A DNA stretch of 64,000 bases, from the NCBI GenBank assembly GCA_950295325.1, contig OX485809.1, positions 18,166,001 to 18,230,000 of the forward strand. The letters are read 5' to 3'. A program made the position numbers and the translations under genes. Positions 1-64,000 of this stretch are shown here, piece by piece. The notes under the pieces were generated by a model. It was not told the origin of the DNA and ran no database searches. It was given only the letters and a program-made list of their open reading frames with translations. Position 1 is the stretch's first letter, and every line of letters begins with the position of its first letter. This DNA comes from Polytrichum commune (taxonomy: Eukaryota > Streptophyta > Polytrichopsida > Polytrichales > Polytrichaceae).

Positions 1-1393
1 CTTGGAAATTGAAGCAATGGTAAACACCAAATGTAAGACTCTGACTAAAAAGGTGAAGCTTGGGACAACACAAATCCCACCAGAATGCAAAGATCATATT
101 AAGAAGGTTAAGGAAGAGCCTAGATTGAGGGGTATAAGACATATTAGACAAGTTTTCAGAGGAAACGTTGGCCAAACTAAAAATTTGAGGGGGATGGATT
201 TTTTAATGAACCTAAGAAGAAGAGGTTCCGATAAATGATCTTTAAGGATGGTAAGGCTTTTGCTTCTTCATTAGTTGAGATTGGATGTGTTAATCTAAAG
301 ATTGTTGCGCCAATGGTTATTTTCACTGTTCCATATGTGCCTTGGCATTTTAAGCCAATCCATGTGCCAAAAGCCTTGTTACCTAAGTTGGTGAATCCAT
401 TGAAGGAGAGAATGCAGATGGGGATATTCGAACCACCTACGACTTTATATTCCAATTGTTGGTTCACAGTGCCAAAGAAGTTTGGATATTTGAGGTTTAT
501 TCAATATATGTAGTTGACAAACAAGGTAATAATCATAAACAAAGGATTGAGACTGATTGTGGACGAGGTTTTTGCAAGACATGTAATCTATTCTACTGGA
601 GATCTTTATTTTGGTTATGATCAGTTTCAGCTTGCATTACAGGAACATAGATCTAGTAACTATGAATATTCCATTGGGACTTATGAGAATGTGCACATTT
701 CTTCAAGGTGCCACTAACTCAGTAGCTCATATGCAAAATACCATGAACCAAATCATGAGGAAATTTGTACATGAGAATACCATTCATATTTGTGGATGAC
801 ATACCTATCAAAAGTTGCAAAGAGGAGGTAATTTTTTTTTGACATTGGATGCGAATGAATGTTGGAAAATTTGTAAATGACCACATTGAAGATGTAGAGA
901 TGATTTTGAAGCGGTGGATCTAATATTGTCCATTAACAAGTCCAAATTTGGAGTAGATGAAATTTTGGTGGTTGGACATTTGTGTGGGAGGTATGGAAAA
1001 AAACCTAACTTTGAGAAGGTTGATGTTATCGCTAGGATGAAGGCATACACTAGCGTTACTGAAGTAAGAAGATTTTTGGGAGCTTGTATTTTCTATCAGA
1101 TTTGGATTCCATATTTTGCCCATAAAGCTGAAACACTGTATAATCTTTTGAAAAAATGAACCAAGTTTAAATGGGGGCAAAAACAAGTGCTAGCCAATGA
1201 GGGTCTAAAGGAGATTTTGAAGTCGCCACCGATCTTGAGGCAAGTTGAAACACAATATTCATTAAAATGTGAGTTTTCCAGTGAATTGAGTACATAAAGA
1301 AAATTATTAATCCAAGAATGAAATGAAAACCACTGGAAAGTTGTAGAGTACAAGTAAAAAAATAACATTTGATTTTCCGCCGTAAATTCCGCC

Positions 1394-1923
1394 GTAGTTT
1401 CCATTAAAATGAGAGTATGTTAAGCTGGGAAATCGACTCATTTAGGTCGACTCAACCTAAATTGACTAACTTAATTGTCCTCATTTAGGTCGACTCAACT
1501 TAAATTGACAGCGTAATGTCCTCATTTAGGTCGACTCAACCTAAATTGACAAAATATTGTCCTCATTTAGGTCGACTCAACCCAAATTGACTAACATATT
1601 GTCCTCATTCAGGTCGATTCAACCTAAATTGACTAACATAATTGTCCTCATTTAGGTCGACTCAACCTAAATTGACAACATAATGTCCTCATTTAGGTCG
1701 ACTCAACCTAAATTGATAAAATATTGTCCTCATTTAGGTCGACTCAACCTAAATTGACAACATAATGTCCTCATTTAGGTCGACTCAACCTAAATTGACA
1801 ACATAATGTCCTCATTTAGGTCGACTCAACCTAAATTGACAAAATATTGTCCTCATTTAGGTTAACTCAACCTAAATGAGTCGATTTCCTAGCTTAATAT
1901 ACTCTCATTTTAATGGAAACTAC
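1394..1923. repeat. nested foldback unit with about 53-bp inverted arms
   Basis: The left arm (from 1394, GTAGTTTCCATTAAAATGAG) and the right arm (ending 1923) are inverted copies over about 53 bp with only two mismatches. A tandem array lies between them. I see no convincing target-site duplication, so it may be a nested MITE or a palindromic expansion inside the host element. Confidence 0.65.
1437..1880. repeat. hairpin-forming minisatellite, about 12 units of 41-43 bp
   Basis: The unit starts CCTCATTTAGGTCGACTCAA and continues CCTAAATTGACAAC. Each unit contains the inverted pair ATTTAGGT/ACCTAAAT around CGACTCA, so every repeat can fold into a small stem-loop. Spacer ends vary among TAATGT, TATTGT and TAATTGT. 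The first and last units are partial and merge into the arms of the foldback unit. Confidence 0.85.
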
Positions 1924-2796
1924 ACGTCTGAAGTATAATCTAGTATTTATTAACATAACATGACTTTTAGGTGTCCAAATGGCCAATATTATTTTGAGAG
2001 GATCCCACTCTTTCAAAATCTTGAGTATTGTGTTTTGACTATAATTGTGACAAACCAATTGTTAGTATTGTTGACACAAGTCCAATTACTATTGGTTGGG
2101 CTATTGATCAAGATGATGTAAAAAGGAGAAAATTTGCCATCAAATTTAGACCAAAAATTATTATGGATAGACAAAAAAAAAATTCACAAGTGAAGAGGAA
2201 GCTTTTAGGAACACTCACAACTATAAGATTAGATATAAATTATTTAATTGGAGGCAATGTGGTGTTGGAGTTTGATTGATTACCATTGTTAGGAATAACT
2301 GCCAACTATTCCACTCTTGATATTGCCATGTTCATGTGAGTTGCCTAAATCAATCACTCAATCATATCTTGACGGACATATACCGTAAAAGAAATTATAT
2401 GGTAGATTTGCTATCCAGAGCTAGATTTAATTGTGAAGAAGATATGGAGACGCAAGATATTGGTGAAGATGACAATGATGAGATATATGACTATGTGCAT
2501 GCTACTGATGGAACAAATTCGAGTAGTGAAGATCAATGTTTCAGAGGAGATCTTTATGTAGGCAAATTGAGAGACATTGACATTTATTTGAATACTATAA
2601 GGAGACAAGAATATTGGTCAAACAAGACTTTGAAATACATGAGACATTGGTCTTACAATTATTTTCTAAGAGAGTTATTGTCGAAGAGGCCTACGACGGG
2701 GTACCATAAAGAATGATAGATGATGTAGGGACTATAAACCAAATTCTCAAGGAGTTTTATGATACCTTTGGGCAAGGCACAAAGGAATTTTGGCCA

Positions 2797-3570
2797 CATT
2801 GTGAGATAAAGTAGGCACCCTCTTGGTTTGTAAGCCAAAGTATTGAATCGTGTTCATCCTTAGTTCACAAATAACATTCTCTAAGGTTCGAAAGTCTTAT
2901 GAGGGAAAATGTTGTAGTTAGTTTTCTAAGCATCTAATTAGCCCTATCTAAGCTTAGTTTCATTGGAAACGGTAACCTAGACCCTTCTAATGTAATTCAA
3001 TTATTAAAATTAAATACAAAAATACTAATATAATATTTTAGAACTTCTAACTATTTGAGAATGAATATGAAGAAATGAGGTTTATGTAAAATGCCTCACG
3101 GAAATGCTTATAACTTTTAGTCATAAGTTTAGATTTTAATGAAATTAATATGGATAGAGAGATAACTTTAAGACCTATCTAGAGATATAAAAATGATTGA
3201 AAATTGACTCTCTAGCTAACCAGGGTGAAGCTACAAAGTTAGCAGTACTACAGTAGAAGTTGTCTCACGGAAACGCTCATAATTTTTAGATATAATTTTA
3301 GATTTTAATGAAACTACTTGTTCTGGAAATAAGACTTTAACATCTATCTATGCATTCAAGATATATCAGAATCGGACTCAAAGGTAAAACATGACAAGGC
3401 TCTGAAGTACGCTGTCTCTTTTTGGTTTAAAATCACTATTTAATATGATATTCTATATGAACTAATTTTGCTCTACAAACAAGAAAAAATAGATTAGTAT
3501 GTAATTTGAATATAAAGAGACAAAGACTAAATAAAATATAGGAAAATATTTTATTTGAATAATAATAACA
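2797..3570. repeat. partial copy of the 27.3-kb TIR element
   Basis: From CATTGTGAGATAAAGTAGGC onward this stretch aligns with 27324-28060, including a shared block around GGTTCGAAAGTCTTATGAG and another around GAAATGAGGTTTATGTAAAA. The right-hand half and the right terminal repeat are missing. No coding potential is seen. The flanking 2717-2796 and 3571-3800 contain nothing I recognise. Confidence 0.6.
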
Positions 3571-3802
3571 ACCTACTCATTTTCAAAGAGAAAAAATATT
3601 CAAACTCCTAAATACTAACAATGAGTCCTTCGATCCATGGTTGATCGAAGTTGGAATCGTTCGTTAATGATCGTTCCGTCCACGTCCATATTACATACAT
3701 CTTTCCAAGTGATATCATTTACTAACGTGACAAGATTCGGACATTCATCATTAAAATCAAGTTTTTTGTAAAAATCTATTATTCCCACAGATATAGAAGA
3801 TT

Positions 3803-4884
3803 CTATCTCGCCCTCGGAAGTGGGATTAGCCCAAAGTCATTCAACAAAATCGTCATCCGCCTCTCATCCATACAATCCGGGCCCAAATATTTTAGGGGTC
3901 TTACACCGCCTATATCTTTAGGTTTTTCATCTTTAATGAAATAAGATTCATTGGCATCATGATCGGTTTCCTTATCGCTATCGTAGGAAGAATCACTACT
4001 TGATTGAACCTCATGTTCGGCGCGTTTTACGACACGAGGTTTTGTTCTCACTTTAGTTCTGTTATTACAACTTCCGTATGTAATGCAACCCTTCGCCCAA
4101 TCTGTAACCGCATTCGAAAGTTTTAACCACAGTTGAGACCGGTTGAGGTCTTAAAATCAAAGAACTTAAATGTAGAGACACTAGCGCTCTCAGAGAATCA
4201 ACAAAGAGTGCAGTGGATGGTGAGAGTGCCGAAGACGTTTGGCGGGAGCGAGCACAGGTGGAGCTCCAAACAACACAGCGAAGGCAAGGCCGTCTCGAGG
4301 CCTTGAGCGGCGGGTGAGAACAGGGCCATTTTGGAGTTCAAGGCAACAAGTGAGAACGCAGGGCGGGACCCAGTCCCCGAGAGTAAAGATGGACCGGTTA
4401 GGTCACAGGCACCGGTAGAAGCTAACTGGTTAGGGCACAAGCGAACTGGTTGCGGGTATCGGGAGACGAACCAGTTGGATATTAGTAAGAAGGGGACCCT
4501 TTTACATAGCCGAAGAAGGGCCTGAACAGAATGGGAACAAGGCCAGTTGGAGAAGTGAAGGGGCACGAGCCTATCTCCGTTTTAGGGCACATGTTAAATA
4601 GAATTAGGATGGATGATATTCCAACTAAGGTGATAGGAAAAGTTATGTAGGTAGGAAGTACATTTCAAACTATTTCAATTTAATCTCTATGAGTTAAAGA
4701 CTTTTAACCAGGATATTATTAGATGCAGCGCTAAATTTAGCCGAGCTAACATTTACAAAAATCCTAGGAAAACGTAGATTTGTGAGACTATATAAGGAGG
4801 CCACTTGAGGGCCCTAATACACTTCATTTCATCCCGAACATTTTACATGAGTGTCCGGACCTCGGACTTTGTTGAGACGTGAGG
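3803..4884. other. unassigned stretch, short minus-strand open frame
   Basis: A minus-strand frame at 3803-4051 (82 codons, acidic and serine-rich) shows no recognisable domain. From about 4140 the sequence turns GC-richer and has overlapping open frames on both strands without domain signals, as is common in the LTRs of this window. I assign no gene. Confidence 0.3.
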
Positions 4885-5085
4885 AAATCCAAAGGCACCC
4901 ACGGTGCACTGGAATTACCTATAGGCACCCGAGGTGCTTTGGCAATTCCAATTGGACTTTTAGGCACCCGAGGTGCGTTAGGAAATTCATAGGCGCCTGA
5001 GGCGCATTAGGAATTCCATAGGCACCCACGGTGCATTGGAATTACATATAGGCACCCGCGGTGCCTTAGTAATTCCAATTGGATT
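4885..5085. repeat. palindromic GGCACC-n-GGTGC array
   Basis: About six irregular copies of a module reading roughly TAGGCACCCGAGGTGC followed by TTAGGAATTCCA. The core GGCACC...GGTGC is an inverted repeat, and compensated changes occur: one copy reads GGCGCC...GGCGC (GGCGCCTGAGGCGC), keeping pairing while changing sequence. Spacing between modules is about 30-50 bp. Confidence 0.6.
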
Positions 5086-6479
5086 GGCGGAGCGAACTTG
5101 GTACGTTGGAAGAGTTTTAACGTACCCGCGGCGCATTCGCGAGAGCAAGACATTCACCACGGTTAGCGGAGCGAGCTCCCAAAGTGTTATCACGCAACGT
5201 GCGAGATTGAGAATCCGTGCAAGGAGTTGAAGACTTAGTAAATCAAAATTATGGAGGAGGCCGCATAACGGAGAAATTTGGAGTATGCGGGATTTTCAAA
5301 AGACCTTAGGAAAGTGAACACCATATTCACCTAAGAAAACAATTAAGAAAATTATCTTATATGAAATATGATTGGAAATGATTGAGAATGAATGTAGCAA
5401 CACTTGAGCTTAAAAAGGATACTACACACCTAAACATTATTCGTACTTGGCAAGTTGTTACGACGAGGGAATGTACACTAGGCAAATCAAATCACTTAGG
5501 CAATGCTCAAAATAAGAAAGAAATTTGATACCTCGAGCCGAAATTGACACCTAAGCAAATCTACTCATTATTACCTCACACACTCTCGGTCGTGAGTTAC
5601 CTTGATTAGTTTGTTTGATAGGACTTGGAAAATCTAATCGAATAGGTCGGCAAGCAAAGGAATTGATCTAGGGAAGGTTAAGTGATGGCCTCGTCATCAA
5701 ACCACCTATCATAACACTTAGGGATTTTGGCGGCCTAAGGGAATATTCTGGGAATATTGCCCGCCTTAGCCAAAGATTTAGAATGTCCCGTGAGCTAGGT
5801 CGTCTTAACTTAGCGAGGGAGTATGCTTGCCGTGTGAAAGTATTAGGCAATGGGTTTGAAAATTTGAACGGAATAAAGGATAATGCTTTGGAACTTGAAC
5901 GAATGAATGAGGATTTTTATTTAGGATTACAAATCAATATGAAATAAATTCAAACCATTGTCGGAAGGAGATTTTAGATGGTTTCAAATTAGGAGAGTTA
6001 TAAACTTGAAATATGTTTTAGATGAATTCAACCATGAAAGATATTGTATGAGGGTGTTTCTCTCGGGGAAACACTTAACCTTGACATTACACGTTTGAGA
6101 AATATTAACTTAAGTTCTAAGGCACTAACTCATTAAGAATTCATTAGAGAGTTATCGAGAAATATTGAATATGCGTTCAAGTATTTTCTTGATAAAGACA
6201 TTTCGGGGAACATAAACTTGTGATCTTAGATCAACTACTCCTGGAGAATTTATAAGAACATTGGAAATATATGTTACGGGATTGAGACACAGAAGAATGC
6301 AAACACCTTCAAGAGACTTAGAGAGAAGATCTAATTTTGGTGGGAGTAACTTCCATGTAAACCGGTTCAGCAGCGGGTTACACCGTCTGAGGCTGGAAGG
6401 TTGAAGGTGCCCTCCACATTAAAATCCCAACTCATAAGTCTCACCTCCCATAGAAACCTCAAGTTTTTTTTATCATACT
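5086..6479. other. no gene recognised
   Basis: AT-rich intergenic or old repeat sequence. The six frames are short and carry no domain motif. The stretch lies downstream of the minus-strand gag-protease remnant and may include decayed pol or LTR of that element, but I found no RT, RNase H or integrase motif. Confidence 0.35.
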
Positions 6480-8652
6480 TTCGGGTTGAACATTCCGTTG
6501 ATATGCCATGGTGATGTTGATCGTTGACGGTCCACTAAACTGTAACCTGAGTCGACCATGACATGATATTTACCGCACTTCCTCCATCTACAAGACAACA
6601 CGAAACTCCTTTGTCCACGATTGAAATTTCTACCAATACGGGTCCCAGATCTACTTTAACGTCCGTGCGTGCTACAAGTGTAATGGGGGTTGATATATTC
6701 TTCCGTCGACGAAGTACACCTCTTTGAATTGCTTTCTTAATGATTGGTGACACCTCTATGAGTTGAGCCACCGAAATATTGACATTTAAACGTGCCAAAT
6801 CATCCCTCACATCATAAGCGTTAGAAGATGTCCCTTTATGACTCAAAGGCTTTTGGTTGGTATCCTTTGGCTTCGGAGGAACAAGAATCTTCAGAATAGT
6901 CCGCGGCAATGATTCTTTATTATTTTCATTGATCACATTACCCTCATTAATTATATTATGAGCGGCATTTAGCACATTTTCCAACTCGGTCAAATATGGA
7001 AGAACATAGGTATCGGGTCTTATATTTTCCAAAGCTGGAGTCAAGTTTTCGGAGCCTTGACGTCCTTGTGTGAGCACCGCATACGATTCCCTATCTTCTT
7101 TCTCCTTCAACTTGAACGACATATCATCAACCTCAAAAACTTGCACAAGGTTAGCGGAAGATGATGGGATCTCAACCGGTCTCTCTGTCCGAGCATCTTG
7201 AAAACTTACCTTGGTGGCATGAAATGGATTGTAAACTTTACTACATTCTCCCACCACCGGTCTAGATTCTACCAAATGAGAGGGTTCATTTTGTCGAGGT
7301 AATACTTGTGGAACATTTCTATCGACATAAGAGAATGAGCGATTGGGAGGCTCTATGAGGTGTGGATCAAATGGCCTCCTTTGTCCTTCATGGTTGGCGC
7401 GAATCTGATCCGGATCTTTCGTACGTGGTGTAAAGGTAATTACCTTATCCGGTTGGTTGCATTGATCTATAGAATGAAGTCCATTATAATTTGAACACTT
7501 TGGACCAACTTCTAAGCCTCCGGAACCTCGATTATTCGGCTCCCACCTTCTACTCGGCATCGAATTGTTGAAATTTCCACTTTGAGACTTTTGACGAGGT
7601 AGTGTATTCAGCCGTCTTGAAGAACAGTAAGCCACTGTGTGACCATGTTGTCTACAAATGGTACACCAATATCCGGTTTGAACATGACCATACTCTTGAG
7701 TTGGAGGCCTATACTGTAATTTATGTTGCATCATACACGACATTTGTTCATTCATAGTCACAAATTGTTGACGCATGATCTCTTTCATGGTCTCTAACAA
7801 TTCTTGTCTCATATAAGTAAATTTAGATTCCACATTTATATCCCCTACCTTGGATGTGGCCTCTAATGATCTAGACGACACGTTTAGAATGTAACATGGG
7901 AATGAATAAGGGTGTAAAATATTCCGAATTCATTGTCGGAATTCTTACGGCATAAGGAGTTGCCGATACATATGGAGAAATAAATACTTCTGAAGGTGGA
8001 TTCATCTTCGTAGATACCGGAAAATATTGTGACATCAACACTTCTTCAAATCTTACCTTCTTCATTTTTTGATCTAGTCTTTCCACCATCAAAGAGGCAT
8101 CCATCGCTTATTCTACAGTTGTCGGATCTTACATCAACACCTCCCACAATACTTGTTCTTGTAAAGATTCGAGAAAAAACGAGAGAATGGTGTTTTTTCT
8201 CAAATCGAGCCGCGTCAGATCTATCTTTAACCAATTTGAACTTCCACACAAACTCCGAAATCGTCTCGTCCTCTCTTTGTTTCAATTGTGAGAACACGAT
8301 AAGAGCACCGCATTGATCTACGACTGTTTCAAATTTTTTTGGAAACGCGTATCTAAGAGATGTCCACGTAGGAAATGAAGCGGGAGGATTGGACCAAAAC
8401 CATTTAAGTGCCTTACCCTTTAAAGTAGAATAAAATCATAATAATGTATAATGATCATCGTTAACAGAATTCATGACAACGGTATTAGAAAAACTTTGAA
8501 CACGCAACCTTGGATTTTGGTTCTTCCATCGAATGATGGAAAAAGAACCATCGGTGTAATGGGCGGAAGACCCACCGGTTGCACAACAGGTAATGTACTC
8601 GTGATAAGTGTTATCGAAGGTGGATCCAACGGGTGAGACGCCATGGTTGGCG
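6480..8652 (-). pseudogene. gag-protease of a gypsy element (frameshifted)
   Basis: Reads leftward from an ATG at about 8650 (MASHPLDPP). The gag domain follows with SNPPASFPTWTSLRYAF and REDETISEFVWKFKLVKDR (about 8400-8200). A second part runs to a nucleocapsid-like CTICRQHGHTVAYC knuckle near 7660. The longest open piece is 6535-7881 (448 codons). It ends in the retropepsin motif CCLVDGGSAVNIM, after which a frameshift moves the reading to SGPSTINITMAYQRNVQPES near 6500. Two further frame changes separate the gag pieces (8046-8297, 7871-8104). Pol is absent downstream. It may belong to the same broad group as the pol remnant at 48155-51327, which lacks gag. This is a dead copy. Confidence 0.75.
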
Positions 8653-8679
8653 TTGGTAGAGCACTCTCACCTTATTCTC

Positions 8680-9655
8680 TGTCGCGCACCTCTCCATGAA
8701 GAGTGCCCGAAACACCATGGGCACATGGGGGACCTCGGAGTGACACTTGGGACTTGTGGCGCCGTTGGTGAGAGGGCCCAAGTGATCCTAGTGTGGGTGA
8801 GGGCCCCGGGCGTTGGGAACGCCTCCCACCCACGGAGACTAGGAGGCATGAGGGTGAGGCCATGAGCTATGCATAGCTCATGGCGTGGTGATTCTAGAAT
8901 GCTCAAGACCACCTCAAGCAGAGGTGTGAGCTAGGAGTTATGGCCATTTGAGTGGGGCGCTGTCCCGGGAGAGCGCCCTGGTACAGCAGTGCCTGGGAGT
9001 GATTCCCGGGACTGCCAAGGTTCAAACAGGCATAACTTCCTCAAGACTTGCCCGAATGGGGCGAATGAGGAGTCCATCGGCATCTGCGTGAAGCGTAGAT
9101 GAAGATGGAGTGGTTGGGTGTTATGATCAGACATCATACAAGGAAGTTATGATGGTCTGAAGCTGCTGGGGGGGTTCTAGGCCCAGGAGCTAAGGGAGAA
9201 TGTCCACTTGGCCTCAACTCTTGGTAGAGAGACAAGAGGTTGGTTGACGGTGGGGTAGGGGCCCCGCGTAGAGTCCTAGAGGCTTACATGGGTGAGGTGG
9301 TGTGGCGTCACCCAGCCGAGGCCGAACGGCACGGCCTCCATGGGCTTTGGCCCATTGTGAGGCCATAGTTGCCTAGTATGGTTCGGGTTGTTGTAGTGTT
9401 GCTCCGGCAACGTGATGATCAACATAAGATCGGACTTCCATGTTCCATGGATGGAAGTCCATATCTAAGGATTGGTTACCGATTAAAGGGGTGAGTCCCG
9501 AAAGTAAAGTAGGAGGGTTGGTTCCCTCCTATGAACTATATGGTCCGGGGTAAGAGGAGCTAACCATTAGCATGGCGGAATGTGAATGGTTAGCGCTCGT
9601 AACCTTTGCTAGAATTGAAAATTGGCAAGATTGTCAAGGGGGGGCTAGCAAGGGT
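8680..9655. mobile_element. LTR copy, same family as the solo LTR at 30019-30991
   Basis: Roughly 970 bp aligns end to end with 30019-30991, from TGTCGCGCACCTCTCCATG to CTAGCAAGGGTTG. The right end lacks the TGTGACA terminus of the intact copy, so it appears slightly truncated, and I see no flanking duplication. It lies between the gag start and gypsy leader sequence. The small ORFs inside it on both strands are not genes. Confidence 0.65.
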
Positions 9656-10080
9656 TGCTAATAAATAAAAATACTATTACAAAACATATCAAGGGGCCCG
9701 AGAACAATGAGTTGGATACCCCCTAAGCGGTCAAGTAGTCAAACCACTTGACCTTACGAGATAGGCGAATGGGTTTAGGAATGCATACCTTGGCCGCGCT
9801 CCCTCCAATTCTAAATGAAAGACTAAGGCTAGTTAGTTTACCTCAATTTTCTTCGGTTGATTATACTCGATGTAGGTCGAGCCGCTAACTCTTTCCTTGC
9901 TCCACTTCCCGGATGTTGACCTTGTTTTCTTCCTTGTAGCTATGTAACTTCCAACTTAAAAAATTCATAGTAAAATCATTAGTACTTGAATTTGCGTTTT
10001 CTATACACCATTGGAAAACTATTAACAAGGTCTAATTGAGAAAAATATGATATGAACAAGTATCTGGTAAGCACGGAGTT
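9656..10080. repeat. gypsy 5' leader-like repeat (pairs with 52704-53290)
   Basis: The sequence from GCTAATAAATAAAAATAC through the block CCGCGCTCCCTCCAA to AATTCATAG matches 52704-53290. In both places it lies to the right of minus-strand gypsy coding sequence, that is, upstream of the genes. The parsimonious reading is a conserved 5' untranslated or leader portion of that retrotransposon group. The following 10081-10704 contains no recognised feature. Confidence 0.5.
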
Positions 10081-10704
10081 TCTCTTCATGATAATGTTTA
10101 AGTTCCCTCTCTAATATCTTTCCCTTCTCTTACACTTTAGTTTTGGATTCCTCTTAGTGTTAATATACTATGCTTTAAATACATATAATTTTCAATTACC
10201 TCACTCTCTACATGTAAAGTTTGGTACACTTATAAAAAACCTTATTAAAGAATATTCACATAGCCACAATAGTCTATACGATCTATGTTTTCTAATCTCG
10301 CTCTTCTTGTTGTTTTTGTTTCCAAACACCCTTAACTTCAACTCTTTACAACTTTTTTTATAAAAAAATTGGAGCCTCCCTATTTTGTATATAACTCTCA
10401 TATGTCATAAAGAACACCATTTCAAAATTTTATATCAATTGAACATTCCAATTACTCACAATCCACAAAATTCTTTAGTCCAAATTCTATTCATTTAATC
10501 ATGAACGAAATTATAGAACTAGTGCACTTAGTGCAACTTATTCATTTTAAATCTACCACTCCCATATCCTCAAGTATAGTATGGTTTCCTAAACATTTTT
10601 TTTCTCAAATATTGAGTGTTTCTCCAAATTCCACACAAATACCAACCACAAAATGTCAACTCCCTCTGAACACCCTTCTTCCATCCCTTAAATATTCTTC
10701 CTTC

Positions 10705-11490
10705 TTGTCTCTTGCTTTAACACATTGTCGTCCCAATTACATCCCTTGTTTATTATGGGTTTAGGATAGCGATGGAGTTTGGATTTACGGCACCACTTAC
10801 CCCTACATCACATGGAACAAAGTGTGTTTTGATGATGGTAGAGCATTTTAGCAAGTGAATTGAACACGTTGCCTTACCTCAAAAGTCATCCGAGTTGGCA
10901 GCCATTGCATTTCTAGATTGTATTTTAGCTCATTTCGAAGCACCTACTAAGGTGTTAACTGATCAAGGAAAGAAATTTATTGGTTCATGTGAGGAATGGT
11001 GTACCAACACCCTTATTAATCATCACACTACATCACGAGAGCATCTAGAGGCGGATAATTTAACTGAACGTATTGTTCAAACGGTCAAACGAGGTGTGCA
11101 TATATATATATGGTTTATTACGAGGCAACCATCGTAATTGGAACCTTATACACCCATTGATAGCCATGGTTTACCGTTTCAATAAAAAAATATCATTGGC
11201 TTCGTATAGTCCTTACCAATTGTTGTATGGAAGGAAACATATGTTGCCAAGTTTTGTTTGAGAAACACTGAATCCAGTTGTGGACTTGGATGACCCAAAG
11301 ATTTGGGCTCAATGTCTATATGTTTTATTTGCGGTGAAAAGAAAGGTGCGGCAACCATATTGTTTTGTGACACATAGCAACCAGGCTGGCATATAGCATG
11401 CTTAATTCCGCCCTTGACTTCATTGCCTTTTGGTGATTGGATTTGCCCTCGATGGCAAAGATCTTCGGGACATGCTACGTCTTTGGACAA
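10705..11490 (+). pseudogene. decayed integrase-PHD relic, relative of the DNMT element
   Basis: This aligns with the 3' part of the DNMT element (about 21300-22430). Visible pieces are ...MVEHFSK, LPQKSSELAAIAFLD, VLTDQGKKFIGS (second integrase Asp), EADNLTERIVQTVKRGV (catalytic Glu), NHRNWNLIHPLIAM and SLASYSPYQLLYGRK. After DDPKIWAQCL about 110 residues are missing and the reading jumps, in another frame, straight into the PHD finger (CGEKKGAATILFCD, then GWH and CPRW). It holds several stops and frameshifts. At the position of the in-frame TAA of the DNMT element (21481) this copy has GAG. It proves that the integrase-PHD fusion is a family trait and older than the young element. Whether this family member carried a DNMT cannot be seen, because only the 3' part remains. 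Confidence 0.85.
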
Positions 11491-11727
11491 ATGCTAATTG
11501 TTTATAGGAAGGAAATTCATTATTGTCATAATGACAACATTGTCATTTTTGGTGACTAGACGCCAAATATACGACAAGGCAAAATTTGATGGGTGGAACG
11601 CGGGAAGATTCAACAAAAATCCTCGAAGACAACTAAAGATAGGGCATCACATTTGTACCAAACTTATAAGTCTTGTTGTGATATTTTTATCAAGTTATTC
11701 CTATTATCGTTGGCCAACCCTTAATGT

Positions 11728-13123
11728 TGTGAGCCCAATTTGGTGCCCACATGTGTTCTTAATCCTTGTTTACGTTAAAAATTGGGTTTGCATTTTATAA
11801 GGCCTTGAAAATGACATAAAAAGAGTGAAACTTTGATTGAAATTGCCACTCTTAAGGTTAGGCTTGAGTGTGAAGATTGGTGTTAATTAGGATTTGGGGA
11901 ATTGGTTTTTAGAGGCTTGATTAGGTTAAGTAATGTTTAAGGCAAGCCGGGTGAGCCAGGGTTTTAGTGTTAGGAATGGGAACCCTCACTGTCCATTTTG
12001 GGAGGGGGGTCGGGGTTTATGGATCAGACTGGATTCTGGGCGAGGAGAAGTCGGAAGTTGGTTGGGCCTCGTGAGTTCGGCGGCAAGAGAGTTTGGCATG
12101 AGGCATTGTTCGGTTGCGGTGAAGGGAGATGGGTGAAAAAACAGGGTAGGAGGAGGGACTCTCCAGGGTGCTCCTCGGCAGCTGAGGATGGCGTAGATTC
12201 GAGGGAAAAGTGAAGGGCGACTAGGGATTTTGGCAGCAGCTGGTGCTCCTAGGCAGGGCATTGGGGAGCCACCAATGTGAGGATTTGGCTGGAAATTCAC
12301 AAGCCTGGAATGGCGAATCTGAGCGAGGAGGAATCACTAGTATCAGGGATCGCACTGACCGAATGAGGAAGGCTCACATAAGTTGAGGCCGAGAAACCCA
12401 CTGTAACCAGGTAGATTCAATCTGTAAACGCTGAGCGCTCATGCAACTACCCTGGAGTCTGAGGACAAATTTGAACACTCTAAATCTAATGGGTGATGAC
12501 GATGGGTTCTGAATGTTAGTGAGAATCAGGGGAATGCGGAGAGGCTATGTGGAGGGAACAGAGAGGGGAATGTGAGAGGGGGCGAGGTGAAGCAACATTC
12601 CAGAGTGGGTAGTTTAGTTGCTGCCTGTGGGCGGCATTGGAGGGTGTGAAGGGAAGTTGTTGTGTGAAGGAGGGAGCCTGCTACCGGCCAAGACGGTACT
12701 CGGGGGTCAGAGAAGGGGAATGGTGAGAAGGAGGGAAGTGGAGGACTGGTCCGGACTGTAGCCGATATCTGCAGGAATCCAGGGCAATGCCGAGAGGTGG
12801 CTGGACACTGGAAACTCATGCCACTTACTTAGTGTGTAGACAGTGGATGATTAAGTAGGAGATTAGTTAGATTAGGGCATTAGGCATGATGTATTTTCTT
12901 TACGATTACTTAATGTTAGTAGTGATGTGTTGTGAGTATGTACACACACTGGGTGTTTTTAAACACTTACATACTGTGTGAATTAAATAAAAACTTATTG
13001 GCTAAGGTTTAAGCATTGGAAAATTGGGATGGAACCCTCAGCGAGAGGGATCAAGTGAACACATGTGAATCCCACAACCTCACCCGGACACATACGCATA
13101 AGGGTGGGTGTTCTGGTCTCACA
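11728..13123 (+). mobile_element. solo LTR, 1396 bp, TSD AATGT
   Basis: Starts TGTGAGCCCAATTTGGTGCCC and ends GTTCTGGTCTCACA. AATGT is repeated directly at 11723-11727 and 13124-13128. The early motif ATAAAAAGAGTG recurs in the other LTRs of this group. The GC-rich middle gives overlapping open frames on both strands that are not genes. No internal region is attached, so it is a product of LTR-LTR recombination. Orientation is arbitrary: with the end types used here, '+' means TGTGAGCCC first. Confidence 0.85.
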
Positions 13124-13477
13124 AATGTCAACCTAAGATGTGAACCTAAGATATGAACCTTATCATTGACATATATTTCTCCGAAACAGTGGTCACTCCT
13201 CTAAGTTACACTATATTAGCTAATGATATTGTGTAGTCCATACAACAAAAATTCTCCGTCTTAGCCAAAGTAAGATGCTGAAAAGTAAGATTGGCCTCCG
13301 TCTTAGCCAAAATTCCTTGCACATGCGTATGTTTTGGCTTGTGCTTTACTTTTGGTTTAGAATGCTTTGCAGCCATCATTATGGCGAGTTTGCCTGCTTC
13401 TTCAACTTAAATTGCATTGTCAATACCCTCCACAATCATAAAATCTTGTAGTAATATGGGTCTTGTTTTATACATTG
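13124..13477. other. interval between solo LTR and DNMT element, nothing recognised
   Basis: Holds a short tandem duplication (two copies of a unit containing GATGTGAACCTAA at 13136-13160) and otherwise AT-rich sequence. Its last bases, TATACATTG, mirror the right flank ATTGTATAC of the DNMT element, which fixes the insertion site of that element. Confidence 0.5.
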
Positions 13478-13909
13478 TGTCACGTGAGGTGACATCGGGG
13501 GCTAAGTCACGTCAATTTAGGAGTAAATGGACTCCACTAGGAGTCCATGTGTGTTGGGATGAGTAACGGACTCCATTGGGAGTCCTAGTTAGTTGTTCAT
13601 CCACTCCATGGATGAACTCCACATAGGATTGGGGTTGTATGGAGAGGAAGGCCTCTTGACTTGCCATTGTTGTCAAGTCAAGTCTTGTGAGTGTGTTTTG
13701 AGAGAGAGAGAGCTTGTTGTTGCTTTCTCATGGCTATGGTGTAATAGATTATGAGTAAAGCCTTTGCATTCTTTCTCCACCACTTGCACTCTTGGATTCT
13801 CCCTTCGTGGAGTGAGAGATAGCTCGACTCTTGTGTGTGAATTTTAGAGTTTCTTAAGCTTTGTAAGGAGACATTTTAGTTTCTTAAGCTTGGAGAGAGA
13901 AACCCTCAT
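13478..13909 (+). repeat. left terminal repeat A1
   Basis: Spans 432 bp and is near-identical to A2 (two C/T differences plus a 2-bp GA-repeat difference). It opens with TGTCACGTGAGGTGACA, an interrupted palindrome holding a CACGTG G-box core, followed by three more imperfect palindromes. Unlike a normal 5' LTR it lacks the B segment that follows A2 at the other end, and the internal leader begins directly after CCCTCAT. Confidence 0.9.
13529..13617. promoter_or_regulatory. cluster of imperfect palindromes in A1
   Basis: Three inverted repeats follow one another: GGACTCCACTAGGAGTCC (13529-13546), GGACTCCATTGGGAGTCC (13568-13585) and GTTCATCC...GGATGAAC (13595-13617). All are preserved in A2. 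They could be protein-binding sites of the promoter or RNA hairpins. The role is inferred only from position in the terminal repeat. Confidence 0.45.
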
Positions 13910-15214
13910 ACTTGACAACAATGTATTCAAATTTTTCATTTTTGGTTGTATTTCTGAGCTAGAATGGTTCAGTATTGAGAGCAAATGAGTGATACAAGTG
14001 TTTGAAAGCTTAGTTTGTCATTTCTTTCAACCCTCAAGAAGATTTTGAGAGAAATCTTTCCATTTTTCTTTTGTTTTCTCTTTGTGTTTTTCTTCAAGTG
14101 TTGATGGTTGAATCTTGAGATTCCATTTGGTCTCAAGATTCTCAAGTCACATCATTCTTGCTTGCAATTTGTAAAAGCAAAGTTTAATTTTTTTTAAATT
14201 TACAAACAAACACAAACCAAATCCGAATTTTTTAAAATTTTTTTTGAAGCTCCGGAGCTCCACGGACACTCTTGGAGCTCTTGGAGCTCCTGGAGCTCCA
14301 ATTCTGCACCCCGGGGCGGGGGGCGGCTAATCACGGGCCGGGGGCGGGCGGGCGGCGCCAGCCGGGCCCTGCGGTGAGGTGGCAGTGGGCCGGGGGCGGG
14401 CGGGCGACAGCCTGGCCAAGGTGGCGGGCGGCGCCAGCCTGGCTCCCCCCCCTTTTTCAAGGTAAGCTCCCCTTAATTAATTAATTGATTAATTTAGTTA
14501 GTTAGCTTAATTAACTTAATTAGGTTAGTTAATTCACTTAGATTAACTTAATTAATTAGGTTCATTAGTTTAAGTTAATTAAGTTAGGTTGAGTTATATT
14601 AAATTAATTAAGTTAATTCATTTAAGTTAATTAAGTTAATTAATTTTTTGTTTTTGTTTTTGTTTTGTTTAATTAAAACTATTTTTTTATTTTTTTATTT
14701 TTTTATTTTTTTTCACATTGTTACTTTCACCTTTCAAACTTGGCATCCAATTCTCACAAACGTTGAGGTTCAAATTTGGGGGCATACTAGCTCCGATTGG
14801 AGTGAAATTTGAGCCTATCTTGTGTGAAATTTGCCAAGGAATCCAATGGCGTAATTGGATTGTTGATTGGAATTCAAAATCATTGCTGAAATTATTAATT
14901 TCAACGCTGATTTTTGTTTTTGGGAGCAAATTAACTCCGATTGGAGTGAAATTTGAGCCTAATTTGTGTGAAATCTTCCTAGGAGTCCATTGGTGCACTT
15001 AGTTTGTTGATTGGAGTCCATAATCACCTTGGAAATGAGCCTTTTCAACGCTGATTTTTCATTTTAATTACCAATCTCAAACCTTTGCACAATTTTGGAA
15101 TTCTGGGGGCATAAACACTTGGCATTTGGCAAGGGATTGCCATTTAGATAGCCCGCAACAGGTGCAGGTTGCCATTACCTTATAGATAGTTGTAGGTTCT
15201 CAAGTGATTATTTT
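13910..15214 (+). other. leader of the DNMT element
   Basis: Non-coding stretch between A1 and gag. It holds a (GGAGCTCTT)-like run and a very GC-rich patch (about 14255-14460), then TTAATTAA-rich sequence (14470-14650), then a tandem pair with a period near 143 bp (about 14780-15060, each copy containing CTCCGATTGGAGTGAAATTTG). No standard tRNA primer-binding site is obvious right after A1. Frames in the GC patch are open only because of composition. Confidence 0.6.
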
Positions 15215-16399
15215 ATGGTGCAAACTAGGAGCCGATATTATCGATCGCCATCACCAGATTACTTGGAGGACGTGCATACCACAAATCTTGAGCCAGAGGT
15301 AGATACCAACGAGGCTTTTGAGCCTATTTCGGCGTTGGACACTACTAGTAGGCTTCGGATTTGGAGTGTCGGCACGTTCGACGAAATGGAGGACGATCGC
15401 CACAATTCAGTGCGTGATCGGTTCTCAGGTCGAGCTGGGGGCATTTCCTTGCCCGATTGGAAACTCCGGTTTCGTACCTGGATTAAGGAGAAACGCCAAA
15501 GGTCTTCCAATTTCAATGATTGGTATGCCTTTGAACTTCTGCCTCAGCATTTGGAGTATGAGGCACTCCAAACTTACGAACGCTGGACAGAGGGTCATCA
15601 GCGACAACTTCGGGAGGTGGAGCAGTATTGGGAGGCCCGGGTTGAGCTTATTTCAGCCCTTAAAGATGGGGCGATTGCTACATTAGCTCCACCCACCTTA
15701 AAGGAGGAGGAATCGCCGGCGGAGTCTAAGGACACGGAACTGGCACTTGGGCCAATGGTGGCTAGCAGTAGCACGGCAACCCTTTCACGGGTGGCACGTG
15801 CTACACAGGCAGCATTGACGGCTGTTGGTCCACCACCTCCGTTTAATCCCCTTACTGAATTTGTCGCACATTTGGAAGTGGAGTATGGTGGGTTTTGGCG
15901 AGACCAGATGCAGCGCATCCAGGATTTCCGCCGAGAGAAGGATGATACTCCACGGACCATGTATACGCGACTCGCGCGATTTGTTGTGGAGTCGGGAGGT
16001 GTTTTTGCTGAGAGTCAGCTTGTTAAAATCTTTTTGTATAAGATTGACAAGCGGCTACTTGAGTTGGCATCACCTCGGATTATCCTCGATTACGAGGGCC
16101 GAGCTACGCTTGCACAAGCGTTTGCCGTGGTTGAGAGATGTGATCGGGCTCTTTGCCAACATGATGCCACGGATATGGTATCTTGGATGACAGAGAGTCC
16201 GAAACCAAGAAGAATTGTCACAGCTACTAGTAGTTTAGCTGAGACTCAACCCGTCAAGGAGCAAAAGATTTTGCATTGTTGGGGTTGTGGAGAAGCTGGT
16301 CATTCGAAGAATGATCCCAATTGTCCTAAGAAGAAGAAAACTCAGCCTTTGGAAAAATTAAAACAAAAGATGGAACCAGTAAAGGCAGGGGACAATTGA
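15215..16399 (+). CDS. gag: Gag polyprotein
   Basis: Structural protein of the retrotransposon particle, 394 codons, starting MVQTRSRYY, the first ATG after the leader. Residues 60-170 are charged and helix-rich. Residues 210-340 hold the retrotransposon-gag core (LTEFVAHLEVEYGGFWRDQ ... TMYTRLARFVVESGG ... LYKIDKRLLELASP). A first zinc knuckle begins at residue 355 (CWGCGEAGHSKNDPNC, spacing CX2CX4HX6C, longer than the canonical CX4H X4C form), followed by a lysine-rich stretch. The frame ends in TGA at 16397-16399. A second, canonical knuckle (CNHCGGTNHDVDHC) continues in the -1 frame from about 16382, so the natural protein probably crosses a frame change between 16330 and 16396. I see no textbook slippery heptamer, so either a programmed shift or a mutation is possible. 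Confidence 0.88.
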   Translation: MVQTRSRYYRSPSPDYLEDVHTTNLEPEVDTNEAFEPISALDTTSRLRIWSVGTFDEMEDDRHNSVRDRFSGRAGGISLPDWKLRFRTWIKEKRQRSSNFNDWYAFELLPQHLEYEALQTYERWTEGHQRQLREVEQYWEARVELISALKDGAIATLAPPTLKEEESPAESKDTELALGPMVASSSTATLSRVARATQAALTAVGPPPPFNPLTEFVAHLEVEYGGFWRDQMQRIQDFRREKDDTPRTMYTRLARFVVESGGVFAESQLVKIFLYKIDKRLLELASPRIILDYEGRATLAQAFAVVERCDRALCQHDATDMVSWMTESPKPRRIVTATSSLAETQPVKEQKILHCWGCGEAGHSKNDPNCPKKKKTQPLEKLKQKMEPVKAGDN

Positions 16400-16578
16400 A
16401 ATGTAACCATTGTGGTGGCACTAATCACGATGTGGATCATTGTTTCCAACTACATCCTGAGATGCGGCCTGCCAGTTATGTCACTGGAAAGTCTCCAAGG
16501 GAGCAGAGTCTTGAGGCTAAGGTGGCAGAGCTTGAGCAAAAGCTTAAATCTTCTGCATCTTTTGCTCAAATTTCTTAG
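16382..16578 (+). CDS. second zinc knuckle and coiled segment of Gag-Pol, -1 frame
   Basis: Open segment in the pol frame, read through from the gag C-terminus. It contains CNHCGGTNHDVDHC (CX2CX4HX4C, canonical nucleocapsid knuckle), then HPEMRPASYVTGKSP and a short heptad-like helix EAKVAELEQKLKSS. It ends at TAG 16576-16578 and continues in frame with PHVSGGTSG. The true upstream junction is unknown, because it lies in the frame-change zone. A stand-alone start is unlikely: no ATG precedes the knuckle. Confidence 0.7.
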
Positions 16579-16584
16579 CCGCAT

Positions 16585-19296
16585 GTGAGTGGTGGCACCT
16601 CGGGTTCGGACATGTATATGTTTGGAGCAGCTGGAGAGGTGGTGGCGGCGGCTTCTACTCGCTCACAAACATTGGCAGATGCGGTGGCTTCCACGAGTGG
16701 TGGTAGCAACGAGGTGCTACATCCTCGCCATGCCGGACCAGCTGATCAAATTGGTCAAGCACGTTTACCTTTGTCATTTGGATTGGTAGACACCACTGTT
16801 GTTGGGGCTAAAAACCCTGTACCTTTGAGAGATGGGGATTCCATCTCGAAGGATGTTACGCAGGCATTGGCATACAAAATTCTCCATATGCCAATTTTCT
16901 CGGGTTCGGAGTTTATGGCTTCGGATTTCAAGCCTGCTGCAGTTTTTCATTTAGCTGGGAGAATGTTAGAAGGTAAGGCGGCTTTGCCATCCCTTCAAGT
17001 ATCCCAAGCTGTGGTTGACGTACCTGTGGTTGACGAGGTGGAGGACTTAGCCAATTTACGAGCAAGTCTTGCGGATGCGGCGATCATTGCTTTTGGTAAG
17101 CAAACTGATATTCCTCCAGCATCAATTTCAGCAGTGGATACGTCATTTTCGAATTATGCGTCGGGAGCGGCATATCTTGCAGACATTTCTGCAAGGCCTG
17201 CTCGCGAACGGCATAATTTGCAACCTGGAGTTGTACGGCTGATGAACGACAAATCTTTGTTTGTCGTTTCACGCACGGATATGCCCACTATCCGTGCTAC
17301 ACCACTGAGAGTTATGATGGATTCCGGTGCTCAACCGGTTATGATTGGCAAAGGACTTGTTGACAGTCTTGGATTGACGCCAGCAAGCTTGGATCCTTGT
17401 CCATTCACTATTGTGACTTCAGTAGGGGGCACTGAACGTGCAACAGGTTACACCAAGGCACCTTTACGTTTGATTTTTCATGTGGGGGCAGGGCCTACTT
17501 ACACTCATTTGTCAATGAAGTATGTTGTTACTAATGCTACCAACTATGATATACTTGTTGGTCAGCAAGCTCTTTACCCACTTGGCTTTGGTTTGGATAA
17601 TTGGACGGAAGAGGCATGGATTAGACCGGGATGGTCCACTGGAGATGGCAGGAAGGTATTTATTCCCGTCACATTTGCAGCCACTGCTATGACTATGGTT
17701 GCGGAGGCAATGTTTGGTTGCAGCGGTTCAGTTGCAGATTTGCCTTGTGCTCCAGTTTTATTGGAGGAAACAATGGACTACACTTGTAATGCGGCAGAAC
17801 AACAATTTTTACCATCTTTTCAAATTCCTGCTCGACATTTCAAGGATCCACCTCCACCATGGCGAACTCCTAGGGAGTTATCCGACCATTGTCGACACAT
17901 TGTAGCGGATTTGGAGCTTGGAGAGGCACCTCCAACTTTATCCTCATTTTCTTTTGCTCAACCCATTCGTTGGCAACCATCATCTGAAGGTATTGTCCTT
18001 GTGGAGATCTTTGGAGGCATTGGCACAGGTTTGGCGGCAGTGTTGGAAGCTGGAATTACAGTTTGGCGATATATTCATGTGGACAATGGGTATGCAGCCA
18101 ACAGAGCCGTCCGACACCACATCCAACAATTGTTGTTGAGATACCCCGCACAATTGTCAGCCTCTGCCATTCATGGATGTTGTAGTCAACTTCCTCAAGA
18201 TGTCACTATGATTAGTGATGAGGATTTGAGAAGGTTGGGCCACGTGGATTTGATTCTTGCAGGATGGCCTTGTCAAGGCCATTCGCGGACAGGAACTGGC
18301 CAGGGATTGGATGATCCTAGGTCTAGTTTGTTTGCGGATTTGACGCGATTGACGCAATGGTGGTTTACCCACCAATCAATTCCACCAGGGTACATTTTCG
18401 AAAATGTACCATTATTGGGTGATACCCGGCACAAAGTGGTGAAGGATGGTGAGTACATTAACCAAATCTTGGGTACTCCAACATTTCTGGATGCTGCATC
18501 TTTGGGATCCTTTGCTCATCGGCCTCGTTGGTTTTGGACCAACTTGGTATCACCTCGGGTGCTTTCAGCGGCGATTGCCCGCATTCCCCGCCTTATGGAT
18601 CGCAAAGTGGATGATATTTTAGATGATCATCGTGTTTCCTTGGCAGTTACCAAGGATGACACCTTGCCATTTGCATTAATTAATAAGGTGGGCATTCCAA
18701 GAGGTGCACTACCTACTTTTGTGACATATCCACAGTCTTTTGCATTTCGATCTCGTGGACCTGGCATGGTTTGGGATTCAAAATCCCAAACTTATGAGGA
18801 GCCTACGGTAGATGAGCGGGAACGCGCCATGGGTTTTCTTACAGGTACCACGGCTGCTCACAAGCTTCAGGAAGGTCAGAGACGTTTCCTATTGGGGCAA
18901 GCTATGGATCTTAATAGCATTGTGTGGATAATTGGAATTTGTCTTGCTGCTCAACAACGTATGGATGACCAATTGCTTACTCTGAGAGCAGAGAACAATG
19001 GTCAGGGGGCAATGGAGCCGCAATTCAAGGATCACATTGAGGTCAATGACACCGAGGGATTATTTCCTTTGAAACTTCATGTTGCGGAAGAGCTTCGAGT
19101 CCAACGTGGTTTTTCGGCTTTGGCCCAAGAGTTTGGGAAGTTGGAGGCCCATAAAATGTTTCCACTTCTACTTCTTGGTGATACTTCATATGTGGATAGC
19201 TATTTAGCTACACAAACTGATTGTAGTGGAGAGGATACGCATTTGGATTCAAGTGCAGATGATGGGGGCAAAGGTGTTGCCCTCTCCACGGACTAG
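16585..19296 (+). CDS. protease - DNA cytosine methyltransferase polyprotein segment
   Basis: Open frame of about 904 codons, the longest in the window, in the pol frame. Residues 1-230 are linker. A retropepsin follows: VMMDSGAQPVMIG with catalytic Asp246, then NYDILVGQQAL. Residues about 470-790 form a C5 DNA methyltransferase: motif I VEIFGGIGTGLAAVLEAG, a motif-II-like stretch RYIHVDN, motif IV AGWPCQGHSRTG with nucleophile Cys563, GLDDPRSSLF, motif VI FENVPLLGD with Glu606, motif VIII DAASLGSFAHRPRWFWTNL (residues 636-654), motif IX-like DERERAMGFLTGTT, and motif X RRFLLGQAMDLNSI. Motifs I and VIII resemble the DNMT3/DRM group, whereas PCQ is the version used by DNMT1, CMT and bacterial enzymes (DNMT3 and DRM have PCN). 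All catalytic residues are present, so de novo methylation is plausible. The last 120 residues are an acidic linker into RT. The listed start is a GTG inside a longer frame; real translation is probably by read-through or processing. Confidence 0.93.
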   Translation: MSGGTSGSDMYMFGAAGEVVAAASTRSQTLADAVASTSGGSNEVLHPRHAGPADQIGQARLPLSFGLVDTTVVGAKNPVPLRDGDSISKDVTQALAYKILHMPIFSGSEFMASDFKPAAVFHLAGRMLEGKAALPSLQVSQAVVDVPVVDEVEDLANLRASLADAAIIAFGKQTDIPPASISAVDTSFSNYASGAAYLADISARPARERHNLQPGVVRLMNDKSLFVVSRTDMPTIRATPLRVMMDSGAQPVMIGKGLVDSLGLTPASLDPCPFTIVTSVGGTERATGYTKAPLRLIFHVGAGPTYTHLSMKYVVTNATNYDILVGQQALYPLGFGLDNWTEEAWIRPGWSTGDGRKVFIPVTFAATAMTMVAEAMFGCSGSVADLPCAPVLLEETMDYTCNAAEQQFLPSFQIPARHFKDPPPPWRTPRELSDHCRHIVADLELGEAPPTLSSFSFAQPIRWQPSSEGIVLVEIFGGIGTGLAAVLEAGITVWRYIHVDNGYAANRAVRHHIQQLLLRYPAQLSASAIHGCCSQLPQDVTMISDEDLRRLGHVDLILAGWPCQGHSRTGTGQGLDDPRSSLFADLTRLTQWWFTHQSIPPGYIFENVPLLGDTRHKVVKDGEYINQILGTPTFLDAASLGSFAHRPRWFWTNLVSPRVLSAAIARIPRLMDRKVDDILDDHRVSLAVTKDDTLPFALINKVGIPRGALPTFVTYPQSFAFRSRGPGMVWDSKSQTYEEPTVDERERAMGFLTGTTAAHKLQEGQRRFLLGQAMDLNSIVWIIGICLAAQQRMDDQLLTLRAENNGQGAMEPQFKDHIEVNDTEGLFPLKLHVAEELRVQRGFSALAQEFGKLEAHKMFPLLLLGDTSYVDSYLATQTDCSGEDTHLDSSADDGGKGVALSTD

Positions 19297-20037
19297 CAAT
19301 CACAGGCTGTGCTGGCACCAATTGGCAATCCTTCTATGAAGAAGGAAACTACGGAGTTTGACGATTGGCCAATTGAAGTGGGGCCAAAGCTTACTGGTGC
19401 CGAAGCACGAAAGGTACGGGCATTTATTCGCTCTTACCGTAATTGTTTTGCCTTTAGTCTTCATGATCTTGAAGGATATAAAGGTAAACCTGTTCGTATT
19501 CAACTCGAGGACGACCACCCTATTTTCAGACGGCCGTACAGACTTAGTACCTCTGAAAGGTTGGGTGTTCAAACTCGATGTCAAGAGTTATTGGCAGCGG
19601 AATTGATTGAACTCTCCAATGGAGAGTATGCTTGTGCCACGGTTATGCCGTCAAAGAAGGATATCTTTGGCAACTGGACGGAAAAACGGATGTGTGGTGA
19701 TTATCGTCCAGTCAACCGCAAGACCAAGTCGGATCGATATCCAATGCCGATGCCGGAGGAGTTATTTGATGCACTAGGATTTTCTAGAATCTTCAGCACT
19801 TTGGATTTGAGGTCTGGTTATCACCAATTACCTTTGTTGTTGGGTGATCGGGTGAAGACCGCGTTTTGGGGAATTGATAAAGATGGCAAGGATCAACTTT
19901 ATCATTGGAAATTTCTGCCATTTGGTCTCAAGAATGCACCAGTTGAATTTCAGCGGGTGATGGACCAATTATTGGCTGGTTTGTCGTTTGCTAGATGTTA
20001 CATTGATGATGTTATCATCTTTAGTAACAGTTCATAG
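19297..20037 (+). CDS. reverse transcriptase, fingers-palm
   Basis: In frame after TAG 19294-19296. Shows the Ty3/gypsy RT order: PIFRRPYRLSTSERLGV, ELSNGEYACATVMPSKKD, KRMCGDYRPVNRKTKSDRYP, FSTLDLRSGYHQL (first catalytic Asp), FLPFGLKNAPVEFQRVMD and CYIDDVIIFSN (19993-20025), whose YIDD box supplies the other two catalytic Asp residues. All catalytic residues are intact. The segment stops at TAG 20035-20037 inside the normally continuous stretch between the YIDD box and the HVRHL helix, so a functional enzyme needs this codon to be read through. Position after the methyltransferase, with a 25-residue linker, suggests the DNMT was inserted between protease and RT of an ordinary pol. Confidence 0.93.
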   Translation, partial: QSQAVLAPIGNPSMKKETTEFDDWPIEVGPKLTGAEARKVRAFIRSYRNCFAFSLHDLEGYKGKPVRIQLEDDHPIFRRPYRLSTSERLGVQTRCQELLAAELIELSNGEYACATVMPSKKDIFGNWTEKRMCGDYRPVNRKTKSDRYPMPMPEELFDALGFSRIFSTLDLRSGYHQLPLLLGDRVKTAFWGIDKDGKDQLYHWKFLPFGLKNAPVEFQRVMDQLLAGLSFARCYIDDVIIFSNSS

Positions 20038-20358
20038 GATCATGTGAGACATTTGCAAGCGATATTTGAACGACTTCAACGGTGGGGACTCCGTTTACAT
20101 CATGGGAAATGTAAGTTTTTCCATGATCAATTGCCCTATTTAGGCCACATGATTGTTCCTGGCGATCTTGGTGTGCAACAGGCGAAGGTGGATGCTTTGC
20201 ACAAAATTCCCGCACCTAGTGATGTACCACGGCTTCGTGCATTTCTAGGATTGGCAAATTATTATAGGAGGTTTGTCAAAAACTTTAGTTTGATTGCCAA
20301 ACCTCTTACCATTCTCACGGGGAAAGACCAACCATGGATTTGGAGTTGGGAACAATAA
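20038..20358 (+). CDS. reverse transcriptase, thumb-connection
   Basis: Continues the same frame: DHVRHLQAIFERLQRWGLRL, KCKFFHDQLPYLGHMIVPGDLGV, RLRAFLGLANYYRRFVKNFS and KPLTILTGKDQPWIW. This is the standard gypsy RT C-terminal part leading to RNase H. It ends at TAA 20356-20358, at a position in the WEQ-x-HAFDTLK motif where related elements usually have Glu or Gln. Confidence 0.9.
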   Translation, partial: DHVRHLQAIFERLQRWGLRLHHGKCKFFHDQLPYLGHMIVPGDLGVQQAKVDALHKIPAPSDVPRLRAFLGLANYYRRFVKNFSLIAKPLTILTGKDQPWIWSWEQ

Positions 20359-21483
20359 CATGCATTTGATACATTGAAGCAGAGGCTCGGTTCAGCGCCA
20401 GTGCTTCGACGCCCGGATGTGTCTAGAGCTTTTCAATTGCACACGGATTGGAATGCAGTGGGATTGGGAGCGGTATTGACACAGAAAGATGAAGAGGGAA
20501 AGGAATATGTGGTGGCTTATGCATCTAGAAGTAATAATAGTGCTGAATCTAATTATTCTTCTTATGAAGGCGAGGCCTTGGCGGCCGTTTGGGCCATTGC
20601 ACATTTTCGACCTTATTTGTATGGGCAGAAGTTTACTTTGGTGACTGATCATCAACCTTTAAAATGGCTTATGGAATCAGATAAGCTCACCGGAAAACTT
20701 GCTAGGTGGGCATTGTTACTTCAGGAATATGATTTTGAAGTTGTTCACCGAGCAGGAATTGCCAACTTGGATGCAGACGGATTGTCTCGCAATCCAAGTC
20801 CTTCAGATGAGGATTTAACTGGGGCCAGGTGGCATGGAGATTGTGATCGTGAGGCAGTGCCGGGTTGGCATGCTGCCACGTATCTCACAATGATGTCGGG
20901 ATTGGCTGCTGAAATCCTTGTGGAAGAGCAAGATGAGGAGATTGATAAATCTCTCATTGTTAGTGATGTGTGGGAAGACCAGGCGGTCTTGCACAAACTT
21001 CAACAAGGGATATTTCCTCTTGGACTATCTTCTATGGAGCGAGATAGAGTTAGTCACCGGATAACAAGGTTTCGTTGGGCAAACAGCTTGTTATTTCGTG
21101 TGTGGCCGAACGGAACGAGGCGCATCGTTCCAAGGCCAGATCAAAGAGCTTCTTTGGTGCGGCAAGTGCACGAGGAGCTTGGACATTTTGGAGTGCGAAG
21201 GACGCATTCTATGTTGCGCAACCAATATTGGTGGACTGGTATGTATCAACAGGTTGCCACTTATGTTTCTCGGTGTGAAGTATGTGACCGGGTCAGGTCA
21301 AGTTTTAATACTTTGTCACCTCAACTTCAGCCTTTACCTATTATGGGCTTGGGATATCGTTGGTCTCTGGATTTTGCCGGACCGCTTACTATCACTCCAC
21401 GTGGTTCCAAATATGTGCTTGTAATGGTGGAGCATTTTAGTAAGTGGATTGAACTCGTAGCTCTTCCCCAAAATTCCTCATAA
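20359..21483 (+). CDS. RNase H and integrase N-terminal part
   Basis: RNase H: LHTDWNAVGLGAVLTQKD, YASRSNNSAESNYSSYEGE, LVTDHQPLKWLME and HRAGIANLDADGLSRNP, with the acidic catalytic positions kept. Then comes an integrase H2C2 zinc domain (HEELGHFGVRRTHSMLRNQ ... YVSRCEVCDRVR, about 21162-21290) and the start of the integrase core with its first catalytic Asp at 21370-21372 (WSLDFAGPL) and MVEHFSKWIELVALPQ. The frame is interrupted at TAA 21481-21483 in the middle of the core. The relic at 10705-11490 has GAG at this codon, so the stop is not a conserved feature of the family. Confidence 0.92.
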   Translation, partial: HAFDTLKQRLGSAPVLRRPDVSRAFQLHTDWNAVGLGAVLTQKDEEGKEYVVAYASRSNNSAESNYSSYEGEALAAVWAIAHFRPYLYGQKFTLVTDHQPLKWLMESDKLTGKLARWALLLQEYDFEVVHRAGIANLDADGLSRNPSPSDEDLTGARWHGDCDREAVPGWHAATYLTMMSGLAAEILVEEQDEEIDKSLIVSDVWEDQAVLHKLQQGIFPLGLSSMERDRVSHRITRFRWANSLLFRVWPNGTRRIVPRPDQRASLVRQVHEELGHFGVRRTHSMLRNQYWWTGMYQQVATYVSRCEVCDRVRSSFNTLSPQLQPLPIMGLGYRWSLDFAGPLTITPRGSKYVLVMVEHFSKWIELVALPQNSS

Positions 21484-22440
21484 TTGGCGGCTATGGCATT
21501 TCTTGATCGAGTTTTGGCACGGTTTGGAGCACCTGCAAAGGTGTTGACGGATCAAGGGAGAGAATTCCTTGGATCTTTCGAGGCTTTGTGTACCAAGGCT
21601 TTGATTGATCATCGGACAACTTCCAGAGATCACCCTGAGGCAGATGGCTTAGCTGAACGAGTTGTTCAGACAGTTAAGCGCGGTTTGCGGAAGTATGGAT
21701 TGCTTCATGGCAACCATCGCGATTGGAACTTGATGTTACCATGGATAGCAATGGGTTATCGTTTCAGCAGGCAAATATCTTTGGCATCCTATAGTCTTTA
21801 CCAACTCTTGTATGGACGGGAACCAATTTTACCTAGCTCGGTGCGAGAGAAATTGGCTCCCGTGGTAAACTTGGATGATCCAGATGTTTGGGCTCAATGT
21901 CTTCATGACCGAGCAGCGTTCTTCCAAAAGGCCATGCCTATGGCTATGGAGAACTTAAATATTGCTCAACATCGTGATACATTACGGTATGCCCGGATCC
22001 GCAGTGGAGCTTATCGACCTCAGGTTCGTAGATTTTCCAAGGGGGATTATGTTTACTTGCAACGGGAGGCGCCTACGACATTGGATGTCAAGGCTGAGCG
22101 CACGATTTTGCGGGTAAAAGATGTCTTGCCAAGTGGTATATTATTGCTTGAAGGCAAAGATGGACAGGAATGTCGTGAGCATTCAAAGAATTGTGCTCCA
22201 TGTCACCTTCCCATCGACGGCTCTGTGCATCCCGAGTTGGCGGTTGTACCACAGGGTCTGCCTTGTTATGTTTGTGGAGAGAAGAAAGGAGCTGCAACAA
22301 TGTTATTGTGCGACCAATGTCAACGTGGATGGCACATGACATGTTTGACACCTCCCATTTTTACTCTTCCTTCTGGCAATTGGGTTTGTCCTCGTTGTCG
22401 GAAAGCCTCTCATTCCGTGGCCGTTAATGGTCATGATTGA
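21484..22440 (+). CDS. integrase core and C-terminus fused to a PHD finger
   Basis: Integrase core with second Asp at 21550-21552 (VLTDQGREFLGS) and Glu at 21655-21657 (DGLAERVVQTVKRGL), spaced as in retroviral-type DDE integrases. QLLYGREPILP and a C-terminal domain (FSKGDYVYLQR ... ILRVKDVLPSGILLLEG) follow. At 22264-22398 there is a complete PHD finger with Cys4-His-Cys3 ligands: CYVCGEKKG, LLCDQCQRGWHMTC, WVCPRC. PHD fingers bind histone H3 tails, so this module may steer integration toward particular chromatin, much as the chromodomain does in chromoviruses. No chromodomain is seen. The frame ends in TGA. The first codon listed is TTG; real synthesis is as part of Pol. Confidence 0.93.
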   Translation: MAAMAFLDRVLARFGAPAKVLTDQGREFLGSFEALCTKALIDHRTTSRDHPEADGLAERVVQTVKRGLRKYGLLHGNHRDWNLMLPWIAMGYRFSRQISLASYSLYQLLYGREPILPSSVREKLAPVVNLDDPDVWAQCLHDRAAFFQKAMPMAMENLNIAQHRDTLRYARIRSGAYRPQVRRFSKGDYVYLQREAPTTLDVKAERTILRVKDVLPSGILLLEGKDGQECREHSKNCAPCHLPIDGSVHPELAVVPQGLPCYVCGEKKGAATMLLCDQCQRGWHMTCLTPPIFTLPSGNWVCPRCRKASHSVAVNGHD

Positions 22441-22765
22441 GAATTTTGTGGATGTTTACCTCATGTTTTAGTGGTGAAGTTGTTATTTAGTTGGTTGGAA
22501 ATTTTATGGAATTAAGACCACATTGAAAGAGTTATCCAAGAATTCAACATTAAATGGTTGAAGGCGATTAAGGATGGGGCTCAAATTGCACCCAGCCTAT
22601 AGTTCTTGGATTACTTTCTCAATCATGAGTTTAATTCCTTAGATTACCACTACCCAATTGAATATGTATAGATGTAGCAACAACTTCATCATGTTCAACA
22701 ACTCTACCGATGAGTGTGTGTGTTCCTAGCCGATTGGAGGGGCTCCTTATCTGCTAGTGGGGGCA
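22441..22765 (+). other. 3' untranslated region with candidate polypurine tract
   Basis: Non-coding. The end GCTAGTGGGGGCA lies immediately before B1 and is the best candidate for a plus-strand primer. No purine tract precedes A2. This placement argues that, during reverse transcription, the 3' repeat begins at B1 rather than at A2. Confidence 0.5.
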
Positions 22766-22872
22766 CTTGAAGAGGTGGTTGTTTAGCATTTTAGTTTGCT
22801 ATTTTATTTTGCTAATTGATGTTGACGACGACACTCGATCTGTTGTGTTTAACGATCTTAGTTTACACGACA
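22766..22872 (+). repeat. repeat segment B1
   Basis: A 107-bp segment from CTTGAAGAGGTGG to TTTACACGACA, repeated with one C/T difference as B2. It is joined to A2 through the dinucleotide GC and is absent from the left end of the element. Confidence 0.9.
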
Positions 22873-22874
22873 GC

Positions 22875-23304
22875 TGTCACGTGAGGTGACATCGGGGGCT
22901 AAGTCACGTCAATTTAGGAGTAAATGGACTCCACTAGGAGTCCATGTGTGTTGGGATGAGTAACGGACTCCATTGGGAGTCCTAGTTAGTTGTTCATCCA
23001 CTCCATGGATGAACTCCACATAGGATTGGGGTTGTATGGAGAGGAAGGCCTCTTGACTTGCCATTGTTGTCAAGTCAAGTCTTGTGAGTGTGTTTTGAGA
23101 GAGAGAGCTTGTTGTTGCTTTTTCATGGCTATGGTGTAATAGATTATGAGTAAAGCCTTTGCATTCTTTCTCCACCACTTGCACTCTTGGATTCTCCCTT
23201 CGTGGAGTGAGAGATAGCTTGACTCTTGTGTGTGAATTTTAGAGTTTCTTAAGCTTTGTAAGGAGACATTTTAGTTTCTTAAGCTTGGAGAGAGAAACCC
23301 TCAT
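22875..23304 (+). repeat. right terminal repeat A2
   Basis: A 430-bp near-identical copy of A1, from TGTCACGTGAGG to AACCCTCAT. The two substitutions relative to A1 are both C in A1 and T here, the pattern left by deamination of methylated cytosine. Confidence 0.92.
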
Positions 23305-23411
23305 CTTGAAGAGGTGGTTGTTTAGCATTTTAGTTTGTTATTTTATTTTGCTAATTGATGTTGACGACGACACTCGATCTGTTGTGTTTAACGATCTTAG
23401 TTTACACGACA
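23305..23411 (+). repeat. repeat segment B2, right end of the element
   Basis: Second copy of B, ending ACACGACA next to the ATTG duplication. With A1 it defines a TG...CA element, so integration appears to have used the left end of A and the right end of B. Confidence 0.9.
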
Positions 23412-23558
23412 ATTGTATACCCTTTTAGGGACACAACTAACCCATATAAATGTCTAAATTTTAATCAATAAATGGCTTACATTCTGACAATGGCTATCAA
23501 CCATTGTAAATTGTATTATTGAGTCTCATATACGAACATATGAATTGATCGTGGAGAA

Positions 23559-25201
23559 TCAATAACTAGGCATGTTCAACAACTTCAACAAGTTGAAGTG
23601 GAGGCATGACCTTGTTGTAAGTGCAAGTCGGAGCATGAATGAATTTATTGTTGTCGTAATCCACCTTGTATGGAAATATGAATACATAATACAAGCAATA
23701 CACACATTTCCTTTATTTTCAAACCCACGATGACAATCCAAGCATTGTGTAGTGTAGGATATTAGCAATGGGAACTTGATATGACTTGTCTTCCTTAAAA
23801 ATGGTGTTGATAATCACTCTGTATCCTAGAAATGGAATGGCAACAAAAGAGTATACCAACAAAACAATATACGTCCATGAATCCGACACTTTGTTGTTTG
23901 TCTTTGTGATTTGTTGTTGATGTTGCAAAGTTCTACAAAAATATGACCAAGATCCAATATTAAGATTTTGCATACCCCAAAATGATTTTATGGCCTCCAC
24001 CAACAACTTTGGATCTCCACACTTAGAAGCAACCTCCAATATAAAGGACATTTTGCATGATCTTTTCCAATGGATCCACCTTTCTAACAACATTTGTAAT
24101 TGGCAATTTGTATGAAGGCTCTAATAAATTATAAATTATAGCCTCATAAAGTCATGTCATTTTGTTATTGGATTTTTGAAGCCATTTGTTTTGTAATATC
24201 TTTGCAAAATGTACACTCACAATTTATCATGGGACAATAGGGTCTCTACTCTTGCAAAAAATTTGCACAACATTCCAATTAGCTTGGGCATTGTCCCCAA
24301 TGAACACCTTGAAAGTTCACGTTCTTGTCCCCAATGAACACCTTGAAAGTTCACGTTCTTGACCCCATTATTTGCCATGACCGCATTAGGGTTTTTTAAA
24401 GCAACTCCATCCTCAAATTGCATATCACAAAGCACAAATTGTGAGGACCTTGCAAAAAATGCTAGCATACACAAGGCACAACATTGTCATCCAATCTTTT
24501 AGTTGTTTAACACTAGCTTGGACCTGTGTCATCTTGGCATGTTCCACGTGTGGATATGAATTGATATCCAGACAAACCCAATCCCATATACCCATGCAAC
24601 CATGTGCCCATGCATGTGCGTATGTGCAACATGCATGTATAGCCATACTCATAAGTCTCCATGACCCACCACCGTGCCCCCATAGAACAATTTAAGAAAA
24701 ATAACAAATTCTCTTTTCTTTTTAATTAAATTGTCCTACTTTGTCCTATTGCCGATGCCATGTCGCCACTTTAGCTCCATGCCCACCTTTAGCACTTGTA
24801 ATCCCCCACCTTTCTACATATGTTTCCTCTTTCTTTTGTCACATGCCAAAAAATCTTGTCATGTCAAAAGCCAACAAACACTTGATGTGCTTTTTCTTTG
24901 GAAAGCCAATTAGAGATGTGTCCGTTTCTCGTAGACTCCCACCACCATGAATACCATTGTATATAGATGGTAAAAAATGAACCACGAGTTCTCCATGTCC
25001 TCTTTAGATTGCATTTGTTTAACTAATTGGACAACACCTCTTGGAAGGCCCAATAACATTTTGTAATAAACACCTTGTATTTTGATTGCCCCGGGAACTA
25101 ATTGTCTAGGATAAAATTGAGACCCCAAGAGGTCTTTAAGCAACACAACAATACTTTCCATGGTACCCATCCCACTATGGATGAATTGCTTGACCCAACC
25201 A
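23559..25201 (-). pseudogene. unidentified decayed coding region
   Basis: Three open pieces on the minus strand (24910-25170, 24217-24474, 23719-24093) appear to be parts of one broken protein. The first reads LLGSQFYPRQLVPGAIKIQG and LGLPRGVVQLVKQMQ. The second ends ARVETLLSHDKL. The third reads ILEVASKCGDPKLLVEAIK and continues to a hydrophobic stretch VLLVYSFVAIPFLGYRVI. Sequence between the pieces also reads as protein-like but with stops. A 36-bp tandem duplication (about 24290-24362) disrupts the middle piece. I do not recognise the family. It could be an old transposon gene or a host gene fragment. Confidence 0.4.
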
Positions 25202-25401
25202 CAAAATTACAGTAGTTGGGCAACGCAAGTGTAGTAACTTTTGTCCATAACAACCTCTAAGGATGCTCCATCAAGGTGATGGCCTTCACTGTTGATTGGT
25301 CACTTAAGAGGATAATATGACAAAAATTGTTTGTTAGCAAGCCATGACACATAACAAAGTTTTTGGCAATAGGTGTTTAAATTTATATTTATATTTTGCA
25401 G

Positions 25402-25810
25402 CCCCGGGGAGTGCACTTAAAGTTAAGATTAGGAATACACGTGAGTGCGTTTTAATGGCATACCCCCTACAATACTTGGCCTTAAAATAGTTTTTAAATT
25501 AAGGTTTTTTCAGTGCCAAATCATTACATATATATCTATCACTTGGTATAAATTTCAGGACGAAAATTTTTAAAAAATTATTTAAAAAAATGATAGAAGT
25601 TTGAACTAAAATGCGTTGTTTTTTTCTTCAAAAATCAATTTTAAAATATTTACAATTGATTTTTTTTGAAATTTATACAACAAGAACTTTAGATTGTGTT
25701 TAACAACTTCATTTTTAAAAAAATTAGATGATTTTTTAGTACATACATAGGGGGGTCAAAAGTACGCATTCACGTGATTCCTAGTCTTAACTTTAAGTGC
25801 ACTCCCCGAG
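25402..25810. mobile_element. MITE, 409 bp, TSD TTTGCAG
   Basis: The inverted ends (CCCGGGGAGTGCACTTAAAG and its complement) pair over about 60 bp with few mismatches, and TTTGCAG is repeated at 25395-25401 and 25811-25817. There is no ORF. Terminal CCCGG and the 7-bp duplication resemble the larger element at 34875-37467. Confidence 0.85.
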
Positions 25811-25817
25811 TTTGCAG

Positions 25818-26600
25818 TGCATGAGTAGAAATTCTAGACATGTGCTAGGTGGTCATGCACACCCAAATGAATGCAAATCCACGACATGACAAGAGATGTG
25901 GAATGGACATACATGATACAACCATGACCCACAACAATGCATACCTGTGGAGAATGACTTCTATATACAACAAAGACACGGTAATGATGGTGAGGGAAAA
26001 AATGACACTTGGATTAAAGAAAACCTAAAGAAAAATATAAAAACCTTGCGCAAGATCGCTTTGCACCATTCCAACAAAGAAAAATCTTAAAAATCTACAT
26101 ATTATATCAAAGTTGAGATGGCGAGCCATGCGAAGGGCGGAAAAAATGCCCTATGGATAGGTCAACATGGGGTAGGGCAGGGAATGTGGCACCATCTGAT
26201 CCATGGATGGAGGTGGGGACGCATGTGTATGGGGCTATGGGTAAGAAGGGCCGCATGGGGGAATATACAAATGGGGGATATGGATAAAAGGGGAAACATG
26301 TGGGGTAAAGATAGATTGTGTGGGGAGCATGGATGGGGCATCATATATAGCATGGGAATGGGAATATGTGATTATGGGATTATGGGGGAGACAAGGGGTA
26401 GGAGGGCAATTTATTTTTTCAGTAACTAAATTAATATGTCTAACTAAGGTACACGTATATGTGCAATTAAGTTATGGTGCAACTTTGGTCTTCAACATTT
26501 ATGGCATTCCTAGTTTCCTTGTTGTCTGTACCTAGCTCCATTCCCATGTCTGTTTTTTTTTCTTTTTTCTTTTCCATTCACAATGTGACACTACATTCCC
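25818..26600. other. no gene recognised; G-rich low-complexity patch
   Basis: Includes a purine- and G-biased run (about 26110-26400, many GGGG and ATGGG words) that opens frames on both strands without domain content, followed by AT-rich sequence. Confidence 0.4.
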
Positions 26601-26607
26601 AAGAGCC

Positions 26608-27060
26608 CTAAACCATGTCTAGGTGAAGTGTGAGCTTGTGCATTGTACATGTATAGTAGCAGTCCATTTGCATCCAATTTGTGGTAGAAGCCAAATCAAT
26701 GTGGCTCCCAAAGGATTTTTTGCACAAAAGGTATAGGTTCATGGTCCAAAATTTATGACCCTCCCTACCACAGAATATTGGGTAATGACCATCTTTGCGG
26801 AATTGTCGAGCAAATTTGCCAAATGTAAAACTCTTAGCCCTGGTGTTATGTTTGATTGGATCGTGATGTCTCCTATTGTGAAGCCTAAACGATTCAAGTG
26901 CCACCTACATTCCAATCGCACACCCCAATCTTCAGGCTTTTGTTTGACTTTCAATGAAGCATAATGTTGTTTATGGAAAGATTGTTGTATTACATATTTC
27001 CATTGTGCAGTCCCAACATGATCCATACTAAGCCCATATCATCTCCAATGTCTTGGCCCA
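26608..27060 (-). pseudogene. unidentified decayed coding region, possibly 5' part of the 23.6-25.2 kb relic
   Basis: The minus-strand frames 26739-27026 and 26608-26904 overlap and appear to be one sequence with a frame change: KPEDWGVRLECRWHLNRLGF, GDITIQSNITPGLRVLHLAN, then YLLCKKSFGSHIDLASTTNW. The same strand and similar decay suggest, but do not prove, a link with the pieces to the left; the MITE at 25402 lies between. No family recognised. Confidence 0.35.
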
Positions 27061-27323
27061 TTACCTTTGAGCTTGATCTCATTCTTGCAATTCAGTCATA
27101 CCCATCAAAGTTGGCATTTGGTCAATAGAATTTATCTTGGGTATACATTTCTTGTAGAGGACCCCTATTCCATTATAGTGTGTAGCCCACATTGGTCTCA
27201 CTGTGGATCAATCAAACTTGATGAGGCAAGAATGCGAGTTCCTTTAAATGTACGCCTGGGCACTAGCTTGGATCTATGCGTTCTACATATTGCCAATTTT
27301 TGGAGTTTTTTCGGTCTCACGAC

Positions 27324-28745
27324 ATTATGAGGTAAATTAGGCACTTCCTTGGTTTTCAAGTCAAAGGGTTGAATCGTGCTTACCCTTACTTCACAAATTA
27401 CATTTTCTAAGGTTCGAAAGTCTTATGAGTGAAAATATTGTAGTTAGCCTTTTAAGCATCTAATTAACCCAATCAAAACTTAGTTACCTTAGAATCGGTA
27501 ACCTAGACTCTCCTAATATAGTTCAACTATTAAAATTCAACACAAATGAGACTAAATACTAATATAATATTTTAGAACTTCTAACTATTTGAGAAATAAT
27601 ATGAAGAAATGAGGTTTATGTAAAATGCCTCATGGAAATGCTTATAATTTTTAATCAAAATTTTCGATTTTAATGAAATTAATATAGATAAAGAGATAAC
27701 TTTAAGACCTATCTAGACATATAAAAATGATTGAAAATGGACTCTCCAACTAGCCGGGATGAGGCTACAAAGTTAGTAGTACCACAGTAGAAGTTGTCTC
27801 ACGGAAATGTTCATAACTTCTAGACATAATTTTAGATTTCAATGAAACTATTTTTTCTGGAAATAAAACTTTAACATCTAGATATATACATTCAAGATAC
27901 GTTGGAATTGGACTCAAAGATAAGACGTGACAAGATTCTGAAGTACGATGTCTTTTTTTATTTAAAATCACTAACTATATGAACTAATTTTGCTCCACTA
28001 ACAAGAAAAGAAAGATTAGGATGTAAATTGAATACAAAGAGAAAATTTTGAATGAATAGGAAAAAAAACCTAAAGTCTTAGATTAGTAGTGAGTTGTTTG
28101 AGGCCTCTAGTTTGTAAGATACAATTGACTTCAAAGGCTCACCATGGGCTCTCAAAATATTCAATTTCTACAAAATTTAAATCTATATATAATTCTTTTA
28201 ATTTTATTCCGAAGTTGTATTGAAATAATCTAAAATTTTGTTTAGAAATTATAGAGGTTTCCGTAAGACTACTTAGCAAGTTACCTATCTAAGAACATCT
28301 AACTTTCAAGGTTTGCCATGGTATTTTATAGTTGTCATTTCTTTTGAAATTTATATGTACAAATAGGTCTTCAAGTTATTTTTCTAGTCTAAGTAGTTTT
28401 AATTCATTTTAAAATTCTAGTATTAATTTATGGGTGTTTCCATGAGATAGTTGTAAAACCTAATTTCTCTATAGAAAAAATTTAGACTTATAAATGATCA
28501 TAATAGGCTTTAGACCACATTAGTTTCCACCATAGTACCTAAATTTAATTAGAGGGCTCTAAGTTGTTTATTTTACAGAAACCAAACTTAGACTAAAATT
28601 TTAGACATTTAGTAAAACTATACAGATTTATTTCGCTCACTGAGATTTTCAAAACTTAATCTTAGTTTATTTGTAATTCAAAGTTAATGTACGAAAACAC
28701 CCTTGGCTTGGAAACCCAAGGGGTGTTTACTTTATCTCACAATGA
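27324..28745. mobile_element. 1.4-kb non-autonomous TIR element
   Basis: The left end (ATTATGAGGTAAATTAGGCAC...) and the complement of the right end (ATTGTGAGATAAAGTAAACAC...) match over about 45 bp at roughly three quarters identity. The left half repeats at 2797-3570. No long ORF. Target-site duplication not resolved. The following 28746-29223 holds nothing recognised. Confidence 0.6.
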
Positions 28746-29223
28746 CGGGTAGAGGCAAATTCAAGATCAACCAAAGACCTCTCGATTGAAGAAATATTGC
28801 TCAATCCTTCATATCTTCGGCCGAACTCTTGTGGGTGGTCACTCAAGATTGACAATGTGATTCATTTTCTATATGAAGCACTATGGGAGGTCAAGGTGTT
28901 TGATGCTCCACTTATTCTATATTTGGAGGTTCACTATGATTTTTTTTTTCTCTCATTACTTTAAAGTAATCAATTGGAGGTTCCTTGATGTTGGTAGTAT
29001 GAGTGTACCCTTGACTTATCACCATTTATCCATGGGTGGACACTTGTGATAGGTTGATTTTGGAGACATCATCAAATACATATGTATATATACTTTACTA
29101 GTTTGTATTTGTTAGTATAACTTGGGAGGCTCACATCTTGACATTTGTCTAAAATACCACTTTTAATGGCACCGTTAATGTAAACTTCCATGTGCATTGT
29201 TATATTGAAAACCAAATTTAACA

Positions 29224-31440
29224 CCCCACACTACATAACAACCACCCAGATAAAACCATTATGGAAGAAATTTTTAACTTCCTTATACAAAGAACCCAAC
29301 CCACAACACTATATAAAGTAAGAGCACACGCAAACATCACGGGAAATGAAGAAGCCGACACACTTGCTAAAGAAGGTACATCTAAGGAACACCTCAATGC
29401 CTTACAACCACATGAATTTGCCCACTCAACTCCATACTACTACCAAAGAGATGAATGGCCATCAATGGACTCAACCCCGGACAAAGGACCTATTAGATTC
29501 CTTGAAAAACATCTTACAAAACACAATAAAAGTATAAATCTATAATTAATCCCCATACTATACCCCAACATAGATAAATGGATAGCCAATGAGAAAATAG
29601 ATAAAGAATTATCCAATAAATTTTGGACAAACAAAAACATTACGGACTCTCAAAAAACATGTCTTCTAAAACTAAGACATGGCCAATATGTGGGAAACGC
29701 CAGGATACAATTGTTCTTCGGTAGGGAAGCCTTCCCATCAATCACATGCCCCATATGCAACTCCCTAGACCCTGATACATGGCTATACGTACTTCTAAAG
29801 TGCAAACAACACCACGTACATGCCCTCCGAACCAAAAGACATAATAAGGCAATATGGGAACTACGAAAACTAATAGTGGCATCAAAAAAGTCAAGATGTT
29901 ATGTTCTCATGAATGCAGGCACATATAATAATAACCCACCAGAAAACATAGTCCCCCCATGGCTACTGCCTTGCACGTGGGGCCAACAAAGATGTCACTG
30001 CAATGCCATATTCAAACCTGTTGCGCACCTCTCCATGAGGATTGCCCGAAACACCATGGGCACAAGGGGGACCCTGGAGTGACACCCGGGACTTGTGGCG
30101 CCGTTGGTGAGAGGGCCCAAGTGATCCTAGTGTGGGCGAGGCCCCCGGGCGTTGGGAACGCCTCCCACCCACGGAGACTAGGAGGCATGAGGGTAAGGTT
30201 ATGAGCTATGCGTAGCTCATGGTGTGGTGATTCTAGAATGCTCAAGATCACCTCAAGCGGAGGTGTGAGCTAGGAGTTATGGCCATTTGAGTGGGGCGCT
30301 GTCCCGGGACAGCGCACTGGTACAGCAGTGCCTGGGAGTGATTCCCGGGACTGCCAAGGTTCAAACAGGCATAACTTCCTCCACACTTGCCCGAATGGGG
30401 CAAGTGAGGAGTGCATCGGAATCTACGTGAAGCGTAGATGAAGATGAAGTGGTTGGTTGTTATGATCAGACATCATAAAAGGAAGTTATGATGGTCTGAA
30501 GCTGCTAGGGGGTTCTTGGCCCAGCAGCTAAAGGAAAATGTCCACTTGGTCCCAACTCTTGGTAGAGAGACAAGAGGTTGGTTGACGGTGGGGTAGGGGC
30601 CCTGCGTAAAGTCCTAGAGGCTTATATGGGTGAGGTGGTGTGGCCTCACCCACCCGAGGCCGAACGGCATGGCCTCCATGGGCTTTGGCCCATTGTGAGG
30701 CCATAGTTCCCTAGTATGCTTCGGGTTGTTATAGTGTTGCTCCGGCAATGCGATGATCAACATAGGATTGGACTTCCATGGATGGAAGTCCACATTTGGG
30801 ATTTGGTTACCGATGAAGGGGTGAGTCCCGAAAGTAAAGTAGGAGGGTTGGTTCCCCTCCTATGAACTATAAGGTCCGGGGTAGGTAGAGCTAACCATTA
30901 GCATGATGGAATGAGAAGGGTTAGCACTCGTAACCTTTGCTAGAATTGAAAATTGGAAAGATTGTTAAGGGGCCTAGCAAGGGTTGTGACAAAACCTGAC
31001 CTCTTACGTGTGAAAGGACTACCATACCAATCCCCGCCACCGACATAATCGAATGAGAACCTAACAATACAATTAATGGAATTCACATACTGTAACGATA
31101 GAATACCAGATGATACTATAACCAAAAAAATATAAAATATAAACCATTAATAGACAATAAAACCAATAGAGGTTGGAACATAGATCCACTAATAGTCATC
31201 ACGGCTGGTGCTAGGGCAACCACACATACCCCCTCTATGAAAAATATTGAAACAATATTGAAAATCCCCAAGATAAACATCAAGCACGCATTTGAGGACA
31301 TTAGTGTTATTGGCATACAATATGCTATGTCCATAATCCTACAGAAAAGGAGAATAGCAAACAACGAGCCACTACCAACAAATACACAACTACCATAGTA
31401 ACCCCAAATACCCGCCAACAAATTAATAATTAGGATGAAA
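29224..31440 (+). pseudogene. 3' end of a LINE (RNase H plus C-terminal zinc region), split by an LTR
   Basis: Reads TLYKVRAHANITGNEEADTL (29312-29371), the C-terminal signature of a cellular-type RNase H domain found in LINEs. It continues in other frames to QLFFGREAFPSITCPICNS, DTWLYVLLKC, HALRTKRHNKAIWELRKL and PPWLLPCTW, a Cys/His-rich tail. After the solo LTR at 30019-30991 the same protein resumes (KPDLLRVKGLPYQSPPP, later GIQYAMSIILQKRRI near 31310-31360). There are several stops and frame changes. The 5' part (endonuclease, RT) is missing, as expected for 5'-truncated LINE copies. The region from 31441 to 32409 contains no further recognised feature. Confidence 0.7.
30019..30991. mobile_element. 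solo LTR, 973 bp, TSD AAACC
   Basis: Starts TGTTGCGCACC, ends GGTTGTGACA, and AAACC is repeated at 30014-30018 and 30992-30996. Deleting it rejoins the LINE reading frame region (…FKP/KPDLL…). It is about as long as, and clearly homologous to, 8680-9655. Confidence 0.85.
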
Positions 31441-32409
31441 AGAAAAGATTAAATGCCAACGACAACTAAGGAACCACTCCAACCCAAGCTAGGGTTGTGG
31501 GCCATAATCTCATGTCAAGCAAAACCACATAGCACATGCAAAGTCACTAACATTAGAACACAACGTCCATACGAGGCATCCACCTTGATTACCCCGATAA
31601 CTATAGTGCCCACCCCGAGAGGGGTTAGTAGTCCTGCACCACTATTATTATGCCAAGAGGGTATAATACCAAGGGTGGGTCGAACGGACATTTCAATCAC
31701 GCTGACCTATGGTCAACGTTTCTTCTCTCTGCTCACATGTTCTCCACGTAAGGTTGTCACTCAATGTGCATGATGGTCACAATTGTTTTTTACAGTGGTT
31801 TACCCATGGAATGTAAGCACAATCCTTTTGTCTTTATTAATGAGTTTGATCACATTACATTTTTTCCTTTGCATGGTTATCTAATATATGTATGATTGTA
31901 TTAGAATGTTTAAGTTGGTTTTAAAAAATCCATCATGGGTAGTTACTCATACCAACTAGCCATCATTAAGTTCCTATCATGCTCCCAATACTAATTGAGT
32001 GGACCAATTGTCTCATTTTAGTTGATAAGGCCATTGAGCTCTAAATCATAAATGTTGCACCTCTCAAAAGCTCATGACTATGTAAGTTCTTGATTTCTTG
32101 TATTTAGTTTCTAGGTTTTGTGTTTATGTTTAGAATGTTGAATTTGATAAGTTGAAAGAAGGCACCCATGCAAGAGCTCACAATAATGCAAAATGTTTAT
32201 ATTGGTCAGCTCTTCAATGGTTTCAAATAGCCAATTGAGATTATAGTAGAAACAACTCTTTATATATATATAGTAATGATATTGGGCATGTCAAAGGATA
32301 TAGAGTTTAAGTACATGCGCTTGTAGAAAAATGTGGGTCACAATGGCATTTGGTTTTTACATAAACACATTTGTTATTAAATCTAGAATATTTATCGTAT
32401 TTATCGTAT

Positions 32410-34660
32410 GTAGTCCAATATTTTTGAAACGTATGTCTTTTAATCGGATTAATTTTTGGGGTTCATAATTTAGTTCTTGTTTGTCATCAAAGTGTCCACA
32501 AACATGTTTATCCATGTTTGCATACATGTTAGTGGGACCTATATGACCATTTAATGAAGTATTAGTGTTCCTAAATATGTCAATTAGTGAAATGTTTCAT
32601 TGGATAGGTAATTGCAAATCACATTGCTTCTCACTTGAAAATTGGAGTTGAGATGCAAAAGTCACTTGGGGGAAAGAAATAGCAATTATTCTCTTTCCGT
32701 AATGATGCATGCTCTCCCATATTAATTAAGAATTTTGAGTTCAATAACCAGCATAATTAGGGGGACCTTTATGACCATTTAATGAACATAAGAATCTTCA
32801 ATTGCTAGGTTACACTAATAATCAACAACCTTACCATTTGTGTCATTTCATTACACTTGGCGTTCAATATCTTGGTGATATCTTAGTATGAATATGTTCA
32901 ACAATGTTGTGAGGTGTATGCCAATGTTACACGATGGTGCATGATTTGACTCAAGTTTACACAAATGACACTTGACATTAGTATGCTCAAGAATATCTTC
33001 CTCTTAAATACTAAAATGTAAACACATGACACTTGCCATTAGTATGCTCACTAAATATTTTCCTTAGAATACTAAAACACAAAACTATCGTCTCAAGTAT
33101 CCCTACGTGCTACCACAAAGTTCCAAATTTAAAACATTTCATTTTTTTAAAGTTCCTTTTATGTTGATGAATAATATAGTAATGGAAATTAATAGACGCG
33201 ACACTTGGAGACCTCTAGGTATCTAGACTAGGCCCTTTGCAAACAGTGTATGTGACACTAAATACCATGAACGGTGCAATGTGAAGTTGGCTATGGCACC
33301 GTCCTGTAACCAAGTGACCAAGGATTCAACTCTCACCATGCTTGACATGCTTGCTTGAATCTAATAGTGATAAGGATAACCCCAATGGTTGATCTCAACT
33401 GGCTAGTAGGTGGGACTTAGATGAAAGTGCATAAGCAACCATTCCTTTTTCACGACAGTGTGGATATATTCGTTAATTACCTTCTGAACTTGTTTTATGT
33501 AATTTCGAAGGGTAGGTTCAGGATGCAGGTTTTGGGTCAGTTACATTAACACAATTGTAAACCTTAAATGAAAATGCTTGTGATGTTGAGCTCATGATCA
33601 TCTGAAATGCCCCCATTAACACAACATGACATATTCAATTACCACACAGTCAAACAACTAAAACAAAGAAATCATAAACAAGATGAGTGAGATATTGCAA
33701 TTTCCAGTAAATCCCATTTGAAAACATGTGTGACTGTGACCCATGTTTTCCATTGGTGATGCAACATCCTTCCACAACCCTCAAAGTGTCATGTATGCAG
33801 TTTCATACATATGATAAGCTCTCTGATGACATCTCAACAAGGTCGAACTAAGGACCACTTCACACACGAGCCAAGAGCCATGACCATGAAATTGTGAGAG
33901 CCCACAAGAAAGTGTCCAAAGGCCGTCCCAAGACACCTCCAAAATCACGTAGTGTGGTCACCGATCCTCAAGTGTATTGTGAAGCCATATGTGACCGGGC
34001 CCTCAACCAAATGCTATTTCAATGAATTTCTACTCATGCCGGGCTTCACACGTGATAAAATATAATAAATCAACAATTGTGAGCGTTTGGAGTGCCATGG
34101 TCTCCCAATGGTTTTGTGTTAAGCCTCCTCCAAGAGATGGTTTTTGAAAATAGTCCAAGTGACCATGAAACATGATCCATTTGATGCCATGTAGGAATCC
34201 ATGTAGACTTCACATCCATCTTGCATTCACACACTGAGTTGGTCCCTCAAGCGTAGTGTGAAGTGAACTTGGACCGGCTCCGCCTTTTCCACCATTGAGA
34301 GTGCTTGAAGTGTAATGGTCACGGGCTCTCAGTCTCGTGTGTGAAGTGGCCCTAAGTAAACATCTATGAGATGCAATCTCTTGTGCTTCCATCTGTGATA
34401 CTATATGATGGCATGCTTAAAAACGAACACACACACATACAAAACCCACAATCTGTGAAAGAAATTGATGTGGCTCTTGCTATTGTTTAGCTAGGTGGAA
34501 TTTTGACCTTGGTGGGCAGTGTAACAGCTCAGATACAATGGCAACTCAAACAATTGCTACACGCATATTGAATTGGATATGTGAAGGAAAATTCTGGTGA
34601 ACTATGTGGTGTTAAAAGTCTTCCTCGTTGTTCCTAAATCTAGTGGGTTGTCCATGGATT
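32410..34660. repeat. duplicated segment, copy 1 (pairs with 58792-61066)
   Basis: About 2.25 kb nearly identical to 58792-61066, starting at GTAGTCCAATATTTTTG. Copy 2 has an extra tandem unit of about 22 bp (CATGTTTATCCATGTTTGCA...). No convincing gene; the 60-codon open frame at 34210-34392 is present unchanged in both copies but has no domain. The homology resumes beyond later insertions (37757-38138, 39482-39760 with 61223-61830), so the whole unit is a multi-kb repeat. Confidence 0.85.
33285..33450 (+). repeat. possible tRNA-derived SINE
   Basis: Contains TTGGCTATGGC followed by GGATTCAACTC, resembling the A and B boxes of a tRNA-type pol III promoter. It is duplicated with the surrounding segment (59690-59855). 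The 3' boundary and flanking duplication are not clear. Confidence 0.3.
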
Positions 34661-34874
34661 GGCATATTGAATTGGATATGTGAAGGAAAATTGTGATGAA
34701 CTATGTGATGTTTAAAGTCTTCCTCGTTGTACCTAAATCTAGTGGGTTGTCCATAGATTGGCATATTGAATTGGATATGTGAAGGAAAATTGTGATGAAC
34801 TATGTGGTGTTAAAAGTCTTCTTGGTTGTACCTAAATCTAGTGGGTTGTCCATGGATTGGCATATTGAATTGGA
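34566..34874. repeat. tandem repeat, about 98-bp unit, left block
   Basis: Three full units of a sequence beginning GCATATTGAATTGGATATGTG and ending GTCCATGGATTG, plus the start of a fourth. The array continues at 37468-37756 with about three more units; the 2.6-kb element has split it. The partner copy at 60966-61066 holds only one unit, so the array expanded after duplication. Confidence 0.85.
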
Positions 34875-37467
34875 CTCGGGGAGGTGACTATCGGAATTTT
34901 AGAAACCACGTGAGATAAAACATAGGGTCAATTTAATTCGTTGAGGGTAAATTTTATAAGTTTGTTAGATCTACCATAGCATTGGAAATATGTCCCCAAC
35001 ATGATTACATGTAAAATAAGGTGTTGAATAAATCCTTCATTTTAGTAAGTAGTAGAAAAAAAATAAGGTCATAGATATTGGATCCCCCCAAATGTATGTA
35101 GTAGGATCAATAGAATAATATGGGTTTGACTACTTGGATGAATAATGTTTAAATTCTGTCCAAATTTGAACGAAATGCGTTAGTATGGAGGGAAATGTTA
35201 TGGATTTTGTTTGGGGAAGGAATGTTGCGACTTCTCAACGACCCTTGGGCTTGATTGGGGTTTGGGCAAGCATAGTGGCGCGAAAGCGGTAGGTAAGACA
35301 TAGTTTTTGGAGCTTTCTTCTTTGTTCCATAGCATTCACACAGGGTGTTTCACAAGCACCGAAGATTCGGCTTAGTCCGCTCTCGTGCAGCTAAAGTCGA
35401 TTTCAAACTCCACCTCTTTGATTTTCCCCTTTCATTGTCCGTTTTTGACGACATACTATTGATTTCCGACGCCCTCTTGAATGTAGGATGTAGAAAGATG
35501 AAGAGTTTCAAGATCTGAATGTGAGCGTAGAAAGATGAGATGTTGATGATTATATCAATGTTTCATCTTCTACAGAGAGAATGTTGGGTCTTGGGATGGA
35601 TTGTGAAGTGTATTTTATGCAGAGCAGTACGACAACTATCTCATTTACAGTTAAATCGGTTGTTAAGAGGACAAGGGGAAGACCTTCCAAAAATCTGCAA
35701 CCTACATGTGTCCTCAATGGAGTTGACTAGGGTACGTGGTGTATATGACAAATTCAAATAATGAGACGGAAGTTAGGTACAAGGTGGGGAAGTTGCAGGT
35801 ATTCCATTGACCGTCACAATTGGGAGGTGAACAAAGGTAAATAAACAAATATTGCCGGAACCAGTTTTATGGTCTATCTTAATTATTTTAGAAAAGTCCT
35901 TGGACACTTCAAATTCAAATGTGACCACTCGGATTCTATTTGGGTTGATATAGATAGCATAATTTGCACAGTGACTATGTTATTTGATGTAGAGAAGGAT
36001 GTCTTTGAGCTTGATCCGGTTGATGACAATTCCTTGAATGAGTTTGTGGAGAAATCTACATAAAATTGATAGCGATGTAGGATATTGGTTGTGACCCTAT
36101 ACCCATACCACAAAATAACTAATTTTGTTTTTTAGTATAGAAATTATGAATGATTGTTGTAGAAAATATTTTCTAAGTTAGTAGGTGTTATTCAATCTAT
36201 GAAATTCTCTTGCTTCATTCAAAGATGTCATTTATTAATGAGCATTGGATGGTTGAAGTGATAAGCATGTATTCGTCTTTTCAAATGCATGAAGATGATG
36301 AGTTAACTCTCAATCCAAATTCGGAGGAAGTTAGGTATTACGCATTCCTAAACCTTAAATTTGCACATTTTCTTGCTATTTGGTCTTGAATAGATTTTTG
36401 AATGAGCATCTTCAATTCTCTAAAGCTAAAACCTAGTTTTTAAGCCATGAAATTATGAGAATTAAGGTTGGCTTGTGTTCATTCTTCATCAGTTTTTGTT
36501 GTTGCTTTTACTTATCTTGCTAGTAGTGTCTAATATTTCAACATTCTGTTGATTGCCTTTTTGTTATAACAACCTTTTGTAGATGATCGATTGGTGTGCT
36601 GCAACATTTGACAACCTCACCATGATAGCTAGACTCGGAGGATTGTGCTTTGCCTTCGAAGAATACGGTGTTGGAGTGGTTGGAGACTTTGAAGGTTGCT
36701 GTCTCATGCCAATAATTAGTTTTAGTTATTCGTCATCATTGGTGTTAAACCTCTCTAAATTTTTTAGTCTTATCATGTGATTGTAGAGGATATTGACATG
36801 TACCTTAACATATGTTTTGGAGGGTGCATAGTTTTATCCTAACCCTCCACATTGTAAATATTTGGTACAATGTTGAATGTGTTTGTGAACACAATTAAAG
36901 TAAATGTTTTCAATTTTTGTATTTAGGTTTCTTTCATTTAAATGCAATCTTTTGTTTTGGAATATATAGTTGTACACATTTTCATGTCTTGTGATAGTTG
37001 GTTGTATTTTTTTTTGTTCTATCCGCATTTACAACTTGTTTATGTTAGCTTCTACATTTTGTTATCTCCATGTTTATTGGTAACCTTTTAACTAGTATCA
37101 AAGTGCTATTGGTTGTGTTTTGAATGGGACTTTGAATGGTTTAGCATTGGTATAACTAATTAAAACTGATTGAATAACAAGATGGAAGATATGAAACGTT
37201 TGTTGCTAACATAATTGATTTTGCAATGCTATAGTATTCCGTCCACTATTTGGTACTTGTACGATTTATTAAAAAAAATATGGTGCCAAAAAATAGCCTC
37301 TCTAAATAATTACAAATAAATTTAGGGTGCTAAAAAATATGTCAAAGTAACTTTATATCTACAAATAGGGAGGAAAAAAATATTGAGAGGTGCATAAATA
37401 TTCCCCCATAAAATACCCCATTATCGCACGTGGTTACAAAATGTAAGGGGGTGTGATCCCCCCGTGG
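34875..37467. mobile_element. 2.6-kb DNA element inside the tandem array, TSD AATTGGA
   Basis: Begins CTCGGGGAGGTGAC, ends ATCCCCCCGTGG, with AATTGGA repeated at 34868-34874 and 37468-37474. The inverted ends are short and imperfect, and both contain AACCACGTG a little further in. It contains short open pieces that might be exons: about 35530-35720 (frame ending VKRTRGRPSKN), 35869-36063 and 36583-36780. No transposase signature is recognised, so it could be non-autonomous or carry captured host sequence. Confidence 0.6.
35530..36780 (+). other. possible exon fragments with an AT-hook-like motif
   Basis: In the frame around 35530-35720 the sequence reads DYINVSSSTERMLGLGMDC and KRTRGRPSKN, whose RGRP core is the hallmark of AT-hooks that bind the minor groove of AT-rich DNA. 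Further pieces read LDPVDDNSLNEFVEKS (up to 36063) and, after a plausible TTTTGTAG acceptor near 36582, IDWCAATFDNLTMIARLGG. These may be exons of a gene inside the DNA element, but joins cannot be proven and no known family is recognised. Confidence 0.25.
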
Positions 37468-37756
37468 AATTGGATATGTGAAGGAAAATTGTGATGAACT
37501 ATGTGGTGTTAAAAGTCTTTTTGGTTGTACCTAAATATAGTGGGTTGTCTATGGATTGGCATATTGAATTGGATATGTGAAGGAAAATTGTGATGAACTA
37601 TGTGGTGTTAAAAGTCTTCCTCGTTGTTCCTAAATCTAGTGGGTTGTCCATAGATTGGCATATTGAATTGGATATGTGAAGGAAAATTGTGATGAACTAT
37701 GTGGTGTTAAAAGTCTTCCTCGTTGTTCCTAAATCTAGTGGGTTGTCCATAGATTG
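37468..37756. repeat. tandem repeat, about 98-bp unit, right block
   Basis: Continuation of the array at 34566-34874 on the other side of the inserted element; about three units, the last running into the shared sequence GAAGTCCTTTCCAATCACATC. Confidence 0.85.
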
Positions 37757-38138
37757 AAGTCCTTTCCAATCACATCATATTAGCCAAAATAAAACTGTGT
37801 GTGTTGACATGTGACAAAAGATCAGCACTCAAACATTTATGAACAAAGACAATTTCAGAATGTCACTGCAGTCTCACTTCCATGATACAACGCTTGACTA
37901 TACAACACCTCGACTATATGACACATTTCATGTTGACCGATCTACCTCCATACTACAACTACGAGGCTCGTAACACAACATTTTTTAAGCCCGGTTTGTC
38001 ATATAGTAGAGGTCACTAATGAGCATAAGTGGCGGGACCCACACTAGGACTTGCCTTGGGATTGAGGAGATGTTCCAAATACGAAATGAATTCGAAAAAG
38101 AACATGAATCATGTTCATCGGTGGGTGAAATTAACTTG

Positions 38139-39481
38139 TGTCACCCAAAGTTCGCCACCCTTAATTTCGTCCTAGCCCGAGTGGAAAATATTGGAATGAC
38201 ACGTAGTAATGATATTTCAATGTATAATTATTTCAATTAAAAGAGTGCGAGTGTTTAAAAACACTTACCTCAATGGTCAATCACCAATACATTTAAAAGT
38301 TACACACACCCTTTCCTACTTAATGAATCCAACACTTTAAATCTAAACATCATAAGTCAAAAACTATAACAGTGTGTCATTATTTTTTTGGAAGTTTGGA
38401 CATAGTTTCGGTTTTTTGGCTCTCAAAAATTCATATGAAGTCCAAGAAATGAGTTCTTGGTATCCATGGATAGGTAATGAAGTCCTCTACATGAATATGA
38501 AATAATATTTCTACTGCCACAAAGTATATGGTCACAATTCTACGCTGTTCCCTTTGAATCTGCATTTTTCACTAGTTTTTGGAAGTTTGGACATAGTCTC
38601 GGTTTTTTGGCTCTCAAAAATTCATATGAAGTCCAAAAAATGAGTTCTTGGTATCCATGGATAGGTAATGAAGTCCTCTACATGAATGTGCAATAATATT
38701 TCTACTGCCACAAAGTATATGGTCACAATTCTACGCTGTTCCCTTTGAATCTACACTTTTTCACTAGTTTTTGGAAGTTTGGACATAGTCTCGGTTTTTT
38801 GGCTTTCAAAAATTCATATGAAGTCCAACAAAACTAAATGCTCCAATAAGAGACTTTGCACATCCGCATAAGTATAAGGATAATCAATGTAAATCCAAGT
38901 AGTCAAACAAAGCTATAAATTGAACTTTAAATCATTCACGCCCAACTATTACTAACAAGAGGTCAAGCCCTCTTTAAGGCCAACTAGCCTTGGCTCCTAA
39001 CTTTACACCTATGCACACACACGTGCTCCTATCTTGCTTCCCACGCACCCACACTTATAACACGTGGGGTGCCAAGGAGCACGAAGGAAAGAGAGGAGGA
39101 GTGAGGGAAGAACGAGGTCTTAAATAATGAGTTTGAGGAGGTGAGCACCCTCAAGGCTCACGATAAGCCTTCGAAATCTCCTCCTACTTTGTAGGCTCTC
39201 ATCTTATCTCTTGAGCCTTTTTCCTAAAACAAACACCAAAGGTCTTAATTCAATCATTTAACTACCCTTGGATCTCTACCTACTACGCTTACCAACTACG
39301 GAGCTTCCTTTTACTACTACACTTTTAATTAATCCACTCCAAATGAGCCTAATGCTTAAACCTAGCTTCTTTCAAGCTTCACTCTTTTTATATTTTTGTA
39401 AATAATCATAAAACACTAAAACATCCCTTGTAATGGTTTACAAGAGTTAAAACAAACATGTGGGCCCATTTTGGGCTCACA
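38139..39481 (-). mobile_element. solo LTR, 1343 bp, TSD ACTTG, with empty site known
   Basis: Starts TGTCACCCAAAG and ends GGGCTCACA; ACTTG lies at 38134-38138 and 39482-39486. The duplicated segment near 61600-61620 shows the uninterrupted target TTAACTTGACTCAAG, so this insertion happened after the duplication. It holds a tandem repeat of about 190 bp, 2.3 copies (38388-38830). Same LTR group as 11728-13123, opposite orientation. Confidence 0.92.
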
Positions 39482-39759
39482 ACTTGACTCAAGTTATTTG
39501 TTCTAAACCATGGTTTTAGAACAAATGTTGCACTTTTACATCCTTGGGTTTAGGCGGAAGTTGAAGTAGAACTGAAAAAAAATTCAACTAATCTTTTGTT
39601 GTGTCTATTCGAGTTTTGGTTGAAATTTGGGTGGAGGTTGGAACTCATATTTAAGTATATTTGGACAAACCAATTGTCCAAAAAAAAACAACAAATAGAT
39701 GTGCACTTATGAGGACAAAAACATTGAACAACAACAAGTGGCTAGTCGCATGGTCTTTG

Positions 39760-40101
39760 CCTTAGTATTTGAGCAAAAAAAAAATTAACATGACGATATT
39801 GTGGAACATAATTTGGAAGTTTAAATGCAAAATATATTGGTTTATGGTCTGTCCAATATGCTTCAAGAACTCTAGAGATGCATTGTTAAGTTGGAGCATT
39901 TGTCCATACATTATCAATTTGGAAATCATATATGGTTGTACTTTCTTGAAATTGAAGACATATGTTATAAAATTTCATGAAATGTTGGAGTTCTTTGATA
40001 TCAGATGAATTTTGGTTGAGCATATTGATGTTAAAATCACCTAATATTGTTGTAGGACAAGAGGTTGGTATTGTACTTAAAAAGTGTCGAAGGTGGTTCA
40101 A
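39760..40101 (-). pseudogene. endonuclease/exonuclease/phosphatase (EEP) domain relic
   Basis: On the minus strand: PTTILGDFNINMLNQNSS, then ESTTIYDFQIDNVWTNAP, and after a stop and frame change RVLEAYWTDHKPIYFAF. GDFN and the DHKPI end are the conserved catalytic blocks of the AP-endonuclease-like fold used by LINEs and by Helentron-type rolling-circle elements. The spacing of GDFN to DHKP and the Ile-Asp-x-Val/Ile-Trp block remind me of the latter, but this is from memory. The copy is broken and has no RT or helicase beside it. Confidence 0.6.
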
Positions 40102-40430
40102 TAATGTTTGATGACTGTGAAAATATAATTAGTAATAAGGAAATGTGAAAAAAATAGTGGCAAGCTAATGAATGCGAAAATGCAATGAGGAAATAGGAAA
40201 AATGAAAATATAGTAAGCAAGAAAAGTGAAAATGCAATGAGTAATAGAAAAAGTAAAAATGCAGTGAATAAAAAACGGATGAATGTGAAAATGCTACTAA
40301 GTAGGCACAATGAAAATGCAATGATGAAAATGACAATGTAAAATGCACTGAATAATTAGGTAACTTGAAAATACATCAAGTAACAATTGAACATGAAAAT
40401 GCAATGAGTAACTAAAGAATGCCAAAACAA
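40102..40430. repeat. degenerate minisatellite with TGAAAATGCAATGAGTAA core
   Basis: About ten irregular units containing GTGAAAATGCAATGAG or close variants. The biased composition opens hydrophobic frames on the minus strand at 40037-40527, which are not genes. Region 40431-41214 holds nothing recognised. Confidence 0.65.
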
Positions 40431-41214
40431 AATATTGAATACGATGGTACAAATACGATGATATGTTGTTGTTTTCATAATCGTAGATGTTGTCGCTTTT
40501 GGACAAAATGCCAAAGTCAATACACATATGTAAAATTTAAAGTTCAAATCAATTTTGAACTTGCTATATACTATAAAACACTATAACACACAACCAATAT
40601 AATATACTATAACACACTAGAATACACTATGACATATGTATCAAGGCAAATTTTTGTAAATGATATCAAACAGAAGAAGATGCTATGATCACATCAAGAT
40701 TATCATTGGATTTATTGAATCTAATAAGTTCACCCAAAGGACTCAAATGAAACTCACCTCTTGCAACTAGGGAGCCTAGTGCTTCAATGCTGCAATGCGG
40801 TTGGTTACATAAAAATCAAAGAAATCAGATTCAAACTTGTGCAACAGGGCCTAAATTCATGCGGCGCTCACAAATGCAGCAATAGACACTACTAGAGATT
40901 GTATACAATCTAGACCTGTAACATGACATTTATTGAAGTAAAGAAAGACGTGACTTAATAGCATATATTACTAGAAATTGTGTTATCTATGACATGTCTT
41001 GGGGGACCATGCCCTACAACCCATGGATCGTTCATTTGGACATAGCCAATATGTTTAGGACCATTGCTTATGATGTCTGAATATACTAATTATTTTACGG
41101 GCTCCATACTAAATTATTACTTAACGTTAAAGCGTGCATGCATGTGTAGGGCTATCATTGGTTCATATGTTGAAAAATGAGTGAACCTATTTTTTAACAA
41201 ATGAGTGACATTTA

Positions 41215-41404
41215 AAAGAGTTATCCACCATTAGTAAGTCCAATCTTCACCTCCTGAGCCTTGCCATCTATAAACACCTATAGTTCTAAGTGCCTAGTCA
41301 CTTACCTAATAGGCTAAGCCAAAGGCGGGGGCCAAGGGATTTGATCCTTGAACCTCTTGGCTCCCACATAGAGGCCTTAGCCACTAAGCCACCACTCCGC
41401 GCAT
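41215..41404 (-). mobile_element. tRNA-derived SINE
   Basis: Read on the minus strand from about 41404: GGAGTGGTGGCTTAGTGGC supplies a good A box (TGGCTTAGTGG) and GGATCAAATCC a B box about 35 bases later, the spacing and form of an internal RNA polymerase III promoter. The 3' end is not sharply defined and I see no clear flanking duplication. Confidence 0.55.
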
Positions 41405-41439
41405 GATATATTAGAAGTATTTAAAACATTTGTATATAG

Positions 41440-41930
41440 AGGCCCCAAGTTACTCTTTATTTTTTATTTACTGTATACAATATAATATATTATATACAAC
41501 ATATATTATTTATTGTCTATTATTTATTGCTTATAATTTATTGTCCAGTATTTGTTGTATACTGCTTATTATTTATTATTTACTGCCTTGTATTTACTGT
41601 TTATATTATCATATTTACTATGTATTGCGTAATATTCATTGTTTATAGTATTTTATATTATCTATTTTATATATTATTTTCAATATGTTATTATTATATG
41701 TTATATATAGTATATTATTTCATATTTATAGTATGATATTTCATATTTCATATTTATAGTATATTAGTACTATTAATGGTCTTCTGTTTATTATTTATAG
41801 AATTTATATTATTTTAAGTATGTTATTCTTATCTAATGTATATAGTATATTATTTACTATTTATGGTCTGATATTTATTATTTAATTGTTTCTATTAATG
41901 GTGTGCTATTCTTATTTACTATTTATCCCG
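41440..41930. repeat. AT-rich simple-sequence region
   Basis: Long run of TATTTAT/TATTGT-type words without unit regularity. The open frames here are compositional. Confidence 0.7.
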
Positions 41931-41936
41931 GGTACG

Positions 41937-42514
41937 CAACTCCCGTATTATATGGTCCTGATTTTAATCACTTATAATTCGTTTTAGTCTAATATTGAGT
42001 GATACAATTTGTTTTATTGTAGGAAACCCTTGTAGCCCTTCTAACAAGGAATCCAAAAATGTAATTATATATAGGAAATGAATATGTTTTTAAGCATATA
42101 ATTGCATTAAAAACCTAATTATATGAATTTTTTTAATACAGGTACCATAGGTCAAACTATCCAACTTTTTGGACTTTTTAATAAAATTTTAACATTGTGA
42201 ATGAATTATAATTTTAATGGGAGGCAAGTATTCGTGGCTTATAATTTTAATGGGAGGCTTAATAAATATGCAACACAACTTTGTTTTCATCTCATTTATT
42301 TAATTTGGTCTTCATCCAACTTTTTTTCATCTCATTTTATTTAATTTGGTCTTTACCCAATTTTTTTTCATCTTATTTAATTTAATTTGGTCTTCATCCA
42401 ACTTTTTTATCATTTTAATTTGATATAATTTGATATAATTTTTACAAAAGCCGTCCTCTAAGCCGTTTTAAGTACGATGTCCCCTGCGTATAATATGGGA
42501 GTTACGTATCCGGG
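41937..42514. mobile_element. MITE-like inverted-repeat element, 578 bp
   Basis: The left end CCCGGGTACGCAACTCCCGT pairs with the complement of the right end (CCCGGATACGTAACTCCCAT) over about 28 bp. No convincing target-site duplication. Internally it has a repeated TATAATTTTAATGGGAGGC and no ORF. Confidence 0.65.
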
Positions 42515-42722
42515 CCATTATAGTATATTATAAGATTTATTATATTTATTATATATTGGAAATTGTCTATTATTTACTGTGTACATGATTTTCCACATAC
42601 ACCTTAAAAATTACCGACCATAATTCACATAATCTATTGGGCAAATTGTCTGATGGTGATGTGAGTCGTCCTATAAACAATATCGGGGCGTCAATGTGTC
42701 TATAATGACTATTTTCCAACAC

Positions 42723-44023
42723 TTATACTAGGAACATGTCGATTTTTTTTTTATGAAGTGTTTGTCCAATTAGCACATGCATGCTAAAACACTGTACTAA
42801 AAACAATTGTTTTTCTTGTAGTGAGAAGGTGCATCTTCGACGGCAATAATAGCATTGATATGAATCACAAAAGAGCATGGAGCATCCAGCTTGCAAAGGT
42901 TGCATTGGTAATTACCGGATTGTTGACGATAGATATCCCGAGCTTACAATTACCACACACCCACTTGTATGGTAATGCGGATGGGTTGACTACAATCATA
43001 CACCCCGTAATTTGCAATAATCCAACAAGAAATGTACGTTCATATTTGCACATAATTTATAAAAATGAATGAAAGAAGAACACCAATCAAATAGAATAGT
43101 GTCATTACCTTCTGAGCAACAATTTAGCCCTGATTTTTTATGTGTGTGTTGAAAACAGTGGTAAGTTTGGATTTCAATATGTTAGAGTGAACTGGTGCCA
43201 AAATAGATGACCCAATTGTAAGAAGTCGAACATCTCTTTTGTTGGAGCATGCTATGTTTTTTATGATGATATGGGTAGGTTCATCTTTGCGGAATTGTTC
43301 CGCAAATGAATGATAATCACTTTCAAAAGCTAATAAAAAAACTCACCTACATATGCAAACTGAAATTAGAAAAGATGAAGGTGATTTTCAAAATGACAAT
43401 AATCAAAATAAGGTATTGGAAGTACTTACAATTTGAATGTCTTCAGCATCATGTCCATCAGCAACAAGGAGCTCAAATTTTTGATCGACTTCTCTTCTCA
43501 CGCCAATGATAGTAACAACAAGTGTGGAAGTGACAAACCGTTGGAGCATTCGCCGTGCAAAGGAACGGATTGTATATGATACGTGGAAGAAAAGTTTAAT
43601 TGGAGGATCCAATGGCGGAATCTCAGAGACCTTTGTGGCAGTAGAGATATCTATTGTCCAGTCCGAATCTCTCTTGTCATAATCTGATCGGCCTCTCATA
43701 CTAAAATTGTCCAACTGCAAAAACTTCCCCCTCTTTAGTTTATCCAGGTGCGTTTTCACCAAATTTCCCTTCACAGTTACGATTATAGTCGTTGTATCAA
43801 CTGTGTCCGTAACATCTGTATGGAAAAACCAGTGAGTTGGAGATTTTGATGGTGACATGGTGCTCCCATAACAAGACAATACAAAACACTCAAAAACCAC
43901 ATCCCGAAGAGCATTATCTATTTCTTCCAATAATGCAGTGGGGCGCTCAGCTCGTTTCGTCATGATACCTTCAAAAGAACGATGACACACAAGGTAGCAA
44001 CAAACAGAGGAAAACAAAGCCAA
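42723..44023 (-). CDS. possible OB-fold (replication protein A-like) gene, partial model
   Basis: The largest open piece is 43403-44023 (206 codons). From MTKRAERP it reads WFFHTDVTDTVDTTTIIVTV, KLKRGKFLQLDNFSMRGRSD and DSDWTIDISTATKVSEIPP, a pattern of beta strands and basic loops like an RPA-type single-strand-DNA-binding OB fold. After GHDAEDIQI comes GTAAGT (about 43431), a good splice donor, so the open frame beyond it is probably intron. A candidate second exon lies near 42790-43010, where another frame reads GVYDCSQPIRITIQVGVW and, further on, QCNLCKLDAPCSFVIHIN, with Cys pairs and one stop. This may be a host gene, or one carried by a rolling-circle transposon, in view of the EEP relic downstream on the same strand. 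Assignment is by eye only. Confidence 0.4.
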
Positions 44024-44044
44024 AGAGAGCTCTTAGGGAAGAAT

Positions 44045-44290
44045 GAGGAGCTCGAAGAAGAATGAGGAAGAAGATGAAGGACGAGATTCACATTGAAGTT
44101 CTTAGGAGGCGGCTCTACAGTTCTAGTCAGAGTTTATACTAGTTCTAGTTCTATAGTTCTAATAAGAGTTTTTACGGGAAGAAGATGAAGGACGAGATTC
44201 GCATTGAAGCTCTTAAGAGGCGACTCTACAGTTCTAGTAAGAGTTTTTACTAGTTCTAGTTCTACAGTTATAGTCAAAAAATTTATTAGT
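44045..44290. repeat. tandem duplication upstream of the OB-fold-like ORF
   Basis: Two copies of about 113 bp containing AGATGAAGGACGAGATTC and AGTTCTAGTTCTA, with extra AGTTCTAGT words. It lies where a promoter or 5' UTR of the minus-strand gene would be. Confidence 0.6.
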
Positions 44291-44780
44291 ACTACAATTC
44301 TAGTCAGTTTACTTTTTATTTTTTACTTTTACGCCATAGTTTCACTGTTTAGCACTTGTCAGCCACAAACCCCCACCCTTGTGCGTCCTAGTCCAGGTGA
44401 GAGCCAGTAGCTCACAGGTAACTAATTGATTTTCTAGAGCCTTAGGATCCCACTACCATTAACCCCACAATATGAACATTGAACACACAACTTTATTCAA
44501 ATAACACAAGATTGAAGTATTGAGAAATACTATATCACCTCATGGTCATTGTAACCCAATTCCACCCATAACATCCTTGAATCCTACTCCTAACTAATGT
44601 CTAATTAAATCATCTCCCTCATGCACTCATGGCCTCCCGGTTAACCGGTAAATACCCATTAGCCTCTAATCCTAATACATTTAACTAATCATTCAACCCC
44701 TATCTCCGAGTTGGAACCATTTGCTGTCCCCCCTTGTACCCCCTTCTAGCTCCTGGAATGATAGCCTTACAGGGCCCTGG

Positions 44781-46554
44781 TATGAGCCCAAAATGGTTGC
44801 TCGTATTTGTTTTATGCTTAAAATTTACTTGAAGTTGCAATTGACGTCGTTATTGAAACAACAAAAAGTATTAAAAAGAGTGAGGCTTGGTGTGGAGTTA
44901 TATTTTAGGCCTTAGGCTTATTTAGTGTGGTTAATTAGAGGGTTAGTGGCATTAGGGGTTGGTTTGGTTAAGTGAGTTGGTGTTTGATGAAGCAAGGGGA
45001 AGGGCCTTGGGTTTAAATGTTTGAATTTGGGCATTCCCATGTTGGTTTAAGGTTGGGGATTTAGTGGATAAGCTTGGGGGTTCCTCTCCACAGGGGTTTT
45101 TATGACCTTGAGGTTTGAGTGTGTGCTCCCTCTCTCTCTCGCGCACTAGGAGAGAGGATGAGCTAGGTTCAAGTTCGGAGATAGACTGGTGGATTCGGCC
45201 AAGACCAGTTGAGTTTTGAGTTCGGAGATAGGCTGGGGATTCGGCCAAGACCAGCTGGGTTTTGAGTTCGGAGATAGACTGGTGGATTCGGCCAAGACCA
45301 GCTAGGTTTTGAGTTTGGAGATAGACCGGGGATTCGGCCAAGACCAACTGGGTTTTGAGTTCGGAGATAGACTGGGGATTCGGCCAAGACCAGCTGGGTT
45401 TTGAGTTCGGAGATAGATTGGGGATTCGGCCAAGACCAGCTGAGTTTTGAGTTCGGAGATAGACTGGGGATTCGGCCAAGACCAGCTGAGTTTTGAGTTC
45501 GGAGATAGACTGGTGGATTCGGCCAAGACCAGCTGGGTTTGGAGTTCGGAGATAGATTGGGGATTCGGCCAAGACCAGTTGGGTTTTGAGTTCGGAGATA
45601 GACTGGGGATTCGGCCAAGACCAGCTGGGTTCAAGTTCGGAGATAGACTGGTGGATTCGGCCAAGACCAGCTGAGTTTTGAGTTTGGAGATAGACTAGTG
45701 GATTCGGCCAAGACCAGCTGGGTTTGGAGTTCGGAGATAGATTGGGGATTCGGCCAAGACCAGCTGGGTTTTGAGTTCGGAGATAGACTGGGGATTCGGC
45801 CAAAACCAGCTGGGTTTTGAGTTCGGAGATAGACTGGGGATTCGGCCAAGACCAGCTGGGTTCAAGTTTGGAGATAGATTGGTGGATTCGGCCAAGACCA
45901 ACTGAGTTTTGAGTTTGGAGATAGACTGGTGGATTCGGCCAAGACCAGCTGGATTTTGAGTTCAGAGATAGATTGGGGATTCGGCCAAGACCAGTTGGGT
46001 TTTGAGTTCGGAGATAGACTGGGGATTTGGCCAAGACCAGTTGGGTTCAAGTTCGGAGATAGACTGGGGATTCGGCCAAGACCAGCTGGGTTCAAGTTCG
46101 GAGATATACTAGGGATTCGGCCAAGACCAGCTGGGTTTAACTTTTTGGGCTAGTCCCGGGTCCACACTAATTACCACAGTTGAATTAAGGTGGGGGTGGT
46201 AGTGGCATCCACCTTGTGACACACACATAGGCTAGTTAGTTAAGATTGGCATATGGGGTTATTCTAAGTAATTAGTTAATCAGTAAGTAGGAAAACCACA
46301 ACATGCTAGGTGGTGGCATTAAGTATTCATTAGATGTGTGGGTTTTACGATGGGGTGTATTACGGGGGTGACATTAGAGTAGAGCGTTTTTCAACGCTTG
46401 TATCCTCGCCATGGAATAAATTGGGGTGCCAAAATTGATGTGAGATGCAATGGGGGTTAATGATGTGGGAAGATTTAATGAGGCTAGCATGAATGTGAGC
46501 CCCGCGCCCTCACCCGGACTACGACGCATGAGGGGTGGGTGGTTTGGCCTCACA
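44781..46554 (+). mobile_element. nested solo LTR with large minisatellite, TSD CCTGG
   Basis: Starts TATGAGCCCAAAATGG (family start with one change) and ends GGTTTGGCCTCACA; CCTGG is repeated at 44776-44780 and 46555-46559. Opposite orientation to the LTR it sits in. Over half of it is a 46/47-bp tandem array. Confidence 0.75.
45168..46138. repeat. 46/47-bp minisatellite, about 21 units
   Basis: The unit reads GTTCGGAGATAGACTGGGGA then TTCGGCCAAGACCAGCTGGG and TTTTGA. Because 46 and 47 are not multiples of three and the unit lacks minus-strand stops, all three minus frames stay open, giving an ORF of 360 codons (44952-46034) with a periodic Ser-Trp-Pro-rich sequence. This is a repeat artefact unless transcription shows otherwise. 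Confidence 0.9.
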
Positions 46555-48154
46555 CCTGGTATCAGCCACCGTGATGGCTATCCCGGCTCGGCTCCCTCTC
46601 TCCTACCATTAGCACAGCAACTCCAGCAGTTTCCCAAACTTACACCTCCGTCTGTTGGCTTCCCAGCTGCAGCTATCTCAGCTCACTCTCAACCTTCACA
46701 CCGAGGTCCGAGAAATTCTAATTGGAATCGGCCCTGGCCGCAGTTCTGCACATGATTAGGTTGCCTGTGTGCATTGCCAGAGTTGTTCCCTGGTGTCGAC
46801 TTTATCACCTGGCTCCTTCTTCCATCCATCCGCTGAGACCCTCTTAGCGCAGAGCTATGATTATGGAGGTGGAACAGAAGTCCCTCACGATGACTCAATG
46901 ATTATTTCAGCGATAGCGAATGCCTGCCAAAGCGGCAGTTGCCTGAACTCCCTGCATTCCCCCGAGTTTTACTTAGCTCATTCAACTCTGTGGGTTGAAT
47001 CCCAGACCAAATGTGATGAATTCTCAGCTGATGGGTTGCCTTGACCCTGCATTGCACCCATTTTCGGCATTCAACAGATGCGTCAGCAACTCCCCCTACT
47101 GCTCTCAATGCCTCTCTCATTGGCCACTCGCATCGGGGATTTTGAGCTCATTCGCCTCCCTAGTTGAATTCACCTCAAATTAGACTCCCTCATCAGCTAA
47201 TCTCCTCTTCCCCCTCTCTCTTCAATGCTGGCAGTTTGCAGTCGCATTGCGCTCCTCTGCCACCTTGTCAACTACAACCCATATGGCCGCAGTTGCCGCC
47301 ACCACATTGAAACTGTGCACTTGTGTGCTCCCTTCCTCACAAGTGAAGGTACCTTTGCACTCGAAGTTAGCCATTCCCTTTCCCCTCTGTTCTGAACATA
47401 AGCGGCATTCGACCAAATCCTTCCACCCAAAAATCTTCCACCTTCCCCGTTTTCAGCTGATTGACCTAGTTGTTGGTCGAAATCGGGGTCAGCGAATCCA
47501 AGGTTGCCAAGCCAACCTGATCGAATCAAAGATTCATTACTCCCTTACCGACTAAACCCTTCCCGTGATCTGCTGGCTGCCGGATGTTATGCCCGGAGTA
47601 CTCCTTCCTTGCACAGGGATCAATCCCCTTCTTCATCCTCTCATCAGCCATCTTCTTCCAAGGGAAGGACTGATTTTTTCTCAACGTCGTCCTCACCTCT
47701 CTCCTCCTTAGGCCGCATCTCCTTGTCCTTCTTCCCTGCCTCTCTCGAAAACAAGCTGCCGCCTCCAACCAAACTCCCCTGGTCCGAGGCCCGGGAAAAT
47801 CTAGGGATGCAGTGCACCCCCCCCTTAAGTGAACATTTGCCAAGCCTTAATAAGGCCATTTAACCCCAGCTCTGAAGTCCCAAGTGCAACTCTCATCCTT
47901 ATCAAAACAACTCCTTAACTAATTCCTATCCTACTTCCTACCCCATAAGCCCCACATGCTAGCTTAAGTCTTAATCAACAATCCAATCCAACCTTACTCT
48001 GTTTATGTTTTTCTAAATAAGCAATGAGAATTTAAATGCCAATCTTTAATGAATCCTAAGCCTAAAAACACTTGTGGGCACCACGTTGGGCTCACATAAT
48101 TGGCGACCATCAGGGGATGGATCACAAAGTCTCTTGCTTCGCAGGCAAGTGCTT

Positions 48155-51100
48155 TCAAGCTCGGTATTCCTTGCACCGACTACCTGCTGTGCGTGTGGAA
48201 AAGTTCTCCCCATTTAAGGTTTCTAGTTGCAATGAGTTATTTGGTAATGCTTCCCGGACCAGATAAGGTCCCAACCAGCATGCATCAAACTTACCCAGGA
48301 AGTCAAACTTCCTAGCATCCTGAATCATCACCATCATACATGGCCTCAGTGCCTTTTTCTTGTGTCTTTTGTCGAAGGTGATTTTCCTTCGGCGTTGGAT
48401 GGCCTCGATATGTTGAGCCGCCATCCTCATCCTCTCGTTCAGTTCTTCTAGCGTCGTCAGTCGATTTCTCAATGATTGACTATCCGTAATGCGTGACTTC
48501 ATAGCGATACGCAACGACTTGACTTCGAATTCAATGGATAGCGTAGCCTCCAACCCATACACTAAGGAGAATGGAGTCACTTGCGTTGTCACTTTAAAGG
48601 TTGTGCGATATGCCCATAATGCCGCTGTTAACTTGACGTCCCAATCCCTCTTCGAATCCAACATTGTTTTTCGAAGGATGCTCACCAAGGTCCCGTTAAC
48701 AAGCTCCGTTTGACCATTGGTCTGCGGGTGATCAGGAGTTGTTTTCCTGTGGTCTATCTTAAATCTGGCGGTCAGGTCTTGAAACATCTCGTTCAAGAAG
48801 TGGGTGCCCCTATCGCTAACTAGAATCTTGGGACACCCGAATCTTGAGATGATGTTTTCATACATGAATGTGGCGGCATTGGCGGCCGTGTTTGTCTTCA
48901 CCGCCTTAGCTTCCGCCCACTTAGTTAAGTACTCGGTTGCTACTATGATATAAGCCATGCCTTTAGAAGAATGGGGGTGAACCTCACCAACATAATTTAT
49001 TCCCCACTTCTTAAAATGAACTAGAGGTCAGGACACGTGAAGACGCATCTTCATACGGAGATCATTCCTTGCATACCTCTGGCAAGCATTACACTTCCGG
49101 ACATATTCTTTAGCATCCTTGAACAAGTCCGACCAAAAGTAACATGCTCTAAGTACCTTTTGTCCAGTAAGCAATCCTAAGAAATGCCCACCACATCCAC
49201 TATCATAGCAAATTGCCAATATCGAGGGGGCCTCTATCTCCGACACACATCGCCGTAAGATCCCATCCATTCCCCTCCGAAATAGTCTATGGCCTATCAG
49301 TGTATAGTGCCGACTATTAACTCTTACCTTTATCATTTCCTCCTATGTCCGATCTCCAATCAACTGTTGAGTCATGAGGAACTCCACAATGCCCGAGTAC
49401 CAATCCGCCCAAGCTATCACCAAGAAAAGGTTGTCGTCCCTCAAACTGTCATCCACTGGACTGTCGCCCACCTCATTAGACAACCTTGATAAATGGTCAG
49501 CTTGCAGGTGCATACGACCAGATTCATATTCAACCGTATAATCGAACTCCTCCAAGAGTAGCACCAATCTAGCCAATCTACAACTCAACTCCGCCTTGTT
49601 GACTAAGAATTTGATTGCCATGTGATCAACGAAGAAAACCACCGGATTACATATGAGGTAATGGCGAAATTTCTTGACTGAGAAGACCATGGCCAAGCAC
49701 TCCCTCTCCGTGGTAGAATAGTTTTTCTCTGCCGGTGTCAACTGCCGGCTTGCATACGCCACTGGTTGATCCTTCTCATTTTCTCCCATTGTTTGACATA
49801 ATGCACTACCTACAGCTACTGAGCTAGCATCGCAAAACACATGAAAAGGTTTTCCCCAGTCCGGTGGAACCAACACCGGGTAGGTGCTCAATTTATCCCT
49901 CAACTCCTCGAATGCCCTTTGGCAAGTCTCTGTCCATTCAAACCTATAATCTTTCCTAAGCAACTGCGTAATGGGAACAACTATCTTGGAATAATTTGGA
50001 ATCAACTCACTATACCAACCCACATGTCCTAACAACTTGGCTATTTCCCTAGCATTTGTGGGAGTGGACAATTCATCTATTACAGCTATCTTCTCGGGAT
50101 CCGGCTCTCTTTCCTTCTCACTCATAACATAATCCAATAATACCCTCTTTTGAACACCCAAGAATATCTTGTCCGGATTCAAGGCGAGCTGCATTTTTCT
50201 ACACCTAATCAAAGCCTCCCTAACACACTCTAAATGTGAACTAGCGCTAGACTGAGTGCTAAAATCATCTACGAAAACAGTCATAGACTTGTACAACAAG
50301 TCCGTAAAAATATATATGACCAACCTTTGGAATGTCGCCGGCGCATTATATAAACCAAAAGGCATGACATTCCGAACAAAGGTGCCCCAAGGAGTGGTGA
50401 AGGCCGTCTTATGGATGTCTTGAAGAGCGATGGAAATTTGATTGTAGCCCGCATACCCGTTCATGAACGTATATCTTGCATGACCACCTACCTACCGGGA
50501 GGTCACTTCATTGTCAAGTTGACACCACGTGCGGACAAAGTTTGCTACCCCTATATTATATGCCATATATAATTTTAAAATTTATAATATTTTTTCTACA
50601 TATACATAATCATTGATAGTATCTTTTTTATTTTTTTTTATTTTTTTTAGTCATTTTTATATTTTTTAGTAGTTTTTTTAGTTCAATTCTGTGTCATTCT
50701 AGTTAGAAATTGTATGTTTTATGAAAAAAAAAATCATCAAATTTAGTTACCACTTTTGACTATGTCATAGGTACTGTGTATATCTACTCATGATCCATTT
50801 TGGTCGTACGTGGTGTTCAACTTGACAATGGAGTGATCTACCCGTGTACCTACCTCCTCTAGCAATAGTGTGATGAATGGTAATGGGAAATGATCTTTTT
50901 ATGTGCTCGCATTCAACTTCCGATAATCGACACACACCCTCAACTTCCCATTCTTTTTCTTCACCAAGACCATTGGAGAGATCCAATCCGTAATCTCCAC
51001 CGGCTTAATAAACCTGGCCTTCAACAACCTCTCTAATTCCGCCTTAACCAACAATTGTAATTGTGGGTTCATTTATCTCTCCTTTTGTCTAATTGGCCTA

Positions 51101-51327
51101 GCACCCGGAATCAAAGGAATGCGATGCTCTACCATATCTCTAGGAATCCCCTTAAGCTCATCATACGACCAAGCAAAAAGTGTCACTAAACTCATCCACC
51201 AAATCACTATATTCCTTGATTTCTTTTTCCTCCAACTTAGACCCCATCTTCATTTGGCTAACCTTTCCATTCCGTGTTGTCACATCCACATATTTCTAAT
51301 CCGCTACCGATACATGAGTTTGCTCAT
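48155..51327 (-). pseudogene. Ty3/gypsy pol (RT-RNase H-integrase), interrupted
   Basis: Read leftward: FAWSYDELKGIPRDMVEHR (about 51170), EITDWISPMVLVKKKNGKLR and VCVDYRKLNAS (about 50930), a MITE, then FMNGYAGYNQI, TPWGTFVRNVMPFGL, a damaged active-site region (TVFVDDFST), RNase H (FHVFCDASSVAVGSALCQ, HLQADHLSRLS), the zinc domain (YVRKCNACQRYA), and integrase (ATEYLTKWAEAKAV, ILVSDRGTHFLN, QTNGQTELVNGTL). TAG at 49343-49345 and TGA at 49028-49030 break an otherwise continuous frame; the TGA replaces an expected Trp. No gag or intact protease remains. The style is that of the non-chromodomain plant gypsy lineages. Confidence 0.85.
50479..50862. mobile_element. MITE inserted in the RT of the minus-strand gypsy
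   Basis: Ends ACCTACCTACCGGGAGGTCA and the complement of ...GTGTACCTACCTCC form inverted arms of about 60 bp sharing CATTGTCAAGTTGA and ACACCACGT. It separates the RT block VCVDYRKLNAS from GHARYTFMNGYAG. The middle is AT-rich and non-coding. Exact ends are uncertain by a few bases. Confidence 0.7.
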
Positions 51328-52078
51328 TGTAAACCCAAAATGGTGCACACATGTCTTCTTACCTCCATCAACGGTTAACTTGAGGGTAGTGATTTTATTA
51401 AGCATTTTAAAAAGTATAAAAAGAGTGGTGTGTTTGAATTAAGGAGTGATTTGAACCTAGGTGGGGATTTGGTCTTTTTGTAGTTAGAAATGGGAGTATT
51501 AATTAAAACGTTGGTTAGGTTGGTTAAAGAGGAGCCTAAAGGGTGCCAGGGTTTTTGTGTTTTAATTAGGACCCCCTCTTGTTAGTTGAAGGGGGTCGGG
51601 GGGTTAAGGGATAGGCCTCGGACTCCGGATTACCACCAAGAGATTAAGCCAACAATGGGATATGGTTGGAGGCGGCGGAATATGCTCGGAGGCGCTGGCC
51701 GCAAGCACAGGGGGCCTCTTAGATGAGAATGTGGCTTTGTGGTACTTTTGGGCCACCCCCTTTCGAAGGAGCCTAAAAGTATCACACAAGCCCTTCGGTG
51801 AAGGTGGCCTGCACTTGCAGGTGCCCAAGCCGAACCCGGATGATAGGTGTATAACGTGAGTAGTTAGATTTTTAAGGGAGATTAAATATGCGTCGTAGTA
51901 CCTCCGAAGGTTGGGCCTTAGTTTTTTACTAGTGTGGCTTTAAACTCCACTAACTAATTTCATATCTAGTTCTAACCTTAACCTACAACCTATTCTACGC
52001 GCAGACGCACCAGCCTTGAAACCAAGGCAATCCTAATTTGTGAATTGGGATGGTTCTGATACACCCAACCGGGTGTGA
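51328..52078 (+). mobile_element. LTR-related insertion, possible TSD CTCAT
   Basis: The first 300 bp (TGTAAACCCAAAATGGTGC ... TATAAAAAGAGTGG ... GGGGGTCGGGGGGTTAAGGG) align with the start of the solo LTR at 11728. CTCAT precedes it (51323-51327) and follows 52078, but the right end GGGTGTGA is not canonical, so the duplication may be chance. Confidence 0.45.
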
Positions 52079-53290
52079 CTCATACCACCCTAACTCAACG
52101 AACGGAATAACGACAATTTGATGGACCATTCAATTCTTCCTATTTCTTTATTTAGTTCTATTTAGTTTTCTAAGCGGGGGAACTTGGCCTAAGTCCCACC
52201 CTTCACACAAATTCCTTTTTAATTACTTACTTTTGTTTGCACGTCCTAACTCACTTCATTAACATATAAGGCATCACCCCTTACCTGGTTGGTGCACCCC
52301 TTACCTCGGAACCTTCTAAGGCCTCGTGCAGGTCCTTTGAAGGTCGAGTAACATCTCAAACCCTTCGGACATCAATGGTTCGAAGGGTGGTGTCACTCTA
52401 CCGAGTTAAGTTTCCGATTCGGGTCTCTTGCCAACAAGGGTTTACGATTTATTTTGTATGTTTTGATTGTTAAATGTGTTTACACTGGATAGACCACGAA
52501 ATGCAACTCAATGGGACCAGGGTGACGGACAACCTGTAGGTTCAACCTGTTGCGCAATCTTCATAAATTGGGGCCATTACTCCCAATCTATGGGGCCAAC
52601 AACATAATAGTGGATTCGCGGGTCATTAACCCCACCTTTCCACCAACAACATTCAGAGTGGTCGTGTCGGTGATTAATCCGACTTACCACACACGAAACT
52701 TGCTAATAAATGAAGCTACTACCACAAAACATACCAAGGGCCCCGAAAACAATGGAGTTGGATATTCCCTTGGCGGTTACGAGATAGGTGAGTGGGTTTA
52801 GAGATGCGTACCTTAGCCGCGCTCCCTCCAACCCTAAATGGAAGGCTAGCGTTAGTAAATTTACCTCAATTCTCCTCGGTTGATTTGGGCTCGATGTAGG
52901 CCGAGCCGCTACCTCCTTCCTTGCTCCACTTCCTAAGCGTCGACCTTGCCTCCTTCTTTGTAACTAGTTTGGTAGTAAGCGTATCTTAGTTAACAATTCA
53001 AATATAAAATATTTATTTTGCACTGTAATTTAATCCTAAGCATAATATTTATACTTAGTGCACCTAATTATCTTTCCAATGATCTAAAAATCACTTGAAT
53101 CAGATAAGAAATGCAAAAGTTATGAGGGTTGGAAGTGTGAGGTCGATTCAACCGACCCTTCCAACCCACCTATCTACCTTCTAACTTCAAAAATTCATAG
53201 CACATTCCTTACTAGTTGGATCTAGGCTTTCCTTATACCATTGGAAAGCTATGAACAAGTTCTAACTAGAAAAATTATGACATCAGCAGG
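52079..53290. repeat. gypsy leader-like sequence
   Basis: 52704-53290 matches 9656-10080 (shared CCGCGCTCCCTCCAA and CTTGCTCCACTTCC blocks, then AATTCATAG...CCATTGGAAA). Position upstream of minus-strand pol fits a 5' leader. 52079-52703 has no recognised content. From 53090 to 53700 related short blocks (AATTCATA, TTGGAAAGCTA) recur two or three times, suggesting old tandem amplification. Confidence 0.45.
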
Positions 53291-53972
53291 TTAAGCTAAT
53301 AGAAATTCAGCAGACTCCTTGTAACACATCAGTCAATCAAGAAGGCTTAAACTATGTATCTCGCCTTCAACAATTCATATCTAATTCAAATCTTATTCAA
53401 ATCAAACGTTCTATATGACCCTGGAGAAATATTAAAAAGATGTATTTGATAAAAATATGTGATTAGAAAGGTAAGCCGAAGTGAACCCAGCAGATCCTCT
53501 GTAATGCAGCAGTCAACTAAAAGTTCTCAAACTATGTGTCCCATCTTGCACAATTCATATCTAATTCAAATCATGCTCAAATCAAATGTTCTAACTCATT
53601 TTGGAAAGCTACACAAAAGTTCTACTTGGAAAAAATATAACTTCTTAAAATTAAAATTCGTATTGGGCTTGCAAGTCTAATCCAGCAACCACTACCCACA
53701 AGACCACCCAGTTTTTCTACTTCATCTTTGGAAATTCATAATTAATTGTCATCTTAACCGAATCACAAATGGGAAACGGCTATGGATAGCTATATGAAAT
53801 CTCTCTAAGAGAAAAATGATAAGTATTTTGTTCTAGCTTATGAACTAAGCTTTCAGGGCATTGGCAGATGAGGTCTACAATGCCTCCACTCAAAACTCTA
53901 CCATCCAACCTACCTCTACAAAAGAAGGAATAATTTTGTTGGTGTGTTAATAAACACACATTCTAACTAGGA

Positions 53973-54308
53973 GAGAGAGAGTAGAGGAGGTTCTCAAGCC
54001 TTTCTTTTACGCCATTGAGAATGCATGCTAAAGGATTTTTTCCTAACTATATTGACGCAGAGCTTCGCCCAAACATTAGAGGAAGAGAGAGTAGAGGAGT
54101 TTCTCAAGCCCTTGTCTTAAGCCATTGAGAATACCTTCTAAAGGATTTTTTCCTAACTACATTGAAGCAGGGTTTCGCCCAAAAACTAAAGAAAGTGAGG
54201 GTAGAGGAGTTTCTCAAGCCCTTGTCTTAAGCCATTGAGAATACATGCTAAAGGATTTTTTTTCTAACTACATTGAAGCAGGGCTTCGCCCAAAAACTAG
54301 AGAAAGAA
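53973..54308. repeat. tandem repeat, three units of about 115 bp
   Basis: The unit contains AGAGTAGAGGAGTTTCTCAA, GCCATTGAGAATAC, AAAGGATTTTTT and GAAGCAGGGCTTCGCCC. Copies differ by a few bases. No coding potential. Confidence 0.9.
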
Positions 54309-54525
54309 AGAGAGCTACAAGGTGGAAGGAGGGGTTTTTAAACCCTCTCACAAAAGGGTTGGCCCCCTCTTCCACCGGATCCATTTTTTAAACCCTTTCC
54401 CAAAATTTTGGCTCGGGGGTTTTCCCGGTTGAGGTTGCCACCCTCTCGCCGAGGTGGCTCCGACGGGGAACCTAGAAATCTTTCTAATTTTTCCGCCATC
54501 GAGTTGGCAAGAAGGCAAGTAGCCC

Positions 54526-56625
54526 TGTGAGGCCAAACCCCCCACCCTTAAGCGTCCGTAGTCCGAGTAGTGGGTTTGGGCTCACATTCCTCCGCGGTAT
54601 TGGATTTGGACTTGGATGAGTCCATAGTGCAAGGTTCACCCTTCAAGTGGTCTTGGATTTAACTGGAATTTCACTTTTAACAACTCAATGTACGATTTCA
54701 ATACGTATGTGGAGAATGCACAAGTTAACTATGTTATTTTAACCTCCTTATGCTCGGGTGCTATTTTGTCTTTGTTTGCTTCTAACGTCCATCCGGCTGC
54801 TTTAGCTACACAAGCCCTTAAGGATATCCCTCTCCTAAATGGAGTCCGTGCCGTTGACTCTATACTACCACTTGAACTATCACTTGTGTATTCCGTATCG
54901 CTACTATAAGAGGTCTCACTTGGTGTCTCCATACCGTACATAAGCCTTTAAGTATTAAGAAATACTTATGTGACTTATGTCAATCTCTCCCTCGCACCTT
55001 TGGTCTTTGCTTCCTTTGTCTTGCCATCGCGAGAGTGCTCCACATTCTCCATTAAGTTGTGCACGTGGTTTATTTTTAAAGAGAGGATGCAAGTGTTAAA
55101 AAACACTATTCTCTATAGTCAATCTCAAATACATTTACTTGTGAAAGCCACACATAACACTAACTAGCATAATGTAACTAACTACTTGTCTATGAGCTAA
55201 TTAGGTAGGCTATCTACTAAGCTCCTTCATGAACCCATCTCTTTACTTTCTAATTACATAAACCTAGCTCCTTCATAAACCCAGCTCCTTCATAAACCCA
55301 GCTTCTTAGCTTCTGACTAAACAAACCCAGCTCCTTCATAAACCCAGCTCCTTCATGAACCCAGCTCCTTAGCTTCTAACTAAACAAACCCAGGTCCTTC
55401 ATGAACCCACAACTTTGTAGTTGTAATCCCCAACTACCTCACTAATTATTCAAGCCCTTAACTAATCTTCCTACTTAATTTCCCTAATTCTACTAACAAC
55501 CCCTTTCTAATCACACAATTCTTCTCTAATCCTAAGATCCTAAAATCCTAGAGAGGAGAGGGGGAGAGAGAATTTCCTAACTTCACTAAGACTAACTAAT
55601 CCACACAAGTATATTTTTGCACTCATCACAACATCAAGTGCTCAACTCTTAAACATAGAACTTGCAACCACGTGTATTCAAAACATGAACTTTAAGTACC
55701 ACAAATTGGAATCATGAATTAACTTTAAAATCCTTCACGTCAACACTAATTCTACCAAGAGGTCAAGCCCTTTTTAAGGCTAACAAGCCTTGGCTCTCAA
55801 ACTAAAAACTAAGCACACACATGTGCTCCAATATGGCTTCCCACACCCACACTTATAACTCGTGGGGTGCCTTGGAGCACAAAGGAAAGAGAGGATGAGT
55901 GAGGGAAGAATGAGGGATTATATAGTAAGCTTGAGGGGGTGAGCACCCTCAAGGCTCACGATAAGCCCTTGAGATTTCCTCCTACTTAGTAGGCGCCAAT
56001 CCTATCTTCTAAGCCTTCCTCCCTCAAATGATCAACAAGGATCCTAATTCGAACATTTAACTAGCCTTGGCTTTCTACCTACCACACTTTACCAAACTTG
56101 GGATGCTTCAACCCAAACTTAGCCTCCTTCGCTTTCCGCCGCCATAACTTTCTCCCCTTACTTTCCCAAATCGTCGCTCACCACTTAATTCAAACCACGA
56201 TGCTTAACTCGTGATTTGATTGGTGCTTTGAGAATTTGCTTATCCTCCACCTTGCATTCTTCCTTGGGCCTTCCCCATTAAGTGGCCATGATGAGGTGGT
56301 CCACTTGTGCGCTCCATGTGATCCTCCATTCATCCCAATTCGAATGCACTTGCCTCTTGAGTCACTTTGGTTGTCTCCATCCATTTGTACTAGCCTACTC
56401 ACTAACTATTCAATCCAAGTTCTCCTTACCTATCCTCATTCACTCAAATCCTTCCGAAGGTAAAAACACAATAACAACTCACATCCTAGCCTCTTACAAC
56501 ATGGTACTTCTAAGACTAACATTTCACTCTTTTTATATTTTTGTGAAGTAACATGCTACTTCAAAGTGCATCAACTAACGTTTCAAGGGTCTAAGACTAA
56601 ATGTGGGCACCCTTTTGGGCTCACA
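54526..56625 (-). mobile_element. solo LTR, 2100 bp, TSD AGCCC
   Basis: Starts TGTGAGGCCAAACCCCCCAC and ends CCTTTTGGGCTCACA; AGCCC lies at 54521-54525 and 56626-56630. Same group as the LTRs at 11728, 38139, 44357 and 44781. It contains a tandem run of CCCAGCTCCTTCATAAA (about 55256-55410) and the CACTCTTTTTATATTTTTG block seen in other members. ORFs inside it have no domains. Confidence 0.9.
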
Positions 56626-56630
56626 AGCCC

Positions 56631-57029
56631 CCATGCTCTCTTTCTTTTTTGTCTTCAAAAGTCTTCAAGCCGATTTTGTCTTCTTACGTAAAACACCTCC
56701 AATAGTCTTGTGTGCCTCACACTAACTAATAAACTAACATTTGGTTAGCTAGCATTTACTAACATTTGCTTAATAGCTAGCATCTACTAATATTTTCTTA
56801 GCTAGCATCTACTAACATTTGCTTAATAGCTAGCATCTACTAACATTTGCTTAATAGCTAGCATCTACTAATATTTGCTTAGCTAGTTGTTTTTACTAGC
56901 TAGCATATTTTTTCTACTTTGCTATCTTCTAGCACTACTTAGTTTCATTTTAACCTTCCTTCTTCTAGGCTAAATGCTAAATGAACTAATTTTCCCTAAA
57001 TTCCCTATCAATTCTCACTTTTAATGCTA
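56631..57029. repeat. AT-rich spacer with a 28-bp tandem repeat
   Basis: At about 56745-56890 the unit CTTAATAGCTAGCATCTACT plus AACATTTG occurs about five times with small changes. Nothing else recognised. Confidence 0.7.
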
Positions 57030-58791
57030 ACATTCTAACTAAAAGTGATCCCGCAGAGTGGTGGACCACTCAAAGGGTTCACAGGCTTGTGTGAGCGATT
57101 CAGGCTCTGAAATTATGCTCGGAGGCGCTGACCGCAAGCGCAGGGGGCCTCTCAGACAGGGGCCTCGAGATAGGGGCTGAAGGCCGCGGCTGCCAGCGTG
57201 GGACGTTGGTTGGGCCGACTGCTAGGAGCTACTGTTCCCGAACTGGGAGTTGTAGGGCGATGACGGGTTGGGCCCGGATGCCAACAACGTAGAATCCCGG
57301 TCAAGGGACCGAGACTGAATCCGAACCAAGGGGGTTGGGGCATAGTCCTAAGACTCTATTATGGCTGGGTTTAGGTAATGGCTAGAGAAGGGGAAGATTA
57401 GATTAGGAAATAGATCATTTAGGGGTTGAGGAACCATAAGATGTTAGGTCCATGAAGTAGAAGTGTGAGTGAGAGTAGGATGAATAGTTCAGGTGTGATA
57501 GGATAGAAGGGGAAGGGAGGAAATAAAAGAAAAGCATTTCTCAATGCTTGTAACCCGACATTGAATAAATTGGTGTGTGTTATATTTATGTTGAATATTG
57601 GAGGAAGATCCTGGATGATGGAGAATTGGAATGAAGTGAGCATTGGATGTGAGCTACAAGCCCTCACCGGACTACCACGCATAAGGGTGGGAGGTTTGGC
57701 CTCACACCACCTCTTCTTCGAGTGGCCTCCTAATTATCTGTGACAACAGTCCTCGCCTCCAATCTCAACGTGTCGCCGCTCCTAGCTAAAATTCTGCACC
57801 TCTGTTGGCGCAGCGATTCCCCAGCATTCACAAACCAACAATTCCGAAGCCTCCTTTTCCTTCGCATCCCGTGGGTTGATTGATATGCTAGCCCCTGCCG
57901 CGTGAATGTAATGCCCGTCAGCTTTGTGATTCGCCTCTGAATGCAGTAGGCTAGCTGGCCGACACCTCGCATCATGCATGATTCGGCGATTGATAATTGT
58001 TACCTCGTCTGGAGATTAATGTGGCTACTCTCCGCAACTGGATCAAAGTCCAATCAATCCTCTGCTGCGTTGCATGTAATCGTACATCAGGACTATCCAG
58101 CCTTCGTTTCAGAGGAAGAAAATTCACCCTTTGAGCTTCCCTTTGGGCCTTGACCAGCCACTTTGCTCTGTGTGATCCGCAGTAGACGGCTGAATCTGGT
58201 TCCTATCCTTCACCCATACAGATTTCCATTCCAGCATTCTAGTTCGCCGTAACTCCTGTGTAGCAAGCATCACACTAACAATGCGGCCTTCAGCCACCCC
58301 TACCTTGTATGAGCCGAGTAATTTGGTGTTTTTTTCGGCAGGGCCTCGACTTGACGTCCACAGCTCTCTGCTGCATGGGTCCGAGAGAGAGATGAGCGAG
58401 AGAGCTCCCTGGACTTGCCGAACCCCTCCCCTGAGCTCAATAGAAATCCAACAAGGATAACCGACCCCTGCAGTCTGCCTATCTCAGCCCGGAATGCCAA
58501 CCAACCCTTCCACCTAAGGGCCCCCCCCTTAAATGGGCAATATTTAGCCTAAGGCCTCCCAAGCCACTATCACTTCAACCTCTATTTGAATTCATTCACT
58601 CTTTTTAATCTTTTTCACTTTTAATAGCTCTAGTCACACAATTAACTCGACTAAATCCAACTTAACACATAACACACTAAACTTAACTAAATCTAAACTC
58701 TTGTCTCTTGTCTCTTTTAAGTAATCACACAACACAATTACTAAATTTTAACAGTTTTAAGAAGACATGTGGGCACCATCTTGGGCTCATA
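57030..58791. mobile_element. two abutting LTR-like fragments of the TGTGAGCCC group
   Basis: The left part ends at about 57708 with GGTTTGGCCTCACA, the '+' end of this LTR group, and shares ATGCTCGGAGGCGCTG and CGCAAGC with 51690-51710. The right part ends TCTTGGGCTCATA at 58791, the '-' end, directly at the start of the duplicated segment. The outer starts are not resolved, so complete boundaries and duplications cannot be given. The GC-rich frames have no domains. Confidence 0.45.
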
Positions 58792-61066
58792 GTAGTCCAA
58801 TATTTTTGAAACGTATGTCTTTTAATCGGATTAATTTTTGGGGTTCATAATTTAGTTCTTGTTTGTCATCAAAGTGTCCACAAACATGTTTATCCATGTT
58901 TGCATACATGTTTATCCATGTTTGCATACATGTTAGTGGGACCTATATGACCATTTAATGAAGTATTAGTGTTCCTAAATATGTCAATTAGTGAAATGTT
59001 TCATTGGATAGGTAATTGCAAATCACATTGCTTCTCACTTGAAAATTGGAGTTGAGATGCAAAAGTCACTTGGGGGAAAGAAATAGCAATTATTCTCTTT
59101 CCGTAATGATGCATGCTCTCCCATATTAATTAAGAATTTTGAGTTCAATAACCAGCATAATTAGGGGGACCTTTATGACCATTTAATGAACATAAGAATC
59201 TTCAATTGCTAGGTTACACTAATAATCAACAACCTTACCATTTGTGTCATTTCATTACACTTGGCGTTCAATATCTTGGTGATATCTTAGTATGAATATG
59301 TTCAACAATGTTGTGAGGTGTATGCCAATGTTACACGATGGTGCATGATTTGACTCAAGTTTACACAAATGACACTTGACATTAGTATGCTCAAGAATAT
59401 CTTCCTCTTAAATACTAAAATGTAAACACATGACACTTGCCATTAGTATGCTCACTAAATATTTTCCTTAGAATACTAAAACACAAAACTATCGTCTCAA
59501 GTATCCCTACGTGCTACCACAAAGTTCCAAATTTAAAACATTTCATTTTTTTAAAGTTCCTTTTATGTTGATGAATAATATAGTAATGGAAATTAATAGA
59601 CGCGACACTTGGAGACCTCTAGGTATCTAGACTAGGCCCTTTGCAAACAGTGTATGTGACACTAAATACCATGAACGGTGCAATGTGAAGTTGGCTATGG
59701 CACCGTCCTGTAACCAAGTGACCAAGGATTCAACTCTCACCATGCTTGACATGCTTGCTTGAATCTAATAGTGATAAGGATAACCCCAATGGTTGATCTC
59801 AACTGGCTAGTAGGTGGGACTTAGATGAAAGTGCATAAGCAACCATTCCTTTTTCACGACAGTGTGGATATATTCGTTAATTACCTTCTGAACTTGTTTT
59901 ATGTAATTTCGAAGGGTAGGTTCAGGATGCAGGTTTTGGGTCAGTTACATTAACACAATTGTAAACCTTAAATGAAAATGCTTGTGATGTTGAGCTCATG
60001 ATCATCTGAAATGCCCCCATTAACACAACATGACATATTCAATTACCACACAGTCAAACAACTAAAACAAAGAAATCATAAACAAGATGAGTGAGATATT
60101 GCAATTTCCAGTAAATCCCATTTGAAAACATGTGTGACTGTGACCCATGTTTTCCATTGGTGATGCAACATCCTTCCACAACCCTCAAAGTGTCATGTAT
60201 GCAGTTTCATACATATGATAAGCTCTCTGATGACATCTCAACAAGGTCGAACTAAGGACCACTTCACACACGAGCCAAGAGCCATGACCATGAAATTGTG
60301 AGAGCCCACAAGAAAGTGTCCAAAGGCCGTCCCAAGACACCTCCAAAATCACGTAGTGTGGTCACCGATCCTCAAGTGTATTGTGAAGCCATATGTGACC
60401 GGGCCCTCAACCAAATGCTATTTCAATGAATTTCTACTCATGCCGGGCTTCACACGTGATAAAATATAATAAATCAACAATTGTGAGCGTTTGGAGTGCC
60501 ATGGTCTCCCAATGGTTTTGTGTTAAGCCTCCTCCAAGAGATGGTTTTTGAAAATAGTCCAAGTGACCATGAAACATGATCCATTTGATGCCATGTAGGA
60601 ATCCATGTAGACTTCACATCCATCTTGCATTCACACACTGAGTTGGTCCCTCAAGCGTAGTGTGAAGTGAACTTGGACCGGCTCCGCCTTTTCCACCATT
60701 GAGAGTGCTTGAAGTGTAATGGTCACGGGCTCTCAGTCTCGTGTGTGAAGTGGCCCTAAGTAAACATCTATGAGATGCAATCTCTTGTGCTTCCATCTGT
60801 GATACTATATGATGGCATGCTTAAAAACGAACACACACACATACAAAACCCACAATCTGTGAAAGAAATTGATGTGGCTCTTGCTATTGTTTAGCTAGGT
60901 GGAATTTTGACCTTGGTGGGCAGTGTAACAGCTCAGATACAATGGCAACTCAAACAATTGCTACACGCATATTGAATTGGATATGTGAAGGAAAATTCTG
61001 GTGAACTATGTGGTGTTAAAAGTCTTCCGGATTGTACCTAAATCTAGTGGGTTGTGCATGGATTGG
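58792..61066. repeat. duplicated segment, copy 2 (pairs with 32410-34660)
   Basis: Nearly identical to copy 1, including a 60-codon frame at 60614-60796. Homology resumes at 61223-61830 (equivalent to 37757-38138 plus 39482-39760), where this copy shows the sequence without the solo LTR and without the expanded 98-bp array. Confidence 0.88.
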
Positions 61067-63791
61067 CAGTTTGATTTTCTCTGCAAGAAGGGAAACATGT
61101 GTTCAAATAAAAAGGCGAGCCTTCAAAATTTCATCGAACAGACAAACTTACTCGTATGTTCAGTGAACAATCTTAGTTTACAATATACTTATAAATACAA
61201 TAATATTCCTACATAATGAAAAAATTGAAGTCCTTTCCAATCACATCATATTAGCCAAAATAAAGCTTTGTGTGTTGACGTGCGACAAAAGATCAACACT
61301 CAAACATTTATGAACAAAGACAATTTCAGAACGTCACTGCAGTCTCACCTCCATGATACAACGCTTGACTATACAACACCTCGACTATATGACACATTTC
61401 ATGTTGACCGATCTACCTCCATACTACAACTACGAGGCTCGTAACACAACATTTTTTAAGCCCAGTTTGTCATGTAGTAGAGGTCACTAATGAGCATAAG
61501 TGGCGGGACCCACACTAGGACTTGCCTTGGGATTGAGGAGATGTTCCAAATACAAAATGAATTCGAAGAAGAACATGAATCATGATCATCGGTGGGTGAA
61601 CTTAACTTGACTCAAGTTATTTGTTCTAAACCATGGTTCTAGAACAAATGTTGCACTTTTACATCCGGTTTAGGCGGAGGTTGAAGTAGAACTAAAAAAA
61701 ACTAATCTTTTGTTGTGTTTGTTCGAGTTTTGGTTGAAATTTGGGTGGAGGTTGGAACTCACATTTAAGTATATTTAGACAAACCAATTGTCCAAAAAAC
61801 AACAAATGGATGTGCACTGGTGAGGACAGAAACATCAGACGACAACAACAAAAGCAACAACACAACAACCATTACTTCAAATGTTTGTATTTTATGTTCA
61901 CCAACCATTATATTTATGTAGTTTTGCATTCTTGTGGATGTCCTATTGTTGGTTATTATTGTCCAAAGTTATGAGTAAATCCAACATACTTAAATCCTAG
62001 CTTGGGTGGAGGTGACTTACTTACAATAATTGGTACTTGGGGGTTGGTGAAGGTGTTTGAAGAGTAAAGGTTTTGTTTATTAGGAAGCATGCCGGTGGGG
62101 TTAGGGAATTCATTCATGTGTGTTGGAAATGACTAGTGGTAGGAGCTTGAATCTTAATAACATCTTTAGTGGGGACAATTTCAGTTAGGGTTTTGGTGGT
62201 CATGTGGTGTTTGCTATTTGAAAAAGATTGAGTTGGGTAAAAGGACTCCTCCTCTCTCCATATAAGGTTTTAATTCAGAGTTGGGACAAGGGAGTGATAA
62301 TTGTTGATGATTCTGATGATTGGATTTTAATCTCTTGAATCTTGTAATTGATCAATAGATTGCAGTTGCTAAGATTGATCTTTCAACCTAGGTTTAATCT
62401 TTAATGGTTTTATGGGAGGGATGTGTTGAAGGCATGGCACATAGAAAAATATTTGGGCTTAGATTTGAATGAAGAGTCAATTAAGGGGAATCAAGGGGAT
62501 GAGCAGCCAACACCAATAGCCAAGCCCATAAATATGCCTAATTACTATCAAGTTTTCAAATTGAGCATTCTTTGGAGTTTTTAGATGTCAATGTGACGAA
62601 CATTGCAATCTTTTATAAATAAATTAAACAAGTTGTCAATTTCCTACATCAACAAACATCATCATTAGACAAAAGATTCTTACTTTTGTAAATGTGTGAT
62701 ATGGTGAAGACATGTGGAGGCAATTTTTAGTAATTGTTGTCTAAATAAAAAACAATGTGAAAGGGATTGAATTAGAATTGGATACTCTATTGACATGTGC
62801 AAATTAGGGCAATAGTCTAAGAGATAGGGAAAGAGAAGATATTAGTATACTATTGCCTAATTAGGGAAGGTGAAACCTTCGGATTTAGCACATGGTCTCT
62901 TTGGAGAAGTATATATAAAGAGGTTTTTGAGAGCAAGAGGGGTTCAAAGTATAGATTTTCAATACACCGGAACTTTGTCAAATTTATGACTTTCTTAGTC
63001 AAGTTAAAATGTAATACAATTTGTGTCTTGATGCAATATATGTGAGATGCGTAATTGCAAGTCAAAGTGTCTTATGGTACTTGTAACGTATATGTGATTC
63101 ATAGTACGAGACCATTGTGTGCTATATAATTGAAAGCATCTAAGGTGTTTAACTTGTACATAGGTTTATGGTTTGGGTTCCAATCAAGAGAACCACACAG
63201 GGAAGACTAAATGAGTGTCAGATTTTATATCTAGGTGTCACTAATAGGTTGATTGATAGATTACAAGGATTATGAAATGAAGTTAGCATGACAAACGCAA
63301 GGGAAACAACTTTTTAGGTGAGTTTTGGGTCTTATTAAATTGAGGATTGGGTAATTAAGGTCACTCTATGCGGTACATGCAATTGCTCAATCTCTCCCTT
63401 ACAACCAACTTTCGGCAATATCATCTCTCTTATTATAATTTTGCAATACATAGAGTCACAACTCAACAATAGTCTTGTGAGTATCTAGTCATCAGTTAGT
63501 AAAGTCAAGGCCAACCAACAATGTTCAGTTTATTTACTCATAAGTTCAAATTATTAACTCCATTATTTTCTCACAAGTTTTGTGAAACAACTTTGAACAT
63601 AATGTTTTTATTTTAGTTACTAATTTTTAACAAAAGTCTAGTTACAAGTGTCGGGAACCACGTACCAGGAACTAAGCGAGCGAACCAGTAGCTCGAGTCT
63701 AATAGCGAAACCATAGTCCTAGTCACTAGTTCCAAGTAACAATATCAAGTTCCAAATAGTGAGCCTAATAGTGTAGTGCATGCCATAGTCT
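61067..63791. other. mostly unassigned; right part of duplicated unit to about 61830
   Basis: 61067-61222 is unique to copy 2. 61223-61830 continues the duplicated unit. From 61831 to 63791 the sequence is AT-rich; open frames at 61741-61974 and 62850-63065 have no recognisable domain. A TATATAAAG at about 62910 could be a TATA box but has no gene beside it that I can support. Confidence 0.35.
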
Positions 63792-63998
63792 TTAGTCATA
63801 AATAAGCATTAAGTTCTCAAAGACAAACCTGGCTTCTTCTCCTTTTATCTTGACCCTTGAGCCTCCTACCAAATGATATGGGATAACGCCCCATCTTTTT
63901 TCTTCACGCGGTTCGCCTCCCACGTTCAGACGCTTTGTCGTCTCCAACTCCTTGCCGCCATCGTAGACTATGGTCCCGGCATTGAAGATTCTTGGCGA
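63792..63998 (-). CDS. partial open frame entering from the right edge
   Basis: A stop-free minus-strand frame of about 68 codons that runs off the window. It reads IFNAGTIVYDGGKELETTKR, LNVGGEPREEKRWGVIPYHL, VGGSRVKIKGEEARFVFENL and ends in TAA. The composition is charged and protein-like, unlike the surrounding AT-rich DNA. No family recognised; it may be the 3' part of a gene or of a transposon ORF. Confidence 0.35.
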   Translation of the reverse strand, partial: SPRIFNAGTIVYDGGKELETTKRLNVGGEPREEKRWGVIPYHLVGGSRVKIKGEEARFVFENLMLIYD

Positions 63999-64000
63999 GT

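What the first reader, a model, noticed from the sequence alone, without database searches (positions are those of the whole stretch)
17990..18960. DNA cytosine methyltransferase embedded in a Ty3/gypsy pol, between protease and RT
Seen: motifs I, IV (PCQ, Cys563), VI (ENV, Glu606), VIII, IX-like and X in order, in an uninterrupted 904-codon frame that also carries the retropepsin DSG and runs in frame toward RT. Known: cytosine methylation normally silences retrotransposons; DNMT-bearing retrotransposons were, as I recall, reported from Klebsormidium and dinoflagellates. Inference: the element could methylate its own cDNA or new insertions, either to hide from host defence or to limit damage, or to alter host methylation. 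If the host here is not Klebsormidium this would extend the phenomenon or be a separate capture.
Basis: partly seen in the sequence, partly recalled or inferred. Interest (0 to 1): 0.95.

Follow-up and report, generated by a model that had tools for sequence, protein, structure and literature searches.

The report
DNA-methylating retrotransposon family in a moss-like plant
This is one copy of a large family of jumping genes in a moss-like plant that carry their own DNA-methylating enzyme, apparently make it alongside their coat protein, and seem to insert from circular DNA; enzyme-carrying relatives were known from an alga and dinoflagellates, but this layout and life cycle look new.

The parts
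13474..13477 (.). Target-site duplication, left copy (ATTG)
   Evidence: Sequence; equals 23412-23415; perfect 4-bp duplication in 16 of 16 copies tested
13478..13909 (+). Terminal repeat A1 (starts TGTCACG), predicted promoter/R/U5
   Evidence: 98.9% identical to A2; boundaries from target duplication and PBS
13666..13678 (+). Predicted self-primer: 13-mer in A complementary to the PBS (proposed RNA 5' end)
   Evidence: Exact complement in 8 of 8 copies tested, covarying over 3 subfamilies
13910..13922 (+). Primer-binding site (ACTTGACAACAAT) abutting A1
15215..16399 (+). Gag with zinc knuckle; interrupted in this copy by a frameshift
   Evidence: Open frame 15152-16399, weak zinc-knuckle hit; one frame with PR-DNMT in relative P0002
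17299..17442 (+). Retropepsin-like aspartyl protease (MDSGAQPV)
   Evidence: PF13650 E 0.0013, below cut-off; PF13650 precomputed in relatives P0015, P0017-P0019
17989..18969 (+). DNMT3-class C5-cytosine methyltransferase
   Evidence: PF00145; AF2 pLDDT 92.1; DNMT3A/B best in Foldseek and VIA; DNMT3 profile hits E 1e-20
19294..19302 (+). Conserved UAG CAR YYA (here TAG CAA TCA), predicted programmed stop-codon readthrough between ORF1 and ORF2
   Evidence: Also in 30 of 30 fetched loci, 27 distinct copies; motif known from TMV
19297..20358 (+). Reverse transcriptase (stops at 20035 and 20356 in this copy)
   Evidence: PF00078
20359..20733 (+). RNase H
   Evidence: PF17917, PF17919
21136..21636 (+). 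DDE integrase: H2C2 zinc binding and rve core (stop at 21481 in this copy)
   Evidence: PF17921 over cut-off; PF00665 split by the stop, each half below cut-off
22264..22398 (+). PHD finger at the integrase C terminus
   Evidence: PF00628 E 1e-10; nearest solved PHDs CHD4, PHF12, PHF21A
22756..22765 (+). Polypurine-rich tract abutting B1
   Evidence: Sequence; G-rich tract just before B1 in the 7 fetched copies listed
22766..22872 (+). Repeat B1
22868..22879 (.). Palindromic junction CGACA-GC-TGTCA, proposed integrase cutting site
   Evidence: GC between CACGACA and TGTC in 15 of 16 extended copies, TATC in L028
22875..23304 (+). Repeat A2
23305..23411 (+). Repeat B2, right end of the element (..ACACGACA)
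23412..23415 (.). Target-site duplication, right copy (ATTG)

Best explanation
A multicopy Ty3/gypsy retrotransposon family of a bryophyte-like plant that carries a captured DNMT3-class cytosine methyltransferase. SHOWN in sequence: ORF1 = Gag-PR-DNMT, a conserved UAG-CARYYA, ORF2 = RT-RNaseH-DDE integrase-PHD; a PBS complementary to the element's own A repeat; PPT abutting B and PBS abutting A; insertions A-coding-B-GC-A-B and A-coding-B, both with TG..CA ends and 4-bp target duplications. INFERRED: (a) ORF2 is made by leaky UAG readthrough, so DNMT is made and packaged with Gag in excess over RT (about 85%). (b) Reverse transcription is self-primed (about 85%) and makes an ordinary linear cDNA with LTR = B-GC-A. 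(c) That cDNA is circularised, and the DDE integrase nicks both strands after CA in the palindrome GACA-GC-TGTC, leaving the usual 2-nt overhang and inserting the opened circle: 2-LTR circles give A-coding-B-GC-A-B, 1-LTR circles give A-coding-B (about 60%). (d) The packaged DNMT methylates the element's own cDNA or circle, mostly at CG, before or at insertion, so that a new copy enters chromatin already marked (about 50%; camouflage and self-restraint cannot be told apart). (e) The PHD finger steers insertion (about 50%).
For: DNMT identity. Copy number. UAG-CARYYA in 30 of 30 loci (27 distinct copies; L002/L027, L003/L026 and L007/L028 are the same places) with CAATCA, CAACCA, CAATTA, CAGTTA and CAGCCA: the second residue after the stop varies (Ser/Pro/Leu) while the nucleotide pattern holds; ORF2 open for 1037-1048 codons in 12 of 20 loci. 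Self-priming: 8 of 8 copies tested, three subfamilies with different but complementary 13-mers. Ends: 16 of 21 copies B-GC-A-B, 4 B|flank, 1 not found; target duplication 16 of 16; A2|B2 joins the base that borders the PBS to the base that borders the PPT in 15 of 16, and in L018 21 nt are missing exactly there although its A1 is whole. Selection: DNMT core Ka/Ks 0.20 within subfamily 2, against 0.73 in the linker behind it. AGWxC...S motif in 28 of 30 loci (25 of 27 copies) by regular expression. More C/T-type differences per site at CG and CHG than at CHH. Precedent: Symbiodinium DIRS-borne DNMTs methylate CG de novo in yeast.
Against: No expression, protein, methylation or circle data. The related KnitGypsy-Dnmt3 DNMT gave no methylation in yeast, called inconclusive by its authors. 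If either palindrome of a 2-LTR circle could be cut, the reciprocal form A-B-GC-A-coding-B should occur; 0 of 15 left ends read through to the PBS show it. Copies differ by C/T changes at CG and CHG as host-methylated copies would, so the host may do all the methylating. CpG is not depleted in the element (o/e 0.71 inside, 0.55 around). Within subfamily 1 the DNMT ratio is 0.52 on few changes and that of its linker 1.58, and DNMT is less constrained than RT-RNaseH (0.13 and 0.06 within subfamilies); values between subfamilies rest on near-saturated or saturated Ks. DNMT and RT lie in one protein in some relatives (for example P0054, P0086), so the stop is not universal.
Confidence: 0.72

Rival explanations
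1. Ordinary LTR elements with degenerate ends: B1 and B2 arose by local duplication or nested insertion, and integration is from normal linear cDNA.
For: Single copies with odd ends are common in plant genomes (recalled); the window copy is broken.
Against: The same A-coding-B-GC-A-B layout with a matching 4-bp duplication outside A1 and B2 occurs in three subfamilies whose DNMTs are 45% to about 63% identical to each other's nearest window comparison, 12 of 12 such copies tested.
Confidence: 0.03
2. DIRS/PAT-like replication: split repeats because a circle is integrated by recombination, with an uncharacterised recombinase supplied in trans rather than the element's DDE integrase.
For: A-coding-B-A-B is the DIRS arrangement, and the 2018 paper noted it for the Klebsormidium element.
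Against: ORF2 encodes an H2C2+rve integrase with Ka/Ks 0.28-0.29 within subfamilies; insertions have 4-bp target duplications and TG..CA ends, DDE hallmarks (recalled); no tyrosine recombinase domain in the five element ORFs scanned.
Confidence: 0.12
3. The integrase cuts both LTR palindromes in linear cDNA (giving A-coding-B), and the A-coding-B-GC-A-B form arises by end joining of the released B piece or of concatemers, not from circles.
For: Explains both forms and target duplications without a circle; L018's junction deletion fits end joining.
Against: Needs precise re-joining of a 105-107-bp fragment in most insertions (16 of 20 classifiable copies); a circle does this in one step.
Confidence: 0.22
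4. The UAG is a true ORF1 end and ORF2 is translated by re-initiation or from a spliced or separate RNA.
For: Two Marchantia gene models run past the homologous place into RT (P0028; P0031, C terminus); whether by a predicted intron or a sense codon I could not see.
Against: CARYYA kept in 30 of 30 loci; no methionine shared near the start of ORF2 by the three subfamilies (first 20 residues).
Confidence: 0.1
5. The DNMT domain is kept for nucleic-acid binding or virion assembly, not for methylation.
For: It sits in the Gag-side polyprotein; the Klebsormidium relative was inactive in yeast.
Against: Catalytic and SAM-site motifs conserved across the aligned relatives and host copies; Ka/Ks 0.20 within subfamily 2.
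Confidence: 0.15
6. The DNMT was captured separately in this lineage from the host's DNMT3.
For: No native plant DNMT3 could be placed in the tree, so monophyly of retrotransposon DNMTs is not tested.
Against: DNMTs of this element and Klebsormidium P0144 are 42% identical over the aligned core while the match to human DNMT3A is weak (E 1e-7); DNMT-bearing rows share one side of a branch in the RT tree.
Confidence: 0.08

Closest known systems
KnitGypsy-Dnmt3 (Klebsormidium nitens; de Mendoza et al. 2018, PMC5890265)
   Same: Gypsy element with a Dnmt3-class domain in the polyprotein; DIRS-like arrangement of repeats, which the paper gives as A-coding-B-A-B (figure legends); purifying selection. 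In P0144 the DNMT precedes RT and is 42% identical; it falls in the same 93-row RT group.
   Different: Different host lineage; DNMT separated from RT by a conserved UAG-CARYYA; PHD at the integrase end; self-priming, target duplications, one-unit insertions and the palindrome shown here (the paper's main text has no occurrence of readthrough, circular, Gag or PHD).
SymbioDIRS-Dnmt3 and SymbioLINE-Dnmt (Symbiodinium, same paper)
   Same: Retrotransposon-borne DNMTs, Dnmt3 class in the DIRS form; split repeats; CG de novo activity shown in yeast for the DIRS form.
   Different: DIRS and LINE backbones; the DIRS form has a tyrosine recombinase instead of a DDE integrase.
Tf1/Sushi self-priming Ty3/gypsy elements (plant Tcn1 clade; PMC6317226 passages)
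   Same: Self-priming instead of a tRNA-complementary PBS.
   Different: Those are chromoviruses; standard LTRs (recalled); here PHD, DNMT and split repeats.
PAT/DIRS split-direct-repeat elements (recalled; the term seen in the listing)
   Same: A-coding-B-A-B layout.
   Different: They use a tyrosine recombinase and leave no target duplication (recalled).
Tobamovirus UAG-CARYYA readthrough (PMC4132726, PMC2754532 passages)
   Same: Same stop codon and hexanucleotide; 32% readthrough in a plant dual-reporter assay for TMV.
   Different: Here it separates DNMT from RT in a retrotransposon; efficiency unknown.

Membership tests
C5-cytosine methyltransferase (PF00145) | Significant family match with catalytic PC and ENV motifs | tested here: met
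   E 2.1e-10, over cut-off; motifs
DNMT3 class | Non-rearranged motif order and closest sequence and fold match to DNMT3 | tested here: met
DNMT3 class | PWWP and ADD regulatory domains | tested here: not met
   No such Pfam match in the five ORFs
DNMT3 class | Falls within native DNMT3s in a tree | tested here: inconclusive
   Tree with one DNMT3A outgroup on a very long branch; the host DNMT3 search did not complete (18 calls)
Ty3/gypsy | PR, RT, RNase H, H2C2/DDE integrase in that order | tested here: met
   Ty3 is the best PDB match of profile A1, which includes relatives' RT
Ty3/gypsy | Two identical LTRs flanking the coding region | tested here: not met
   A-coding-B-GC-A-B or A-coding-B
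Ty3/gypsy | TG..CA ends and short target duplication (4 or 5 bp in most plant lineages) | tested here: met
   16 of 16 copies
KnitGypsy-Dnmt3 group | Dnmt3-class domain upstream of RT in a gypsy polyprotein with A-coding-B-A-B repeats | tested here: met
   repeat layout of the Klebsormidium element taken
DIRS/PAT | Tyrosine recombinase | tested here: not met
   DDE integrase instead
DIRS/PAT | Split direct repeats | tested here: met
Tf1/Sushi-type self-priming | PBS complementary to the 5' end of the element's RNA | tested here: inconclusive
   Complementarity to a 13-mer in A met in 8 of 8; RNA 5' end not mapped
UAG-CARYYA readthrough cassette | UAG followed by CARYYA | tested here: met
   30 of 30 loci, 27 distinct copies
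UAG-CARYYA readthrough cassette | Measured readthrough | not testable with these tools
   No expression data at hand

The most novel reading that the evidence does not exclude
A retrotransposon that packages a DNMT3-class methyltransferase at Gag stoichiometry and integrates from covalently closed circles: its DDE integrase opens 1-LTR and 2-LTR circles at a palindrome inside the LTR, the circle-junction route once proposed for retroviruses and later dropped (recalled), on DNA that its own enzyme has already methylated.
Probability: 0.35. Interest if true: 0.93.

Novelty: new variant of a known kind. Interest (0 to 1): 0.8.

Why it matters
Retrotransposons are normally targets of DNA methylation; a lineage that seems to have kept its own methyltransferase from charophyte algae to bryophytes makes the purpose of such capture testable in tractable plants such as Marchantia, where relatives are annotated. 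The stop codon gives a concrete hypothesis: enzyme in the particle. The two insertion forms with perfect target duplications offer a natural test of whether a DDE integrase can use circular DNA, a question settled in the negative for retroviruses (recalled).

Tried and rejected
Misassembly: rejected by at least 113 copies in one assembly. tRNA-primed PBS: no TGG-type site directly after A1; the self-complement fits instead. Viral contigs: no relative of the DNMT found with one scan. CpG depletion as evidence of methylation: o/e 0.71 inside the element against 0.55 around it, so no support. Separate capture: see rivals. Host name: 408 Mb, seven contigs of 42-78 Mb that sum to about 406 Mb (lengths); this suits a moss with n = 7 such as Polytrichum (recalled), but nothing tested it, and 'bryophyte-like' rests on the named relatives; among the 20 of 71 papers listed (listing only) I saw no moss that fits. 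Native DNMT3 comparison: the own-genome search with a DNMT3A segment did not complete. Literature: in the listings of searches (7 and 82 empty) I saw no title or abstract start on DNMT retrotransposons of bryophytes or on circle-integrating gypsy elements; I did not open most of those papers. [quoted passage not shown] PMC6453930 (passages) gave nothing on DNMT retrotransposons. The plant LTR classification PMC6317226 has no occurrence of methyltransferase, PHD or Marchantia in its main text.
Full report
WHAT IS THERE. The open frame 16579-19296 carries a protease-like stretch and a C5 methyltransferase domain (PF00145, E 2.1e-10). The surrounding element runs from 13478 to 23411. Upstream is a gag frame with a weak zinc-knuckle match, downstream RT, RNase H, an H2C2/rve integrase and a PHD finger. 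The window copy is dead: a frameshift in gag and in-frame stops at 16576, 20035, 20356 and 21481. It is fairly recent: A1 and A2 are 98.9% identical.

IT IS A FAMILY. The host assembly (408 Mb, 64 contigs) holds at least 113 copies by the DNMT protein search (113 scored of 593 first-look candidates, the window's copy included) and 123 places by PF00145 (123 scored of 352); both are lower bounds and overlap. I read 30 loci (L001-L030), which are 27 distinct copies, because L002/L027, L003/L026 and L007/L028 are the same places. L011-L030 were chosen mostly for long open frames, so fractions of intact copies are biased. Three subfamilies appear: DNMT about 89-96%, 59-64% and 45% identical to the window's (best stretches). 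The RT-to-PHD frame is open for 1037-1048 codons in 12 of 20 loci.

THE STOP CODON. Between DNMT and RT, 30 of 30 loci (27 copies) have TAG followed by CARYYA: CAATCA, CAACCA, CAATTA, CAGTTA or CAGCCA. The residue encoded by YYA changes while the pattern stays. The copies are related, so the independent evidence is the three subfamilies. The same hexanucleotide drives readthrough in tobacco mosaic virus; a plant reporter gave 32% for TMV (passages of PMC4132726 and PMC2754532). Many database relatives also seem to end ORF1 at the homologous place, judged by eye from their C termini; some relatives have DNMT and RT in one protein (P0054, P0086). I infer that Gag-PR-DNMT is the major product.

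THE ENDS. The integrated order is A1-PBS-coding-PPT-B1-GC-A2-B2. Of 21 copies (20 loci plus the window) 16 show B-GC-A-B, 4 end at B against flank (L011, L012, L019, L030), 1 shows no end (L027). In all 16 copies whose two flanks I read, the 4 bases before A1 equal the 4 after the last B: 12 of the first form (window, L013-L018, L020, L022, L023, L024, L029) and 4 of the second. The ends are TGTC..GACA in the main (L030 begins TGTCATGG). The internal junction reads GACA-GC-TGTC in 15 of 16 (L028 has TATC). The base following A1 starts the PBS and B1 follows a purine tract, so the copy that reverse transcription makes should be B-GC-A, coding, B-GC-A. Closing it into a 2-LTR circle and cutting once at the palindrome gives exactly A-coding-B-GC-A-B; a 1-LTR circle gives A-coding-B. 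A nick after each CA around GC leaves the usual 2-nt overhang of integrase processing. The A2|B2 join is exact in 15 of 16 (for L021, L025, L026 and L028 the A1 end was not read and the judgement rests on their subfamily); in L018 it lacks 21 nt right there, with a 4-nt shared sequence, while its A1 is whole; a later deletion is not excluded. Against this: cutting the other palindrome should give A-B-GC-A-coding-B. In 15 left ends read through, a single A runs into the PBS; the sixteenth (L015) was cut off before the PBS. I have no explanation for that bias.

PRIMING. The 13 bases after A1 are ACTTGACAACAAT, ACTTGGCAAGAAT or ACTTGTAAAAGAT in the three subfamilies, and each has its exact complement inside its own A repeat; 8 of 8 copies tested, at most 1 of 2000 shuffles with a match as long (simple shuffles, so a mild control). 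This is the Tf1/Sushi scheme, reported in plants for Tcn1 and TAR lineages (PMC6317226 passages).

RELATIVES. DNMT homologues with named hosts: Marchantia polymorpha, Calypogeia fissa, Sphagnum, Closterium (37 hits, most of them unnamed); a profile search gave 93 with the same named plants except Closterium. RT relatives also include Klebsormidium nitens P0144, whose DNMT is 42% identical. In an RT tree of 112 rows (quick method, root at the midpoint; 112 of 127 proteins with enough RT; the search listed the best 120 of 3733) all 22 rows with DNMT in the same protein fall in one 93-row group (SH-aLRT 100). Its other 71 rows have no DNMT in frame, among them ORF2-only proteins such as this family's own, and inside the group DNMT-bearing rows are scattered (12 changes of label for DNMT before RT, 4 for DNMT after RT). 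The 2018 paper (outline and sections 6, 9, 10, 11 read, PMC5890265) describes KnitGypsy-Dnmt3 as an acquisition in the K. nitens lineage; these data suggest one older capture, but native plant DNMT3s were not in my tree and deep forks of the DNMT tree are poorly supported, so this is a lead.

METHYLATION. Between four disjoint pairs of subfamily 1 copies (8 of the 9 aligned), C/T-type differences per site are 0.036 at CG, 0.040 at CHG, 0.023 at CHH, as might be expected of copies methylated in the plant manner; CpG is nevertheless not depleted. This says nothing about who methylates. In Symbiodinium, DIRS-borne DNMT3s methylate CG in yeast; the Klebsormidium enzyme did not, inconclusively.

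PHD FINGER. Closest solved PHDs are CHD4, PHF12 and PHF21A; several of these read unmodified H3K4 (recalled). A role in choosing insertion sites is a guess.

VERDICT. Real, and a member of the known kind of DNMT3-bearing gypsy elements, with a Gag-side enzyme behind a predicted leaky stop and an integration layout that points to circles. The mechanism of benefit remains open.

Noticed in passing
window 10710-11495: Decayed fragment of a related element: integrase plus PHD finger, about 71% identical at DNA level to subfamily 1 copies.
   Followed up: partly
window 48155-51222, minus strand: A different, interrupted Ty3/gypsy element (RT, RNase H, integrase frames) with 26-31% protein identity to this one.
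   Followed up: no
window 44952-46046, minus strand: 364-codon frame made of a repeated unit (SWSWPNP, GLGRI), open in more than one frame; looks like a repeat array, not a gene.
   Followed up: no
P0113, P0114, P0118, P0127, P0135, P0140, P0141, P0149 (proteins): Environmental proteins with a homologous DNMT match placed after RT instead of before (P0118's match is tiny); all 8 in one RT group of 12 rows.
   Followed up: partly
P0157: A 74%-identical DNMT piece is filed under a bacterial genome bin (Candidatus Obscuribacterales), probably plant DNA in that bin.
   Followed up: no
L014 and L043: A 132-nt tail of repeat A is duplicated in both A1 and A2 of one copy, as expected if both come from one template.
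   Followed up: yes
window 14759-15046: Two diverged 144-nt tandem repeats in the leader between PBS and gag.
   Followed up: no
left ends of 15 copies: The reciprocal product A-B-GC-A-coding-B is absent (0 of 15); unexplained by the circle model without a directional bias.
   Followed up: partly
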